Source: Candidatus Paraprochloron terpiosi LD05 (GTDB lineage Bacteria; Cyanobacteriota; Cyanobacteriia; Cyanobacteriales; Prochloraceae). From it: a stretch of DNA of 64,000 nt. Both the position numbers and the translations under genes were made by a program. Positions 1-64,000 of this stretch are shown here, piece after piece; positions within the stretch are counted from its first letter, which is position 1; the number at the start of each line of letters is the position of its first letter. Below the pieces are notes generated by a model. It saw only the letters and a list, made by a program, of their open reading frames with translations. It had not been told where the DNA came from and searched no databases. The stretch covers positions 1,721,422 through 1,785,421 of the forward strand of contig CP073341.1 of NCBI GenBank assembly GCA_018141785.1. Direction: 5' to 3'.

Positions 1-39
1 CGAAACCCAACTGCCCCAACCTACGGCTATTTTGGTCAA

Positions 40-1904
40 TTATAGGGTTTTGAGATATTCAATCAAAGCCCAACGTTCATCTTCCATTAATTCAGCACCA
101 ACAACCCCAGGTCCGGTATCATCTCCCTTAAATTCATGACCCGTGTTGGCATTACCCTTCTGGGTTGTATCTAAGAGGAAACCTCCTTTGATTGGATCGG
201 TGTTAAAACCAACCAACTTGGGATCAAATTCCCGACTGCCGAGGTAGAACTTTTCAGTCCGTTGCTCGGCGGGAACATCTCATAGAGGTTAGGCACAGAA
301 CCATTGTGGAGGAAAGGTGCTGTTGCCCAGATACCATTGAGGGGACGAGCCTTGTAGCCCAGGAGCCCACGAGCCAAATCAGGACGGAAGCCGTTATATT
401 CTTCCCGTTGTTCCGGGGTTAAACCCAATTTGTCGTACTGGTACTGCACCACCTTATCTACCGTAAAGGGCAGGGCAAAGCCAGCGGTAACCATACCATC
501 GTAGTTGAAGGGTTCCTTAGGTTCATTGGGTTTGGTAGGCTCATAGTCTGATGCCAAGTGCTTCAGGTTAACGATTCGCTGTAACCAGTTGGTTGCCACC
601 ATGGGATCAGTGCCAATATCATAGAGGTTCTTCATGGTCACCTTGAGATATTTGCGATTGGGATACTTGTCATTTAGGGTTACCCAATTATCCTCCACTA
701 AAAAGGCTTCAGATCCGATGGGTGCCAGGTGACAACTTTGGCATTTGTTCTCATAGAGAATCTTACCCTTGGCTGCCTTCTCTTGATCTATCGCCCCCAA
801 TAGCTCTTCTGGCCATTTTGGTTCCGTCAAACCCATCTTAGTATCGGGTTCCCCACTCAGGACATTGTAGAGGGGATCACCAGCCAATAATTCCTCAATT
901 TTGTGGAGGTTTTTCACATCCACATTGGAATCATAGAGAGGATAGCGGGGATTATCAGGATCAAAGTTAACCCGTGCAAATACCCCCATGGCTTCCCCAG
1001 CATTTCGGGTCATGGGTTGCATGATGGAACCGTTATATTGCACCCAATCAAACCAGGGAGCCGTCCACAGATGGGGATAATTAACGGGAGCATCTACGGC
1101 ATGGAAGTTATCCAGATCAATTTCTACCCCAAACACAAAGTTACCAATGCGATCGAGGGCATCCAAACGGCCAAATCCTTCTTCCACGGGATAATATTGT
1201 TCCGTTTCATCCTTAACTCGACTAGCTTCGGCAATCAGAGCATCAAGACGTTCCTTTAGTTCAGCCTTAGCTTCTTTGGTGTGGTCTTCACCTAAAACCC
1301 GATTGGCGAATCGATTAAAGCGCCAGGGTAATTTATCAGTGAGTAATAGGGAAACCCCAGTGGCAGTTTTAAACTTACCCACATCGATCATATTGGGTCC
1401 CCCTTCAATGCGGAGTCCTTGACCTTTATAGTTGATTTGGCCAGTGTGACAGGCCCCGCAGGTAAATCCAATAACACTGCCCGTTTGCCCAGATACGGGA
1501 TCAAAATAGTTATCGGCTTTGCTGAAACCGACAGGGAGGTTATCAGGATTATATTTGGGATTGTAATAATCCCCTGATCCATCGGCCAAAAAGCCAAACT
1601 GCCCCAGATAGTCTTGATCAATGAAATCCCCAGCAAAGCGAGGAGAGAGGCTCGGTTTCTCCATGGCTACGAACCAATCGTAGGGAATAATAGATTCTAG
1701 AGCCGAACCTTGACTAACGTGATACCACCAGTCCCATTCATCCTGGGTCCAATTTTGGTCGGACCAGGTTACGCTCACTTGTTCCTAGGGAACCCCTTCC
1801 AACTGACCCAACATTTTTGTGAAGCCGTCGATCTTGGGTTTAAGCAACAAAAATAGACTTATACCAACGATCGCCAGAGCGATTAACCATTTTCCGAATT
1901 TCAT
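40..1904 (-). pseudogene. Di-haem cytochrome c (peroxidase/RoxA-like), broken
   Basis: The frame starts at 1904 with an N-terminal membrane segment (MKFGKWLIALAIVGISLFLL), which suggests a membrane-anchored periplasmic or lumenal protein. Two CxxCH haem sites follow: CGACH (about residue 148 from the start) and CQSCH in the second half. The conserved C-terminal stretch NGIWATAPFLHNGSVPNLYE is typical of di-haem cytochrome c peroxidase/RoxA-like proteins. Two lesions break it: an in-frame TAG at 1785-1787 after residue 39, and a one-base frameshift near 270-280. Beyond the frameshift the tail (PAEQRTEKFYLGSREFDPK) continues in another frame to a stop at 40. The open part alone runs 171-1778 from a GTG. 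It was probably a redox enzyme; the exact substrate cannot be inferred. Confidence 0.8.
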
Positions 1905-2125
1905 ACTTTCCTCTCTTGTCAGGTAGTACGCTTTATATCCAATTTTCAGTATAGGTGAATTTTTAACCTGTATGACAACGTTTGCAGGTTTATGACTTTT
2001 GTAAATACACTCGCAGCGTTATGCTATAAATATATAGCAACCGCGAATAACAAATCCTAAAACCCAAGTTCAATAAGGCAATCTTGGCGAACACACCCCA
2101 CACCCCAAGCGATCGCGCTATAAAT

Positions 2126-2956
2126 ATGATTACCCAGACTATTCAATCCAATCCCTCTCCGGCTAAGAACCAGTCTTTGCCTACCATGTATGATTTACCA
2201 AGTGAATATGTAGGAGAACCTGCTTTGCCCGATGAATTTCACCCTTTGCAATCTATGTTGCTAATGTTAACCTTTCTTCCTCCCAATTGGAACAGGGAGA
2301 TGGTTTTCAGTGCCATGGATCTTTATCTTTACTATGATGTGAACCATCGCCTTTGGTATAAACGCCCCGACTGGTTTGGTGTTGTGGGGGTACCTAGATT
2401 ATATGAAGAGCGAGACTTGCGTTTAAGCTATGTTATTTGGCAAGAAAAAGTCAGTCCCTTTGTGGTGGTAGAATTATTATCTCCGGGTACAGAAAAAGAA
2501 GATTTAGGTAAGAAGGAGAGAGAACCGGAAAAACCACCAACTAAATGGGAAGTCTACGAACAGATTCTGAAAGTTCCCTACTATGTGGTTTTTAGTCGCT
2601 ATACTGGGGAAATTCAGGCTTTTCATCTGGTTAATAATCGCTACCAACCCGCCCCATTAACCCAGGGACGTTTACAAATTCCTGAATTGGAATTGAGTTT
2701 AGGTTTGTGGGAAGGTAGCTATTGCGACATTGAGAGACTTTGGTTGCGATGGCTGAATCTTGATGGTACTCGTATTCCTATTCCTAGTGAGGAAGCTGCT
2801 GAGGCTAAAAGGAGTGCTGCTGAGGCTAAAAGGAGTGCTGTTGAGGCTAAAAGGAGTGCTGTTGAGGCTAAAAGGAGTGCTGCTGAGGCTAAACAGGAAG
2901 CGGAACGACTTAAGGCTTTACTACGGGATATGGGAGTAGATCCAGATCAGAAATAG
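2126..2956 (+). CDS. Uma2 family (DUF820) putative endonuclease
   Basis: This belongs to the Uma2/DUF820 restriction-endonuclease-like family, which is greatly expanded in cyanobacteria; its biological role is unproven. The N-terminal PTMYDLPSE, then LPDEFH, YYDVNHRLWYKRPDW, LSYVIWQE and VVVELLSPGTEKEDLG follow family order. The C-terminus is an alanine/lysine/glutamate-rich helical tail built from repeated AEAKRSA units, probably a coiled coil. An upstream TTG at 2084 opens the same frame, but the ATG at 2126 fits the family better. A paralogue at 33992-37244 is interrupted by an intron. Confidence 0.85.
   Translation: MITQTIQSNPSPAKNQSLPTMYDLPSEYVGEPALPDEFHPLQSMLLMLTFLPPNWNREMVFSAMDLYLYYDVNHRLWYKRPDWFGVVGVPRLYEERDLRLSYVIWQEKVSPFVVVELLSPGTEKEDLGKKEREPEKPPTKWEVYEQILKVPYYVVFSRYTGEIQAFHLVNNRYQPAPLTQGRLQIPELELSLGLWEGSYCDIERLWLRWLNLDGTRIPIPSEEAAEAKRSAAEAKRSAVEAKRSAVEAKRSAAEAKQEAERLKALLRDMGVDPDQK
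2797..2899 (+). repeat. In-frame 21-bp tandem repeat (AEAKRSA units)
   Basis: About five units of a 21-bp repeat (core gctgaggctaaaaggagtgc) encode successive AEAKRSA/VEAKRSA heptads inside the Uma2 tail. A 7-residue period suits a coiled coil, and the DNA-level identity points to recent slippage expansion. Confidence 0.85.
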
Positions 2957-3051
2957 GGGGATAGGAGGAATTTGTGAGATACTATCTCAAAAACAGGATT
3001 GGACGATTTTCCAATCACCCAATCTCTCCATCTCCCCATCTCCCCACTCAG

Positions 3052-4425
3052 ATGTTTAACTTAACAAAGATGAATGTTTTTTGTGCCTTTATCCTCATCG
3101 GTATTTTACTCCTGGTTGCTCGGTTTGTCAAACAGCAAGTCAAACTATTACAAGACTTATATATCCCCGAATCAATTATTGCAGGAACCCTAGCTTTGTT
3201 CCTCGGTAGGGAAGTATTAGGAGCAGGAGTAGCACCAGACTCTTACTTAGCTGGAGGCTTATTTCCCGAGACGGTGAATAATATCTGGCAACAAACTCCT
3301 GGGGTATTTATTAATATAGTCTTCGCCGCTTTATTCTTAGGGCAAACTATTCCAAAACCCAGAGAGATATGGCGCAAAACAGCTCCACAATTAGCATTCA
3401 GTTATTGTCTTGCCTGGGGACAATATGTAGTGGGTATCTTGCTTACCATGTTAGTTTTGGTTTCTTTCTTTCATTTGGCTCCAGTAGCTGGAACATTAAT
3501 TGAAATTGCCTTTGAAGGGGGACATGGAACCGCTGCTGGTATGGCTGATACTTTGAGTAAATTGAACTTTCCCGAAGGAGGAGATTTGGGTTTGGGTTTG
3601 GCTACAGTAGGCATTATCTCCGGTATGGTTATTGGTACTATTTTAGCTAATTGGGGACGTAGTCAGGGATATTTGGCAATAGAAGGAGAGAAGGGGTTCG
3701 AGGTTCGGGGTTTGGAGTTCAAGGGAGAGGAGGAAGGAAAAGTGTTGTTGATAGATCCTCTTTCTTTAAACTTTGGTTTGACTGGTTTAGCAGTGGCGAT
3801 CGCCTGGTTAATGTTACAAGGTTTCGCTGAACTTGAAGCCCTTACTTGGGGTAGAATAGGTTTAGAGTTGGTAGCAGCTATTCCCCTCTTTCCTTTCGCT
3901 TTAATGGGAGGAATTATAGTTCAACTATTTCTGTCCCGTTTTGGTTGGGAAAATCTAGTCAGTCGTGAGTTACAGCAACGCATTGCTGGGGTAGCTTTAG
4001 ATGTAGTAGTGGTGACAGCCATTGCTTCTATTAATTTAACCCTCTTGGGTTCTAATTTAGCACCTTTTCTCCTCCTATCTGTCACCGGAATTCTTTGGAA
4101 TGTGTTCGCTTTTCTTTATTTAGCGCCCCGTCTCTTACCTAACTATTGGTTTCCCCGAGGTATGGCGGATCTAGGACAGTCTATGGGGGTAACAGCGACG
4201 GGTATTTTATTGCTACGGATGGTGGATCCAGATAACCGTTCCGGAGCATTTGAGAGTTTTGCCTATAAACAATTATTCTTTGAACCTATTATGGGGGGAG
4301 GTTTGTTTACGGCGATCGCTCCTACTCTCATTTATCAGTTCGGGTTGTTGACAGTTTTGTTACTCACGGTGGCATTATTTGCCTTTTGTCTCATTTTTGG
4401 GATGATTAATTATAACCGCAGATAA
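3052..4425 (+). CDS. gltS: Sodium/glutamate symporter GltS
   Basis: A polytopic inner-membrane protein that imports glutamate with Na+. The family motifs IPESIIAGTLALFLG near the N-terminus and GGHGTAAGMADTLSKLNFPE in the middle are GltS hallmarks. Around ten hydrophobic segments are visible, with a second half rich in membrane helices ending at NYNRR. ATG at 3052 (MFNLTKMNVF) is preferred. An in-frame upstream ATG at 2974 would add a poor leader through low-complexity sequence. The Uma2 gene ends about 95 bp upstream on the same strand. Confidence 0.9.
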   Translation: MFNLTKMNVFCAFILIGILLLVARFVKQQVKLLQDLYIPESIIAGTLALFLGREVLGAGVAPDSYLAGGLFPETVNNIWQQTPGVFINIVFAALFLGQTIPKPREIWRKTAPQLAFSYCLAWGQYVVGILLTMLVLVSFFHLAPVAGTLIEIAFEGGHGTAAGMADTLSKLNFPEGGDLGLGLATVGIISGMVIGTILANWGRSQGYLAIEGEKGFEVRGLEFKGEEEGKVLLIDPLSLNFGLTGLAVAIAWLMLQGFAELEALTWGRIGLELVAAIPLFPFALMGGIIVQLFLSRFGWENLVSRELQQRIAGVALDVVVVTAIASINLTLLGSNLAPFLLLSVTGILWNVFAFLYLAPRLLPNYWFPRGMADLGQSMGVTATGILLLRMVDPDNRSGAFESFAYKQLFFEPIMGGGLFTAIAPTLIYQFGLLTVLLLTVALFAFCLIFGMINYNRR

Positions 4426-4630
4426 ATGCAGATAATTGCGAAGCGTATGCGTTGCACGCCCTTGGCGTCCGCCTTACAGGGGCTGTTTAAGAAGGATGTT
4501 GGTGTCAATATCGAAGTGGGTCACATTTTCCAGGGTTGGGAGCCACACGTTTTCAGGGATTGCTAAACGTTGAGTAGAGTTCATTGTTCTTTTGATTGGA
4601 TTTCGCGCAAAGACGCAAAGGCGCAAAGTA
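4413..4630. repeat. Intergenic short repeats
   Basis: The gene-free stretch after gltS holds three dispersed repeat types: an ACCGCAGATAAATGCAGAT-like run at the gltS stop; a GCGTATGCGTTGCA...GGCGTCCGC element near 4444-4473, which recurs at 33958-33990; and a CGCGCAAAGACGCAAAGGCG-type run near 4602-4628, which recurs in many intergenic places in the window. Confidence 0.6.
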
Positions 4631-4648
4631 AGATAATCCTATAGTGCC

Positions 4649-5233
4649 TCAATAACAATATTTGTCACTCCCATTAGGACTTTCGTGTTTTTCCCCTTTG
4701 CGCAATGCTCCCAGGAGAGTCGATACATAAACGCAACGCTGGTTTTGGTTATTGTTCTTGGTGACAATCGTAATTTGTCCCAAACTACCATTCACGTGAC
4801 CCAAGTAATTAAATCGTACTCGCCAAGGACCATTTTCCTCACAACTGTCACCAGATTGGTCTAAAGTCGTCTCGCACTTATTCCTGTCGTTTTTTTGATT
4901 GTAGATCTGGATATTCTCAAACCCCGAATCATTCCAGACAATACCCGCTGGAACAAAAGAACCCCTTTCAGCTTTATGTACAGACCATTGCAGGATACCA
5001 TTTTCTTCCCGGAAACTAGTTTGCCAAGTCGTTTTACTCCGGAGCGCTTTATTTTGGGCTTGTTTCATAAGCCTATAGATTTTACTCTGGGCAGCGAGGA
5101 GACGCTGATCCTCTACAAATCTTAGCCAACTAGGAGTAGCTATAGCCGCCATAATTCCCATTATCATGACAACTACGAGGGTTTCCAATAATGTGAACCC
5201 TTTATTGACACTCCCACGGCTGAAAATAAGCAT
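4649..5233 (-). CDS. Type IV pilin-like / GspH-like prepilin
   Basis: The N-terminus NKGFTLLETLVVVMIMGIMA is a class III (prepilin) signal: a short basic leader, a PilD cleavage site after G, F at +1, E at +5 and a hydrophobic helix. The remainder resembles a globular minor-pilin/GspH domain containing a few cysteines, ending SDKYCY. It is probably a minor pilin or pseudopilin exported through the type IV pilus system. The start at 5233 (MLIFSRGSVNKG) gives a suitable short leader; an in-frame ATG at 5260 is less likely. Confidence 0.8.
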   Translation of the reverse strand: MLIFSRGSVNKGFTLLETLVVVMIMGIMAAIATPSWLRFVEDQRLLAAQSKIYRLMKQAQNKALRSKTTWQTSFREENGILQWSVHKAERGSFVPAGIVWNDSGFENIQIYNQKNDRNKCETTLDQSGDSCEENGPWRVRFNYLGHVNGSLGQITIVTKNNNQNQRCVYVSTLLGALRKGEKHESPNGSDKYCY

Positions 5234-5284
5234 TGGTTTTACTCTTGTCAAGAGGGGCAAGGCATTGGGGTGCCCCTACATTAA

Positions 5285-5358
5285 TCGGAGCGGCGGGATT
5301 TGAACCCACGACCTCCACTACCCCAAAGTGGCGCGCTACCAAGCTGCGCTACGCCCCG
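5285..5358 (-). tRNA. tRNA-Pro(GGG)
   Basis: The minus strand folds as a cloverleaf. The acceptor CGGGGCG pairs with CGCTCCG plus discriminator A. The D-arm is AGCGCAGCTTGGTAGCGCG, the anticodon stem CCACT/AGTGG has loop TTGGGGT (anticodon GGG), and the T-arm contains GTTCAAATC. No CCA is encoded. Confidence 0.93.
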
Positions 5359-5404
5359 ATATCCATATTTAATATCATATACTCTCTTTGGGGCAATTGT
5401 CAAG

Positions 5405-5770
5405 CTAAAATAATTTTAATATTTGAGTTGCCTGGGCTAACTGGACTGCGGCTCCCTCAGACCAATAGCCTTCGCAGCGGCGCCCCCGGTTGAGAATCAA
5501 GCGCAGCTCGTAGGAATGGGGAAAACCCTCCACTTCCATCCAGAGTAATTCGCTCTCTGCTTCACAGGTAATTCTTTCTTGATCCATTAATTCCCCTGCC
5601 ATTTGACTCATAGTCTGCACCAATTGTCCCAATAAGCGGCAAAAGTCATTTAACTCTGCTTCTGTCAATTCCATGGCCCATTCTGACGTGCCCACTAAGC
5701 CCTTATATTCTGACGCTGTTGGGTTCCAGCCGATGCGCCAACCCTTACCGGTTTTCAGCAACCGCTCCAT
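5405..5770 (-). CDS. DUF1818 family protein
   Basis: A 121-residue soluble protein of the cyanobacterial DUF1818 family (function unknown). The N-terminal GWRIGWNPTASEYKGLVG and central ELTEAELNDFCRLLGQL match the family as I know it. There are no membrane segments. It sits 42 bp downstream of rpoZ on the same strand and is likely co-transcribed with it. Confidence 0.75.
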   Translation of the reverse strand: MERLLKTGKGWRIGWNPTASEYKGLVGTSEWAMELTEAELNDFCRLLGQLVQTMSQMAGELMDQERITCEAESELLWMEVEGFPHSYELRLILNRGRRCEGYWSEGAAVQLAQATQILKLF

Positions 5771-5812
5771 TGCCCTATAATTCCAAATCCTAATTTTATT
5801 AGGTTCACCGTT

Positions 5813-6052
5813 TCAAACACGGGAGTCGCTGAGAATTTCCGGTTGAGTCAACTCGTCAGACACCTCAACAATTGAGCGAATCACTGGTTTCGTCGTCGGA
5901 GCGTCCCAGTCCTCAAAATCCTCCTCATCGCGAATAAGTTTAGCGCGACGGGCAACTTTAACCGTAATTTGATAGCGATTTTCGGCAACCTTCATCAGCT
6001 GATCTACACGATACATAATTTGGGATGAATCAAAAGAATTTCTCCTTGGCAT
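5813..6052 (-). CDS. rpoZ: RNA polymerase omega subunit
   Basis: A 79-residue protein with the cyanobacterial omega pattern: FDSSQIMYRVDQLMKVAENR, then ITVKVARRAK and a conserved KPVIRSIVEVSDEL. Omega binds beta-prime and helps polymerase assembly and sigma choice. The length and ATG start fit the family. The next gene downstream is DUF1818. Confidence 0.9.
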   Translation of the reverse strand: MPRRNSFDSSQIMYRVDQLMKVAENRYQITVKVARRAKLIRDEEDFEDWDAPTTKPVIRSIVEVSDELTQPEILSDSRV

Positions 6053-6113
6053 TAGTGTCTCTCTCTATTTTGAGTAATTAGGGGCACTGTAGATAGTGCA
6101 ACCCCGATTAGTT

Positions 6114-6348
6114 TTAGCACAAATAACCAATTTTATCTACGAAATTTGACCCTCGCAGCTCTGAAACAGCAAATACAGCGTACTCTAAATCCTGATGGAA
6201 AAAATCTCTATAAAAGTAGGTCGATAAAACTATAGTCCACTGTTTTTGTCTGCGCTAAAGCAGGATGAGCGTCCCAAAGTACCAACATTACTGCCAATGC
6301 AAGAACGAAAATTAATCCCAGGAAACGCCAAACTAGGGTTTTGAACAT
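6114..6348 (-). pseudogene. Pentapeptide-repeat protein fragment
   Basis: The ATG at 6348 overlaps the stop of the upstream LCP frame (TAATG). It begins with a signal peptide (MFKTLVWRFLGLIFVLALAV...HPALAQ) and TKTVDYSFIDL, the usual start of secreted cyanobacterial pentapeptide-repeat proteins. The frame closes at a TAG (6208-6210). Removing one T from the preceding TTTT run gives LLYRDFFHQDLEYAVFAV and continues to a stop at 6114. It is therefore frameshifted and also much shorter than the family. Confidence 0.65.
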
Positions 6349-7684
6349 TATTTCTTTAACTCCTCAAAATTCACCCAATCTTGCCTACGATGCCAATCTT
6401 TGCCAACTCGAACTGTCAAGTCAGAATCTAAATCCCCCAGAGACGATATCTGTACTGTACCCAAACCCAAGACTTTTTTCAGCGCCTCAGCTGCTTTTAA
6501 GTCGCCGGATTGAACGATAATCTCCGTCTGGCGCAGTTGTGGGGGAGAATAGTTAGTAAGATAGGCATTATAAAAACCCTTTCCTTGTAAATAATTCAGA
6601 ACGATCGCTGCCAATTCCCCTTCCTCAGTAGTGTTGTGAATGGCAATGCCCAGACGATGAATGGGGGGACGGGGTTTGAGAGAACGCCAAGTTTCAACGC
6701 AAGCGAAATAGTCTTTCAGAATGCGATCTCGTCCATTTCTATTGGGCAGCCAATAGCTATATTTATATTTGTAAGTGCGGCTTTCTCGACCTGGGAGCAG
6801 TACCATTTGCAAATCCTGTGCTCTTTGGAGGAAAGCAAAACCAATCAAGGTGAAGATTTCTTCCCTAGTGAGATCCGTATCTATATATTGCCGCAGTATT
6901 TCAATGGTTCGGGGCAGTTTAGACAGCACTGTGGGATGATGGAGGCGATGATACAAGGCTTTCAGCAGTGCTTGTTGCCTCTGTACTCGGCCTAAATCCC
7001 CATATTCTTCGGACGCAGTGCCGACTGTTCTGCTTGCTGCCCATTGAGTGTTTGCCACCCCGGTTGTAAATCCACAGTAAAATTCTGGGTTCGATCCCGA
7101 TAATACATTCGCTGCGGTACGAATATCTTAATCGGACCCAGCAAATACACTAATTCCCTGAAAGCACGAGTAGTTAGGCGCTGGTAGCGGTCAATGGGTA
7201 GGTTATTTAAAGTTTGACTCCCTATTTCTACTGCCAGTTCTGCCCTTCCTTTAAGGTTAGCCTAATTGATTTTAGGTATTTTCAGCAAGGTATTTCTGAC
7301 TCTGGTATCCCCAGGAATGGAAAGTACTCGCAGTTGATTCTCAACAGGATCGAAGCGCAAGAGGAGTAGGGTATCGTTGGCACCAGAAAAAACTTCCTTT
7401 TCCTCGTTTTCCTCCAGAACCGGATCTATACCCATCACAAGTATGTTTACAGGTCTATTGAGAGTAGATTTAGAGCTACTCCGCCAGCTATTATCAGCTC
7501 TGAGAGTAGTATTTTGCACTCTTGCTCTGTCTGGTTTGAGTGGGTGAAAAATCTGTCTAAGTATTGGACTATAGACTACTAAGCTGGCCCCGACTATAGC
7601 GGAAATAATGGCGGTGAAACTAAAAACTATCCCCCAGCATAATCCCCGGACAAAGGGAGACTTGGACTGGCTTTTCGTTGGCAT
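6348..7684 (-). pseudogene. LCP (LytR-CpsA-Psr) family protein, broken
   Basis: The start at 7684 gives a cytoplasmic tail, one membrane helix (near residues 15-35) and the LCP core: ILVMGIDP, NDTLLLLRFDP, VLSIPGDTRV, later VPQRMYYRDRTQNFTVDLQP and GDLGRVQRQQALLKAL, then a LytR_C-like domain ending at 6348. LCP enzymes transfer glycopolymers to the cell wall. An in-frame TAG at 7262-7264 falls at KIN*ANLKG, where Gln (CAG) is common. A one-base loss near 7012-7026 moves the rest to another frame. The gene is probably inactive unless these are sequence errors. Confidence 0.8.
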
Positions 7685-7732
7685 GATAACTAAACTCGGT
7701 AGTACTGCAATTATTGGTGCTGATTCGGGCAA

Positions 7733-8028
7733 ATCGAGCTGCTAATGATAATCTAACTTGTGCTTATCACCTATTTTTTTTATAGCGCTACGCGGGGGAG
7801 TCGGGAGTCGGGAGTCGGGTTAGTAGTCTATCGTGCCTTGGCGGTTGCTATATAAAGCGATCACTCTTGAGTATTTAGGCAGTGAAACGGCTGCTGCCAA
7901 AGGGTTTTGGGCTTTTAAGTCTGTTTAAATGGGGTGAATGGAGAGATAAAAATGGGCGCTAACTCGAAAAATTCCAAAATTGGGTTTGGAGGTTGAGCCT
8001 TAGAAACGCAACATTACTTTTATGAATT
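7733..8028. other. Intergenic region with GGGAGTC tandem run
   Basis: No gene is seen here. A short tandem run of gggagtc units lies at about 7795-7821, a common cyanobacterial low-complexity intergenic repeat. The rest is AT-rich with no clear hairpin. Confidence 0.5.
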
Positions 8029-8418
8029 TTAATACCATAATCTTTGAATGGGATAAGCATCAAATTTGACGTCTCTACTAATCACAATAAGAGAGTGATT
8101 AATAGCTTTTACAATTAACATTCTATCAAATGGATCGCGATGATTTGACGTAAAAGTAAGTGCTGAATATAATTTAATATCTTTATCCATAATGTGTAAA
8201 ATTTTAATATTTATAAATTGCAATTCTTTAAATAAATCTCCAATAGGTCGATGAATTACCAACTTGCCTATATTAATTTTGATAGCAATTTCCCAAATAC
8301 TAACAATACTAAAATATAAGTTTTGTTTGGTATCAATAATACCCTTGGCTTTAATCGATAGATTGGGATCTCCTAGTAAATACCAAAGAAAAGCATGAGT
8401 ATCTAAAATAACTTTCAT
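8029..8418 (-). CDS. PIN-domain toxin (VapC-like)
   Basis: A 129-residue PIN-domain ribonuclease of type II toxin-antitoxin systems. The acidic metal-binding residues are visible: D6 in VILDTHAFLW, E43 in SIWEIAIK, D98 in DPFDRMLIVKA and D116 in VISRDVKF. The RDPFDRMLI motif is typical of the cyanobacterial VapC group. It starts 1 bp after the antitoxin stop, so the two are translationally linked. Confidence 0.87.
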   Translation of the reverse strand: MKVILDTHAFLWYLLGDPNLSIKAKGIIDTKQNLYFSIVSIWEIAIKINIGKLVIHRPIGDLFKELQFINIKILHIMDKDIKLYSALTFTSNHRDPFDRMLIVKAINHSLIVISRDVKFDAYPIQRLWY

Positions 8419-8419
8419 A

Positions 8420-8731
8420 TTACATATATTCAGCTAAATCTTCTAATGGTTCATCAAAATCATTGGACATGATAATTTGTCCTGCCCAATTTCCATAACC
8501 ATGCTCGGTTTTCATCTTTTCCTGGGATGGTGTATTATCGAAATCATCAGGCAATGGGAGAACGAAGGTTCCTTTTAAGATACCTGAACGACGTTTTTTA
8601 CCCGAATTTTGCTCTAGGGAAATATCCTTGGAGTAGTTTTCCATCAGATATTTAGCATGGGGTCGAAGTTCTTGTTTAAGAGATTTTGGCATTGTCGTAA
8701 CCTTTTGCAAAATTTCTGTGTCAATATTCAT
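8420..8731 (-). CDS. DUF2281-like antitoxin
   Basis: A 103-residue partner of the downstream PIN toxin. The N-terminal half (LQKVTTMPKSLKQELRPHAKYL) resembles DUF2281 antitoxins. The C-terminus carries the toxin-binding type motif DDFDEPLEDLAEYM style as NDFDEPLEDLAEYM. A similar but imperfect KGTFVLPLPDDFDNT lies upstream in the same protein, so the tail looks like a partial duplication of the interaction motif. It is longer than the usual 70-80 residue antitoxins. Confidence 0.75.
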   Translation of the reverse strand: MNIDTEILQKVTTMPKSLKQELRPHAKYLMENYSKDISLEQNSGKKRRSGILKGTFVLPLPDDFDNTPSQEKMKTEHGYGNWAGQIIMSNDFDEPLEDLAEYM

Positions 8732-8768
8732 AGTTTTTCCTTTTTTAAACGTTCAAGATATATCAATT

Positions 8769-10361
8769 TTATTTATCACCCCTATGGAGCCATTGGGCGT
8801 AGAATAAGAGGATAGTCAGCAGTATATAGCTAGTTGACCAAGCAGCACCGGTTCCCCAGCCTAAGTTAAGTACAGTATCCACAGGGGTCCAGCGATAACT
8901 GTGAATTAAGCCAAACCAGGCCAAAATGGCTGCAACTAAGGTCCAAAGTCCCGCCTTCCCGAACTCACGTTCAATGATATGCACGGTCATGGCTGCCAAA
9001 ATCATAGCTGAGAAAATGAGACCTTGTTCTAGGGCAAATGCCCCAGTAATAAACGTATCACTGGCTTCAAAAGCAGGGATTAAATCAGGGCTGAAGGGGA
9101 ACTCGGTAGTCCCTACCCCCGCCGCTCGGAGTGCATTTTTAGCAACCAGAGCGCCCCACCCTGCAATACCAGGTAAAAGGCCAATCACCACAGCAGGAGC
9201 ATGGTTCGTCCCAGTAGCGGTAAAACTTTGGCTCACCATGACAATCCCGATCCAGAGGACGATGGCCATACCACTATCAATGGGAATGAAATAGGACAAT
9301 AAACCAATCATCCCGCTGAGACACAAAAGTCCCATAATGACACCATTGAGCCAAGAGTAACCAATTCTAGCTCCCATTTCCTTCCAGCCAGGATGACCAA
9401 TATAGATAGTAGTGGGAAAGACTGAGCCAAAAATAGCAGCAATGATGGTTCCAATGCCATTTGCAGCCAGACAGGGAGCTGCTGGAAAGGGATCCCCCGC
9501 CGCTTCGGCACTTTCTAGATTTTGCAAACTGCCAATTAGATTAAAGAGTCCCATGGGTAAAATGACACTAAAGAAACTCACAAGAGTGGTGCGTTCTTGC
9601 CACAGACTTCCAACCCAGGGACGAGGAATGTAAAAGTGTACAGGTTCTAGGGCGATCGCAAATTGTCCCGCATCCCAGGTTAATAAGCCAGTTCCCCAGG
9701 CTAGAATGGTTCCCAGTAACACTGCGAGCAAACCTCCGGGAAGAGGAAAATTAACTTTGCCATAGTAGGTGAGCAAAATAATGCCCAGGGGCACGATTGC
9801 AACCACAGGGTGAGCATAGGTTCGCAGCAGAAAGCCGAGAGAAATGAATGTGAGAGCAATTCCCCCTAGGGTTGAGAGCAGGGCAGCACGAGGTGTAAAC
9901 TGACGGAGGCGATCTGCAACCCAAGACCCCCCCAACTCGATTAATCCTGAGCCTAAACAGGCTACGAGACCCGCTCTCCAGGCAGCCTCAGCAGCTTGTT
10001 CTGATGTGGCTCCTGCCGCCAGTACCTCTAAACGAACGGGGAGCATTACGAGAAAAATATAGGCAAATAAACTAACTGTATTGATACCGTAGGGAAGTGC
10101 TGTAATGTCGTCTCGATTATCTTTTTGACCCTGGCGATAGGCGAGCCAACTGTAGTAAAAATTACCCATAATTAAGCTGAGGGCAATACCTGGCAAAATT
10201 CGCCCATAGACTAGGGTGGCTGGGAACTGAAGTACACCTTGAGTCAGACTGACGATAACCAAGATCTGAATCAGATTATCCAGGGCAAGGCCAAAAAAGC
10301 CATCAAGGTCGCGACGAACAAACCAACGGGGTGTTACAATAGGCATTTGAGGTTCTTTCAT
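8769..10361 (-). CDS. NCS2-type permease (xanthine/uracil/AzgA-like)
   Basis: A 530-residue polytopic membrane transporter with about 12-14 hydrophobic segments. The N-terminal WFVRRDLDGFFGLALDNLIQ and NRDDITALPYGINTVSLFAY are family motifs of the nucleobase-cation-symporter-2 superfamily found in cyanobacteria. The substrate cannot be told from sequence; purines or related anions are possible. The start MKEPQMPIVTPRWF at 10361 fits. It is monocistronic, between the toxin-antitoxin pair and a divergent SUKH-like gene. Confidence 0.78.
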   Translation of the reverse strand: MKEPQMPIVTPRWFVRRDLDGFFGLALDNLIQILVIVSLTQGVLQFPATLVYGRILPGIALSLIMGNFYYSWLAYRQGQKDNRDDITALPYGINTVSLFAYIFLVMLPVRLEVLAAGATSEQAAEAAWRAGLVACLGSGLIELGGSWVADRLRQFTPRAALLSTLGGIALTFISLGFLLRTYAHPVVAIVPLGIILLTYYGKVNFPLPGGLLAVLLGTILAWGTGLLTWDAGQFAIALEPVHFYIPRPWVGSLWQERTTLVSFFSVILPMGLFNLIGSLQNLESAEAAGDPFPAAPCLAANGIGTIIAAIFGSVFPTTIYIGHPGWKEMGARIGYSWLNGVIMGLLCLSGMIGLLSYFIPIDSGMAIVLWIGIVMVSQSFTATGTNHAPAVVIGLLPGIAGWGALVAKNALRAAGVGTTEFPFSPDLIPAFEASDTFITGAFALEQGLIFSAMILAAMTVHIIEREFGKAGLWTLVAAILAWFGLIHSYRWTPVDTVLNLGWGTGAAWSTSYILLTILLFYAQWLHRGDK

Positions 10362-10611
10362 CAGGGCTGATCAATAAGGTTTTATAGCAGTTAGCACGCA
10401 CCATGAGAGTTACCAGTACTAATCACTAGTTATAGCAATCTCCCGAAAGCTTTTTACAACAGTCATTGAGTAAATTTCGTGCATAAGTCGGCAGTTAAAA
10501 CACCCACTGGTCACTCAAGACAACTTAAATCAAGTCTTATTATACAATAAACAATTTTAAATCCACAGCTCCAGCAATAATTATATTTCAGCTTAGGAGG
10601 TATACAAAGTA

Positions 10612-11250
10612 ATGTCAGACATGACTGCTGCACTAGAAAGAATACAAGCAGCTTGTCCCTGTGGATTAACCACACCGGGTATGAGCGCAGAAGAGATAGA
10701 AAAAAAGCTTAGTTTTTTCCCATTCCGACTACCTCGTGAAGCTTATGAGTTCTATCAACGGGCAGGTGCGCCTACAGGTCATAGGGATGGAGATCCTTGT
10801 GATTTTACATATGATTGCCCATTAGAGAGGATACTAGGGAATGCATGTGATTTTATTGAGTTTCAATCAATAGAGCTAGCTGAGTTAGGATATCCTCCAG
10901 GTATATACCCACCAACATTAGAAGATCGCAAGTTATTTCTTTTTGTTTCTTATAGGGAACATTTGAAAGACGGTCCTCTATGTATTCAAGGTTCGGAAAC
11001 CCAGGTTGATACTGCTCCTGTATTTCTACGGTAATATGAATATAGTGAGCTATGGTTTCCTAGTTTAACCAACATGATGTTAGCCATGGCAGAGTGTTTG
11101 GAAACAGTTGGCACTGTCCTGCCAACTTGTTGTTTCGATATTAATCTCGATCCAGATTTTGTTCGCTCCATTGAAGGAACAAATGAATATCGTGATATGG
11201 TGCGTCACAAAGAAGAAGCAGTGACGGCGCACCGGGACGGATCCGCGTAG
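10612..11250 (+). pseudogene. SUKH/SMI1-KNR4-like protein with internal stop
   Basis: A strong Shine-Dalgarno (AGGAGG, 10596-10601) precedes the ATG at 10612. The 140-residue open part has a SUKH-like layout: FRLPREAYEFYQRAGAPTG, then PLERILG and the late CIQGSETQVDTAPVF. A TAA at 11032-11034 interrupts the frame. The same frame then continues for 71 codons with family-like sequence (SELWFPSLTNMMLAMAECLE) to a TAG at 11248-11250. SUKH proteins are often immunity proteins for nucleic-acid toxins, but no toxin gene lies beside it. The final residues run into a palindromic repeat. Confidence 0.65.
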
Positions 11251-11260
11251 CGGATCGCTA
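11237..11260. repeat. Palindromic repeat GATCCGC-GTA-GCGGATC
   Basis: A perfect 7-bp inverted repeat with a GTA loop. A related element (GATCTGC...GCAGATC) lies near 63454-63472. It is a short dispersed palindrome with no known function. Confidence 0.5.
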
Positions 11261-11365
11261 AAAAGTACGGTTCTCCGAAGGGTGGGATTGTTCTTTAAGG
11301 GAGAGGCTGGATTTATAATTTCCAATTGAATAAGGTGGGCATTGCCCACCCTACTGATAAATGTT

Positions 11366-14300
11366 TTAAGGTTTTTGTTCTGGTAACAAGCAAAGGTCTG
11401 AATCGCAACCAGCAGGACCAGCTTCCTGCCAATCACCGGAATCATAGCGACTCAAGGCACGATGAAAATCCTCTGTTTGCCTGCGCAACTTCACCTCTTC
11501 TACCATATGGATATAAGTCTCCTTGTCAATGGGTTCAAAGGGTAAGCGAGGGAAGGTTTGATGGTCGTCAAATCGTGCCAACAGAGCAGCAGATATGTAC
11601 CCTTCATCGTCTCGGATCGCTTCGTAAATCCGGGTTCCCAAAGCTTCGATTTCATGTTCCCGCAGCTCAATGGTAGCGCTGCTGTTATGGCGGGTATAGT
11701 AGCGCTGGACGTTCATATAAAAGTCCATCTGAGCCAGGGCGGAAAACTTGCTGATATGGATGGTATCAGCCCCAGGAATATTCACCCAAGATACCTCTGT
11801 AGGAATTTCCACCAACCATTCCGTACAGCGAGGAGCAAAAGGATCATTGAGTAGGTTTCCTTTTTCATCCTTATCAGACTGGGAAGGTACCACCTTGTAG
11901 CCATAATCCAAACAAGCCAAGGCGACGGGGTCGTTTTTGCGGAAGGTAATGCGGCGGATAAACCTTTGAGCTTTGGGGGGGTGCCAACCGGGAGAAGCCC
12001 CTGTGAGTAAGGATTTCGTCCCCGCAGGCTGAACGGTAGTACAGCGGTTGGGACGTTTTAAGCCGTGGCGATCGCAATAATCCCATACTACTGCTTCTAC
12101 TATCTCACGCCAGCGATTCAAATATACTTGCTCAGTGTGCTGAAAATCCCTTCCTGCTACAGTATCAGGTCGTCCTTGTTCCCACCAGCGCAACCAATCC
12201 ACACCAAAAGCATGGACGAAGAAATCGAATAAACCGGTAAAAGATACCCCCACAATGGGGTCTATTTCCCGACTGTAACGATAACGTTCTTCAACAAACT
12301 TGTGGTTGAGTAGACTAGCCACTGCAAGAGCACCCGCAGTAAAGGCTTCTTCCTGTTCTCGGTAGTTTTTTGGGTCAATTTGATTCAGGTGTATCTCGGA
12401 CAAATTGCACTGACCCGTGAGTGTACCCCCAAAGACTCCTTTGTGAAACTCTACCTCGTTAAAGCAGAAGGTGTCCTGTTCTCTTTTCAGAGGTTCCACT
12501 GAGCGAATAATCTGCCACTTACCTTTGAATTTAGGTTCATGACCCCCTGAGGTGTCAACTCTCTGACAGGGAATCGCAGCGCAGTCAGTGATTTGGATGT
12601 ACCACAAATCTTTCTGGCATATCTCAAGATTGGTTGCTGTACCCCTACGGGCAAATAAATTAATTGATGAACGAATGCCGCATTTTAGCAGCAATAAGTA
12701 GATGCGATAAGCGCGATCGTAGCCAGAGATGTAGAGTCGCACACCACCTGATTTGGTTGCTGCCCCGTCAGCGTCAATCAAGCCCGCCACAAAGTGCAAA
12801 ATGCCTTCCCGGCTCCACCCTGCAAAATCTTCAAGCAACTGGGCATCTTTTTTTAAATTCCGAACATAGTTGGCATCAAATTGTTCCTGAAAACCAGTAT
12901 CAAGCCAGCAAGGAGTCTCAGGATTTTCGGCATAGTAGCGCAGTTGCCCAGAAGTACGACCGGCGATAGCTAATTCCTGGTAGCTTTTGGCTCCGTACAA
13001 CCGCAGTTGCAATTGTGGTTTACCATTAGACTGACAGATAGCTCCATCACCCACTAGTTGTCCGAGAGTATAAGCCCAAATGGAATCTACAAATTTGCCA
13101 TCGAGATAATCAATCTTAAACGGTTCTGTATGTAGAGCATATTTGCAGTCAGCAAGGCGATGGCGTAGTTCCCCAGCAGTCATTTCCATGTAAGCTTTAC
13201 CAAACCGATTCCGAACGAAGAAACGATGCTTTTCTGTCACGTCTAAGAATGTGCCATCGGAGAATGAGACGCGGTAGAGTTTGCGGTTTTTGCCCGTGAG
13301 TATGGGTACAACAGGACTCCATCGTTTACCATTCCAAATTTCCACGCTTTCACCCACAAGGGAACGAATATGGTGCATACCATCGCGCGTAATCAGCAAT
13401 GTATCTCCAGAAACGCAATGAAAATTAGAACCAATGATTTCTCCACACGGGTTTAACCCAAAACGGGCGAGGCGATGGTCTAATTCGGCAGGGGGCATTG
13501 ACCGATATTGAGACTGGAACCACTGTTTTCCTTCTCCTGCTGCGTAAGCTTTCAGGAAAGCTGTACGCTGGACGGGTGTGGTAATCAGATCGCAATTAGC
13601 TCTGGCTATAGCTTCTCCAGCCCATTGAATTGCCCCTTCCCCGGAATAATACTGCTTGCGCACTGCTTCAATACATTCCGTGAGAGTTGGTTTGTGGTGG
13701 AAAACCCGGGAATGGTTAGCCATACGCAGAGAATCTCGTTCCGGATCGATGCGCCAGTTGCCTTTTTCATCTTGTTGCCAGAGATTTTCTTTGGCGGTGG
13801 CAAACAGTTGATCTTCACTTCCCCCTTGGCGCATTCCTGCACTATTATGGGTCAAGTAACCATCGCAATAGAAACAATGGCTCTCTTCTACCTCAATGTC
13901 ATAGGTCCGAACGTGGTCGTAGCTTCCCAACCCTTTAAAGGTAACCGTCTGTCTTGGTGCGCTAAGCAGCCTGAATCTGATTCGGGCAGGGTCGCACCGC
14001 TCCTCTACTTCCTGTAGGCGCGGAGGATTATTGGCTATGGCAATCTGTCCAATATTTAAATCAAAACTGGAAGAGTGCGTCGAACTCTGTGCCTCTGTGC
14101 CTCTGTGAGCTTCTTCCTGTAACGGAACATGAACGTATAAGGAAGCCATTTCTGGGTCTCCGTCTACACCAGCGTTTACGGCAACCTTAGCATTGCTTGT
14201 TTTAACCGAATAGAGCACTAAGATATCATTGTACCGTCGGAAGTCACCGGGAACGGTGAGATTATATTTAAGGCGCTCAATTGTTATCTGTCCAGCAATT

Positions 14301-15907
14301 CCTAAGCTCGACAGCACAACCCCAACCTGACGGGCAAAGCTAGGATAAACTGTGGTTATTAAAAGATGATTGTCAACACTGACCTTACTGTCTATCAAAC
14401 CCCCTAAATAAGCTGCTCGGATATCAGCGGTGCCTCTGAGGATAAAATTAGGTACTGAAAGGGGCACACTGGAGAACTGAATAAATTTATGAAAATACTC
14501 TACTAATCCTATTGAAGAACAAACTGTCCGGTGGATATTTTCTCCCGAAACCTCCTGGTCAGCCGTTACCCCAAACTTAGCCAGTACTCTATCTATTTTT
14601 TTACATAAGTTAGCATAATCTTGATTATGCCAATGACCACTCCATGTTACATTGACATACTCGTTGAATTCCTTATTCTCCCTTGCAACCACATCGCCAC
14701 ACCCATAGGTAAAACCGATTAACCAAGCTACTTCTGGCGTCAGTTCAGGAATGGTCAATAGCGGACTCTGGGGGAGCACGGTACGGGTTCCCGGCAGGAT
14801 TTGGCTATTATGGATCAGGCGATCGCCAGGTTCCAAATTACCCACTAATTTCCAAGACACCTTTCCTGAGCTTCCCGAGGAAGACAAAACCCCTTGACGG
14901 TGGTTGAGGGTAGCGCGAGGTGTGGTAGAGTTGGTTTCTAACTCATATACGTCCTGATAGCCCTGGTAAAACTTGTTCACCACTGGGCGAAACCCCATAG
15001 GTGTCTGCACCAAATCCCCGATTTGGACATCCTTAATGGGTACTAATCCCTGAGCCGTATGTACCAAGGCATCTTCCGGTAAACAACGACGAATATTGCC
15101 GCTGACAATGGTTACAGCAGCTTCATCAATCAATAAACAGCATTCTACGGAATTTAGCTGCCGTCCCACTGCCTTGTTGAGAATGTTAGCACAGCGTTGA
15201 TAGAGTCCGGGCAATTTCACCGGATTAGCTACCCCACCAAAGCCTTTGAGTACTTCTCCTTCTGGGCGAATATCTGCCAGGTTGACAATTACCTCCACAA
15301 TTCCTGCAAACTTTTCATCCGCAGCCAGTTCCAGCAGGGTTTGATAGGATTTAACCCAACCCTGGCGACTATCCCCTACATATAGATATACTTGGTTACC
15401 CTCTATTTTAACTTCTGTTAGTTCTCGCCTCTGTCCGGCTGGGGTATAGCCCAATTCCCTCTCTAACTTTACCTGAAGGCGATTGCGAATGGGGGGTAGT
15501 TGATTGATGTAGTCAATCGCGATAACTGCTCCGGTACCGCAGCCCATCATAGCTAAATCCATCATCAGCCCGAAGGCACGCCAATCCACTACATTGGTGC
15601 TAGTACAATTATATGCCCCGGAAAAATTCTCTTGTTGTTCCAGCCACTCTACACCTCCTACCCACAGCCATCTTCCCGAAGGGAGACTTTTGAGTTGGCG
15701 CATCATTTTGACTAGCAGTGCAGTTTCTTCCTCCTTCAGCTGCCCCAGTTTTTTCAAGCCACCAATGGTGCGATCGCATACCTGATGCCAGGTTTCCCGT
15801 CCTGATGTTCCGTGACGACTGTAGGTGCGAAAAAATACCGCCTGAGCTGCTGGTGCTGTTTCCGGAAAGTCTGTATCAAGTGGTTGCCTCTCAAACTCTG
15901 TTCCCAT
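11366..15907 (-). CDS. nrdJ: Class II ribonucleotide reductase with two inteins
   Basis: The precursor is 1513 residues. Removing the two inteins leaves about 763 residues, the usual size of adenosylcobalamin-dependent NrdJ in cyanobacteria. The enzyme reduces ribonucleoside triphosphates or diphosphates to deoxy forms. Visible motifs are AYNCTSTNVVDWRAFG, MMGCGTGAV, the active-site NPCGEI, a late VQPAGTKSLLTGASPG, and a Cys-containing C-terminus (CDSDLCLLPEQKP) able to carry reducing equivalents. Intein 1 splits SGNIRR/SAGMRQG. Intein 2 sits right after NPCGEIIGSNFH. Next upstream is cobB, a B12-synthesis gene, which fits the cofactor need. The start MGTEFERQPL at 15907 is good. Confidence 0.95.
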   Translation of the reverse strand: MGTEFERQPLDTDFPETAPAAQAVFFRTYSRHGTSGRETWHQVCDRTIGGLKKLGQLKEEETALLVKMMRQLKSLPSGRWLWVGGVEWLEQQENFSGAYNCTSTNVVDWRAFGLMMDLAMMGCGTGAVIAIDYINQLPPIRNRLQVKLERELGYTPAGQRRELTEVKIEGNQVYLYVGDSRQGWVKSYQTLLELAADEKFAGIVEVIVNLADIRPEGEVLKGFGGVANPVKLPGLYQRCANILNKAVGRQLNSVECCLLIDEAAVTIVSGNIRRCLPEDALVHTAQGLVPIKDVQIGDLVQTPMGFRPVVNKFYQGYQDVYELETNSTTPRATLNHRQGVLSSSGSSGKVSWKLVGNLEPGDRLIHNSQILPGTRTVLPQSPLLTIPELTPEVAWLIGFTYGCGDVVARENKEFNEYVNVTWSGHWHNQDYANLCKKIDRVLAKFGVTADQEVSGENIHRTVCSSIGLVEYFHKFIQFSSVPLSVPNFILRGTADIRAAYLGGLIDSKVSVDNHLLITTVYPSFARQVGVVLSSLGIAGQITIERLKYNLTVPGDFRRYNDILVLYSVKTSNAKVAVNAGVDGDPEMASLYVHVPLQEEAHRGTEAQSSTHSSSFDLNIGQIAIANNPPRLQEVEERCDPARIRFRLLSAPRQTVTFKGLGSYDHVRTYDIEVEESHCFYCDGYLTHNSAGMRQGGSEDQLFATAKENLWQQDEKGNWRIDPERDSLRMANHSRVFHHKPTLTECIEAVRKQYYSGEGAIQWAGEAIARANCDLITTPVQRTAFLKAYAAGEGKQWFQSQYRSMPPAELDHRLARFGLNPCGEIIGSNFHCVSGDTLLITRDGMHHIRSLVGESVEIWNGKRWSPVVPILTGKNRKLYRVSFSDGTFLDVTEKHRFFVRNRFGKAYMEMTAGELRHRLADCKYALHTEPFKIDYLDGKFVDSIWAYTLGQLVGDGAICQSNGKPQLQLRLYGAKSYQELAIAGRTSGQLRYYAENPETPCWLDTGFQEQFDANYVRNLKKDAQLLEDFAGWSREGILHFVAGLIDADGAATKSGGVRLYISGYDRAYRIYLLLLKCGIRSSINLFARRGTATNLEICQKDLWYIQITDCAAIPCQRVDTSGGHEPKFKGKWQIIRSVEPLKREQDTFCFNEVEFHKGVFGGTLTGQCNLSEIHLNQIDPKNYREQEEAFTAGALAVASLLNHKFVEERYRYSREIDPIVGVSFTGLFDFFVHAFGVDWLRWWEQGRPDTVAGRDFQHTEQVYLNRWREIVEAVVWDYCDRHGLKRPNRCTTVQPAGTKSLLTGASPGWHPPKAQRFIRRITFRKNDPVALACLDYGYKVVPSQSDKDEKGNLLNDPFAPRCTEWLVEIPTEVSWVNIPGADTIHISKFSALAQMDFYMNVQRYYTRHNSSATIELREHEIEALGTRIYEAIRDDEGYISAALLARFDDHQTFPRLPFEPIDKETYIHMVEEVKLRRQTEDFHRALSRYDSGDWQEAGPAGCDSDLCLLPEQKP
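12410..13417 (-). other. Intein 2 of NrdJ (336 residues)
   Basis: Precursor residues 831-1166. It starts at Cys (CVSGDTLLITRDG), has the block B His in VTEKHRFFV, and has two LAGLIDADG blocks (YTLGQLVGDGAIC and FVAGLIDADGAATKSGG) that keep their acidic residues, so a working homing endonuclease is plausible. It ends FHKGVFGGTLTGQ with Gln instead of Asn, followed by Cys+1. C-terminal Gln is known in some RNR inteins and is compatible with splicing. Excision joins NPCGEIIGSNFH to CNLSEIHLNQ. Confidence 0.92.
13844..15085 (-). other. Intein 1 of NrdJ (414 residues)
   Basis: Precursor residues 275-688. It starts at Cys (CLPEDALVHTAQGLVPI), has the block B His in RATLNHRQGV, and ends in block F/G (YDIEVEESHCFYCDGYLTHN) with a penultimate His and final Asn, followed by Ser+1. 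The splicing residues look complete. The endonuclease domain resembles LAGLIDADG (WLIGFTYGCGDV and YLGGLIDSKVS), but both blocks are degenerate, so endonuclease activity is doubtful. A dispersed intergenic repeat lies inside the coding sequence at 14082-14110. Confidence 0.92.
14082..14110. repeat. Dispersed CAGAGGCACAGAG repeat within intein coding
   Basis: On the coding strand, gaggcacagaggcacagag encodes AHRGTEAQ in intein 1. The same repeat family is intergenic elsewhere in the window (39820, 49593, 53919, 63411). Confidence 0.75.
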
Positions 15908-16108
15908 GTATAGCTCTCTCCTGTTTTCTGAATGAGGTTATTGAGCGAGTATAGGTCATGGTATCAGTCTCTGGAATATAGCGCTACGGGCAGGGGAAGC
16001 GAAAGACGGTATTACTGAACCTTTGAAGTATGATGGCGGGGTGATCGCTGATTGAACCAAATGGATTACTGCACTTTGGGATGCATGACGTTAGCTTGTA
16101 GATTAGAC

Positions 16109-17473
16109 TCAGACGATAGACACAGGACTAGCACTACACGCCATCTTAACTAGTCTATGAGCAATCCGTTTATCTTCGCCAAAGTGTAAATGGATGTAAG
16201 ATGCATGAACTTGATGTATTGTCATTCCTTCGGTGGATACTGGACTTAGGGTTTGGAGTGTCTTGGTGGTAAATAAGGGGGAGGGTTGTGTTATATTAAG
16301 TTGAGAACGATGAAACTCATGTCCCCAGACTGTTTCTCCTGGCTCCAGAAAGGGACTGTTTTCTAATGCTGTTGCTTGACGGTATCCTAGGGTGAGTTTT
16401 TTCCCCATGATAACAGTTGCTGGTAATACTCCTACCATGGGCCAACTTTTACAAGCAAAATCTACCAGTTGCTGACACAAGTACATCAAACCACCGCATT
16501 CTGCATATGTGGGCATTCCCCGCTTAATAGCATAACGTACTGCATCTCTTGCTTGTTGGTTTGCTGCTAATTCTTGAGCGAATACTTCGGGAAAACCACC
16601 ACCTATGTAAAGTCCACCTACTCGTGGTAAGTGAGAGTCTCGAAGGGGACTCCAAGGAATTAATTCTGCTCCTAGCTCTTCCAGAATATCTAAGTTATCT
16701 TGGTAATAAAAATTAAAAGCCCGATCCTTAGCTATAGCTATTTTACACTTTTTAGGTGGTAACTTATAACTAATTTTTTTTCTTGGTTCTATTTCTAATA
16801 GTGGTAATAAACGTTTCCAATTGAAACAGGTTTTTCCTAACTCTGCTAACCTATCTATAAGAGCATCAAACTGTTCTATTTCGGCTGTAGGAACTAAGCC
16901 TAAATGCCTGTCTGGGATGGTAATATTGTCCTGGCGACGTAAAATGCCCAAAATTGGAGGTTGAAGAGCATTTTGGAGTAGTTCTAAGTGGCGATCGCTC
17001 CCTACTCGATTCAATACTAATCCGGCAATTTTAACCGAGGGGTCGAAGGAACTATATCCGTGGGCGATCGCCGCTACAGAACCGGACAATTTACTACAAT
17101 CTAATACTAACAATACTGGTACATCAAGTAACCGGGCAATGTGGGCTGTACTGGCAAAATCTGTTATTTGTTCTTGGTGGTTGTTGGGAGATATAACACC
17201 GTCGAATAGTCCCATTACTCCTTCTATGAGAGCATAATCTACCCCCTGACAATGACGAGTAAAACAGGATTGGACATACGCTTCAGAAGTCAGTACGGGG
17301 TCGAGGTTGCGACAGGGGCGATCCGTCACTGCTCGATGAAACATGGGGTCGATATAATCCGGTCCTACTTTAAAGGATTGTACTCGATTTTCTCGAGATA
17401 AATAAGCAAGCAGAGCCAGGGTAACTGTGGTTTTTCCTACTCCACTCCTTTCTCCAGCAATAACTAAAGCCAT
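16109..17473 (-). CDS. cobB: Cobyrinate a,c-diamide synthase
   Basis: An ATP-dependent glutamine amidotransferase that amidates cobyrinic acid side chains a and c in B12 synthesis (CobB/CbiA). The N-terminal dethiobiotin-synthetase-like P-loop is MALVIAGERSGVGKTTVTLA, followed by VGPDYIDPMFH and EGVMGLFDG. The C-terminal class I glutaminase half has LYIGGGFPE and YAECGGLMYL with the nucleophile Cys. The start at 17473 (MALVIAG) is preferred over 17482. It lies upstream of nrdJ, whose product needs B12; the intergenic gap is about 200 bp. Confidence 0.93.
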   Translation of the reverse strand: MALVIAGERSGVGKTTVTLALLAYLSRENRVQSFKVGPDYIDPMFHRAVTDRPCRNLDPVLTSEAYVQSCFTRHCQGVDYALIEGVMGLFDGVISPNNHQEQITDFASTAHIARLLDVPVLLVLDCSKLSGSVAAIAHGYSSFDPSVKIAGLVLNRVGSDRHLELLQNALQPPILGILRRQDNITIPDRHLGLVPTAEIEQFDALIDRLAELGKTCFNWKRLLPLLEIEPRKKISYKLPPKKCKIAIAKDRAFNFYYQDNLDILEELGAELIPWSPLRDSHLPRVGGLYIGGGFPEVFAQELAANQQARDAVRYAIKRGMPTYAECGGLMYLCQQLVDFACKSWPMVGVLPATVIMGKKLTLGYRQATALENSPFLEPGETVWGHEFHRSQLNITQPSPLFTTKTLQTLSPVSTEGMTIHQVHASYIHLHFGEDKRIAHRLVKMACSASPVSIV

Positions 17474-17487
17474 GTTCAGCAACTCAC

Positions 17488-18726
17488 TTAATTCTCACTT
17501 TTGTCCTCTGGACGAATATTTCGGATTAAATATCGAATTTCTCCCAGTAAAACATTGAAACGCTTATTGGTTTCAGCTTGTTCTCTTTTCCACCTTTTTG
17601 CCTCTTCTTTTCGTTCTGCCATTTCTTTATCAATCTCTTCTTTTCGTTCTGCCATTTCTTTATCAATCTCTTCTTTTCGTTCCTCCATTTCTTTCTCAAA
17701 TCGATTCATCCGCCGCTCCTGTTTTGCCACCACCTCTAAGAGTCCTTGCATGGTCACATTCAAAATATCCATGCCTTTTCGCATTTCAGTGACGGTGTCT
17801 TTTACCTCCCTGACGCTTTCCCGAAGTTCAGTGACAGTTTCCTTTACTTCACTGACGCTTTCCTTTACTTCGCTGACGCTTGATGCCAAGGTATCAAGCA
17901 TTTCATCTGTCCAACGCTGAGTTGTCGAGATAGGTAGACCCTTACAGGTTTTCCCCCTCACAGTACCGCCGGGCGTACACTTTCAAAGCACCCGGCTCCT
18001 GGTGTGTCATCTTACAAGAGTAGCGCGTTTACTCCTCATTACTTGTGTCGGCTTTCAGGTCTCATCCAAATTGGGCTTTGAGTCCTTAGATTCCAACCTC
18101 CTCGCCATTGACGTTTGCCCGACGCCTCTAACTTCTGAGGAGCTTTGAGTTTCAAGTTCCAACTTTCGGATTACGTTTCACCCTCTCCTACGTCAGCTCC
18201 CCTTTCGAGTAGACATTTGTCTATGAGTCAGGTTATACAGTCGTGTTTTTCCCTCGGACTTTCGCCTATGACGACCTTCGCTTCTTAAGAGAGTCCTTTC
18301 TCCCCAGGGAATTGGTACAGATTACTCCTTTCCTACTGGTAGAGACCAGACCCTGTGGAGGTTAACTCGTTTCACAATAATTAGATACGTCTGACTTAGG
18401 CTGCTCCATATCCCGGCGGCGTGGTGTCTACGAGATGACCCCGACAAGTTCATCCTTCACGTGTACCGCATACCGTTTTGGTTAGAGTGTTTCAGTTCCG
18501 CTTTCACTCTTCATATTTGACGGGACTGCAAGCTTCGCTGATAGCGAGCCATATCAGACTTTCCCTAGGCCGCTACCACCGTCGGACTGATAGTAGCTTG
18601 GCCACTTAACCCTCTAGCTGTGAAACTCCGGCATTACTGCCAAAGCTCCTTCGGGCGGGAACTGGAGAGACACTCTCCGTGGGGCTTTCACCCACTAATT
18701 ACTGCGCCTTTCGAGCCGCACGCCAT
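17488..18726 (-). CDS. Coiled-coil protein, split by group II intron A
   Basis: Exon 1 is only ATGGC (18722-18726); exon 2 is 17488-17923. Splicing gives a 146-residue protein starting MATQRWTDEMLDTLASSVSE. Heptad-like repeats SEVKESVSEVKETVTELRES and three EEIDKEMAERK-type repeats predict long coiled coils, ending in NVLLGEIRYLIRNIRPEDK. This resembles a small cyanobacterial coiled-coil family of unknown role. A Shine-Dalgarno (AAGGAG) is seen 12 nt before the ATG. Intron B lies in the upstream leader. Unspliced, the frame would begin inside the intron, so expression should depend on splicing of A. The gene ends 15 bp before cobB on the same strand. Confidence 0.8.
17924..18721 (-). mobile_element. 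Group II intron A (ORF-less, 798 bp)
   Basis: On the minus strand it begins GTGCGGCTCGAAAGGCGC (the GUGCG consensus) and ends ...CTACCTATCTCGAC. A domain V-like stem with GAGCCGGGTGCTTTGAAAG lies near the 3' end, followed by a domain VI-like hairpin. It carries no reverse transcriptase, so splicing or mobility must rely on a maturase in trans. It is in sense orientation in the coiled-coil gene. About 490 bp of its 3' part is nearly identical to intron B. Confidence 0.85.
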
Positions 18727-19341
18727 GATAACATCTTCTCCTTGCTGTTTCTCGCTTATATGTCGAGATAGGTAGACCCTTACAGGTTTTCCCCCTCACA
18801 GTACCGCCGGGCGTACACTTTCAAAGCACCCGGCTCCTGGTGTGTCATCTTACAAGAGTAGCGCGTTTACTCCTCATTACTTGTGTCGGCTTTCAGGTCT
18901 CATCCAAATTGGGCTTTGAGTCCTTAGATTCCAACCTCCTCGCCATTGACGTTTGCCCGACGCCTCTAACTTCTGAGGAGCTTTGAGTTTCAAGTTCCAA
19001 CTTTCGGATTACGTTTCACCCTCTCCTACGTCAGCTCCCCTTTCGAGTAGACATTTGTCTATGAGTCAGGTTATACAGTCGTGTTTTCCCTCGGACTTTC
19101 GCCTATGACGACCTTCGCTTCTTAAGAGAGTCCTTTCTCCCCAGGGAATTGGTACAGATTACTCCTTTCCTACTGGTCGAGACCAGACCCTGTGGAGGTT
19201 AACTCGTTCCACAGTAATTAGATACGTCTGACTTAGGCTGCTCCATACCCCGGCGAGGTAGTTGCTAGTGGAAAAAAATCTTGATATCTTTAGACAAAAA
19301 TGGAAAACCTTTGCTATAGTAGAAGAAATAGCTCCAGCGAG

Positions 19342-22300
19342 ATGAATCAAGGGAAATATGTTACCCCCAGAAAAGCCGCAAAACAACTCGGTGTCTGTCT
19401 CGCCACCCTTAGACGATGGGAAGCAGACGGGAAAATCGGAGCCATTAGAACCCCAGGAGGGCAAAGAAGGTACTGCATCGTGCGGCTCGTTTCCTGTGAA
19501 AGTCGCGGCGTAAGCCAAACACAAGCAGGAGCAGGGTTTCCGGGACATCGCCTCCGATAACCTAAGCCATCCGAAAGGGGCTGAAAACGGATAAACGATT
19601 CCTATCCAGGATTACCGAACCTTGACAACTGAATGAACTATGAGAGTGAGGACACAGTCAGAAATTGTGCAACCAAGCCTCTCCCGTGAGGGAATCACGT
19701 GAATCTTTACCTGGCCACCGTGAGGTTAATCACCAGGCGGAAGCTGGCAACAGGGCGGAACCGGAGCTATCGAGCGGTTCGATGGTAACGCCGCTAACAG
19801 GGAGAACACCGGGATAACTTAATGTGAATCATCTACGAAAAGAACTAATATCTGACACTGTCTAGCCGCTTTAGAACAGAAAAGACACCGATAGAAACTC
19901 GTAAGGCCAGATGCAAGCACTTACATTCCAGAGTTGGTGATAGGTCAATGGATGAGTCCCAAAGGTTCAGAACAATAGTTCATTTGGAACGAGTAAAAAC
20001 TCGCTCAACTTCCACGGAAACAAGGGGTTCCAAACCCAACAATGCCTGCTCAGGCGCGGCTGCGCAGGAGCAGGAGTGGTGGGGTCGCTTGATTAACGAC
20101 CTAACGGAAGGGTGAGGGTAAGAGAGGGCGTAACTGCCCGATGGTTTCTACAGAGAAGAGACCCAATGTAATTATCAGAGCGACTAATGAGGTCAAAACT
20201 GTGAACATCACTAACCCGACTTCAATCGAATACCGCAGTTTAAAAGCCTTGAGACTCCACCTAGCAGTACTCCTGCTGACGGGGAAGATTGGCCGGAGGG
20301 CTGACGATGTCTGGAAAGACCTGCCATGGAAGCGATTCCGGCAACAAGTCTTTCGGTTACAACGGAGTATCTTTAAAGCGCATGCATAACGAGCAAAAAG
20401 CTAAGGTCAAACGTTTACAACGGCTCCTATTACAGAGTCGTGCAGCCTCCCGCCATCGAGGATGCCGGGAGCCGTCAAACAAGTAACACAGTTAAACACA
20501 GGGCGTAAGTCCCCCGGAGTTGATGGCAAAACCGCGCTTTCTACACGGGAGCGTCTAACACTGTGCCAGAGGTTGAATAAACACTGGTACCAATGGAAAC
20601 ACCAACAACTGAGAAGGGTAAATATCCCGAAGCCAAATGGCAAAACTCGTGGATTAGGCATCCCTACAATAGCCGACCGGGCATGGCAAGCATTGCTCAA
20701 GTTAGCAGCCGAGCCTGCCTACGAGGCAACAGCCGGAGAAAGAAGCTACGGCTTCAGACCCGGTCGCTGTACTGCGGACGCACAAATACTGATTTTCAAT
20801 AATCTCAGCAGCCGTACTAACGGTAAGAATAAGCTAATTCTGGAAACAGACATTAGCAAATGCTTTGACGAAATAGACCATCAGGTCATGCTAAACGGAG
20901 TAGTCTTACCCAAGGAAGCACTTAAAGGATTAAGGAGAGCGGTGAAAGCAGGTGTCCGTGGTGAATATCCCTCCAGTATTAAGGGCACACCCCAAGGCGG
21001 GGTTATCTCACCAAACTTGGCCAATATCGCCCTAGATGGATTTGAAAATCTAGGGTCTGACCAATGGAAGAGAAAACGGTCAAGGCCGCTAATAAGGGGT
21101 ATTCGTTACGCGGATGACGCGGTCTTTATCTGTAAACCCGAAGCCAACACCAAAAGGCTAAGGAAGGATATCGACGAATTCTTAAAGTCCAAAGGGCTAA
21201 GAATCAACGAAGCTAAGACTAAGGTGAGTAAAACTACGGATGGGTTCGACTTCTTAGGGTGGCGCTTTCGTGTCAATTCCCATGGAATCTTCAAATCTAC
21301 ACCGAGTTCCGAGAATTATGCAGACATAAAGGCTAAGGTTAAAGCAACTCAGGAATTGTGGTGCAACCACGGAAACTCGTCTGAAAAGGATAGAGTCACA
21401 AGTCCGAGGTTGGAGGCAATATCATCAAAACTGCGATATGAGTAAACACGCTCTATGGTCACTGCGGATATGGTTATGGCGCAAACTAAGGGCTGAAAAA
21501 CGCAGGATGGCTCAAAAGGAAGCGGAGAAAGCAAGACGTCTGGCTATCAAAGGGAAACCCTTAGTAGGAGCAGCAAAACGCCAACTTACAATAGCCCAGA
21601 TAGAGAAAGCCTTTCCCTCAATTCCCTGGAAGGTCAATAGCCACGTGATGGTCAAAGAAGATGCCTCACCCTACGATGGAAACATCTCCTATTGGGTTGA
21701 CCGGAATTCCAAATTATATAGTGGGCCAACCGCTGAAGCAATTAAGCGACAGAAGGGTAAGTGTCCGCATTGCAACCGTAAGTTCATGGAGATGGATGGT
21801 GTCGTGGAGTTGCACCACATTGACGGCAACCATAACAATTGGAAACGCAAGAATCTGGTTGCTCTCCACCGAGAATGTCATCAGGCGCAAACGGTACACC
21901 GGAAACGCATTAAAGACGGACTCGCGAAGCGCGCCGTAAAGGCATAGACAGTACCTGAGCTGTATGAGGTGAAAGTCTCACGTACAGTTCGTAGGAGAGG
22001 GGCGAGGTGGCAACATCTCCCTCGACTCTAATGAACAGTATCGCCAGGAAAATAAGCCCACTGTGCTGTATGCAAGAGTCTCTACTTATTCCCAAAAAAA
22101 TGACCTCGCGAGACAAGCTGAGTTTTTACTCAAAGCATACCCAGAAGGGGAACTGGTTAAAGAAATTGGATCCGGACTCAATTTTAAACGGCAAAAATTC
22201 TTCTCTATTCTGGAACGAATTTACAAAGGCGATGTCGGATGCCTTGTCTGTGCCTATCCCGATCGTCTCGTCCGATTCGGATTCCCACTTGTTGAGTGGA

Positions 22301-22530
22301 TATGCAAAACAACAAGATGCAAACTCGTGGTTCTCAATGAGCGCAACCTCTCTCCAGAGCAAGAACTTGTTGAGGATATCCTGTCCATCCTCCATTGTTT
22401 CTCTGCACGGCTATACGGACTCAGAAAGTACAAAAAGCAAGTGCAAAAAACGTTACAAGAAAAAACCCAGGCACAAAACCGAGAAGCAGACCCCGAATGC
22501 AATTGGGAAGATACGGGTGTATCCATCTAA
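19342..22530 (+). CDS. tnpA: IS607 TnpA serine recombinase, split by intron C
   Basis: Exon 1 (19342-19479, 46 codons) encodes a MerR-like helix-turn-helix (TPRKAAKQLGVCLATLRRWE, then RTPGGQRRYC). Exon 2 (22033-22530, 166 codons) encodes the serine recombinase domain with catalytic Ser in YARVSTYSQKNDLARQ and later AYPDRLVRFG. Joining the exons is exactly in frame (CI-EQYRQENKPTV) and gives 211 residues, the family size. TnpA catalyses transposition of the element. The end overlaps the start region of tnpB. Without splicing only the DNA-binding part plus about 27 foreign residues would be made. Confidence 0.88.
20141..21947 (+). pseudogene. Group II intron reverse transcriptase/maturase (intron C), broken
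   Basis: Reverse transcriptase motifs are clear: [41 protein letters not shown] and the catalytic [11 protein letters not shown], then a maturase region and a C-terminal HNH nuclease (CPHCNRKF...[11 protein letters not shown]...HRECHQ). Compared with the intron E copy, three lesions are visible: loss of 2 bp near 20375-20398 giving a TAA; insertion of a palindromic element at 20447-20471 that shifts the frame back; and a 1-bp gain near 21348-21375. The pieces are 20141-20389, 20462-21445 and 21438-21947, so the protein is probably inactive. Confidence 0.85.
20447..20471. repeat. Palindromic mini-element inside RT gene
   Basis: An inverted repeat CTCCCGCCAT...ATGCCGGGAG replaces ten bases found in the intron E copy. 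Related palindromes occur at 27357-27383, 47851-47875, 60597-60622 and 60769-60796. Confidence 0.7.
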
Positions 22531-23623
22531 AGAACTTCACCAGAAGTGGAAACAATGGCTCGCTGCATATCGCTGGATTTACAATTGGGCGATTGCCTAC
22601 CTAAAAAAAGAGCAACTTGTAACCGCTTTCACGTTACAGAAAATCGCCAGAAAAACAGAACGTCCTGATTGGGTTAAAGAGCTACCAGGACATCAATTGC
22701 AAGAAGCAGTTGCTGAGGCGGTGGATGCCACTAAGCAAGCTAAGGTAAATCAAGGGTTTGCCAAATTTAAATCTTGTCGTGCTTCTTCCCAGGTTATCAA
22801 GTTTAAAGTAGGAAATTTCAACAATGGAACTTGGTACCCTCGGTTGACCAAAGGGTTATCCTTTACAACGAATCAAGAAGTGCCGAAACAGTGCCCTTAT
22901 GCTACTCAATTGGTTTATCAAAGAGGTAAATGGTTTTCCTGCTTTCCTGAGTATAGAGAGGAAACAAGTTCAGGGAATACTTCAGTAATTGCTCTCGACC
23001 CTGGTAATCGCACATTCTTGACGGGTTATGACGGGGAAAATATCTTGGAAATTGGCAAGAAAGATATCGGAAGAATCAATCGATTCTGTGCGCATCTTGA
23101 CCAATTAATGAGTAAAATAAGCAAGTGCAAAATCAAACGTCAACGATATAAGATGCGGAAGGCTGCTTCCCGCATGAGAGGAAGGTTGCAAGATATCGTC
23201 CTTGATTTGCACAACAAAGCTGCTTCCTTCTTGGTACGGCATTACAAAATCATATTCTTACCAACCTTTTCCACCTCGGAAATGGTTCTAAAATCTAAGC
23301 GTAAACTCAATTCCAAAGCAGCTCGGAATATGCTCACCTGGTGCCACTATAAATTTGCTCAAAACCTACAGCAAATGGCAGCTCGAGCTGGTGTGTTAGT
23401 AGTTCGTTGTAACGAATCCTATACATCTAAAACTTGCCCGAACTGCGGGCATATTCATGAGCGTTTGGGGGGGAACTCTACTTTCCGTTGTCCCAAGTGC
23501 GGTTATACTGCCGAGCGGGATGCTAATGGCGCGCGCAATATCATGTTGCGCGCTTTGCAGGCAACTGCCTTCACTGTTACAGGTGATGCCATACTTCTCT
23601 CAGATTTGTCCAGCAATGTATAA
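22337..23623 (+). CDS. tnpB: TnpB, RNA-guided nuclease of the IS607 element
   Basis: RuvC-like catalytic residues are visible: D in VIALDPGNRTFLTGYD, E in FLPTFSTSEMVLKSK, and D in AERDANGARNI. A four-Cys zinc finger (TCPNCGHIHERL, FRCPKCGY) separates the last two. The protein looks complete from KIRVYPSKELHQKWKQWLAA onward. TnpB proteins are guided by an omega RNA from the element's 3' end; I expect it to overlap the end of this gene to about 23650. The start is uncertain because the frame overlaps tnpA. The ATG at 22337 lies inside exon 2 of tnpA, and true initiation could be further downstream. Confidence 0.85.
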   Translation: MSATSLQSKNLLRISCPSSIVSLHGYTDSESTKSKCKKRYKKKPRHKTEKQTPNAIGKIRVYPSKELHQKWKQWLAAYRWIYNWAIAYLKKEQLVTAFTLQKIARKTERPDWVKELPGHQLQEAVAEAVDATKQAKVNQGFAKFKSCRASSQVIKFKVGNFNNGTWYPRLTKGLSFTTNQEVPKQCPYATQLVYQRGKWFSCFPEYREETSSGNTSVIALDPGNRTFLTGYDGENILEIGKKDIGRINRFCAHLDQLMSKISKCKIKRQRYKMRKAASRMRGRLQDIVLDLHNKAASFLVRHYKIIFLPTFSTSEMVLKSKRKLNSKAARNMLTWCHYKFAQNLQQMAARAGVLVVRCNESYTSKTCPNCGHIHERLGGNSTFRCPKCGYTAERDANGARNIMLRALQATAFTVTGDAILLSDLSSNV

Positions 23624-23972
23624 GTTTGAGCAGGTTAAATGTTGCACGAGGTGTCTACATGATGACATAAGCAAGTCATCTTTCCCATTTGTCGCATACC
23701 GTTTTGGTTAGAGTGTAACAGTACCGCTTTCACTCTTCGTATATTACGAGGCTGCAAGCTTCGCTTTATGCTCACCATATCAGACTTTCCCTAGGCCGCT
23801 ACCACCATCGGACTGATAGTAGCTTGGCCATTTAACCCTCTAGCTGTGAAACTCCGGCATTACTGCCAAAGCTCCTTCGGGCTGGAACCGGGGAAGACAC
23901 TCCCCATGGGGCTTTCACCCACTAATTACTGCGACTTTCGAGCCGCACACCTATATTATACATCAGGAACTG

Positions 23973-24006
23973 CTCCGGGGTAGGGCGGGAAGACCCCGCC
24001 CCGGAG
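23973..24006 (-). terminator. GC-rich hairpin after opcA
   Basis: The minus strand reads CTCCGGGG...CCCCGGAG with an inner CGGG/CCCG stem, starting 1 bp after the opcA stop. There is no clear T-tract, so it may be a weak terminator or an mRNA end-stabilising stem. Confidence 0.6.
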
Positions 24007-24007
24007 G

Positions 24008-25336
24008 TTATTCTTTTAAATTGAGAATTTGATGGGTTACCTTCATGCTCTCTTCAAACAGCATATCCCGGCCCCAGCGCTGTAATTGCTGACCGAGTAA
24101 TTGGTCTGTTTTTTGGTCGAATAAAGGGGTCACCTGCTGAATGCGACAAGCTTGGGCTCCACCACCTGCTTCCATGCGCATGCAACCTGCTGTTTCGGAA
24201 CACAAAACCGTACAACAATCAGCTTCTAAGTTAGTAGAAGAGAGACGCAAGCTAATTAAATCTCCGGGAATTTCTCCCACATCAGTAATAGGAATGGCTG
24301 CTAATTCTGCTTCGATACCCCGTTGATTTTCCGTGGTAAATTTAACTCGCCTGATGTCGTAATCCCCTCCTTTTTGCTCATAGGAAAGGGGTCGCCATTG
24401 CAAGCGACTTGCTAACCAACCTAAGTACATTAATGCTTGTGTCGAGTTGCCTTTTTCGTAATCGATGGTAACCCGATCCACTTCCCAAATAGCAGAACGG
24501 CGTTCCGGGGGGTCGAAGGCTTCTGCTGCTAATTCTTGCCATGCACCAATGCGTCCCCAGTTGAGGTCTACAAGAGGAATACCTGTTTTCAGCAGTTCTC
24601 CTAGGTTCTGTAATTCTCCCTCTGGTTCCTTAAAGCTGCTGGAGTCTACAATAACGCTATTGCTATCTTTTACCAGTCGCTTAAACAGACTGTAATTGGG
24701 ATCTGGGGTTCCTTTCCACCAAACAAATTTGGGCAGTTCGTTAATAGTCAGTTCCGAGATAATTCCGCCAATTCTTTCTAAAGCAGCAGCGGTTCCTCGC
24801 AAGGTAATATACTCGCAGCAGATTAAAGTATTCTTGCTGCGTTTTTGGATGGGACAATAGGCGGATACTTGGGCTGTTACCCCTTTATCTTCTCCCAGAG
24901 TGGGACAAAGGGTGATAATGCGACAGGGGTTAGAAGCGGCGATGGCATCTGCAATACCCACTCCTTCTATGTCTGTCCCATACTGTTCCTTGTCTCCACC
25001 TTCTTTTCCTTGCTTCAATTCTGCTTCCAATAAGGACCGCAGTTTATCGTCTGATTTCCCCGTTACTTCTAATTGGTATTTTTTTTGCGCTGCTTTAATG
25101 GCGGCGATAGTTCTTGGCCCAGCAATACCATCAATGGGTCCAGTATAATAGCCCAAGGCAGCCATCAGTTGCTGGGTTCCATCTGGTTCGTAAACGATAA
25201 AGCTAAAGGTGCTTGCTCTGGTAGCAAGGGGTCCATCTTCATCCCTATTCTGATAACCTTGCCAGATGGCTCGTAGTTCTGCCTCAATTTCATCAATGGA
25301 GACATCTTTTGGTGCTTGTAAGGAAACAATTGTCAT
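24008..25336 (-). CDS. opcA: OpcA, glucose-6-phosphate dehydrogenase activator/assembly protein
   Basis: A 442-residue cyanobacterial OpcA, which binds and activates Zwf in the oxidative pentose phosphate pathway. Residues about 60-105 form a peptidoglycan-binding-like domain (LMAALGYYTGPIDGIAGPRT). The OpcA core follows: CRIITLCPTLGEDKGVTAQVSAYCP, LPKFVWWKGTPDP and WRPLSYE. Cysteines occur in the C-terminal part (LEADCCTVLCSETAGC), which may relate to redox control. The start MTIVSLQAPKDVSIDE at 25336 is supported by the duplicated copy at 27849. In cyanobacteria opcA normally follows zwf directly; here about 3.2 kb of inserted sequence separates them. Confidence 0.93.
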   Translation of the reverse strand: MTIVSLQAPKDVSIDEIEAELRAIWQGYQNRDEDGPLATRASTFSFIVYEPDGTQQLMAALGYYTGPIDGIAGPRTIAAIKAAQKKYQLEVTGKSDDKLRSLLEAELKQGKEGGDKEQYGTDIEGVGIADAIAASNPCRIITLCPTLGEDKGVTAQVSAYCPIQKRSKNTLICCEYITLRGTAAALERIGGIISELTINELPKFVWWKGTPDPNYSLFKRLVKDSNSVIVDSSSFKEPEGELQNLGELLKTGIPLVDLNWGRIGAWQELAAEAFDPPERRSAIWEVDRVTIDYEKGNSTQALMYLGWLASRLQWRPLSYEQKGGDYDIRRVKFTTENQRGIEAELAAIPITDVGEIPGDLISLRLSSTNLEADCCTVLCSETAGCMRMEAGGGAQACRIQQVTPLFDQKTDQLLGQQLQRWGRDMLFEESMKVTHQILNLKE

Positions 25337-25418
25337 TTTGTGATTATACCTCTTGCCAAATATTAGGATGGGAATCGCCCACGGAAACCAATTTTTTTTG
25401 ACAACTACCTCCCCATTA

Positions 25419-25455
25419 TCTAGAATAAACCACAAATCCAGTTTTGTCAACCCCT
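25419..25455. repeat. Direct repeat copy 1 flanking a two-gene cassette
   Basis: A 37-bp sequence (tctagaataaaccacaaatc through ttgtcaacccct) matches 26300-26336 at 32 of 37 positions in the same orientation. The two copies bracket the genes at 25467-26264. Confidence 0.7.
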
Positions 25456-25466
25456 ATTTTTGTTGA

Positions 25467-25925
25467 TTATGTATTGATAGATCGTTTGAAAATTTGTGTC
25501 ACTTTTCCATAGTAAAACCCTCTCAGAGCATTCAGTTCATGCTCAATATCTTCTAATTCGCCTATTTTGCTCGTCCATCTACCATTGGGTAACTGTCTAG
25601 CTACATGAGTTGGTTGTGCATCATCAGGTTCGCCATTATTTCTGGTATAGATTGCCACTCTTTGCCATCCAGGTTCAAGTTTAGCACTGTCGCAAGGTTC
25701 ATAACCAAGCATTTGATATAGTTTAATGAAGGCTGGTAGAGTTAACTCTCTTGGAACTTCATCCAGCCAATAGCCATAGGGATCTGTTGGATCCCACCAA
25801 CGGTCATCTTCTTCGGCAGCCCAAGCGATACAATTGTAATCTGATGTTTTTGGGCTAATGATTTGATACTGCCCAGGAGATAAATTGGGACAATGATTTG
25901 CTAACCAGACATCTACTGTAGACAT
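25467..25925 (-). CDS. Unknown protein with NCIAWA motif (DUF7689-like)
   Basis: A 152-residue soluble protein. It carries SDYNCIAWAAEEDDRWWDP near residue 30 and PTHVARQLPNGRWTSKIGE near residue 115. A Cys in an early NCIAWA helix and a later His in a THVAR strand suggest a papain/NlpC-like fold with a possible catalytic Cys-His pair, but this is inference. The family (I recall DUF7689) is found as small genes in cyanobacteria and other bacteria with no known role. It lies 12 bp after the upstream gene, so the two probably form one unit. Confidence 0.6.
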   Translation of the reverse strand: MSTVDVWLANHCPNLSPGQYQIISPKTSDYNCIAWAAEEDDRWWDPTDPYGYWLDEVPRELTLPAFIKLYQMLGYEPCDSAKLEPGWQRVAIYTRNNGEPDDAQPTHVARQLPNGRWTSKIGELEDIEHELNALRGFYYGKVTQIFKRSINT

Positions 25926-25937
25926 TAAATTTTCCTG

Positions 25938-26264
25938 TTACCATTGATATCCATTGTTTTTACCCCACTGAAGCCACGCTTGAGCCATGTGCTTGACTCT
26001 TCCTCTTTGTTCTGGTTTAATAGGATTTATCCCTGTAATAGTTTGTAGGGCATGGAACCAGTGTGTAGGTTTTTGTTCCAGTTCTCGCAGTAGAAAAGGA
26101 ACTACTGCTGGTCCCATCTCAATAATTTGTTGATAGGCGGGATGATTGATTTTTTCTGCCACAAAGGATGAACCTGAAACTTCTGTGTACCACTGTTTGG
26201 CCAGTTTGTCAAATTTGAGCTTCTTGGGCGCGCCTCTGTTTTTCTCTACACTAATAAATTGCAT
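25938..26264 (-). CDS. Unknown small protein paired with the NCIAWA protein
   Basis: A 108-residue soluble protein: LAKQWYTEVSGSSFVAEKIN, then IEMGPAVVPFLLRELEQKPT and THWFHALQTITGINPI, ending AWLQWGKNNGYQW. The central helical stretch looks like a single HEAT-type repeat (GPAVVPFLLRELE). Its function is unknown. It overlaps nothing and is followed within 12 bp by the NCIAWA gene. A toxin/antidote or enzyme/partner arrangement is possible but unproven. Confidence 0.6.
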   Translation of the reverse strand: MQFISVEKNRGAPKKLKFDKLAKQWYTEVSGSSFVAEKINHPAYQQIIEMGPAVVPFLLRELEQKPTHWFHALQTITGINPIKPEQRGRVKHMAQAWLQWGKNNGYQW

Positions 26265-26299
26265 TGTGCTTTAGTTATTGTAAGGATAATAGTTGTTTG

Positions 26300-26336
26300 T
26301 CTAGGATAAACCAAAAATCTCATTTTGTCAACCCCT
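26300..26336. repeat. Direct repeat copy 2 flanking a two-gene cassette
   Basis: The partner of 25419-25455, 32 of 37 identical, same orientation, placed just upstream of the two-gene unit on its coding strand. Confidence 0.7.
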
Positions 26337-26408
26337 GGATGAAACTTTCTGGTTTGGTGGGCAATAATCTAATTCTCATTATATAATAGCAACCGTTATC
26401 CAAATTGC

Positions 26409-27341
26409 CTACCCTACGGATTTTTGGTGAGGGCGTCCAAAACTCGTCCTTTCCGCCGGAGGATACTGGTGAGGGCTAAATTGGCTGCTTGGAGGTGAGA
26501 CTTTTTTTGTATCATAATTTAACGACACTTTTGCACAATTACCTGTAAACGTTGAGAGAGAGCTTACTTTGGCGTATTCTCCTTGATTATTGTACAGCAA
26601 ACCCAGGTTATTGAGGCTTTGGGCTACATTAGGATGTTCTTCTCCAAATACTTTCTCCAAGATTTCCAGGGAACGGAGATAGAGAGGTTCTGCTTTGGCG
26701 TATTCTCCTTGATTATTGTACAGCAAACCCAGGTTATTGAGGCTTTGGGCTACATTAGGATGTTCTTCTCCAAATACTTTCTCCAAGATTTCCAGAGCTT
26801 GCTGTGCTAGAGGAATAGCAGTAGCATACTCACCTTGTTGTAGAAGCTGTAATACCTGTTCATTTAACCGTTGCGCTTCTGCTAATTTTAAGTCGTCAGC
26901 AGTTGCTTCCCGCCAACTGAGGGTATAGTTACCTGTTCCCCCTGCTTCAAAAGATAAAACCCCAATCGTATAAGTGTCAGTGGCGGGTAAAGTAATTGTA
27001 ATCTGAGCCTTATCCTTACCGCTACTATTATCTCTGGCAATTGGATTATCGTTAGAGTCAAGCAAAACAAGGAATAATTCTAACTCCCCACTAACTTGTA
27101 TAGTAACTTGCTCTCCTGCTCTCCCTTCAAAAGGATGGAGATTTAAATATCTACCCTCAGCCCTAATACTATTATTACCATTTGAGCTACCCCGAAGGCT
27201 AGAACTCTCCCTACTCAAGGCTTGTGCTAACTCAATTGGGGAATAGGAGGGGATAGTAATCGCCAAACCAAAAGAAGGAGTGAGAGTAATGAATCCCAGA
27301 GTCAAAGCAGTAATTAACCGACGTTGAGGTGTTTGTTTCAT
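26409..27341 (-). CDS. Secreted TPR protein, probably C-terminally truncated
   Basis: It has a signal peptide (LITALTLGFITLTPSFGLAI), then a bacterial pre-peptidase-like beta domain (LHPFEGRAGEQVTIQVSG... TDTYTIGVLSFEAGGTGNYTLSW), then TPR repeats with the 42-residue unit ALEILEKVFGEEHPNVAQSL. Only about two full units remain. The sequence after EYAKVSSLSTFTGNCAKV is unrelated low-quality tail. Related cyanobacterial proteins have many TPRs followed by a CHAT domain, which is missing here. It lies in the spacer between a zwf fragment and opcA. Confidence 0.7.
   Translation of the reverse strand: MKQTPQRRLITALTLGFITLTPSFGLAITIPSYSPIELAQALSRESSSLRGSSNGNNSIRAEGRYLNLHPFEGRAGEQVTIQVSGELELFLVLLDSNDNPIARDNSSGKDKAQITITLPATDTYTIGVLSFEAGGTGNYTLSWREATADDLKLAEAQRLNEQVLQLLQQGEYATAIPLAQQALEILEKVFGEEHPNVAQSLNNLGLLYNNQGEYAKAEPLYLRSLEILEKVFGEEHPNVAQSLNNLGLLYNNQGEYAKVSSLSTFTGNCAKVSLNYDTKKVSPPSSQFSPHQYPPAERTSFGRPHQKSVG
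26571..26822 (-). repeat. 126-bp tandem repeat coding TPR units
   Basis: Two near-identical 126-bp units (starting ggcgtattctccttgatt at 26571 and 26697) encode 42-residue TPR modules. The very high DNA identity suggests recent duplication or homogenisation. Confidence 0.8.
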
Positions 27342-27451
27342 TCCTTTGCGCCTTTGCTCTCGCCATCGCGGATGCCGAGGGCGAGACTTTTTAAAGATAA
27401 TGTAGCCCGCAATTCATTTGTGAGTGATGATTATCTGCCCACCCTACAAAG

Positions 27452-27506
27452 TTAAAGTCTGCGCCAACGACGACCATCTCGGTTAACCAATAATTCCGCT
27501 TCCGTT
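27452..27506 (-). pseudogene. zwf 3'-end fragment
   Basis: The minus strand encodes LVNRDGRRWRRL plus a stop, matching the last codons of zwf ([12 protein letters not shown] at 28584). It is fused directly behind the opcA 5' fragment, the junction expected from a tandem duplication of the zwf-opcA border. Confidence 0.85.
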
Positions 27507-27849
27507 CTCCACCTTCTTTTCTTTGCTTCAATTCTGCTTCCAATAAGGACCGCAGTTTATCGTCTGATTTCCCCGTTACTTCTAATTGGTATTTTTTTTG
27601 CGCTGCTTTAATGGCGGCGATAGTTCTTGGCCCAGCAATACCATCAATGGGCCCAGTATAATAGCCCAAGGCGGCCATCAGTTGCTGGGTTCCATCTGGT
27701 TCGTAAACGATAAAGCTAAAGGTGCTTGCTCTGGTAGCAAGGGGTCCATCTTCATCCCTATTCTGATAACCTTGTCAGATGGCTCGTAGTTCTGCCTCAA
27801 TTTCATCAATGGAGACATCTTTTAGTGCTTGTAAGGAAACAATTGTCAT
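27506..27849 (-). pseudogene. opcA 5'-end fragment
   Basis: This is nearly identical to the first 115 codons of opcA (MTIVSLQALKDVSIDEIEAE ... KYQLEVTGKSDDKLRSLLEA). Codon 25, Trp (TGG) in opcA, is TGA here (27775-27777). The fragment ends at the junction with the zwf tail, about 27506. It is not functional. Confidence 0.9.
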
Positions 27850-27883
27850 TTTCTTATTAGATTAGTGCTCTTGCAGTCCATCA

Positions 27884-28573
27884 TCATTTTTGGCCCTTTT
27901 TTCCTTTCCTCAGGAAGTAGTTGATACCTCCTGCTCCCAGTATGAAAGCAATTCCTGGTATGGGACTAATTTCAAAAGGTACTTGTTCAAAGGCTACTTC
28001 CCTAACGACCAATGAATTTGAACCATGAGTATTGAGAACATTTAGGTGAATATATTGAGTTCGAGTGGATTCAAAAGAAAATGTCTGAACGGGAATTTGT
28101 CTTACTGCTCCTTCCATTCCTTCTCTTTCTGGTTGCTCTGCCTCAAAAGTTTGTCCTCCTAATCTATTTCCACGGCCATTAGTAAAATCATCATCATCAT
28201 CGGCGAATAACTCAAATTCCCTTATGCCTGATGTGTTCCAATTATTCCAAAGCGCCAATCCTGAGATGAGAACCTCATTACTAAAGGTAAAAGTTATGGT
28301 GTCCCTGCCATTCTCAGTTGCGCTTATCTAACTGCCAGCACTATCTGTATGTGTAATTGAGTCAACCGTACTAAAATCTGTCACTCCACTTACGTAATTT
28401 GGTGATAACCCAACTTGGTTAATTAAGTCATTAGCGTCAATCAAAGTAGGCCGGAAACTACCTTCAAGAGAACTTAAAGAACTTGGCTGTAGGATGGTAG
28501 TGACAGCATGAGCGGGCCTCCCAAGGAGGAAAGGGAAGAGTGAAGCTGCAATAATAATTGTAGGTGTCAACAT
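27884..28573 (-). pseudogene. PFE-CTERM-like exported protein, copy 2, with in-frame stop
   Basis: It has a signal peptide (MLTPTIIIAASLFPFLLGRPAHA) and a beta-sandwich-like body (SLSSLEGSF..., FELFADDDDDFTN, TQYIHLNVLNTHG). The C-terminal sorting segment VPFEISPIPGIAFILGAGGI is followed by a basic tail (LRKGKKGQK), as in cyanobacterial exosortase (PFE-CTERM) substrates. A TAG at 28328-28330 interrupts the frame where the paralogue has W or Q (GSWQS); the frame continues intact afterwards. It is inserted between zwf and the opcA fragment. Confidence 0.72.
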
Positions 28574-28583
28574 AACATAATAA

Positions 28584-30113
28584 CTAAAGTCTGCGCCAGC
28601 GGCGATTATCTCGGTTAACTAAGAATTCCGCTTCCGTAGGTTCCCAGGTACCGGCTTCGTATTGGGGAATAGATGCGGGGTCGGCGGGAGCATCCCATGC
28701 TGCTAAGGCTGGGGTGATGACTCGCCATGCTTCCTCTACTTCGTCTGCACGGGTGAATAGGGTTTGGTCTCCTAACATACAGTCCAGCAACAGTCTGGTA
28801 TAAGCGTCAGCAGTGGCCATACCAAAGGAAGAGCCGTAACTAAAGTCCATATCTACAGTGCGAGTGCGCAGTTCGGAACCAGGCATTTTGGCTTCAAACC
28901 GCAGGGATATACCTTCATTGGGTTGGATTCGCATAGTGAGAACGTTAGGGCTGGCTTGTTGGGCTGCTGATTTAAATATTAGTAGAGGAACCTGCCGGAA
29001 TTCAATTGCTATTTCCGATATTTTCTTAGGCAACCGTTTGCCAGTGCGGAGGTAAAAAGGTACTCCTTGCCAACGCCAGTTGTCGATGGCTAATTTCAGG
29101 GCAACATAGGTAGGAGTGGTGGATTCTGGGTTTACTCCTGGTTCCTCTCGATAGCCGGGAACAGGCTTACCTTTCATCCAACCTGCTCCATATTGCCCCC
29201 TAATAGCGCAGTGATCTAGATTTTTCAAATCTGCCAAGTGGGTTGCTTGCAGTACTTTTACCTTTTCCGTGCGGATACTATCAGCATCGAGGGAGTTAGG
29301 AGCTTCCATCGCAGTGAGACACAAGAGCTGGATCAGGTGGTTTTGCACCATGTCCCTCAAAGCGCCGGCGGTGTCGTAGTAACCTGCTCTCTCTTCCACT
29401 CCCACGCTTTCCCCTACGGTAATTTGCACGTGGTCCACAAATTGGCGATTCCAGAGAGGCTCAAAAATAGCGTTGGCGAAACGGAAGACGAGGAGATTCT
29501 GAACTGTTTCTTTCCCTAAATAGTGGTCAATGCGATATACCTGCTCTTCTTTACAGACTTTTTGCACCACTTGGTTGAGGGTTTGAGCGGAACTCAAATC
29601 TTTACCGAAGGGCTTTTCAATTACTAATCGGTGTTTAATGGGATCCGACAGCATTCCAGCCCCGCCCAATTGCTTAATGGCGGGGGGGAAGAATTTGGGG
29701 GAAACTGCCAAATAAAAGACTCGGTTCCCTCTGGTTCCCCGACGTCCATCTAATTCTTCCAGAAAGGCTTTCAGTTTCTGATAGCTTTCCGGTTCATCCA
29801 TGTTCCCGGAGCAATAGAATAACCCTTCGGCGAAATCTGACCAAATTTCTTCCTTATCAATACCATCGCTAAATTCTTCAATCCCTTTGCGCATATGGTC
29901 TCGAAAGTATTGGTGAGTCCATTCTCGACGAGCTACACCCACAATTGTGATTTCTGGAGGGAGTCTCCGTTCTCGTTTCAAGTGATAGAGTGCGGGAACC
30001 AGTTTGCGCTGGGTGAGGTCTCCAGAAGCGCCGAAAATCACCATAATGAGGGGTTCGGGAGTCCGTTCCTGTCGCAGTCCCACTCTGAGGGGATTTTCTA
30101 AGAGATTTTTCAT
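28584..30113 (-). CDS. zwf: Glucose-6-phosphate 1-dehydrogenase
   Basis: The first enzyme of the oxidative pentose phosphate pathway; it oxidises glucose 6-phosphate with NADP+. The N-terminal Rossmann motif is [20 protein letters not shown], the substrate/active-site motif is [20 protein letters not shown], and the length of 509 residues is normal. It ends RDNRRWRRL. In this window it sits in the order fbp-tal-(hicBA)-zwf-opcA, the standard cyanobacterial cluster broken up by insertions. Confidence 0.96.
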
Positions 30114-30254
30114 TTTTTTCTAGATCTACTGCGCAAAACCCACGGGCTTGTTCAAAAAAAAATTTAACACAATTCTAAATGTAAACTACCCACACTGAGG
30201 GAATATAGTGTAGAAGTGTCACTTTTGCCTAGTTTTACTCAAACTGGATCTAAA

Positions 30255-30470
30255 ATGAAGTTAAATGTAACGATAGATAGGGATGAAGATGGTGTCTGGA
30301 TTGTGGAATGTCCTAGTATCCCCGGTTGTGTTAGTCAGGGCCAGACAAAGCCAGAAGCTTTAGATAATATTAAGGATGCCATTGCTGCTTGCTTACAAGT
30401 CCGCGCAGAGCTTGGTTTACCACTTACCATAGAGACTCGTCAAGTAGAGCAAGTAGAGGTTGTGGCGTAA
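30255..30470 (+). CDS. hicB: HicB-like antitoxin
   Basis: A 71-residue partial-RNase-H-fold protein: LNVTIDRDEDGVWIVECPSI, PGCVSQGQTKPEALDNIKDA, IAACL. HicB neutralises HicA and often represses the operon. ATG at 30255 is chosen; 30216 would add a non-family leader. hicA starts 1 bp after its stop. The pair lies on the plus strand between minus-strand tal and zwf genes, so it is an insertion in that cluster. Confidence 0.88.
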   Translation: MKLNVTIDRDEDGVWIVECPSIPGCVSQGQTKPEALDNIKDAIAACLQVRAELGLPLTIETRQVEQVEVVA

Positions 30471-30471
30471 T

Positions 30472-30696
30472 ATGGGATCTGCTCTTCCTGTTCTCAGCGG
30501 GGCTGAAGTTGTCCGTGTATTTGTATCATTTGATTGGAAAATGGTGCGTCAAACTGGAAGTCATATCATTTTGGTCAAAGAAGGAGAACCAGTTACATTG
30601 TCCGCTCCAAATCACCGCGAGGTAGCAAAGGGGACTTTGCGCAGTCTCATCCGCACTGCTGGACTAACTGTTAGGGAATTTGTTGCTGCAATTTAG
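30472..30696 (+). CDS. hicA: HicA-like mRNA interferase toxin
   Basis: A 74-residue double-stranded-RNA-binding-like toxin with the HicA pattern LSGAEVVRVFVSFDWKMVRQ, then TGSHIILVK with the catalytic His, and KGTLRSLIRTAGLTVREFVA. It cleaves mRNA when free of HicB. Start ATG at 30472. Gene order antitoxin-toxin. Confidence 0.9.
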   Translation: MGSALPVLSGAEVVRVFVSFDWKMVRQTGSHIILVKEGEPVTLSAPNHREVAKGTLRSLIRTAGLTVREFVAAI

Positions 30697-30733
30697 ATAT
30701 CAGCCCCAAACTCCCTACAGCTGTGGGCAAGAA

Positions 30734-30820
30734 TTAGACTGGTGTTAATTGATTGACTTTGTCTTTGAAGGGTTTGATGAATTTATCAATTCCTTCTTCG
30801 AGAAGTTCCGCCATGACTTC
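30734..30820 (-). pseudogene. Transaldolase 3'-end fragment
   Basis: It repeats the last codons of tal (VMAELLEEGIDKFIKPF, then KDKVNQLTPV and a stop), with a 21-bp internal deletion relative to the full gene. It directly follows the C-terminal coding part of PFE-CTERM copy 1. The full tal gene lies 700 bp upstream on the same strand. Confidence 0.87.
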
Positions 30821-31499
30821 TTTGGCCCTTTTTTCCTTTCCTCTGGAAGTAGTTGATATATCCTGCTCCCAGTATGAAAGTAATTCCTGGTATGGGACTA
30901 ATTTCAAAAGGTACTAGTGTTCTTTCAAAGGCTACTTCCCTAGCTTCTAGAAAATTCCCACCATGATTATTGAGAATCCTTAGGTGAACATATTGAGTTC
31001 GAGTGGATTCGAAAGAAAATGTCTGAGCGGTAATAAAGCTTCTCTCTTCTCGATTTGCCGTAAAAGTGCCTAATAAATTTCCACGGTCATTAGTAAAATT
31101 ATCATCATCATCGGCGAATAACTCAAATTGCCTTATGGCTCTCGTGCTCCTATCATTCCAAAGCGCCAATGATTCGATGATGGCTATATTAGCAAAGCTA
31201 AAAGTTAAGATGCCTGTGCTAACCTCATTTTGGCTTTGCCAACTCCCAGTATTTGCCCCACCATCTGCATGTATAAGTGTGTCAATCTCACTAAAGTCTG
31301 TCATTTCACTTACGTAATTTGGTGTTAACCCAGATTGGTTAATTAAGTTATTAACGGAAAAGGTTCCGAAAGAACCTACATTTGAACTAACAGAACTTGG
31401 CTGTAGGATAGTATTGACAGCATGAGCGGGCCTGCCAACGCAATAGAGTGAAGCTCAAACTAAGAATTGTAAGAAAAAGGAGGTGTGTTGATATAACAT
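30786..31499 (-). pseudogene. PFE-CTERM-like exported protein, copy 1
   Basis: A paralogue of 27884-28573: VGRPAHAVNTILQPSS, DFSEIDTLIHADGG, FELFADDDDNFTND, TQYVHLRILNNHGG, then sorting signal VPFEISPIPGITFILGAGYI and basic tail. From ATG 31499 a TGA at 31455-31457 (codon 15) breaks the signal peptide. Translation from an internal ATG (31304) would lack export. The 3' end runs out of frame through the tal fragment to 30786, so its native tail has been replaced. Confidence 0.68.
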
Positions 31500-31521
31500 A
31501 ATACAAATGAGAGTCCTAGAA

Positions 31522-32670
31522 TTAGACTGGTGTTAATTGATTGACTTTATCTTCCAGGGATTTCATTAAAGACTCGAAGGGTTTGATGAATTTATCAATT
31601 CCTTCTTCGAGAAGTTCCGCCATGACTTCGTCGATGTCAATCTTGATGTTGGCGTCTTTGAGACTGTCAATTATTTGGTAGGCTCTTTCGATGTTGCTTT
31701 CAATGCGATTGGCGGGATCGCAATGATCGGCACATGCTTCTATAGTGTTGGGAGGGAGGGTATTAACAGTGTGGGCACCTACTAATTCATCCACGTACAT
31801 GACATCGCTATATTCGGGATTTTTGGTACTGGTACTGGCCCAAAGTAACCGTTGCACTTGAGCGCCCTTGGCGGCGAGAGCTTTCCAGCGCTCACTCCCA
31901 AAAATCTCTTTATATTTCTGATAGGCTATTTTAGCATTGGCGATAGCAACTTTCCCTTTGATAGCAATTAATTTTGCTCCTATATCCCCATTAATGCCTG
32001 ATTTCAGTTTAGCATCAATGCGGTTATCTATATTCGTATCGATACGGCTGAGGAAGAAACTAGCCACGGAAGCAATGTTACTAATATCTTCTCCCGCTGC
32101 GGCTCTTTTTTCCAAACCGCTAATATAAGCCCAAGCGGTATTTACATAGCTTTCGATGGAGAAGAGGAGGGTAACATTGACGTTGATACCATCGGCAATT
32201 ACCTGTTCTACAGCGGGTAATCCTTCCGGGGTACCGGGAATCTTAATCATCAAATTTTCCCGCCCGATAGCTTTATAATAGCGGCGAGCTTCACTGATAG
32301 TGGTAGCTGTATCTTTAGCTATAGTAGGAGGTACTTCAATGCTGACGTAACCATCTACCCCCTTAGTTTCTTCATAAACTGGCTTGAAAATGTCGCAAGC
32401 ATTGCCAATATCGGCAAATACCAAAGATTCGTAAATCTCGTTGACAGATTTTCCTGCTTTAATCCCAGCTTCGATATCTGCATCATAGATTTTATTGCCG
32501 GCGATCGCCTTCTCAAAAATAGCTGGGTTAGAAGTAATACCGTGAATACCTCGACTGGCAATTAATTCTTTCAGTTCCCCAGACTCAATTAAGTCTCGGC
32601 TCAAATTATCCATCCAAATACTTTGTTTGTATTTGTTCTCAATCTCTAAAATTGGATTTGCTCCTGTCAT
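31522..32670 (-). CDS. tal: Transaldolase
   Basis: A 382-residue enzyme of the non-oxidative pentose phosphate pathway that transfers dihydroxyacetone units. The N-terminal SIWMDNLSRDLIESGELK and HGITSNPAIFEKAI, Schiff-base Lys region NLMIKIPGTPEGLPA, and NVTLLFSIESY are present. Length and motifs fit the TalB/type 2 family used by cyanobacteria. It lies 21 bp downstream of fbp on the same strand, probably one operon. Confidence 0.95.
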   Translation of the reverse strand: MTGANPILEIENKYKQSIWMDNLSRDLIESGELKELIASRGIHGITSNPAIFEKAIAGNKIYDADIEAGIKAGKSVNEIYESLVFADIGNACDIFKPVYEETKGVDGYVSIEVPPTIAKDTATTISEARRYYKAIGRENLMIKIPGTPEGLPAVEQVIADGINVNVTLLFSIESYVNTAWAYISGLEKRAAAGEDISNIASVASFFLSRIDTNIDNRIDAKLKSGINGDIGAKLIAIKGKVAIANAKIAYQKYKEIFGSERWKALAAKGAQVQRLLWASTSTKNPEYSDVMYVDELVGAHTVNTLPPNTIEACADHCDPANRIESNIERAYQIIDSLKDANIKIDIDEVMAELLEEGIDKFIKPFESLMKSLEDKVNQLTPV

Positions 32671-32690
32671 TTTTCCCTCTTTTATAGGTG

Positions 32691-33731
32691 TTAGTTTGTA
32701 CTTTCTCGTTTTTCAATGAAAGACTGTACCAGTCTCACATCCTCCTTACTGCCGATAATTAAAGGAGTGCGAGCGTGAAGTTTATCGGGAACCACATCTA
32801 AAAGGTCTTTCTTTCCTATAGTAGCACATCCCCCCGCCTGTTCCATTAAAAAAGCAAGAGGAGCGGTTTCGTAGAGGAGACGCAACTTCCCTTCTGGTTT
32901 CTTCATGGTTCCCGGGTAGAGGAAAACACCCCCCTGCATGAGAATGCGATGAATATCTCCCACCAAAGCACCGCTATAACGAGAAGTATAGCCTTCATGA
33001 CGATGGACATAGCGAGTAAAATCCCGAAGTGCTTCGTCCCACTGCCAGAAATTACCTTCATTAGTGCTGTAAATGGGTCCGTGTTCGGGAATGCGGATAT
33101 TTTCCTGAGAAAGGATAAACTCTCCCAAACTGGGATCCAGAATGAAGGAGTGAACCCCTTTCCCGAGGGAATAAACCAACTCCGTGGAAGGTCCATAAAG
33201 CACATAGCCCGCTGCAATTTGCTTCCGTCCGTTTTGGAGTAAGTCTTTCGCTTCCCCGTCCAGATCATTTCCTTCCTGCTGACGAATAGAGAAAATGGAA
33301 CCCACATTTAAATTGATATCCACATTAGAGGAACCATCAATGGGATCGTAGAGCAGAGTATAGCGTCCAATAGGACAGTTCTCCGGAATATAGAAAGGTT
33401 TTTCCATTTCCTCGGAAGCTAAACGGCAAACCAAACCGCTTTGCTTGAAAACGGAGATGAAAACGTCATTAGCATAGACATCCATCTTTTTGACGTTTTC
33501 CCCCTGGACATTCATCTCCCCTGTAAACCCAAGAGTTCCAGCCATTAAGCCAGCCCTGCTGAGACGGCGGGCAATCAGTTTTGCTGCCAGAGCAATGCGA
33601 TTCAGAATGGCACTCAAGTCTTGCGCTTCGGCAGAAAAGCTATGGAGTTGTTGCAGGGCGTGACGAGATAAGGTGGTGCAATCCCGATCTAGGCTATATT
33701 CTGGGATGACAGGTTGCTCGGGGTTGGTCAT
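32691..33731 (-). CDS. fbp: Fructose-1,6-bisphosphatase class I
   Basis: A 346-residue class I FBPase that hydrolyses fructose 1,6-bisphosphate in gluconeogenesis and the Calvin cycle. The metal-binding motif [20 protein letters not shown] is intact, as are [12 protein letters not shown] and [15 protein letters not shown]. It is the first gene of fbp-tal-zwf-opcA, which links sugar-phosphate cycling and NADPH supply in the dark. Confidence 0.95.
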
Positions 33732-33991
33732 GATTTTTAACCTCTACTACGAGTAAGGACAATTCACCCTCCTCTCCTCTTTATCTTAGGAAGCTATTTC
33801 GTCAATGGCTGGGAATTTTATACCAATTTCATATTTCACCCCATATTCTACATTTTTGGATACATAATGGTACAAAACTATTCTCTAAAGAAAAAATTAA
33901 TCATTGTAATTATCTAGAAAATAGACTATAATTTAACCAGAGGTTTTTTTTTACCGCGCGTATGCGTTGCAACCGCCGAAGGCGTCCGCTG
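33732..33991. other. Intergenic region upstream of fbp and a Uma2 gene
   Basis: An AT-rich divergent promoter region. It includes a GCGTATGCGTTGCA...GGCGTCCGC repeat (33958-33990) just before the Uma2 start, the same element as near 4444. No other gene is seen. Confidence 0.45.
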
Positions 33992-34330
33992 ATGAATACA
34001 GATACTATGTCTATAGTCAAATCTACCATTGAAAAGCAGGTTAAATTAAATTTTTCTGAGAGGGAAAACCTGCCCACTATGTACGACTTACCCAGTGAGG
34101 AGGAATCTGGTTTGCCCGATGAATATCACGTGTTACAAGCACAATTGTGCAGGGATACATTTTTACCTTCTATTTCCCCAGATCAAGTTTTTGTAGCTAC
34201 CGATTTAAATCTTTACTATGATAGCAATCATACTCAGTGGTACAAACGTCCTGATTGGTTTGCCGTAGTGGGAGTGGATAGACTCTATCAAAGACAATCA
34301 CTGCGGTTAAGCTATGTTATCTGGCAAGAA

Positions 34331-36776
34331 GTCGGGTAAGGTTCAGGAATCGCTTCCATCCCCTCCCCTAAGAACCGGACGTGACAGTTTCCTATCATCC
34401 GGCTCAAGCCTCACTTCAAGCCCTGCTTGGAATTTTCTTGAATGTACCTGCTTATGACACGTTTTATGTAGGTGTTGAAGGTTGTCGATATCGTCAGAAC
34501 CTCCATCCCTTATAGGTACTATGTGATGGGTTTCGATTTCCTCCCCGTTGAAGAGGTGGTCGTGGCAGATTGGGCATTTCCAATCTTGCGACTTTCCAAC
34601 GTTTTCGTATTTTGAGCCTTTAGACCATATAATCTTGCCCGACTTCGTTCGCCGCTTTGACCAATATTCCACCTGTTCGGGGTCGTCTGGGGAATAAGCT
34701 CCCTTAACTTTGATATGTCTTTCAATCGGGACAGTTTTTATATTGTACAAGTTATGTACTATTCTTTTGCCCCTCCGGTCATTACCTTCGTAGAAAAACA
34801 CCCAATTTCTTTCGCCCGTTGTTCGGAAGTACTTTTCTTTTACCCATTTTCGTGATTTTTTGGGGTGTCGTCTTTTTGCCCAACGCCAGAGGTACCACCA
34901 TACTCGGTTGTGTATATATGAAAAGGTTTCTTTGCTGCATACTCCTCTGTAGTAATTCGCAAAACCTCTGAGAAGCGGTTCTATCTTGCGGATGACCTGT
35001 TCTGGGGTTTTTGTTTTCATGCTGTCGATGGTTGCACCGACTTTCTTGCAGAGTTCTAATACCTTTGACTTCTGTGGCTCAATGATTAGTTTATCCCGTA
35101 GGATTTTATCTTCTCCTTTCACCTCATAGTGTCTCAAGTTAAACCCCAGGAAATCAAATCCGTCTCTTAAATGTACTATCCGCGTCTTCTCATCACTAAT
35201 CTCAAGACCTCGTTCTGACAGCCATTGATTTATCTGGATTTTCAATTCCTCCAAGGATTCCTTGTCCTTTGCAGTGACTACGAAATCATCTGCGTACCTG
35301 ATGACGCCTACCTTTGGGTTACATTCTTTGATATATGTTTCTAACCCGTGGAGTCCGATATTTGCTAACAAAGGACTTATTACGCCACCCTGTGGAGTTC
35401 CTTTTTCAGTTGGGCTATATCCCTTCTTACTCTCGATAGATCCAGCTTTTAACCATCCATCAACCAAGGTATTTTCCCTGACTGCTGTCTGGATGGATTT
35501 ATGGTCAATGTTGTCAAAGAAGCCTTTGATATCAGCGTCCAAAACCCATTTATCGTGCTTTCGCCATGTTCCGGTCTTCGTTTTATAGTCGCCGCGTAGT
35601 CTACTGAAACATTGTCCAATAGCATCTAGGCAACTTCGACCGGGTCTGAAGCCATAGGAGTTAGCTTCAAACTTGGCCTCCCATTCGGGTTCCAGTGCAT
35701 TTTTGACTATTGCCTGAGCGACTCTATCTCTGATGGTTGGGATTCCAAGAGGACGTTTCTTACCATTCGCTTTAGGAATGTATACCCGTCTGGCAGGTTT
35801 TGCCTTGGGCATTTCCCAGTTATTGGCAAGTTTCACACGCTGTGCTGGGGTGTCTATGACCTCCTTATCTACCCCCGCTGTTCGTTTTCCGGTATTTACC
35901 TGTGTGATTTGTCTGATGCTCAGTAATAGGTTCGACCGACATCTTTTCATCAGTTTCTGTAAAGACAGTAATCGTCTCCACAGTCCAAGCTTTTGGGCAC
36001 GAAATATCCGACCGCGTAAATTCCTAACAATCTTTTTTGTGCGACGCCAGTTAATGTCGCCCCACTCAGTTAATTGTCCGTTCAGTCCATTTTCGGGAAT
36101 TTCTTCCGTCATCTAACTTTTCCGTTCGTTTGGTTTCTAGTTGTCTTCAATTTTCGTATGAGACCCAAGTGAAGTCTGCTATTCCTTTCGGTCAAGGGCA
36201 AATTTTGAACCCCTATCTCCCTCATTACAAGGGAGCATTCGCTTTTTCACTCATCCTTTACCCTCCAGAGAATTCTGCCTCCGTTACCTTTGGCTTACTA
36301 ACGGACTCGACCCTCCGTTAGACTCTGTAGGGCTTATCCTGTTGTTTCGCTTAGTTTTCTTAACTGGTTAGGCTGGTTCCTTTCCCCCGGTAGCGCTCTG
36401 GTTCCCCGAATTGATAATACTCCAGTATCAATTCTTCCCGAACTGATAACCATATAGTGTCAGTTCCTGTCTACTTGCCATTTTGGCTAAGGCGTATCAG
36501 AGATAATTTCGCCTTTCATGGGTCACGAGGTTTATACGGAGGGATTCGTTGAAGGCGAATCCTTTTACTTCACTTTCGTTCAGCCTTCCAGCTATTTCCC
36601 TCTTGCTCCTGACCCTTAATCTCTAGGGCTTCGGTTACTTTCGGGGTCTGCATTCCAACGGTTTTATTACTTACTCCCGCCGTGACCGGACTCATAGAGT
36701 CTTTTCCGTGAGGGCTAGGGGTGGAACTCCCTAGGGGACTCGATGTCCCGTACTAAACGACCAGTTCAGGCCGCGC
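34331..36776 (-). mobile_element. Group II intron D (2446 bp), antisense to Uma2
   Basis: On the minus strand it begins GCGCGGCCTGAACTGG and ends CTTACCCGAC. A textbook domain V (GAGCCGGATGATAGGAAACT...GTCCGGTTC) lies at the 3' end, followed by domain VI. It carries an intact RT/maturase. It differs in sequence from introns A-C, E and F. Confidence 0.9.
34343..36112 (-). CDS. ltrA: Group II intron reverse transcriptase/maturase with HNH domain (intact)
   Basis: A 589-residue multifunctional protein: RT domain ([60 protein letters not shown], catalytic VIRYADDFVVT), maturase X domain (about residues 330-450), and C-terminal HNH nuclease (CPICHDHL...THHIVPIRDGGSDD...HKTCHKQVH). It helps splicing and retrohoming of its intron. 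It is the only uninterrupted intron-encoded protein in the window. The coding end reaches into domain V-VI sequence, so the last residues come from intron structure. Confidence 0.93.
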   Translation of the reverse strand: MTEEIPENGLNGQLTEWGDINWRRTKKIVRNLRGRIFRAQKLGLWRRLLSLQKLMKRCRSNLLLSIRQITQVNTGKRTAGVDKEVIDTPAQRVKLANNWEMPKAKPARRVYIPKANGKKRPLGIPTIRDRVAQAIVKNALEPEWEAKFEANSYGFRPGRSCLDAIGQCFSRLRGDYKTKTGTWRKHDKWVLDADIKGFFDNIDHKSIQTAVRENTLVDGWLKAGSIESKKGYSPTEKGTPQGGVISPLLANIGLHGLETYIKECNPKVGVIRYADDFVVTAKDKESLEELKIQINQWLSERGLEISDEKTRIVHLRDGFDFLGFNLRHYEVKGEDKILRDKLIIEPQKSKVLELCKKVGATIDSMKTKTPEQVIRKIEPLLRGFANYYRGVCSKETFSYIHNRVWWYLWRWAKRRHPKKSRKWVKEKYFRTTGERNWVFFYEGNDRRGKRIVHNLYNIKTVPIERHIKVKGAYSPDDPEQVEYWSKRRTKSGKIIWSKGSKYENVGKSQDWKCPICHDHLFNGEEIETHHIVPIRDGGSDDIDNLQHLHKTCHKQVHSRKFQAGLEVRLEPDDRKLSRPVLRGGDGSDS

Positions 36777-37318
36777 AAAGTAGCCCCATGTATCGTTATA
36801 GAATTCCTGTCTCCCAGTACCAGAAATGAAGATTTAGGAAGGAGTAAGCCAAAAGGGAAACAACCGACAAAATGGGAAGTGTACGAGAAAATTTTGCGCA
36901 TTCCCTATTATATAGTCTTTGACGGGATAACCAATGAACTGTTTCCCTTTCATTTAACAAAAAATGGTTATCGTCCCCTAGAAATAAACTCCTCTAAAGT
37001 GTGGATACCCACTCTGAACATAGGCTTGGGATTTTGGGAAGGAGAGTATGAGGGTTGTCAGAGACAGTGGTTACGGTGGTATGACGCCGAAGGAAATTTG
37101 ATTCCTACGAAAGAAGAAAAGGAGCAAATGGCTAAAGAATTAGCCCAACAGGAAAGGGACAGAGAGCGTATGGCTAAAGAATTAGCCCAACAACAAGTAC
37201 AGGAGTTGTTAGAGCGTTTGCGAAAAGCGGGAATAGATCCTTAGTAGGTGGGCATTGCCCACCTTCTTTTCTTGGCGACCTTGGGTTTCATTTCGTTACG
37301 GTGATTTAAGAAGGAATG

Positions 37319-37516
37319 CTACTCTATGTTAATAGACTGAGGACCATCTTTGTCATCGGTATCTTTATTGAAGTCAACCCCGTTTTGCTCCAGCCAACTT
37401 TTCCATGGCTCTTCCCTAAGGTTGAGGTGGAGTACTCCAGAAAAAAAGCCTCCCATAAAAGCTGCTGGTTGCTGGATTAGTTCTTGAAAAATAGGTTTCA
37501 ATTCGTCGAATAACAT
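37319..37516 (-). CDS. Conserved small cyanobacterial protein
   Basis: 65 residues, LKPIFQELIQQPAAFMGGFF, SGVLHLNLREEPWKSWLEQN. The conserved N-terminal ELI-QP--F-GGF-SGVL-L pattern looks like a family seen in many cyanobacteria, probably a small protein with one amphipathic or membrane-associated helix. Function unknown. It lies between the disrupted Uma2 gene and sfsA. Confidence 0.65.
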   Translation of the reverse strand: MLFDELKPIFQELIQQPAAFMGGFFSGVLHLNLREEPWKSWLEQNGVDFNKDTDDKDGPQSINIE

Positions 37517-37557
37517 TTCCTGTCTCCTTGTTAGTTCCTTGACAATACTGGATACTA

Positions 37558-38283
37558 TTATAGTACAGACTGAGGTTCTCTGGGGAGAAAATCAACTAGT
37601 CCTAAATACTCAATCCCTTCTGGTGTTACTGCAAAGCGATAGGGAAAGACTTCTAATCCCGCTTTCACTGCTTCCCGCAAGAGGGATCCATATACCATAT
37701 CTTTACTATCTCCCGGAGCAAAACTCACACAATCCCCTCGATTGATAAAGTAGAGCATAGCCCCCCTAGCCCTAGGTAAGATAGCGGTTAATTCCCGCAA
37801 ATGTTTCTGTCCCCTCTCCGTTACTGTATCAGGAAATAAAGCCACCTTTCCTTCAGCTAAAGTCACGTTCTTCACTTCTAAATAAAGGGGTAATTTCCCC
37901 TTAGCACCCAAAAGAAAATCCACCCTGCTCTTGTTTGTATCTCCATAGGGTACCTCCGTCCTAATCTTATTATACTCCTGCAACTCGGGAAATATTCTCA
38001 ATTCCAACCCCAACTTCACAATTTTGTTGGGAAGTCCAGTATTAACTCCAACCCAAGTATCTCCTACCTGAATCATTTCCCAAGTATAAGCTAACTTGCG
38101 CTTGGGATTATTGCTCCGAGACACCCCAACCCAACTTCCAGGAGTACAAACCCCTATCATAGGTCCAGTATTGGGACAATGAGCAGTAATAACCTCCCCA
38201 GAATCTAACTCAATATCCGCCAAAAAGCGCTTATACCTCTTGACTAACTTTCCTAAGACTAATTTTTCATATTTATACAACAT
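37558..38283 (-). CDS. sfsA: SfsA, DNA-binding/sugar fermentation stimulation protein homologue
   Basis: A 241-residue SfsA-family protein: KRYKRFLADIELDSGEVITA, HCPNTGPMIG, and the C-terminal nuclease-like core SRVDFLLG...LYLEVKNVTL, RGQKHLRELTAI. SfsA proteins have an OB-like N-terminus and a PD-(D/E)xK-like C-terminal fold; the cell role is unclear. ATG at 38283 is the family start. The frame upstream to 38424 is created by a dispersed CGCAAAGGCG repeat. Confidence 0.9.
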   Translation of the reverse strand: MLYKYEKLVLGKLVKRYKRFLADIELDSGEVITAHCPNTGPMIGVCTPGSWVGVSRSNNPKRKLAYTWEMIQVGDTWVGVNTGLPNKIVKLGLELRIFPELQEYNKIRTEVPYGDTNKSRVDFLLGAKGKLPLYLEVKNVTLAEGKVALFPDTVTERGQKHLRELTAILPRARGAMLYFINRGDCVSFAPGDSKDMVYGSLLREAVKAGLEVFPYRFAVTPEGIEYLGLVDFLPREPQSVL

Positions 38284-38445
38284 TACAATCCTATGACTAA
38301 AGTTTAATATTGAAGTCTCGCGCAAAGGCGCAAAGGCGCGAAGGAAACATTTTAAGATACCTCTTGCCAAAATAACTAAGGAAAAATTCTGTAGATATGG
38401 CTGCGATGAGCGACACGTTGACATTTGAAGAATCCCTTACTGTAT

Positions 38446-38640
38446 TCAACCGTCCACATTCGTCTTTTTTAAGGATTGATAATAATTTTTTGCTTCCTCT
38501 CCCGAGAGTCTTTCATCAAGTTTTGCCAAGCCAAAGTTTTCCAAGATTTCCTCAATCTTTTCAAACTCATTCAGGGGAATTTGCACAGCAACTTTTTCTT
38601 GATGAGAATCAAGAACGTAATTTTTCTGAATTTCCAGCAT
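38446..38640 (-). CDS. Small antitoxin-like protein
   Basis: About 64 residues, MLEIQKNYVLDSHQEKVAVQ IPLNEFEKIEEILENFGLAK, ending QSLKKTNVDG. The layout (short beta strand, then an IPLNEFEKIEEILE helix) is typical of Phd/RelB-like antitoxins common in cyanobacteria, but no toxin gene follows. The flanking 11-mer ccgtccacatt occurs at both ends (38451 and 38651). Confidence 0.55.
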   Translation of the reverse strand: MLEIQKNYVLDSHQEKVAVQIPLNEFEKIEEILENFGLAKLDERLSGEEAKNYYQSLKKTNVDG

Positions 38641-38665
38641 TTGACTACCGTCCACATTACAGCAT

Positions 38666-39763
38666 TCATCCAAGATTATAACCTAAATGCTGATAAGCAG
38701 CTTCCGTCACCACCCTCCCTCTATTAGTACGGTTAATAAAGCCAATTTGCAGCAAATAAGGTTCGTAAACTTCCTCAATCGTCTTGGCATCCTCTCCTGT
38801 GGCTGCTGCAACTGACTCCAAACCCACTGGTCCACCTTTAAACTGCTCGATAGCTGTCTTTAATACTAACCTATCTGTCCAATCTAATCCCAGGGAGTCT
38901 ACATTATATATGTCCAAAGCTTCTGCTGCCAATTCCTGACTGATACATTGCTCACCCTTCACCTGAACGTAGTCCCTCACTCGACGCAACAAGCGGTTAG
39001 CGATACGGGGGGTACCTCGACTCCGTCGGGCTATTTCTGTAGCCCCCTCTTCAGTAATGGCTATTTGCAAAACTTCCCCGGTGCGCTGGACAATTAAAGT
39101 TAGTTCGTCCACTTCATAAAAGCGCAACCGTTGAATTAAACCGAAGCGATCCCGTAAAGGGGAAGTGAGGGAACCTACTTTAGTCGTCGCTCCTACTAAG
39201 GTAAAAGGGGGTAGGGGAATACTGCGAATTCGCGCAGCAGTTCCTTTACCCATGGTAATATCTAAACGGCAGTCTTCCATAGCAGGATAGAGTAATTCTT
39301 CTGTGACTCGGTTGAGACGATGAATTTCGTCGATGAAGAGAATATCTCCTGGTTTGAGGTTAATTAATAATCCGGTAATGTCTCGGGGACGTTCTAAAGC
39401 TGGGGCGGCGGTAATTTTGCAATTTACCCCCATTTCTGCGGCTAAAATGAGGGACATGGTAGTTTTCCCTAGTCCCGGGGGACCATATAAAAGCAGGTGA
39501 TCCAGGGGATCCTTCCTTCCTTTAGCCGCAGCAATAGCAATTTCTAGGACTCCTTTTAAGTCTTTTTGACCAATATAATCCCCTAGACGATGAGGTCGTA
39601 TATTATCTTCGTTGCTGTCTGTTTCTTCTTGGGTTGCACACGCCAAGAGCAACTGTTCTTCTACTGTGGTTTCAGTTTTGGTGTTACCCCGCTTCCCCCT
39701 ACTTTTGCGCTTTTTTCCTGGGGAAGGAGAACCCTTGTCTTGGGATAATCTTTTAATTGCCAT
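38666..39763 (-). CDS. ruvB: Holliday junction helicase RuvB
   Basis: A 365-residue AAA+ motor for branch migration with RuvA. The Walker A is [13 protein letters not shown], Walker B is [10 protein letters not shown], sensor 1 is [11 protein letters not shown] with arginine finger SPLRDRFG, and there is a winged-helix C-terminus ([20 protein letters not shown]). Compared with E. coli it has a basic N-terminal extension ([15 protein letters not shown]), as is common in cyanobacteria. ATG at 39763 is chosen; upstream sequence to 39904 is repeat-derived. Confidence 0.95.
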
Positions 39764-39904
39764 GTTTATCTTGTAGTTACTTTGACTAATACACCTCCAC
39801 CAGTTATAGTAATTCGTTTCACGCAGAGTCGCAGAGGCGCAGAGAGGCGGGGAGAAATTTTTCGACCTTACACCCACGGACATTATACCAGGTAGGGTAG
39901 GCAA

Positions 39905-40126
39905 TAGCTATATTAATTTTAGCTTAAGATTTGGCAGTTGACATTGCCAGAGATAATTGTAACAAAAGTTTACATAGGAAGTATTGACATTAGGCTATTT
40001 TCGTTTTAGGATAGAATGGAGCATGGGCGATAGCGTAACGCATCATATCACGTTTATATAGTTAGGATATATGCATGCGGACATGATATAATAGAATTGG
40101 GGAACCGTCAATAGGCTCCCTTCATC
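39905..40126. other. Intergenic region
   Basis: No gene is seen. It holds AT-rich sequence upstream of ruvB with a possible TATAAT at 40086-40091, and the palindrome ATCCTATTTATAGGAT (40124-40139) over the end of the methyltransferase frame, which might act as its terminator stem. Confidence 0.4.
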
Positions 40127-40849
40127 CTATTTATAGGATACTAAAAAGTTGTCATCAACAATCTGATAATTTTTGAATCCAGCATCAGCCAAAACCTTAT
40201 TAGTTTGCCCACCATTATAAAAGGATAAACGGCAAAATTGCTCACTTAAAACTTCACCGTCAGCTTTAGAGAAGATATAGAACTTGTTCATATAAGAGGG
40301 TTCCTTCTCAATCTTCTGCTCATAAAAAATACCCCCTTAAATTTTCTTGCGGTAGTTACTGTGTGGTCCTTGAATTGCCAATGCCAATAAACCGTTTTCA
40401 CTTAACTGACTGTTAAGCTTTGCAAGCAACTGTTCATTTTGGCCCGCCTCAGTTATATGGCTGTAAAGTCGAATCTCATCATCTTCTTTCGTCGCAGAAA
40501 TAGCACCACCGGTTGAAATGGCAGCTTCAAACTTAACGTCAGTCTCAAATTTTGTAATATCTTCGCAAATTAACTTGACATTGGTATTAGCTAACCTTTT
40601 TTGAGCGATTTCTAGCATTTTTGAGGAGAAGTCTACACCCACAATCTCGTAATCTGCTAAAGTAAGCATTTGTTCAGAAAGCAATCCACTTCCTATACCA
40701 ATATCTAAAACTTTCCTTCGAGCACCAAGTAGGTTGGACAAATTCTTGGCAAGGGATTCAAAGTCATAGTATCCGCTTGTTAGTAAATTATCATAATATT
40801 CAACGATTTCAACATACTCGTTCTCGCGGGTCGTGTTTTTGTCAGTCAT
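40127..40849 (-). pseudogene. Class I SAM-dependent methyltransferase with in-frame stop
   Basis: Motif I (KVLDIGIGSGLLSEQML), motif II (YEIVGVDFSSKMLEIAQKRL) and post-II KLICEDITKF define a class I methyltransferase. The open part ends with TAA at 40337-40339 (SNYRKKI stop). The frame then continues for 69 codons with sensible sequence (GGIFYEQKIEKEPSYMNKFY, SKADGEVLSEQFCRLSFYN, GGQTNKVLADAGF) to TAG at 40127. The substrate is unknown. Confidence 0.75.
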
Positions 40850-40947
40850 AATCCTGATGGTTTGTTACCTATGGTATATCACTATAACATAGTTTGTCAT
40901 TTTGAGTCAATAATGGAAGATAACTATGCAGATCCGGTGGTAACTGG

Positions 40948-42093
40948 TTACTGATAACCGATAACTGGTTTAATCTTTCCACCCTCAATAGAAATAATTT
41001 GAGAATTGGACAACCACTGGGAGTCGAAAGAATGCAAATGAGTAGTAGTAATCAAAGTCTGAAAGCGATCGCCTATGGTAGCCAAAAGTTGCTGCTGACG
41101 GTGGGGATCCAATTCTGCCAAAACATCGTCTAACAGGAGTAAAGGGGGTTCTCCCACCACTTCTTCAATTAAATTTAACTCCGCTAATTTTAATGCTAGC
41201 ACCAGAGTACGCTGCTGTCCCTGGGAACCATAAGACCGAGCTGGGGTATCATTAATAGTCAATTCTACTTCATCTCGATGAGGACCCACTACCGTTCTCC
41301 CCTGGTGAACTTCTGCTACCCGACGCTCCTCTATTTTCCCTAAAAAAGCTTGCTGCACATGAGCTGGATCATCTTCGCCCCAAACCACATTGGGAGCATA
41401 TTTAATCTCCAATACTTCCGTTTTGCCACTAATACCACTGTGCCATGTTCTACAAAGAGGAGCAAGTCTGGCTACTACCCTTGCTCTTCTCCTAGTCACC
41501 CGAGAACCAGTGGTGGCTAATTGCTCATCCCACAGCTTCAGTTGTGCCATTTCACTGTCACCAATCTCTGTGGGGGACTCAGACTGGCGTATTTTCTTTA
41601 ACAAAGCATTCCGCTGGCGCAAAACTTGGGAATATTGATGTAAAATATGGGCATAGATGGGTTCTAATTGTATTACCAGAGCATCTAGCCAATGACGACG
41701 ACATTCTGGCGCTCCTCGCACTAATTCTAAATCTAAACTGGAGAATTGAACTGTATTAAGCGCTCCGAGAAAGTCAAGGTGACGACGTAAGGATTCCCCG
41801 TTTAAAGTAACTGTGCGCCTTCCTTTTTTTCTGAAGGTTAAAACTAACTCTGCTTTACTATAAGCACGGTTGATTTTAGCAATAACTTGACCTGTATTTT
41901 CCCCTTCCAAAACTAATTCCCTATCCCGGTTTGCTCGACGACTTTTTAAGGTAGACAGCAACTCCACTGCTTCCAGGAGGTTGGACTTCCCCTGAGCATT
42001 ATTCCCCACCAAAATGGTCTTTTGAGTCTCAAAATCTACCCGAGTATCCAGGTAGTTACGAAATGAACGCAGGTGTAAGTTCTCCAAGTACAT
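40948..42093 (-). CDS. recF: RecF, recombinational repair ATPase
   Basis: An SMC-like ATPase that helps load RecA at gaps. It starts YLENLHLRSFRNYLDTRVDF; the Walker A is VGNNAQGKSNLLEAVELLS, the signature is YGSQGQQRTLVLALKLAEL, and Walker B is PLLLLDDVLAELDPHRQQ. 381 residues, normal. Start ATG at 42093; the extra frame to 42147 has no family support. Confidence 0.95.
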   Translation of the reverse strand: MYLENLHLRSFRNYLDTRVDFETQKTILVGNNAQGKSNLLEAVELLSTLKSRRANRDRELVLEGENTGQVIAKINRAYSKAELVLTFRKKGRRTVTLNGESLRRHLDFLGALNTVQFSSLDLELVRGAPECRRHWLDALVIQLEPIYAHILHQYSQVLRQRNALLKKIRQSESPTEIGDSEMAQLKLWDEQLATTGSRVTRRRARVVARLAPLCRTWHSGISGKTEVLEIKYAPNVVWGEDDPAHVQQAFLGKIEERRVAEVHQGRTVVGPHRDEVELTINDTPARSYGSQGQQRTLVLALKLAELNLIEEVVGEPPLLLLDDVLAELDPHRQQQLLATIGDRFQTLITTTHLHSFDSQWLSNSQIISIEGGKIKPVIGYQ

Positions 42094-42253
42094 CTTATAG
42101 CAGTTTGCGCGGGTGTACATGGGCAAAATTGCGGTGGCGTAACGCACCGATTTTTATTTCGGCAGGATATCCATCATAGCACAAAAACTATTTGACAAGA
42201 AGTCTATTGGGAAACTGTTATAATAATTCATACCGTTAAAAAAGGTAAAGTAG

Positions 42254-42736
42254 ATGGGCAGTAATTTGAGTGAACTATTAGAGCCTATTGCCGCTTGATT
42301 TCGCACCCTAGGCACCCCGGAACCCCTGGTACATTGGGGACATCCAGCAATGATGGCTATTGTCATTTTCGTGATGGGCAGTTTTGTCGCCTGGGCGGGA
42401 TGGCGTGGTAGACTAAAAGGAGATGATGAGGCAGCTAAGATAAGTAAGGCCAAACATAGGCAGGTTGCTCCTTTAATGTTATTTTTCCTGGCAGCAGGCT
42501 ATACGGGAGGGGTTTTATCCCTGGTAATGCAGCATCAACCCCTGCTAGAAAGTCCCCATTTCTGGACTGGTTCGGTAGTTTTAACTTTGTTAGCCATTAA
42601 TGCTACTATTTCCTTGACTGGTTTTTGGGGGAATAAAGCCAGGTTGCGTACAGTTCATGCTTATTTAGGAACTATAGCACTTGGTCTCTTATTTCTCCAC
42701 GCTGCCTTCGGTTTGCAACTTGGTCTTAAGATTTAA
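42254..42736 (+). pseudogene. DUF4079 membrane protein with in-frame TGA
   Basis: The reading frame from ATG 42254 encodes MGSNLSELLEPIAA, then TGA at 42296-42298, then FRTLGTPEPLVHWGHPAMMA and about four membrane helices (VIFVMGSFVAWAGW, PLMLFFLAAGYTGGVL, VVLTLLAINATISLTGF, LGTIALGLLFLHAAFGLQL). In this cyanobacterial family a Trp normally follows IAA, so a TGG to TGA change explains it. Translation might restart at ATG 42350, which would lose the first 32 codons. It overlaps the comEC ATG by one base. Confidence 0.78.
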
Positions 42737-44973
42737 TGAACCCCTACAGCGGCACTATTATCTGTTTAGCTTATATCATCGCCCTATTCTCAGCAGCAGT
42801 ATTTGGGTTTCCCCCGGAACTTGAATTGCAAGAATGGGGGGTCATCGCCCTCTGCTGGGCCATATCTGGCTTTCTGGCAGCCCTTATTATGCCTAGATTG
42901 TGGCTCACAGGACCAAACTATAGGGTGTGGTTAATAGCAGCCCTGGTAGCTATTCTCGCCACCGCTTACGTTCAGCTTCGGGTACCGCAACCAGGAGAAA
43001 ATGATATTAGCTATGTCAACAGTCAATTAGTTCAAGTAAGTGGGAAAATCCTCAGCCAACCTCGTCTGAACAGAAAGCAAACAATCCAATTCTGGTTTTG
43101 GGCTAAACAGGTAAATGAAATTCAAGGTAGCTCCTTAGGCAGGGCAGGAGTGGAAGCAGTCACCGGGAAATTATACGTAACCGTGCCTTTATTGCAAGGA
43201 ACAGGTTTGTCTCCCGGACAGGAAGCTCAAGTAACAGGAATTTTATCCCAACCCAAACCTCAAGTCAATCCGGGAGCTTTTGATTTTGCCGCCTATCTTC
43301 AGCGTCAAGGCTGTTTTGCCACTTTGAAGGGCCAAGTTGTAGGGGCGCTGGGCTTGCGCCCAGTAGGACTCTGGCAGTTGCGCCAAAGAATTATCCGGGC
43401 GCAAGTACACAAGTTGAAGGTGCCAGCAGGTCCCTTAGTCAGTTCCATGGTATTAGGTCGCAGAGCGGTAGATTTACCTTATGATATCCGCGACCAATTC
43501 ATCCGGGCTGGCTTGGCTCACGTCTTGGCGGCTTCTGGCTTTCATGTTGCTTTGCTCCTGGGAGTAGTGCTCACCTTAACCAGGGGTTTATCAGAGAGAT
43601 GGCAGTTAATTCTGGGACTCTGCACCTTAACTGTATACAGCTGTTTAACTGGCCTCCATCCCTCCGTGATGCGAGCTGCAATTATGGGGGTGGGAGCATT
43701 GGTGGCTTTAGTGACGAGACGTAAAGTAAGGCGTTTTGGTTCCTTGGTCTTCGCTGGAACAATATTATTACTAGTCAATCCCCTCTGGCTCTGGGACTTA
43801 GGCTTTCAACTCAGTTTTCTGGCCACTTTGGGATTGATTGTTACCGTACCAGCAGTAGTTGCCAAATTGGATTGGCTACCACCCACTATTGCCCAGTTCA
43901 TCGCCATTCCCATTGCCGCTTCCATTTGGACTCTTCCTTTACTTAGTTACAGCTTTAATACTATTAGGGTTTATGGCATAATAAACAATATTATTCTTAC
44001 TCCATTAATTGCAGTCATTGCTTTCGGAGGTATGATAAGTGCCTTAGGTGCTCTTATTTACCCCCTGGCAGGGAGTGCCATAGCCTGGTTGCTATATTAT
44101 CCCACCCATTTGCTCCTAAAGATAGTGGAATTTTGCACCGCCGGACCGGGCAGTTTATTGGCCGTGGGCACCATTTCTCCGAAGCAAATGCTGGTTATTT
44201 ACGCCCTCTTTTGCCTAATTTGGTGGGGTAAATGGTGGCAGCGTCGTTGGTGGCTAGTAGCTCTCTTTGCCATTAGTATAGTAGTGATCCCCCTCTGGCA
44301 CAAGCAGTCTACCTTATTTCAAGTGACGGTGTTAGCAGCAAAACAGAGCACTGTTGCAGTCATTCAAGACCAGGGCACAGTAACATTAATCAATAGTGGG
44401 GATAGTGATACTGGTAGATACACTATCCTTCCTTTTCTCGCTGCTGAGGGAATTAATAAAATAGATTGTGCTATTGCTCTCCAACCAGAAGTTGACCTAA
44501 AAAATAGTTGGTCAGAGATCCAAACTACTATCCCCATTAAAAGCTGGTTCCACCTTTCCGGACAGTCGGAAAACCTGCCACCCTGCCACCTTCCCATTAA
44601 GTCCCTGAGTGAAGACCCCCCCCTGTTGCAGTTGGAAATAGGGGAGCAGACTTGGTGGTTGTTGGCTAGGGATCGCCCTTTGGGGAGAACTGAGCGGGCA
44701 GGGCTGAAATCTTTAGTAACTGATGAGTTAAAATACAGTCCTGACGTGTTATTTGCCTCAGGTAAGAGTTTCTCCTCTCCCTGGTGGTCAGGACAAAAGC
44801 CAAAAGTAGCGATCGCCCCTGGCTTAACCATGAAACCAGAAACCCAAAAGCAGCTAGAGCAGCAAGATATCCAGCTATATTGGACTGGTAGAGATGGAGC
44901 GATTCAGTGGAGGCCAGCTGTTGGGTGGCAGACTACTTTAGAAAGGGTAGCGGAAGACGCCTCTATGATGTAA
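42736..44973 (+). CDS. comEC: ComEC/Rec2 DNA-uptake channel
   Basis: A 745-residue inner-membrane protein for transport of single-stranded DNA during natural transformation. The N-terminal DUF4131-like soluble part (residues 75-200) is followed by the competence domain with HVLAASGFHVALLLGVVLTL and LHPSVMRAAIMGVGALVALV, many helices, and a C-terminal metallo-beta-lactamase-like region (from about 525) that has lost obvious metal ligands. Its start overlaps the stop of the DUF4079 gene (TAATG), which implies coupling. Together with the pilin gene it suggests type IV pilus-based competence. Confidence 0.92.
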   Translation: MNPYSGTIICLAYIIALFSAAVFGFPPELELQEWGVIALCWAISGFLAALIMPRLWLTGPNYRVWLIAALVAILATAYVQLRVPQPGENDISYVNSQLVQVSGKILSQPRLNRKQTIQFWFWAKQVNEIQGSSLGRAGVEAVTGKLYVTVPLLQGTGLSPGQEAQVTGILSQPKPQVNPGAFDFAAYLQRQGCFATLKGQVVGALGLRPVGLWQLRQRIIRAQVHKLKVPAGPLVSSMVLGRRAVDLPYDIRDQFIRAGLAHVLAASGFHVALLLGVVLTLTRGLSERWQLILGLCTLTVYSCLTGLHPSVMRAAIMGVGALVALVTRRKVRRFGSLVFAGTILLLVNPLWLWDLGFQLSFLATLGLIVTVPAVVAKLDWLPPTIAQFIAIPIAASIWTLPLLSYSFNTIRVYGIINNIILTPLIAVIAFGGMISALGALIYPLAGSAIAWLLYYPTHLLLKIVEFCTAGPGSLLAVGTISPKQMLVIYALFCLIWWGKWWQRRWWLVALFAISIVVIPLWHKQSTLFQVTVLAAKQSTVAVIQDQGTVTLINSGDSDTGRYTILPFLAAEGINKIDCAIALQPEVDLKNSWSEIQTTIPIKSWFHLSGQSENLPPCHLPIKSLSEDPPLLQLEIGEQTWWLLARDRPLGRTERAGLKSLVTDELKYSPDVLFASGKSFSSPWWSGQKPKVAIAPGLTMKPETQKQLEQQDIQLYWTGRDGAIQWRPAVGWQTTLERVAEDASMM

Positions 44974-44993
44974 GATAAGAACAGACCCAAACT

Positions 44994-45080
44994 GGAGAGG
45001 TGGCAGAGTGGTTGAATGCGGCGGTCTCGAAAACCGCTTCACCTTCAGGGGTGACGGGGGTTCGAATCCCCCCCTCTCCG
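44994..45080 (+). tRNA. tRNA-Ser(CGA)
   Basis: The acceptor GGAGAGG pairs with CCTCTCC plus discriminator G. The anticodon stem GCGGT/ACCGC has loop CTCGAAA (anticodon CGA). A long variable arm (ttcaccttcaggggtgac) and a T-arm with GGTTCGAATCC mark it as class II serine tRNA. Confidence 0.94.
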
Positions 45081-45087
45081 TTTAATA

Positions 45088-48000
45088 CTACCAAATAACG
45101 CCACAAGCTAGACGAGGGCCACCACCACCTAGTGGTGCAGGGTTATCGGAAAAGTTATCTCCATGCATGTGAATCATCAAAGAGCGTTGAGTCACATATT
45201 CAACTTTCAGGCGGGGCGCTAACACTGGTATTTCTGCTCTCCCTTCCCTATCAACATATAGTGGAGGTAGATCACCTAGATGTCCTTCACCGTAAGGGCC
45301 TTCGTGACGCCCTGTTAACCATGGATCGAAATGTCCCCCTGCTGCTAGACCTGGTATTATACGCCCCTCCTTTTTACCAGGTCCACAAGCAGCATTTTCA
45401 TGAATATGAAACCCGTGAAGTCCAGGGGTTAGTCCATCCAAATTAGGGGTGATCAGTAAGCCATATTCAGTAATTAGAGTCGAGGGAGATGTTGCCACCT
45501 CGCCCCTCTCCTACGAACTGTACGTGAGACTTTCACCTCATACAGCTCAGGTGCTCCTATGTCTTTACGACGCGCTTCGCGAGTCCGTCTTTAATACGCT
45601 TGCAATGTATTGCTTGCGCCTGGTGACATTCTCGGTGGAGAGCAACTAGATTCTTAGGTTTCCAGTTGTTATGGTTGCCGTCAATGTGGTGCAATTCCAC
45701 GGCACCATCCAACTCCATGAACTTACGATTGCAATGCGGACATATATTCTTCTGTCGCCTGAGGGCTTCAGCGGTTGGGCCCCTATATAGTTTAGAGTTG
45801 CGACCGACCCAGTAGGAAGTATTCCCATTGAAGGGTGAGGCATCACCTTTGACCATTACGTGGTCATTGACTTTCCAGGGAACTGTTGGGAAAGCTTTCT
45901 TAATCTGCTCTGATGTGAGCTGGCGCTTAGCCGCTCCTAAGGGTTTACCCTTGATAGCCAGACGTCTTGCTTTCTCCGCTTCCTTAATTGCCTTCCTGCG
46001 TTTTTCCACCCTCAGCTTACGCCATACCCAGTGATTGAGCGACCATAGCGAGTGCTTGCTCATGTCGCAGTTTTTGTGATATTGCCTCCAACCTCGGATT
46101 TGTGACTCTATCCTTTTCAGGCGAGCCTCCGTGGTTGCGCCATTTCTCCAAGTAGCTTTAACCTTGGCCTTTATGTCCGCATAATTCTCGGAGCTCGGTG
46201 TGGACTTAAAGACTCCACGGGAATTGACACGAAAGCGCCACCCCAGGAAATCGAATCCTTCCGTAGCTTTACTCACCTTAGTCTTGGTTTCGTTAATTCG
46301 TAGCCCTCTGGACTTTAGAAATTCGTCGATATCTTCCCGTAGCTTCTTGGTATCAGCTTCGGGTTTATAGATAAAGACCGCGTCATCCGCGTAACGAATA
46401 CCCCTTATTAGCGGCCTTGACCGTCTTCTCTTCCATTGGTCAGACCCTAGGTTTTCAAATCCATCTAGGGCGATATTGGCCAGTAGGGGTGAGATAACCC
46501 CGCCTTGGGGCGTGCCCTTAATACGGTCGGGATATTCACCACGGACACCTGCTTTCACCGCTTTCCTTAATCCTTTAAGTGCTTCCTTGGGTAAGACTAC
46601 TCCGTTTAACATGACTTGATGGTCTATTTCGTCAAAGCATTTGCTAATGTCTGTTTCCAAAATTAGCTTATCCTTACCGTTAGTTTGGCTGCTGAGATTA
46701 TTGAAAATCAGTATTTGTGCGTCCGCAGTACAGCGTCCGGGTCGGAAGCCGTAGCTCCTTTCTCCGGCAGTTGCTTCGTAGGCGGGCTTCGGCTGCTAAC
46801 TTTAGTAGTGCCTGCCACGCCCGGTCGGCCATTGTAGGGATGCCTAATCCACGAGTTTTGCCATTTGGCTTCGGGATATTTACCCTTCTTAGTTGTTGGT
46901 GTTTCCAGTGGTACCAGTGCTTGTTCAGCTTTTGGCACAACACTAGACGCTCTTTGGGGGAAAGTGCTGTTTTGCCATCAACTCCGGGGGACTTACGCCC
47001 TGTGTTCAGCTGCGTTACTTGTTTGACGGCCAGAGCTTGAGCTGCACGACTTTGTAATAAAAGCCGTTGTAAACGTCTGACTTTGGTTTTTTTTTGCTTG
47101 TTCTTTTGCGCTTTGAAGATACTCCGCTGTAACCGAAATACATGTTGCCGGAATTTCTTCCATGGCAGGTCTTTCCAGACATCGTCAGTCCTCCGGCCAA
47201 TCTTCCCCGTTAGCAGGAATGCTGCTAAATGAAGTCTCAGGGCTTTTAAACTGCGGTATTCGATTGGGGTCTGGTTAGTGATATTCACAGTTTTGACCTT
47301 CATTAGTCGCTCTGATAATTACATTGGGTATCTTTTCTGTAGAAACCGTCAGGCAGTTACGCCTTCTCTTACCCTCGCTCTTCCGTTAGGCCGTTAATCA
47401 AGCGACCCCACCACATTGCGTGTCGGGTTTGGAACCCCTTGTTTCAGTGGAAGTTGAGCGAGTTTTTACTCGTTCCGAACGAACTATTGTTACGAACCCT
47501 TGGGACTCATCCTTTGACCTATCACCAACTCAGGAATGTAAGTGTCAGAAATTCGGCCTTACGAGTTTCTTTCGGTGTCTCTTCTGCAATGCGCGGCTTG
47601 GCAGTGTTAACCCTTAGGTCTTTTCTCAGATGATTCACGTTAAGTTATCCCGGTGTTCTCCCTGTTAGCGGCGTTACCATCAAACCGCTCGATAGCTCCG
47701 GTTCCGCTCTGTTTCCAGCTTCTGCCTGGTGATTAACCTCACAGTGGACAGGTGGGGATTCACATGATTCCTTCATGGGAGAGGCTTGGTTGCACAATTT
47801 CTGACTGTGTCCTCACTCTCATAGTTCATTCAGTTATCAAGGTTCGGTAACCCCCGGCATCGCGGATGGCGGGGGAACGTTTATCCGTTTTCAGCCCCTT
47901 TCGGTGGCTTAGATTATCGGGGACGTTGTCCCGGAAACCTTGTTCCTGCTTATGTTTGGCTTACGCCGCGACCATCACAGGAAACGAGCCGCACTCTTCT

Positions 48001-48143
48001 AGGGTTACAGTACCAACCTCTTCACCAATTCCTGCTGCATCTGTTAAATTCATTCTGATAATTTTTTTCCCCGCCAAGGCAACAGCGGCATTCATTAATA
48101 TCAAACCAGTTGTGACTATAGTCAAGAGGTTTAGTTTACACAT
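45088..48143 (-). CDS. sodC: Cu-Zn superoxide dismutase, split by group II intron E
   Basis: Exon 1 is 47995-48143 with a signal peptide ([20 protein letters not shown]...ALA) and GTVTLE. Exon 2 is 45088-45472. Joining them gives [19 protein letters not shown] in frame and a 177-residue periplasmic SodC that dismutates superoxide. Copper/zinc ligands are visible: [33 protein letters not shown], and the [13 protein letters not shown] loop, ending RLACGVIW. Expression needs intron splicing; the intron's own maturase is frameshifted. tRNA-Ser lies just beyond its 3' end on the other strand. Confidence 0.92.
45557..47303 (-). pseudogene. Group II intron reverse transcriptase/maturase (intron E), frameshifted
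   Basis: The N-terminal part 46698-47303 ([20 protein letters not shown]) and the C-terminal part 45557-46660 ([43 protein letters not shown], maturase region, HNH nuclease CPHCNRKF...[10 protein letters not shown]) are in different frames. Comparison with intron C shows one extra A in CGAAGCC near 46788-46795. A single-base repair would restore a full protein, so the lesion is young or a sequence error. Confidence 0.88.
47851..47875. repeat. Palindromic mini-element in intron E
   Basis: CCCCCGGCAT...ATGGCGGGGG forms a near-perfect hairpin. In intron C the matching place has an unrelated 16-base loop. Confidence 0.7.
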
Positions 48144-48364
48144 GGTGATTTTTCCTTTTATTGAAATTAACTTGACAACGGTTGACGCCCCAACAGTTCC
48201 AGTTCTTAACACTCCCACCCCAAAGTTAAACCTAGCTGGCCAAGATTCTCTAGGTTGGGCGCCCAAACTATTTAACCAGTTGGTACTAGCGCTAGGAGTA
48301 ACAATCCACAAGAAAGTTCTGCCCTGATAAGCATGGGAAAACTTAATTTTCGAGATTTGCAGTC

Positions 48365-49519
48365 TTAATAATATCCCCCAGCTAATCGAAGAATTTCCCG
48401 AGCAGCCCGATCGCACACCCCCACCTCTCCCAAACTCTCCCTCATCTCTTCATAACCTCCTAACATTTGCTCCCTTCTTTCCTTATTCAATAACAATTCC
48501 ATCGATTCAGCCACAATATTTTCCGGCGTTGCTTTTTCCTGCAAAAATTCTGGTACAATGGATTTCATCAAAACTAAATTAGGTGGAGACATAAAAGGAA
48601 TGGAAAACTTTAATACCTTCCTGGCAACCCACATCGTCAGGGGATTAACCCGATATAAAACTACCTGAGGAACATTCAGCAAAGCAATTTCTAAATTAAC
48701 CGTTCCTGACTTAGCAATAGCCAAATCCGCAGCTGCAATCGCCTCCTTTGTCTTCACCCTCAACAGGGTTGCTTTTAATCCATAGTTTTCTACTGCATTG
48801 CTAATTTTTTTATAATATTGATACAATGATATAGGTATTAATAACTTAGTTTTAGTTAACTTTGTTTGTATTTGTTTTGCCGCAGCGCAGATAACAGGAA
48901 GGAGATACTTAATTTCCTGGTAGCGGGAAGCAGGTAAAAGAGTGATGACCACCTCATCAGGTTCTATCCCCAATTTCACCCGCGCTCTTTCCCGCGTTGG
49001 CGCCGAAATCGTACTATCTACTAAAGGATGTCCTACCCAACAAACATTCGCGCCATGAGCGCTAAAATAACGAGCCTCCTCTGGAAAAATAGCCAAGAGG
49101 CGATCGCAAATTTTAACCACCTGTTTCGTCGTCCTATTAGAAGGAGACCAGACCCAATTTTGCGGCGCAATATAATAAACTATGGGTACTTGGGGCAAAT
49201 ATTGACGCACATAACTACCAAGACTCAAATTGGGTCCGGCATAATCAATAAGTACTAAAACATCCGGTGGGTTTTGCCGTAAATATTCCTGAGCGCGACG
49301 TTGAAGCAGAAAAGTAGGCCAAATAAAAGGTAAAGCTTCTATCAGTCCCACGGAACCAATTTGAGACGTATTCCCCAAAAGAAGAGCACCTGCTGCAGCC
49401 ATGCGATCGCCCCCCAGAGCCACTATTTCTAAATTCTGATCCAAGCGTTTCAGGGCTGCAATTAACAACGCTCCTTGCAAATCCCCAGAAACTTCCCCCG
49501 TACTAATAAAGATGGCCAT
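48365..49519 (-). CDS. lpxB: Lipid-A-disaccharide synthase
   Basis: A 384-residue GT19 glycosyltransferase of lipid A synthesis, joining UDP-diacylglucosamine and lipid X. The N-terminal FISTGEVSGDLQGALLIAAL, LVLIDYAGPNL, YYIAPQNWVWSPSNRT, LPASRYQEI and KSGTVNLEIALLNVPQVVLY are family motifs. It is the last gene of lpxC-fabZ-lpxA-lpxB. Confidence 0.95.
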   Translation of the reverse strand: MAIFISTGEVSGDLQGALLIAALKRLDQNLEIVALGGDRMAAAGALLLGNTSQIGSVGLIEALPFIWPTFLLQRRAQEYLRQNPPDVLVLIDYAGPNLSLGSYVRQYLPQVPIVYYIAPQNWVWSPSNRTTKQVVKICDRLLAIFPEEARYFSAHGANVCWVGHPLVDSTISAPTRERARVKLGIEPDEVVITLLPASRYQEIKYLLPVICAAAKQIQTKLTKTKLLIPISLYQYYKKISNAVENYGLKATLLRVKTKEAIAAADLAIAKSGTVNLEIALLNVPQVVLYRVNPLTMWVARKVLKFSIPFMSPPNLVLMKSIVPEFLQEKATPENIVAESMELLLNKERREQMLGGYEEMRESLGEVGVCDRAAREILRLAGGYY

Positions 49520-49673
49520 AGTTAAACCTATTGCGCCCCGCTTGCAGGTAGCGTCCCGTAATTGTGACGGCTCGTCACAATCTTACCAGAAGGAGCTTCA
49601 CAGAGTCTCAGAGGCACAGAGATACGATTAATTTAGTTGCGGCAAATACGCCTGTTTATTAATCCGGAGTGCC

Positions 49674-50501
49674 TCAGCGCCGGAGTGCGCCAGGAATTAG
49701 TCCCCGTCGTCCTGGAGCAGTACTCTGGCGCATAAAATTACTCAAGTGCTGTAAATGTGACCCTACCATGGATGATGCTGGGGATAGTAATTGCAATTCA
49801 GCTATCCCCCGCTCCAGGGAGAAACCAGAACGATAGAGAATGGAGAAAGCTTTTTTGAGCGTCCCCAAATCAGCCTTTGTCCAACCCATTCGTTTCAGAC
49901 CCACCAAATTTAGACCTCGTACCCGAGCAGGATTTCCCTCCACCAGCATATAAGGTGGAACATCCCGGTCAATTCTACTCATACCTCCCAACATAGCCAT
50001 TCTTCCAATGTGGACGAATTGATGCACTCCCAAAACCCCCCCAATAACTGCCTTGGACTCGATGCGAACATGACCTGCCAAAGCTACATTATTAGCAATA
50101 ATCACCCCATCTTCCAGCTCGCAATTATGAGCGACGTGAACGTAAGCCATGAGCAGATTATCATCACCCACCCTCGTGACCTCCTCTTCCCCCGTGGCCC
50201 GATTAATGGTAACATACTCCCGAATCACATTGCGATCGCCAATTTTAACTCCGGCGCTAACTGCTCCTTTATATTTCAGGTCTTGGGGTTCCGTACCGAT
50301 AACCGCCCCCGGAAAAATGCGATTGGACGCACCAATTTCCGTCGGGCCTTCGATGACAGCATGGGCGGCAACAGTAGTATCCGCTCCAATCTTCACTCCT
50401 GCCCCAATAAACGCATGAGGCCCTACTTGTACTGTCGGGTGCAGTTTGGCCTCCCCATCAATGACAGCAGTGGGATGAATGAGCGGTAATAACCTATCCA
50501 A
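49674..50501 (-). CDS. lpxA: UDP-N-acetylglucosamine acyltransferase
   Basis: A 275-residue left-handed beta-helix enzyme that adds the first acyl chain to UDP-GlcNAc. Hexapeptide repeats run from IHPTAVIDGEAKLHPTVQVG; the catalytic His is in AYVHVAHNCELEDG, and RIDRDVPPYMLVEGNPARVR is typical. The C-terminal helical domain ends PGRRGLIPGALRR. It lies 30 bp downstream of fabZ. Confidence 0.95.
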   Translation of the reverse strand: MDRLLPLIHPTAVIDGEAKLHPTVQVGPHAFIGAGVKIGADTTVAAHAVIEGPTEIGASNRIFPGAVIGTEPQDLKYKGAVSAGVKIGDRNVIREYVTINRATGEEEVTRVGDDNLLMAYVHVAHNCELEDGVIIANNVALAGHVRIESKAVIGGVLGVHQFVHIGRMAMLGGMSRIDRDVPPYMLVEGNPARVRGLNLVGLKRMGWTKADLGTLKKAFSILYRSGFSLERGIAELQLLSPASSMVGSHLQHLSNFMRQSTAPGRRGLIPGALRR

Positions 50502-50530
50502 CGGAAATCTCCCTCAGTTGCAACCGATCC

Positions 50531-50977
50531 TTAATCCATTAAAGAAAACAGCATTTCACCTTCTGCGGCTAACTGATCATCAACTAATGCTCGTCCTTTT
50601 ATTTTAGCAAAACGATTACTCTTCAAAGATAGAAGCTCCATAGTCATAACCAACCGATCTCCCGGTACCACTGGACGACGAAAGCGCACTTTATCCAGTC
50701 CCGCAAAAGCAAAGAAACTGCCTTCAGGTACTTGAGGCAGTTGAATTAAAACAATCCCCCCTACTTGGGCCATTGCCTCCACAATTAAAACCCCAGGCAT
50801 AATGGGACGATTGGGAATATGTCCTTGAAAATAAGGTTCGCCTATTGTGACATTTTTAATTCCTACCGCCTTTTCCCCCGGGCAGTATTCAATAATACGG
50901 TCTACCAAAGCAAAAGGATAGCGGTGAGGTAATAGTTGGGAAATTTCTTCTGCTGTAAATACTATTTGATCAACCAT
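50531..50977 (-). CDS. fabZ: 3-hydroxyacyl-ACP dehydratase FabZ
   Basis: A 148-residue hot-dog-fold dehydratase of fatty acid synthesis. [17 protein letters not shown] has the active-site His, and [22 protein letters not shown] has the catalytic Glu. The genomic position between lpxC and lpxA is the normal one, balancing fatty acid and lipid A synthesis. Confidence 0.95.
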
Positions 50978-51067
50978 CTTTTTTATCTTAGATATTAGCT
51001 TTATCTGTTTTTTTAGAGTTATTAATGTTTTTTTAATCTGTAAATAAGCCTGGAGGCACTAGTATAA

Positions 51068-51904
51068 TTACGAATTAGAAATATGATACATTAGTGCCTT
51101 TGTCAATTGGACGTGCAGCTTGTGGCTGGCTTTGTAAGCGAGGAAATGAGCAGATATTGGATCTGGCAGTAAACTCAAATCCCCCACTAAGTCTAAAAGT
51201 TTATGACGAACTGGCTCATTGGCAAATCTTAAAGGAGGATTGAGCCAGCCCATCCGGCTGCAAACCAAAGCATTGTCCAAGCTACCACCTTTAATTAAAC
51301 CAAGATCTCGTAGTTTTTCGATAACGTCTGCAAAACCAAAAGTACGAGCAGGAGCGATAGCCTCGGCAAAACTTTCCGCTGCCGGGGACCAACTATACCA
51401 TTGATTGCCAATAGCTGGATAATCAAAATCAATGCCATAAGTAAAGCGAGTTCCCGCTGCGGGCAGAGCAGCGACAAAAGCATCGCCTTCCCTAATCCAG
51501 ATCGGCTCTTCTAATGTAGGGGCATCTTTTGACTTCCCCCCGTCCGAACACTGCTGTAGTCCAGCCTGAGCGATCCCTTCTACCCAGGATAAAGCGGATC
51601 CGTCCATTATTGGCACTTCCTCTCCGTCAATTTCAATTCTCGCATTGTCTACACCGCTACCAGCACATGCTGCTAATAAATGTTCTACCGTCCGCACTCT
51701 TGCTTCTCCTGCCGCTAATTCCGTGGAAAGAGTCGTCTGACTCACCGCTTCAACATGAGCGGGTATGGTCGGTTTTTCTGGCAAATCTACCCTTACGAAG
51801 TAACGCCCAGTAGCCCTTTTTTCTGGACAGACCCGCACATTCGTAGTTATTCCTGAGTGCAGTCCTATGCCAGAAACTGTAAAGGAATTTGCAATCGTAT
51901 TCAT
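51068..51904 (-). CDS. lpxC: UDP-3-O-acyl-GlcNAc deacetylase
   Basis: A 278-residue zinc deacetylase, the committed step of lipid A synthesis. [10 protein letters not shown] at the N-terminus, the zinc-binding [27 protein letters not shown] and [14 protein letters not shown] are present. ATG at 51904 (MNTIANSF) is chosen, two codons inside the longest frame. It is preceded by bamA. Confidence 0.94.
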
Positions 51905-51949
51905 TACCATAAAATTGCAATTTTGTCAACATATACGTAGGATGCAAAG

Positions 51950-53890
51950 TTAAAATCGCTCGCCAATGCCAAAATGAATGCGATTATCCCCCTGGTCATT
52001 GAACCCCCAATCGACTCGAATTGGACCGAGAGGGGATTGGATCCGCACACCGATACCGTAACCCAAACCATTGCCCTGTTTACCCCTCACTCCAGCGGGA
52101 TTTCCGGGAACCGCATCACCGGAACCGAAATCCGTAGCGTAGTCTACAAAAAAGGCGGCACCGAGAAAAGAAAAAATTGGCAGGCGATACTCCGCAGTTG
52201 CCTGCAAATAACGACGACCAGCTCCCACCTCACCTTCGTCATAACCTCGTACCGAATTACTTCCGCCGATGGAAAAGGCTTCATAGGGAGGCAAATCGCC
52301 AAAAACATTACCTGCTTGGATATTAAAGGCAAGAGCCTGGGGACCGTCGTTAAAATTAATTAATTGCACGGGAATGTAGTAACTGTAGCTACCTCGCAAG
52401 CGATTGAGCAAGATACTGCCGTCCCCAATGGGTAAGGATTGGTCCACTCCGAAGCGCAGCAAGTAGCCGCTGGTGGGTTGTCGGGGATTATTGCGGCGAT
52501 CGAGGCTAGCACCAAACTGAAGCAGAAAAAGGTCATCCGTACCGTCAGTGTTAAAAGCCAGCTGATTACCCAACTCATCTAACGGACTGACCTCCCCATC
52601 CCTATCCTCAATTGCCACCCGCTGGTACTGCAACCCCAGAGAGAGACGCCAATCCGGTCTGCTAAAAACATCCCGCACCAAGGGACGGGAAAAACTAACT
52701 CCACCCCCTGTCCGCACCACCCGAGGGCGATCGCCGTTGGGCAGGTTTACATCAGTTTCCCCATTATCGAAAATCAAAGAAATAGAACGGCGGCGGAAAC
52801 CGTTGACCGTATAGGAAGTGCGGTTAGGATCACCAGCGATCCAGGGGTCGGTAAAACGGGCATCGAAGAGCAATGCCCGGGTTCCGAGCTGAATTTCTCC
52901 TCCTATAGTTTGGTGATTGCCCCCCAGATTTTGCTCTTGATAGCTAATGGTGCCAAAGAGACCGCTAGCGGAGCTAACCCCAGCACCAGCAGCAATGGAA
53001 CCGGTATTGCTTTCCACAACGTCTACATTGACTACTACTTTGCTTGGATCTTGGCCTGGAGCAAAGGAGAACTTGATGTCTTGAAAAATACCGAGACCGA
53101 AGACTCGGTTTAAGTCTCTTTGTGCTGTCTGACGGTTAAAGACATCTCCCGGTTGTAGTTGAACCTCACGTCGGATGATAAAAGGACGAGTTTTCCCTTT
53201 TTCGAGTTCGTCTCCTTCATCAGAAAAAAATCTCACTTGAATATCTTCAATCACACCTTCTGCTACCAGGAGAGTCACAGTACCGTCTTGTGCTATAGTC
53301 GGCGCTCCCACAACCTGAGCTAAGTCATAACCATTACTTTTATACCAGGCATTTAATTCTTGGATATCTGCTTGTAATTGCCCTAGATTGAGAATTTCAT
53401 CAAAGGCCCCGCTAAAAATCCTCTGGACCTCAACGTCTGGCAGCACGCCCTTTCCTTCCCCTGCTCCCGCAGTTTGCACCACTACCTTTTTCAGGACTGG
53501 GTTAGGTTCCACTGTAAAAGAGATCCGCACCCCTAAAGGAGTATCTTCGGGGGTCACAGTTACATTAGCAAAAAAGCCAGTGCCATAGATAGCACTTACG
53601 TCATCAGTCAAGCGAGAGCGAGTTGTTGGCAGTCCTGGTTTGGTACTTATCTGCTCGTAAACTAAATCTTGCAGTTTTCCTTCTACCCCCTTGACTGCCA
53701 CTTCTGCTACTAGCACTCGCGTCTCTGTATCTTCCGGTTCTGGCTCTCTCTGGACTAGCTGACTACTGGTAGGGGCAAAGATAATCCCGCCCCTACTCTC
53801 TGGTGTAGACGATTCAGCCCGGTTGGATAAACACAGAGTTGTTGAGGTAGCAAGGATTGCCACTAAGATATGTTTGATTTTGTTTTGCAC
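51950..53890 (-). CDS. bamA: BamA/Omp85 outer membrane assembly factor
   Basis: An outer membrane beta-barrel insertase of about 646 residues. It has an N-terminal signal segment (KIKHILVAILATSTTLCLSN), a disordered linker, three POTRA domains (about 75-330, each with motifs such as GIFQDIKFSFAPG), then a barrel ending with a C-terminal aromatic (IHFGIGERF). The Omp85 motif region YSYYIPVQL and the GGSNSVRGYDEGEVG loop are visible. The start is uncertain: the longest frame from 53953 runs through a dispersed repeat, so a GTG near 53890-53896 is more likely. Confidence 0.9.
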   Translation of the reverse strand: MQNKIKHILVAILATSTTLCLSNRAESSTPESRGGIIFAPTSSQLVQREPEPEDTETRVLVAEVAVKGVEGKLQDLVYEQISTKPGLPTTRSRLTDDVSAIYGTGFFANVTVTPEDTPLGVRISFTVEPNPVLKKVVVQTAGAGEGKGVLPDVEVQRIFSGAFDEILNLGQLQADIQELNAWYKSNGYDLAQVVGAPTIAQDGTVTLLVAEGVIEDIQVRFFSDEGDELEKGKTRPFIIRREVQLQPGDVFNRQTAQRDLNRVFGLGIFQDIKFSFAPGQDPSKVVVNVDVVESNTGSIAAGAGVSSASGLFGTISYQEQNLGGNHQTIGGEIQLGTRALLFDARFTDPWIAGDPNRTSYTVNGFRRRSISLIFDNGETDVNLPNGDRPRVVRTGGGVSFSRPLVRDVFSRPDWRLSLGLQYQRVAIEDRDGEVSPLDELGNQLAFNTDGTDDLFLLQFGASLDRRNNPRQPTSGYLLRFGVDQSLPIGDGSILLNRLRGSYSYYIPVQLINFNDGPQALAFNIQAGNVFGDLPPYEAFSIGGSNSVRGYDEGEVGAGRRYLQATAEYRLPIFSFLGAAFFVDYATDFGSGDAVPGNPAGVRGKQGNGLGYGIGVRIQSPLGPIRVDWGFNDQGDNRIHFGIGERF

Positions 53891-53914
53891 TTCCACACAC
53901 CACAAATTCTTAAC

Positions 53915-54025
53915 TGAAAGCTCACAGAGGCACAGAGGCGCAGAGAATAGCACGGTATAAATGAGCGCTTCAAACGCTTGTTTATTAATCCTCCGTGCCT
54001 CCGCGCCTCTGCGCGAACTGATAGA
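53915..54025. repeat. Two copies of dispersed CAGAGGCGCAGAG repeat
   Basis: Between purC and bamA, cacagaggcacagaggcgca (53923-53942) and its inverted counterpart gcctccgcgcctctgcgcga (53997-54016) can form a stem-loop about 90 bases long. Confidence 0.6.
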
Positions 54026-54039
54026 TGTTGATTTGATTA

Positions 54040-54819
54040 TTATGGTAATCTTGGGTCGAGGAATTCCATCTTCTTTTGAGCCAACACTCTCTCTAACACT
54101 TCCTGATAGGCTGATTCTACCTGGGGGAGATGGCGACGGAATCTATCCTTATCCATTATGCGCCGGGTCGGATCTGTTGTGGTAGCGTCCCAGAGACGGC
54201 AAGTATCGGGGCTAATTTCATCTGCTAAAAGTAATCGTGCTTGAGAATCAAGACCGAATTCCAGTTTGAAGTCTACCAAAATTATGCGGCAACGTTGGAA
54301 AAAATCCGTTAGGTATTGATTGATGTTGCGAGCCATTTTCTCGATTTGTTCTAGCCGTTCCGGGCTGGTCAAGTCTAATAGTAAGAGACGATCGCGGGTC
54401 AATAAGGGGTCTGATAGGGAGTCATTCTTTAAATAAAATTCTACTAGGGGCGATTGTAAGACTTTTCCTTCTGGCAAACCAGTCTGGCGTACTAGACTAC
54501 CCGCAGCAATATTTCGGACTACTACCTCTAGGGGGATAATTTTCACTGCCCGCACTCGCATTTGATTTTTCTGAGGGCGATCGATATAGTGGTTAGGAAC
54601 ACCTTTGTTCGACAACCATTTAAACAGAGCAGCCGAGACGGTGCAGTTTATTTCTCCTTTACCCTCTATCTTGCCTTTGTGGGAGCCGTTAAAAGCGGTT
54701 GCAGAATCTTTAAACACGACCTGAAGAATCTCAGTATCTTCGGTATGGTAGACAATTTTGGCTTTCCCTTCGTAAAGTTTTTCTGCTGCTGACATAGTTT
54801 CAATCAATTGGATTTCCAT
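54040..54819 (-). CDS. purC: SAICAR synthetase
   Basis: A 259-residue ATP-dependent enzyme of purine synthesis (CAIR plus aspartate). The N-terminal KLYEGKAKIVY, FKDSATAFNG, RPQKNQMRVRAVKIIPLEVV, FKLEFGLD and DEISPDTCRLWD are family motifs. It is upstream of bamA on the same strand. Confidence 0.95.
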   Translation of the reverse strand: MEIQLIETMSAAEKLYEGKAKIVYHTEDTEILQVVFKDSATAFNGSHKGKIEGKGEINCTVSAALFKWLSNKGVPNHYIDRPQKNQMRVRAVKIIPLEVVVRNIAAGSLVRQTGLPEGKVLQSPLVEFYLKNDSLSDPLLTRDRLLLLDLTSPERLEQIEKMARNINQYLTDFFQRCRIILVDFKLEFGLDSQARLLLADEISPDTCRLWDATTTDPTRRIMDKDRFRRHLPQVESAYQEVLERVLAQKKMEFLDPRLP

Positions 54820-55307
54820 GGATTATAAGTAAAGTGAGCGGGTTTTGGCTATCAAGAAAGTCTGCAGCTCGCCTAACCGAGACGCTTTTTTGCTTTCCTA
54901 TTATCGAATTCGGGCGTTAAATCTGTCTCCAAATACAGTGGTCAGGCGACGCCTGTACCGGCCCACTATCTAGAACATATGTACTATCATAAATAATATA
55001 ATAATAAATTTCATTAATTATTGCTCAGTTATGGCTGTCATTGTTCTTTAAAATTAATTAAAATATATACCTGGGGTTAAAATCCCAGGGGCAAGAAATT
55101 AAGGAGGGATCTAACAGGCAAAATGGGCCAAAGTTGCTACCATCTCAAAAGTATTAAATCTTCAAAGCGAGGAATTCCTTAGAAGCAAATGAATGACTGA
55201 TTTTAGGTGTGAGGAAATCTATAATGCTGCCTCGTCTTATGGAAGTAAAAGAAGAATTACCAGGAAAACGGTTAATAGTTTTGCATGAAGGAGCAAAAGG
55301 AAAAGGG
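54820..55307. promoter_or_regulatory. Long AT-rich leader of sigA
   Basis: About 490 bp divergent between purC and sigA without a gene. A TATATACC at about 55063 and an AT-rich tract at 55000-55020 could hold promoters, but I see no clear -35/-10 pair. An in-frame ATG at 55224 gives only non-family residues, so this is treated as 5' leader. Confidence 0.4.
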
Positions 55308-56459
55308 ATGACGCAGGACTCGAACGTACTCGCAACGATCAAAAAGAGCAACAAACCCACTGAGTTGCAATTTTTAATCGACGGACAAACGATGGTCTCA
55401 ACTACAAAGGAAGTTCAGACCACTGTAGTAGAAAAATCCGTAGTGGAAAAAACCCGCAAACTGACCAATAGTACTCGTCGTCGCGCTCAAACTTCAAAAA
55501 AGCCTTATACGGAGGACTCAATTCGCATTTACTTGCAAGAAATAGGTCGCATTCGACTCCTGCGAGCAGAAGAAGAAATCGAACTCGCCCGCAAAATTGC
55601 TGACTTACTGCAATTGGAGCGAATACGAGAAGAGCTATCCGAAAGCTTAGAGCGAGAACCGCAGGACCATGAATGGGCAACTGAGGTAAAGATGGACTTA
55701 CGGTCCTTTCGCCGTCGCCTCTATATGGGCAGGCGGGCAAAAGACAAAATGGTACAGTCTAACCTGCGCCTAGTAGTCTCTATTGCCAAAAAATATATGA
55801 ATCGAGGCTTGTCTTTTCAAGACTTGATTCAGGAAGGTTCCCTCGGTTTAATTCGGGCGGCAGAAAAGTTCGACCACTCGAAGGGTTATAAGTTTTCGAC
55901 TTATGCTACTTGGTGGATTCGACAGGCAATTACGAGGGCGATCGCTGATCAATCCCGCACGATTCGCTTGCCAGTTCATCTGTACGAAACTATCTCCAGG
56001 ATCCAAAAAACGACAAAAATCCTCTCCCAGGAAACGGGACGCAAACCAACGGAAGAAGAAATCGCCACTCACATGGAAATGACTATTGAGAAGCTGCGAT
56101 TTATCGCTAAATCAGCCCAATTGACTATTTCTTTCGAGACCCCGATTGGCAAGGAAGAAGACTCCCGCTTGGGTGACTTTATCGAGGCCGATGGAGAAAC
56201 CCCAGATGACCAAGTATCGAAAAATCTGCTCCGGGAGGACTTAGAAAATGTTCTGGATACTCTCTATCCTCGGGAACGAGATGTACTGCGATTGCGATAT
56301 GGCCTAGATGATGGCAGGATGAAAACCCTCTCAGAAATCGGTCAAATATTTAACGTCACTCGGGAAAGAATCCGGCAGATTGAAACCAAGGCTCTGCGCA
56401 AACTGCGTCATCCTAATCGCAACAGTATTTTGAAAGAGTATATCCGCGATTCTTACTAG
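55308..56459 (+). CDS. sigA: Principal RNA polymerase sigma factor (group 1, SigA)
   Basis: A 383-residue sigma-70 protein. Region 1.2 is [20 protein letters not shown]; region 2 is [20 protein letters not shown], with [20 protein letters not shown] and [20 protein letters not shown]; region 3 and region 4 ([37 protein letters not shown]) follow. It ends [13 protein letters not shown] short basic N-terminus ([15 protein letters not shown]) is typical of the cyanobacterial housekeeping sigma factor. ATG at 55308 ([12 protein letters not shown]) fits other SigA starts. Confidence 0.95.
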
Positions 56460-56484
56460 ATGTTTGATTTGGGCGCCTTCTCCT

Positions 56485-56516
56485 CCTATGGAGGATATTT
56501 AACATCCGTCCATAGG
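56485..56516 (+). terminator. Inverted repeat after sigA
   Basis: CCTATGGAGGAT / ATCCGTCCATAGG forms a 12-bp stem with one bulge about 25 bp after the sigA stop. It lacks a T-run, so it may be a weak terminator or an mRNA end structure. Confidence 0.5.
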
Positions 56517-56687
56517 CATGACTAGAGGATTATGCTCATAATCAGATTGCTATTGATGGTGCGTTCCTGCTAATTTCCAAGCTATTACAGCCATCAGCTT
56601 GAAGCTGGAAGCTCATTATAGTTAAGGAGAGGATAACGCACCCACTAGCGGCTCCTGCTGAAGCTGCTCTGCAATAAATGTCTTCAA

Positions 56688-57116
56688 TTAGACTGTTGCG
56701 GCTGCTTCTTCTGCTTCTGCTTCTGCTTCTGCTTCGACCTCTGAGCGCTGCATATCTATCTGTTTCAAATGGATGTGCTTGTAGCCCAATTTGATTTCAA
56801 ACTGATCTCCTTTGTTCAATCCCATGGCCTTAGTGTAAGTAGAACCAATCACAATTTGAAGATTTTGGTGAACGCTGACGCGATAAGTCGGTTCCCGACC
56901 CCGACCGTCTTTGGCGGACGAGGGATCCAGGGGAACTCCTTTAGCCGCTAATACTGCGTCATAAAAATCAGTTAAATTGACCCTGGTCAGCTTATTCTTC
57001 GTGATTGTGTAATACCCGCAGCGTTTTGCTGTTTCTCGCCGAGGTAAGTGGGCTAGCTCTTTTATTTTTTGTAGTAAAGCTTTTCCCGTTAAGGGGTTAG
57101 GTGCTTGTTCACTCAT
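56688..57116 (-). CDS. cyAbrB-type transcription factor
   Basis: 142 residues. The N-terminal PLTGKALLQKIKELAHLPRR and KRCGYYTITKNKLTRVNLTD match cyAbrB regulators of cyanobacteria, and the C-terminal AbrB-like beta domain is YRVSVHQNLQIVIGSTYTKA with GDQFEIKLGYKHIHLKQI. These proteins control carbon/nitrogen balance genes. The tail is an EAEAEAEAEAEE run coded by a tandem gcttct hexanucleotide (56702-56734), probably length-variable. Confidence 0.88.
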   Translation of the reverse strand: MSEQAPNPLTGKALLQKIKELAHLPRRETAKRCGYYTITKNKLTRVNLTDFYDAVLAAKGVPLDPSSAKDGRGREPTYRVSVHQNLQIVIGSTYTKAMGLNKGDQFEIKLGYKHIHLKQIDMQRSEVEAEAEAEAEEAAATV

Positions 57117-57316
57117 ATCTGTCCGAATTTTCCTTTATTTTGTTGCCATTGTAAAGTAAATTGGTGCCAAAATTAACCTATTTAGAAATATACCTTAAAT
57201 TAGTATATTTTGAAAAAAAATTCAAATTCTTTGTAGATTTTACATTTACTTTGGGGGTCATGGGTGAAAACAACCAAGAACCAAGAACCAAAAACAAATT
57301 TAAGAGTTTATCAAAC

Positions 57317-58297
57317 ATGCAAGTTATTTTTAGGGTGATTCGACAGCAGCAAAATATTGCTCAATCGCTTCAGACTTATATTCTAGATGTCCAACCAAAA
57401 GCGACGGTTCTGGAATGTCTGAATCGAATCAAGTGGGAACTGGATGGAAGTTTAGCCTTTCGCAAAAATTGTCGCAATCCTCTTAGCTGTGGTATGAGAA
57501 TCAACGGTCGTTCGATTTTGGCTTGCAAGCAAAGTATTGCTGGGGAATTGGCAATTTTGTCTCAATCGCGCTACCAATTACCAGAAATTACCATAGCACC
57601 TTTGGGTAATATGCCAGTAATTAAAGATTTGGTGGTAGATATGAAGGGTTTCTGGGATAACCTAGAAGCAGTGTCCCCTTACGTGAGTACTGCTGCTAGG
57701 AACATTCCGGAACGGGAATTCTTGCAGACCCCTGAAGAGCGAGCCGCCTTGGAACGAAGCGGTAACTGTATCATGTGCGGCGCTTGTTATTCGGAATGCA
57801 ATGTTCGGGAAGTAAATCCAGATTTTGTCGGACCCCACGCTCTCGCTAAGTCTCAACGAATGGTAGCTGATTCTCGCGATTCAGTTAAGTCTTGGCGCTT
57901 GGACCTATATAACCGAGGAACGGATTGGGTTTGGGGCTGTACCCGCTGCTATATGTGTAATGCAGTTTGTCCCATGGAAGTTGCTCCCATGGAGCGGATT
58001 GGGGAAATTAAACGGGAAATTCTCCAAGGTCAAAATGGGGGGGCTGGTCGCTCTATTCGCCATCGCAAAGTATTGGTGTCTTTGGTCAAACTTGGTGGTT
58101 GGATTGACGAGCGCAAGTTTGGTCTAATGGTAATGGGGAATTATTTTCGCGACTGGGTTGGTTTGCTGTCCATCTTTCCTTTGGGATTGAAAATGCTCGC
58201 GTCAGGAAAGTTTCCTTTTTCCTTCCTGCCTTCTGAGGGCACTGAAGAGGTGCGTAGCCTTATAGAATCAGTCCAAGAGCAGAAGGTAAGAGGATGA
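57317..58297 (+). CDS. sdhB: Succinate dehydrogenase/fumarate reductase iron-sulfur subunit
   Basis: 326 residues. It has an N-terminal 2Fe-2S ferredoxin domain (MQVIFRVIRQQQN; FRKNCRNPLSCGMRINGRSI, LACKQ) and a C-terminal ferredoxin domain with two Cys clusters (CIMCGACYSECN and CTRCYMCNAVCP). It passes electrons from SdhA to quinone at the membrane. The usual N-terminal pattern is CRNTICGSC; here it is CRNPLSC, with one cluster Cys and two residues missing. ATG at 57317 is chosen over a longer low-complexity leader. Confidence 0.9.
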   Translation: MQVIFRVIRQQQNIAQSLQTYILDVQPKATVLECLNRIKWELDGSLAFRKNCRNPLSCGMRINGRSILACKQSIAGELAILSQSRYQLPEITIAPLGNMPVIKDLVVDMKGFWDNLEAVSPYVSTAARNIPEREFLQTPEERAALERSGNCIMCGACYSECNVREVNPDFVGPHALAKSQRMVADSRDSVKSWRLDLYNRGTDWVWGCTRCYMCNAVCPMEVAPMERIGEIKREILQGQNGGAGRSIRHRKVLVSLVKLGGWIDERKFGLMVMGNYFRDWVGLLSIFPLGLKMLASGKFPFSFLPSEGTEEVRSLIESVQEQKVRG

Positions 58298-58380
58298 GTA
58301 TTTATCCACTGTCATGGTACGAGGTAACTGTTTCAAGAGCTATCACTTATAATGGGAGTTTTCTGGAATGATCATTAGGG

Positions 58381-59301
58381 ATGAAGAATTTAAAGGGAAG
58401 AGATTTTCTGAGTGTAGCAGACCTTAATGGGCAGGAAATTAAAGGGTTGTTGCAGCTGGCAACAGAATTGAAAACTGGGAACATGTGGCCCCTTGCAAGT
58501 AATAAGGTATTGGGACTACTATTTGATAAGGCATCTACTCGCACTCGCGTTTCTTTTAGTGTGGCTATGTACCAATTGGGAGGACAGGTAATTGACCTCA
58601 ATCCTAATGTCACCCAAGTGGGTAGGGGGGAGTCTATTGAAGATACGGCTAGGGTTTTGGATCGGTATTTGGATGTTCTCGCTATTCGTACTTTCTCCCA
58701 TCAGGATCTGCAAATTTTTGCTGATTATGCCCGGATACCAATTATTAATGCTCTCACTGACTGGGAACATCCCTGCCAAATTTTAGCAGATTTATTGACC
58801 ATTCAGGAATGTTTTGGTTTTTTGGAGGGTCTTACGGTTACATATCTGGGGGATGGTAATAATGTAGCTCATTCTCTCCTCCTGGGAGCAGCAATGATGG
58901 GGATGAATATTCGTGTTGCTACCCCTAATGGATATGAACCAGATAGGGAGATTGTTAAGACAGCTCAAAAGCTTGCTAGCATTGGGGTTAAAATTATTAT
59001 CACAGAAGACCCTGTTGCAGCAGTGAAATTCGCGCAGGTTATCTATACCGATGTTTGGGCCAGTATGGGACAAGAAGATGAAAGCTTAGAGCGCATTCCT
59101 CTCTTTATACCTTATCAGGTTGGGTCCGAACTTTTAAATCATGCCGATAGTGAGGCTATCGTCCTTCACTGTTTACCTGCTCATCGAGGTGAAGAAATAA
59201 GTTCGGCAGTTTTGGAAGGAGCGCGATCGCGAGTGTGGGACCAGGCAGAAAATCGGCTCCACGCCCAAAAAGCTTTGCTGGTTAGTTTGTTAGGGGTTTA
59301 G
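58381..59301 (+). CDS. argF: Ornithine carbamoyltransferase
   Basis: 306 residues; makes citrulline from ornithine and carbamoyl phosphate in arginine synthesis. Carbamoyl-phosphate motif STRTRVSF, then HPCQ in NALTDWEHPCQILADL, ornithine motif DVWASMGQE, and catalytic HCLPAHRGEE are all intact. lexA commonly follows argF in cyanobacteria, as it does here in damaged form. Confidence 0.96.
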   Translation: MKNLKGRDFLSVADLNGQEIKGLLQLATELKTGNMWPLASNKVLGLLFDKASTRTRVSFSVAMYQLGGQVIDLNPNVTQVGRGESIEDTARVLDRYLDVLAIRTFSHQDLQIFADYARIPIINALTDWEHPCQILADLLTIQECFGFLEGLTVTYLGDGNNVAHSLLLGAAMMGMNIRVATPNGYEPDREIVKTAQKLASIGVKIIITEDPVAAVKFAQVIYTDVWASMGQEDESLERIPLFIPYQVGSELLNHADSEAIVLHCLPAHRGEEISSAVLEGARSRVWDQAENRLHAQKALLVSLLGV

Positions 59302-59377
59302 TTTTTGCTTCAATTAAATAATACTTATGTTTGATAATCAATCAAATAAAGCTATCTAGATTTAGGAGTAAAAGATG

Positions 59378-59662
59378 ATGGAAACCCTCACAACAGTTCA
59401 ACAAAAACTGTACGATTGGATCGTAGAATATATTCGCAGCGCCCAGCACGCTCCTTCAGTCAGACAAATGATGACTGCGATGAATAAGACATATTGAAGA
59501 AAAAAGGCTATATCGACTGGATAGAAGGTAAAGCTCGTACTATTAGGATACTTCACCCCCCAGAATCTAAGGGAATACAGGTATTGGGAACAATCGCAGC
59601 AGGTGGTTTGGTGGAACCTTTTACGGATTTTACCGAAACTCTCGACTTATCTCAAGTTTTTC
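59378..59662 (+). pseudogene. lexA: LexA-like repressor, truncated and frameshifted
   Basis: METLTTVQQKLYDWIVEYIR and QHAPSVRQMMTAMNK are the winged-helix DNA-binding start of cyanobacterial LexA. A stop follows (MNKTY, TGA at 59495-59497). The next part is in another frame (LKKKGYIDWIEGKARTIRIL, GIQVLGTIAAGGLVEPF), with about ten codons of the normal spacer missing. The gene breaks off near 59662 where M48 peptidase sequence begins, so the C-terminal protease-like domain is absent. Confidence 0.85.
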
Positions 59663-60000
59663 ATCGTCAGGGTGGAAACGGAAAATGAGTTAGCTTTTGT
59701 TCTTGCTCATGAGTTGGGGCATTTTGCTGCTCGGGATACTCTTAGAGCTTTAGGGCGATCCCTGGTTTTTGTCTTTGTTTCTACGGCGATCAGTAATCAA
59801 GGAAGTTCTTCAGGAGTAGTTTTCACCACCGGACAATTGACCAATTTGCATTACAGTAGAACTCAAGAGTCTGCTGCTGATTTGTATGCTTTAGAGGCAA
59901 TTATCCGTCGCTATCAACATGGGGGTTATAGTCTCGATTTCTTCGCGCGGATTAAGGCTAAGGATACTAGGGGAAAGTTGGATGAATATTTGGTACGGTA

Positions 60001-60982
60001 GAAGAAGTAGATTACTCTACCTCAGCCCCGATTCAAAACCGTGCAAGCAACTTTCATCGCACACGGCTCCTATGAGTTTTGGCCCCACGTGATGTTTAAT
60101 CACTCTAGCCATTGACTACGTTCCTCACCAATTTTGGTTCCATCTGGGTTAGGTAATTTCCGCAGTCTTCCCCCATTTCCTTTACTTAGTACTTCCCTTC
60201 TTCGTCATGCAATCGAATGCGGTATTTAATACCCTTTCGGGTTACAAGGTTTATTCGCACATTTTCAAGTACTTTTCGTTCTCGCTCATTGTGGGCAATC
60301 GTTTCAGCTGTTACCAGTTTTCGTTTCGTTCCCACGTCCTATCCGTCGTTTTTGTTAGAGTTTGCTAATCTCCCTCCTTGGATACCATCCCAAGGTGGTT
60401 ACCGACGTTTTTCGTCGTTCCAAATCCAGAATTGATTGAGTATTTAGGTTCCACCAATTTGCCTGCGTTTCCACACCCCAGGGATGCTCGTGTCATAGAG
60501 AGAACCGAGCGGGGATTTCTTCTTGTTTGTCACTGTGTGCTGAGTCTTTCGACCCCACCTGAGAGCAAGACACTTTTTACGGCGGTTCACTTATCACCCC
60601 CGGCATTGATTAATGGCGGGGGCTTCCATTAACCTTGTACTCTCCTCGTTAGCGCCAGTGTGACCGTAGTCCCTGATTGCGCCCTGTTGCCAGCTTCACC
60701 ACCTGTTAGCAAGACGGTAGACCGCTTGAATTCACGACCGTGGTGTGGCCAGTTAGAGATTCTGATTTCCCCCCGGCATTGATTAATGGCGGGGGCTGGA
60801 TTTGAGGTTCCCCTCTCACCAGCAATCTGGATTTAGTTATCAAGGTACAGTACCTCTCACGAGGTCACCTGGTTTTCAGCTCCTTTCAGTGCTTAGATTA
60901 TCCAGGAGCTACTAATACCAAGCAGAGGTTTATATGCCTTAATGCCTATTACTAGGCGGCTTTAGCCTCTAACGACTCGCCC
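60001..60982 (-). mobile_element. Group II intron F (982 bp, ORF-less), antisense to M48 gene
   Basis: The minus strand starts GGGCGAGTCGTTAGAGGC (aligning with GTGCGGCTCGTTTCC of introns C and E) and has a domain V GAGCCGTGTGCGATGAAAGT...TTGCACGGTTTT near 60030-60070, ending ...TACTTCTTC. It has no reverse transcriptase. It carries two palindromic mini-elements (60597-60622 and 60769-60796). Antisense to the host, so it cannot splice from M48 mRNA. Confidence 0.85.
60597..60796. repeat. Two palindromic mini-elements in intron F
   Basis: Both have the core CCCCGGCATTGATTAATGGC followed by GGGGGC and are identical to each other over about 26 bases. Confidence 0.75.
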
Positions 60983-61247
60983 CTCTACTCACTCCATTAC
61001 CCAAGATAGGATCGACGAGTTGAAAACAATAGCAACAGCACGAGGTTGGTCTATGACGGGAGCGGCAACTCCTATTCCGGAAACACGTACCAAAACATCA
61101 CATTAGCAATGCATTAATAATGTATATTAAGTATAATAGCTGAAAACCTCCCCTGCGTTCGAGCGCCTCTGCGTGAAACAAAATTATTAAAAATTCCTGC
61201 ATGTTAGTGTATTATATATGTAGTAAACGTAATTGAGATTGAGATCC

Positions 61248-62429
61248 ATGCCCTGCGAACAGTTAAAATTATCCACGCCAGCGCCAGTCTTGTCTTGGGC
61301 TAATCATGCTTTGGGACATGAAGAGACGAAAATGGCCAAGAATGTAGCATCTCTGCCCTTTGTCTTCAAGCACGTTGCCTTAATGCCCGATGTTCATCTC
61401 GGGAAAGGAGCATTAGTGGGGTCCGTTATTGCTACTAAAGATGCTGTTATGCCCGCTGCTGTGGGGGTGGATATTGGTTGTGGTATGTGCGCCATCAAAA
61501 CTCCTTTCCAAGCTAGTCAGTTGGAAAGTAAGCTGAAGCAGATTCGTCAAGATATTGAAGCAGTCATTCCCGTTGGTTTTGAGGCTAATAAGGAAGTGGA
61601 AAAGGCTGTTAGCAACTGGCAGGGTTGGGAAGACTTTAAAGAATTGCATTCAGGAGTGCAACGTCTAGAATCAAAAGCGATGAAGCAACTTGGTTCTCTC
61701 GGTGGTGGTAATCATTTTATCGAAGTTTGTCTGGATAGTGAGGAGCAGGTTTGGTTAATGCTCCACTCTGGATCCCGTCATATTGGTAATAAGTTGGCTC
61801 AGTGCCATATTGCTACTGCCAAGGAATTGGCAAAATTGGCTGATACTTCTCTACCAGATCGGGATTTGGCTTTTTTTGTCGCCGGAACTGCTGAATTTGC
61901 TGCCTATTGGCGAGATTTACAGTGGGCACAAAATTACGCTCGTTACAACCGGGAGATTATGATGGCTCGGTTTAAAAGAGTTGTAGAAAAGCATGTTGCC
62001 GGGGGAAAACCTACTAAACCTTTGTTGTCGGTGAATTGCCATCACAATTACGCTGAAAAGGAAGTCCATTTTGGCGAAGATGTCTATGTGACTCGGAAAG
62101 GGGCTGTGAGAGCAAGAAAGGAGGATTATGGCATTATTCCTGGTTCCATGGGAGCGCAATCTTATATTGTGAAAGGGAAGGGAAGTCATGAGAGCTTCTG
62201 CTCCTGTTCCCACGGGGCTGGACGTTTGATGTCTCGTAGTAAAGCGAAAAAGAATTTTAGCTTGGACGATTTGGTTCAGCAAACTAAAGGGGTTGAGTGT
62301 CGCAAAGATCCAGGGGTTTTGGATGAGATTCCCGGTGCTTATAAATCTATTGAGGAGGTGATGAACCAACAGTCGGATTTGGTGGAAGTTGTTGCTAGAC
62401 TTAAACAGGTGGTTTGTGTTAAAGGTTAA
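61248..62429 (+). CDS. rtcB: RtcB-type RNA ligase
   Basis: 393 residues; a GTP- and Mn2+-dependent ligase that joins RNA 2',3'-cyclic phosphate or 3'-phosphate ends to 5'-OH. Intact motifs: LMPDVHLGKGALVGSVIAT, AVGVDIGCGMCAIKT, LGSLGGGNHFIEV, LHSGSRHIGNKL, SVNCHHNYAEKEV, PGSMGAQSYIVKG and CSHGAGRLMSR with the guanylylated His. ATG at 61248 chosen. It is a shorter variant of the family. It could act in RNA repair or tRNA healing. Confidence 0.92.
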   Translation: MPCEQLKLSTPAPVLSWANHALGHEETKMAKNVASLPFVFKHVALMPDVHLGKGALVGSVIATKDAVMPAAVGVDIGCGMCAIKTPFQASQLESKLKQIRQDIEAVIPVGFEANKEVEKAVSNWQGWEDFKELHSGVQRLESKAMKQLGSLGGGNHFIEVCLDSEEQVWLMLHSGSRHIGNKLAQCHIATAKELAKLADTSLPDRDLAFFVAGTAEFAAYWRDLQWAQNYARYNREIMMARFKRVVEKHVAGGKPTKPLLSVNCHHNYAEKEVHFGEDVYVTRKGAVRARKEDYGIIPGSMGAQSYIVKGKGSHESFCSCSHGAGRLMSRSKAKKNFSLDDLVQQTKGVECRKDPGVLDEIPGAYKSIEEVMNQQSDLVEVVARLKQVVCVKG

Positions 62430-62528
62430 ATCACCTACCATGATAGAGGTTGGGTGGGCAAATCTGCTCACTCTTCCTCTTCTCTCTGCGCCCTCTGCGT
62501 CTCTGTGGTTAAATCAAAAAAAATACTT

Positions 62529-63356
62529 ATGAATTTAACAATTATTGGTTGTGGTTACGTAGGGACTGCTGTGGCTCGTTTTTTGAAGGTCCAGTCCCAT
62601 GTTTTAACCGTAACCACCACGACTCCCGACAGAGTGGAGCAGTTATCTCAAATAGCTTCACGGGTGGTAGTTATGAAAGGAGGCGATCGAGAGCAAATGC
62701 TAGGGGTGGTCAAAAATGCAGATGTAGTGCTATTGTCTGTTGGGGCGCGAACGCGAAATTTTGATATTTACCGGGAAACCTATTTGGGTACAGCACAAAA
62801 TTTGGTAGCTGCTTTACAGGAGACTGGTAGGGTTAGACAGTTAATTTATACTAGTAGTCATGGGGTTTTGGGGGATAAGCAAGGTGCTTGGGTTGACGAA
62901 ACTACCCCTGTGGCACCGATTAATGAGAACGGCAGGGTTTTGGTGGAGATGGAGGAGGTTTTGTTGGGGGCTGCAACAGATAAGCTTAAGGTTTGTGTTC
63001 TCCGTTTAGCAGGTATCTACGGTCCAGGACGGGAGTTGATTAATATTTTTCGCTCTTGGTCGGGAACTACTCGACCGGGGACCGGGGAGAATTATACTAA
63101 TTGGGTTCATTTAGATGATATTGTGGCAGGTATTGAGTTGGTACGAAAGCAGGAGTTGGAAGGGATTTATCATTTAAGTTGTGATGTTCCTATGGTGCGT
63201 CGGGAATTTTTTGACTGTTTGTTTCAGGTTCATGGTTTAACCCCATTATTTTGGGATGGTTTGAATGGTACTGTGCCTTCTTATAATGTTCGTTTATCTA
63301 ATACTAGAATTAAGAAGATGGGGTTAAAGTTAATTTGGGATAAAATCAAGTTTTAA
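62529..63356 (+). CDS. NAD(P)-dependent epimerase/dehydratase family protein
   Basis: 275 residues of the extended short-chain dehydrogenase type. MNLTIIGCGYVGTAVARFLK has the dinucleotide-binding GxGxxG; ADVVLLSVGAR, LIYTSSHGVLGD and VCVLRLAGIYGPGRELI follow. The usual catalytic YxxxK is not clear, so it may be an atypical member. ATG at 62529 is preferred; the upstream frame is made of the dispersed CTCTGCGTCTCTG repeat. Confidence 0.82.
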   Translation: MNLTIIGCGYVGTAVARFLKVQSHVLTVTTTTPDRVEQLSQIASRVVVMKGGDREQMLGVVKNADVVLLSVGARTRNFDIYRETYLGTAQNLVAALQETGRVRQLIYTSSHGVLGDKQGAWVDETTPVAPINENGRVLVEMEEVLLGAATDKLKVCVLRLAGIYGPGRELINIFRSWSGTTRPGTGENYTNWVHLDDIVAGIELVRKQELEGIYHLSCDVPMVRREFFDCLFQVHGLTPLFWDGLNGTVPSYNVRLSNTRIKKMGLKLIWDKIKF

Positions 63357-63410
63357 GCTAAAGTAAAGCAAGACTAGTCGCAAAGTTGCGAAGGTTTGCG
63401 GAAAATTAGT

Positions 63411-63490
63411 TTCACGCAGAGACACAGAGTCACAGAGAGGAGAAAAGGAGCGATCTGCTACCGCAGATCCGGTGTTTCACCCCGGATCGC
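63411..63490. repeat. Dispersed CGCAGAGACACAGAG repeat and palindrome
   Basis: acgcagagacacagagtcac (63414-63433) belongs to the repeat family seen at 39820, 49593 and 53919. It is followed by the palindrome GATCTGCTACCGCAGATC (63454-63471). Confidence 0.6.
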
Positions 63491-63547
63491 CCTAGTTTTA
63501 CTATCTTTTCATCCGTCTTGTTCTCCTTTTTCTTAAGTTGACAACTC

Positions 63548-63556
63548 TGGTATAAT
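63548..63556 (+). promoter_or_regulatory. Extended -10 element (TGGTATAAT)
   Basis: TG-N-TATAAT lies 41 bp before the start of the dynamin-like gene. The nearby TTGACA ends only 7 bp away and is too close to be its -35. Confidence 0.5.
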
Positions 63557-63596
63557 TTAAATACACTGTGGAAGTTTCTCTATGTAATACAACTGT

Positions 63597-64000
63597 ATGA
63601 TAAGTAACCAGCAACTCATCACTACCCTCCAATCTATCTTAGGTATGCTAGAATTAGATTCAGAAGACTCTCTCAAACAAAATACCCTCTCTGTGTGTGA
63701 TTATTTAGGATCTCCCCAATTTTCTATTGCTGTTTTTGCTCCCTTTAACCATGGTAAGTCCACTTTGCTCAATGCTGTACTGGGAGAAAATATCCTGCCT
63801 ATGGACCTTATTCCCACTACGAGTACAGTTGTATCAATTAACTATAGTGCAACAGTGAAAACAGTTGTTACCTTCACCGACGGGAGGATTATTCAGGAAG
63901 AAGGTACAGGTTTACTCCAATCCTATGGTAAATTAGATGAAATAGGACATATAAAGGAAGAGAGTGTGGCTACTATAAAAATTTATCTTCCCCACCCTTT
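63597..64000 (+). CDS. Dynamin-like GTPase, N-terminal part (runs off window)
   Basis: The open frame starts ATG at 63597 (MISNQQLITTLQSILGMLEL) and is still open at the window end. The P-loop VFAPFNHGKSTLLNAVLGEN and switch-region IPTTSTVVSINYS are typical of bacterial dynamin-like proteins. These proteins remodel membranes; here the family member and role are unknown. Confidence 0.8.
   Translation, partial: MISNQQLITTLQSILGMLELDSEDSLKQNTLSVCDYLGSPQFSIAVFAPFNHGKSTLLNAVLGENILPMDLIPTTSTVVSINYSATVKTVVTFTDGRIIQEEGTGLLQSYGKLDEIGHIKEESVATIKIYLPHP

What the first reader, a model, noticed from the sequence alone, without database searches (positions are those of the whole stretch)
19480..22032. In-frame group II intron in a transposase whose maturase is broken
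Precise removal of 2553 bp joins tnpA codon 46 to codon 47 with no frame change, restoring helix-turn-helix and serine recombinase domains. The intron's RT/maturase has at least three frame lesions, so splicing would need a maturase in trans. TnpB is separately encoded and complete. The element could be immobile (unspliced tnpA) while TnpB still acts as an RNA-guided nuclease.
Basis: partly seen in the sequence, partly recalled or inferred. Interest (0 to 1): 0.6.

Follow-up and report, generated by a model that had tools for sequence, protein, structure and literature searches.

The report
Spliceable intron inside a transposase gene
A mobile self-splicing intron sits exactly inside a jumping-gene enzyme of a cyanobacterium; its own helper protein is broken, but the same genome carries about 15 intact copies of that helper and at least 149 related introns, many of them inside ordinary genes, so the gene can plausibly still be spliced.

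Summary
Window 19480-22032 is a group IIB-like intron inserted between codons 46 and 47 of an IS607 tnpA. A 95%-identical paralogous IS607 lacks it at exactly that junction. IBS1, IBS2 and IBS3 in the tnpA exons pair with the intron's own EBS1, EBS2 and EBS3. The intron's RT/maturase has exactly three frameshifts (near 20383, 20449 and 21356). The proposed check comes out positive: about 15 intact maturases of this family lie elsewhere in the same 3.84-Mb chromosome. Splicing or mobility in trans is therefore the best explanation, but it is inferred; no RNA was seen.

The wider picture is more striking. Each copy's EBS matches its own insertion site, with 39 EBS1 types in 58 copies. Sense insertions exceed antisense ones 30 to 9, and introns split folC, surE, ureB and the only leuD. 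The IS607 itself (its TnpB has the "pro-Fanzor" motif) lies inside another, ORF-less intron on the opposite strand.

All parts match the Thermosynechococcus model of intron proliferation, so this is a new and extreme member of a known kind.

The parts
19254..23647 (+). IS607-family insertion sequence (ends within 1-3 nt)
   Evidence: Same ends in a 95% identical paralogue at G000 2354497-2358106 minus
19342..19479 (+). tnpA exon 1, HTH/MerR domain, codons 1-46
   Evidence: Pfam MerR; spliced product hits NF033518 at 182 bits, cut-off 110
19468..19472 (+). IBS2 (AGGTA)
   Evidence: Pairs 5/5 with EBS2 (one G-U)
19474..19479 (+). IBS1 (TGCATC)
   Evidence: Pairs 6/6 Watson-Crick with EBS1
19480..22032 (+). 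group II intron, 2553 nt
   Evidence: 5' GTGCGGC, 3' AT, D5/D6 hit, family-wide identical ends
19849..19853 (+). EBS2 (TATCT)
   Evidence: Column that covaries with IBS2 over the family
19910..19915 (+). EBS1 (GATGCA)
   Evidence: Column that covaries with IBS1 over the family
19949..19949 (+). probable EBS3 (U, wobble with exon +1 G)
   Evidence: Column covaries with exon +1: 76% Watson-Crick, next best column 41%
20141..21947 (+). broken intron-encoded protein (RVT_N, RVT_1 with YADD, HNH) with frameshifts at about 20383, 20449 and 21356
21955..22032 (+). intron domains V and VI
   Evidence: RF00029 59.4 bits; D6 keeps an unpaired A 8 nt from the 3' end
22033..22530 (+). tnpA exon 2, serine recombinase domain, codons 47-211 plus stop
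   Evidence: Pfam Resolvase
22337..23623 (+). tnpB (start uncertain, overlaps tnpA), DPG/E-alt type
   Evidence: NF040570 167.5 bits; motif pattern met
23648..23948 (-). 5' part of ORF-less group II intron A1 interrupted by the IS607
   Evidence: 88% match to intact neighbour A2; its EBS1 GCUUAU pairs 6/6 (two G-U) with its IBS1
18762..19253 (-). 3' part of interrupted intron A1
   Evidence: Match to A2 and weak D5/D6 (29.6 bits)
17924..18721 (-). ORF-less group II intron A2, uninterrupted, tandem to A1

Best explanation
A proliferating cyanobacterial group IIB-like retro-intron inserted, by base-pairing of its EBS1-3 to the target, into the sense strand of an IS607 tnpA. It had lost or was losing its own maturase: two of its three frame lesions lie in sequence blocks also found in intron copies at other sites. 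It is probably moved and spliced by intact sister maturases made elsewhere in the same chromosome. Splicing would give a normal IS607 TnpA; without splicing only a 73-aa HTH fragment is read before a stop in the intron. Shown by sequence: intron identity and exact ends, empty-site paralogue, EBS/IBS match, three lesions, intact sister maturases. Inferred: splicing and mobility in trans, and TnpA activity.
For: Ends and D5/D6. Empty site in paralogue and continuous homologues. Window EBS1 6/6 and EBS2 5/5 with the tnpA exon; in the family 24/37 full EBS1 and 25/37 full EBS2 against at most 7 in 200 shuffles, 58 copies, EBS3. About 15 intact maturases of the same family, e.g. in the ureB intron. 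Frame lesions shared by copies at many different sites: the lesion at ORF position 1419 in 11 copies at 10 different IBS1. Sense insertions 30 versus antisense 9, p = 0.001 (hand count, test). leuD exists only as an intron-split gene whose intron has a broken maturase frame.
Against: No transcript or spliced product was seen. Shared lesions could also arise by gene conversion between copies rather than by movement of broken copies. Maturases can be specific for their own intron, and the window copy is only 86-88% identical to its closest relatives. Exon +1 pairs with EBS3 only by a G-U wobble. Sense bias could have causes other than splicing.
Confidence: 0.78

Rival explanations
1. Dead relic: the intron no longer splices, tnpA is knocked out, and the IS607 is stranded inside a second intron, with only TnpB possibly still made.
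For: Maturase broken; IS607 has only one close paralogue, which is itself broken by another IS607 at a nearby GG; a transposase is not needed by the cell, so nothing selects for splicing here.
Against: Ribozyme ends, D5/D6 and all EBS/IBS contacts are intact; exon reading frames of tnpA and tnpB are free of stops; intact sister maturases exist.
Confidence: 0.18
2. The intron splices by itself or with a host factor, without any group II maturase.
For: Group II RNAs can self-splice in vitro; Clostridium tetani C.te.I1 is a known natural case without an IEP (PMC4424553).
Against: Sister maturases are present and trans action is demonstrated in Trichodesmium and Thermosynechococcus (PMC4649490, PMC2882425).
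Confidence: 0.03
3. Assembly or chance artefact (repeat collapse joining unrelated pieces).
For: The genome is very rich in near-identical intron copies, which invite misassembly; no read data were available (inference).
Against: Window copy is unique in sequence (next best 88%), EBS fits the flanking tnpA exon, and both exon halves match the same paralogue.
Confidence: 0.01

Closest known systems
Thermosynechococcus elongatus TeI3/TeI4 introns (Mohr et al. 2010, PMC2882425)
   Same: Multicopy cyanobacterial group IIB introns; EBS divergence with retrohoming to new sites; maturases acting on degenerate introns; insertion into IS elements and other introns.
   Different: 28 copies in six EBS families there, mostly intergenic; here at least 149 introns in several families, 39 EBS1 types in 58 copies of this family, and about 30 sense insertions in genes.
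Trichodesmium erythraeum introns and twintron (PMC4649490)
   Same: Group II introns in protein genes, ORF-less introns dependent on a maturase in trans, nested introns.
   Different: Splicing shown there in vivo for 17 introns; here only inferred, and the nesting includes a DNA transposon on the opposite strand.
Arthrospira platensis introns (PMC8919778; PMC4649490 citing Fujisawa 2010)
   Same: Very high group II intron number in a cyanobacterium (101, or at least 150).
   Different: This chromosome is 3.84 Mb with at least 149 hits from a capped list.
IStrons (IS607/IS605 with a group I intron, PMC4227781)
   Same: Union of an IS607-type element and a self-splicing intron.
   Different: There a group I intron is part of the element and makes its insertion harmless; here a group II intron merely interrupts tnpA and moves independently.
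Cyanobacterial IS607 'pro-Fanzor' TnpB (PMC10711439)
   Same: DPG plus alternative glutamate plus zinc finger pattern, IS607 TnpA neighbour, cyanobacterial.
   Different: Conserved FE[TS]SxM segment reads FSTSEM in both copies here; tnpA carries a group II intron.

Membership tests
Group II intron (IIB-like, CL-type) | Domain V/VI with unpaired branch A | tested here: met
   RF00029 59.4 bits against cut-off 40; D6 A 8 nt from 3' end
Group II intron (IIB-like, CL-type) | 5' GUGYG and 3' AY ends | tested here: met
   GTGCG...AAT; same motifs at 40 five-prime and 52 three-prime ends of the family
Group II intron (IIB-like, CL-type) | EBS1-IBS1, EBS2-IBS2, EBS3-IBS3 pairing | tested here: met
   Covariation across copies
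Group II intron (IIB-like, CL-type) | Intron-encoded RT/maturase (RVT_N, RT with YxDD, GIIM, HNH) | tested here: met
   Family protein: RVT_N, RVT_1, GIIM above cut-off; TIGR04416 292.9 just under its cut-off of 300; HNH motif only by eye. Window copy broken
Group II intron (IIB-like, CL-type) | Assignment of the intron-encoded protein to class CL by phylogeny | not tested
   No reference tree of IEP classes was built; CL is expected for cyanobacteria (PMC8919778)
Group II intron (IIB-like, CL-type) | Splicing in vivo or in vitro | not testable with these tools
   No RNA data
IS607 | N-terminal MerR-like HTH plus small serine recombinase TnpA, with tnpB | tested here: met
   NF033518 182.3 bits against 110; tnpB adjacent
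IS607 | No target duplication, recombination at a matching dinucleotide | tested here: inconclusive
   Ends located only to 1-3 nt from two copies
Pro-Fanzor TnpB | DPG at RuvC-I and glutamate six residues before the zinc finger | tested here: met
   Published pattern matches (pattern)
Pro-Fanzor TnpB | RNA-guided cleavage | not testable with these tools
   Biochemistry needed
IStron | Group I intron as part of the IS | tested here: not met
   Only group II matches in the region; intron lies inside tnpA
Twintron | Intron directly inside an intron on the same strand | tested here: not met
   Outer intron A1 is on the opposite strand and an IS607 lies between

The most novel reading that the evidence does not exclude
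This genome hosts a self-retargeting intron population in which the EBS1/EBS2 loops are replaced as small cassettes, for example by recombination or template switching between copies, far faster than the rest of the ribozyme (all six EBS1 bases differ between copies that are 96.6% alike elsewhere in their first 700 nt). A shared pool of maturases then splices tens of interrupted host genes, including essential ones: a bacterial state close to the proposed step towards a common spliceosome.
Probability: 0.15. Interest if true: 0.75.

Novelty: new member of a known kind. Interest (0 to 1): 0.5.

Why it matters
The tnpA intron alone is ordinary for an intron-rich cyanobacterium. The genome around it is not. 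At least 149 introns, a large set of copy-specific EBS/IBS pairs, and sense insertions in genes such as leuD, folC, surE and ureB give a natural test bed. It bears on how group II introns change target, how broken introns live on shared maturases, and how a bacterium tolerates introns in essential genes, which is the situation assumed in models of spliceosome origin.

Tried and rejected
1) TnpB nuclease-dead: a conserved Glu (FE[TS]SxM) is Ser in this TnpB and its paralogue, which first looked like a lost catalytic residue. PMC10711439 places the catalytic Glu of this clade six residues before the zinc finger; that residue is present, so the idea was dropped. 2) Guide and TAM: exact IS607 ends and TAM could not be fixed, so self-targeting is only noted. 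6) 5' ends of intron families C and D were not resolved cleanly. 7) Shared frame lesions as proof of trans mobility: mosaic sequence blocks mean gene conversion cannot be excluded.

Full report
OBSERVATION. The window lies at 1721422-1785421 of a single 3,839,796-base chromosome. At 19480-22032 on the plus strand there is a 2553-nt insertion that begins GTGCGGC and ends in domains V/VI and ...CTCTAAT (RF00029, 59.4 bits). Joining 19479 to 22033 gives a 211-aa protein that matches the IS607 transposase model NF033518 at 182 bits, cut-off 110, with MerR-like HTH and serine recombinase domains. Unspliced, tnpA runs from its ATG at 19342 only to a stop at 19558-19560, about 72 aa.

That exact removal restores the frame is expected of any clean insertion, so I looked for independent evidence. 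A second IS607 in the same chromosome (about 95% identical over matching parts) has the junction intact as TACTGCCTC^GAACAG where the window has TACTGCATC^intron^GAACAG. That paralogue is itself broken by another IS607 a few bases upstream. Homologous TnpAs in Xenococcaceae and Moorena align without interruption over residues 5-211, and relatives in the same genus also have copies not split by an intron.

THE FAMILY. BLASTN finds about 45 large copies of this intron in the chromosome at 79-87% identity, plus fragments. The ends are the same in all of them: 40 five-prime ends at GTGCGGCT and 52 three-prime ends at CTCGACTCTAAT, with unrelated flanks. By 3' end they fall into five groups: B, this one, 81; A, ORF-less and about 0.8 kb, 29; C 20; D 10; E 5. 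The two congeners searched have 13 and 22 hits and the highest count in the order sample is 32; those are mostly draft genomes, in which repeats may be collapsed. Published maxima are 101 in Arthrospira platensis (PMC8919778) or at least 150 (PMC4649490).

TARGET PAIRING. For each copy I asked which intron column pairs with the 5' exon. EBS1 and EBS2 stand out at single columns. In the first 37 copies, 24 have full 6/6 EBS1 and 25 full 5/5 EBS2, while 200 shuffles of the flanks never exceed 7. In 58 copies there are 39 distinct EBS1 and 45 distinct EBS2 sequences (the EBS2 number depends slightly on register). Column entropy at EBS is about 1.9 bits against a mean of 0.37. A third column covaries with the first base of the 3' exon, as EBS3-IBS3 of group IIB introns should: 76% Watson-Crick, next best column 41%. 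Family A shows the same for EBS1: 96% of positions paired, 21 of 27 copies complete. The window copy pairs TGCATC with GATGCA (6/6), AGGTA with TATCT (5/5, one wobble), and exon G with U. So the intron is matched to the tnpA exon it sits in, as retrohoming and splicing both require. Nearly identical copies share EBS1, but copies 3.4% apart in their first 700 nt can differ at all six EBS1 bases and most of EBS2, with neighbouring bases unchanged.

THE MATURASE. Against intact paralogues the window reading frame has +1 near 20383, +14 near 20449 and +1 near 21356, and no other frame change. Fifteen of 58 well-delimited copies keep one frame over residues 25-580 of the 597-aa protein; the copies inspected carry YADD and the HNH motif. 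Domains: RVT_N, RVT_1 and GIIM; the closest solved relative is the maturase of 6me0. Many frame lesions are shared by copies at different sites, such as one at ORF position 1419 in 11 copies with 10 different IBS1. Two of the window's lesions lie in blocks identical to those of copies 704106 and 1008504. The simplest reading is that broken introns spread with borrowed protein. Gene conversion is the alternative, since the copies look mosaic.

DO THEY SPLICE? There is no RNA evidence here. Indirect evidence: among copies of families A and B in open reading frames of at least 150 aa, and not inside other introns, I count by hand 30 sense and 9 antisense (from; p = 0.001). The count includes three introns in one DGQHR-like gene and two in one sulfatase gene, and some ORFs lack a named homologue. 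Sense copies split ureB, folC and surE (all over NCBIfam cut-offs when joined), a Cu-Zn superoxide dismutase (also over cut-off), a gamma-glutamyltransferase-like gene and others (named from the sequence). The only leuD in the chromosome is split by an intron whose maturase frame is broken. It is hard to see an autotroph living with all of these unspliced; this is inference.

NESTING. The IS607 spans 19254-23647. Its flanks are the two halves of an ORF-less group II intron on the minus strand (A1: 23948-23648 and 19253-18762), next to an uninterrupted copy A2 (18721-17924). So there is an intron in a transposon in an intron, in opposite orientations, downstream of a gene on the minus strand that ends at 24008. 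Both A1 and A2 have a degenerate domain V (29.6 bits).

TnpB. The ORF is complete and matches the published pro-Fanzor pattern (DPG, E six residues before the zinc finger). A guide taken from its right flank would match five other uninterrupted introns at 19 consecutive bases. The three bases next to the match differ from the window's left flank, so the TAM may be missing. Whether TnpB is active is open.

COMPARISON. Thermosynechococcus elongatus shows all three mechanisms, in part by experiment: EBS divergence, shared maturases, and insertion in introns and IS elements (PMC2882425). Trichodesmium shows splicing in trans (PMC4649490). The present case works like these and meets the sequence tests for a group IIB-like intron. 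It differs in number, in the breadth of EBS types and in the share of sense insertions in genes. I therefore rate it a new member of a known kind, with an unusually rich host genome.

Noticed in passing
whole chromosome G000 C1: At least 149 group II introns in 3.84 Mb in five end-types, about one third of which need further delimiting; possibly one of the densest bacterial cases.
   Followed up: partly
G000 C1 2457205-2460258: The only leuD of the chromosome is split by a family-B intron with a broken maturase frame; folC (462674), surE (2934338) and ureB (1101122) are split too.
   Followed up: partly
window 23648-23667: IS607 right-flank sequence GAGGTGTCTACATGATGAC recurs exactly in five uninterrupted ORF-less introns elsewhere (3663257, 204477, 813017, 1127004, 2425426): possible self-targets of its TnpB.
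   Followed up: partly
window 22337-23623; L084, L086, L095: Conserved FE[TS]SxM segment of this TnpB clade reads FSTSEM here and in the paralogue, FTTSAM in two Moorena copies; meaning unknown, since the catalytic Glu of the clade is elsewhere.
   Followed up: partly
L095 3613-5388 (G000 C1 about 2356112-2357887): An IS607 of another subtype (37% TnpB identity) is inserted in the paralogous tnpA at a GG about three codons before the position where the window has its intron.
   Followed up: partly
window 34331-34407, 45473-45550, 59993-60071 (all minus): Three more group II intron 3' ends of three different families (D, B, E) within the same window; the 45473 copy splits a Cu-Zn superoxide dismutase gene.
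   Followed up: partly
11 family-B copies, ORF position about 1419: A palindromic GCGCCTCGCGCGC block with a frameshift separates the HNH part from the RT-maturase part in copies at 10 different sites.
   Followed up: no
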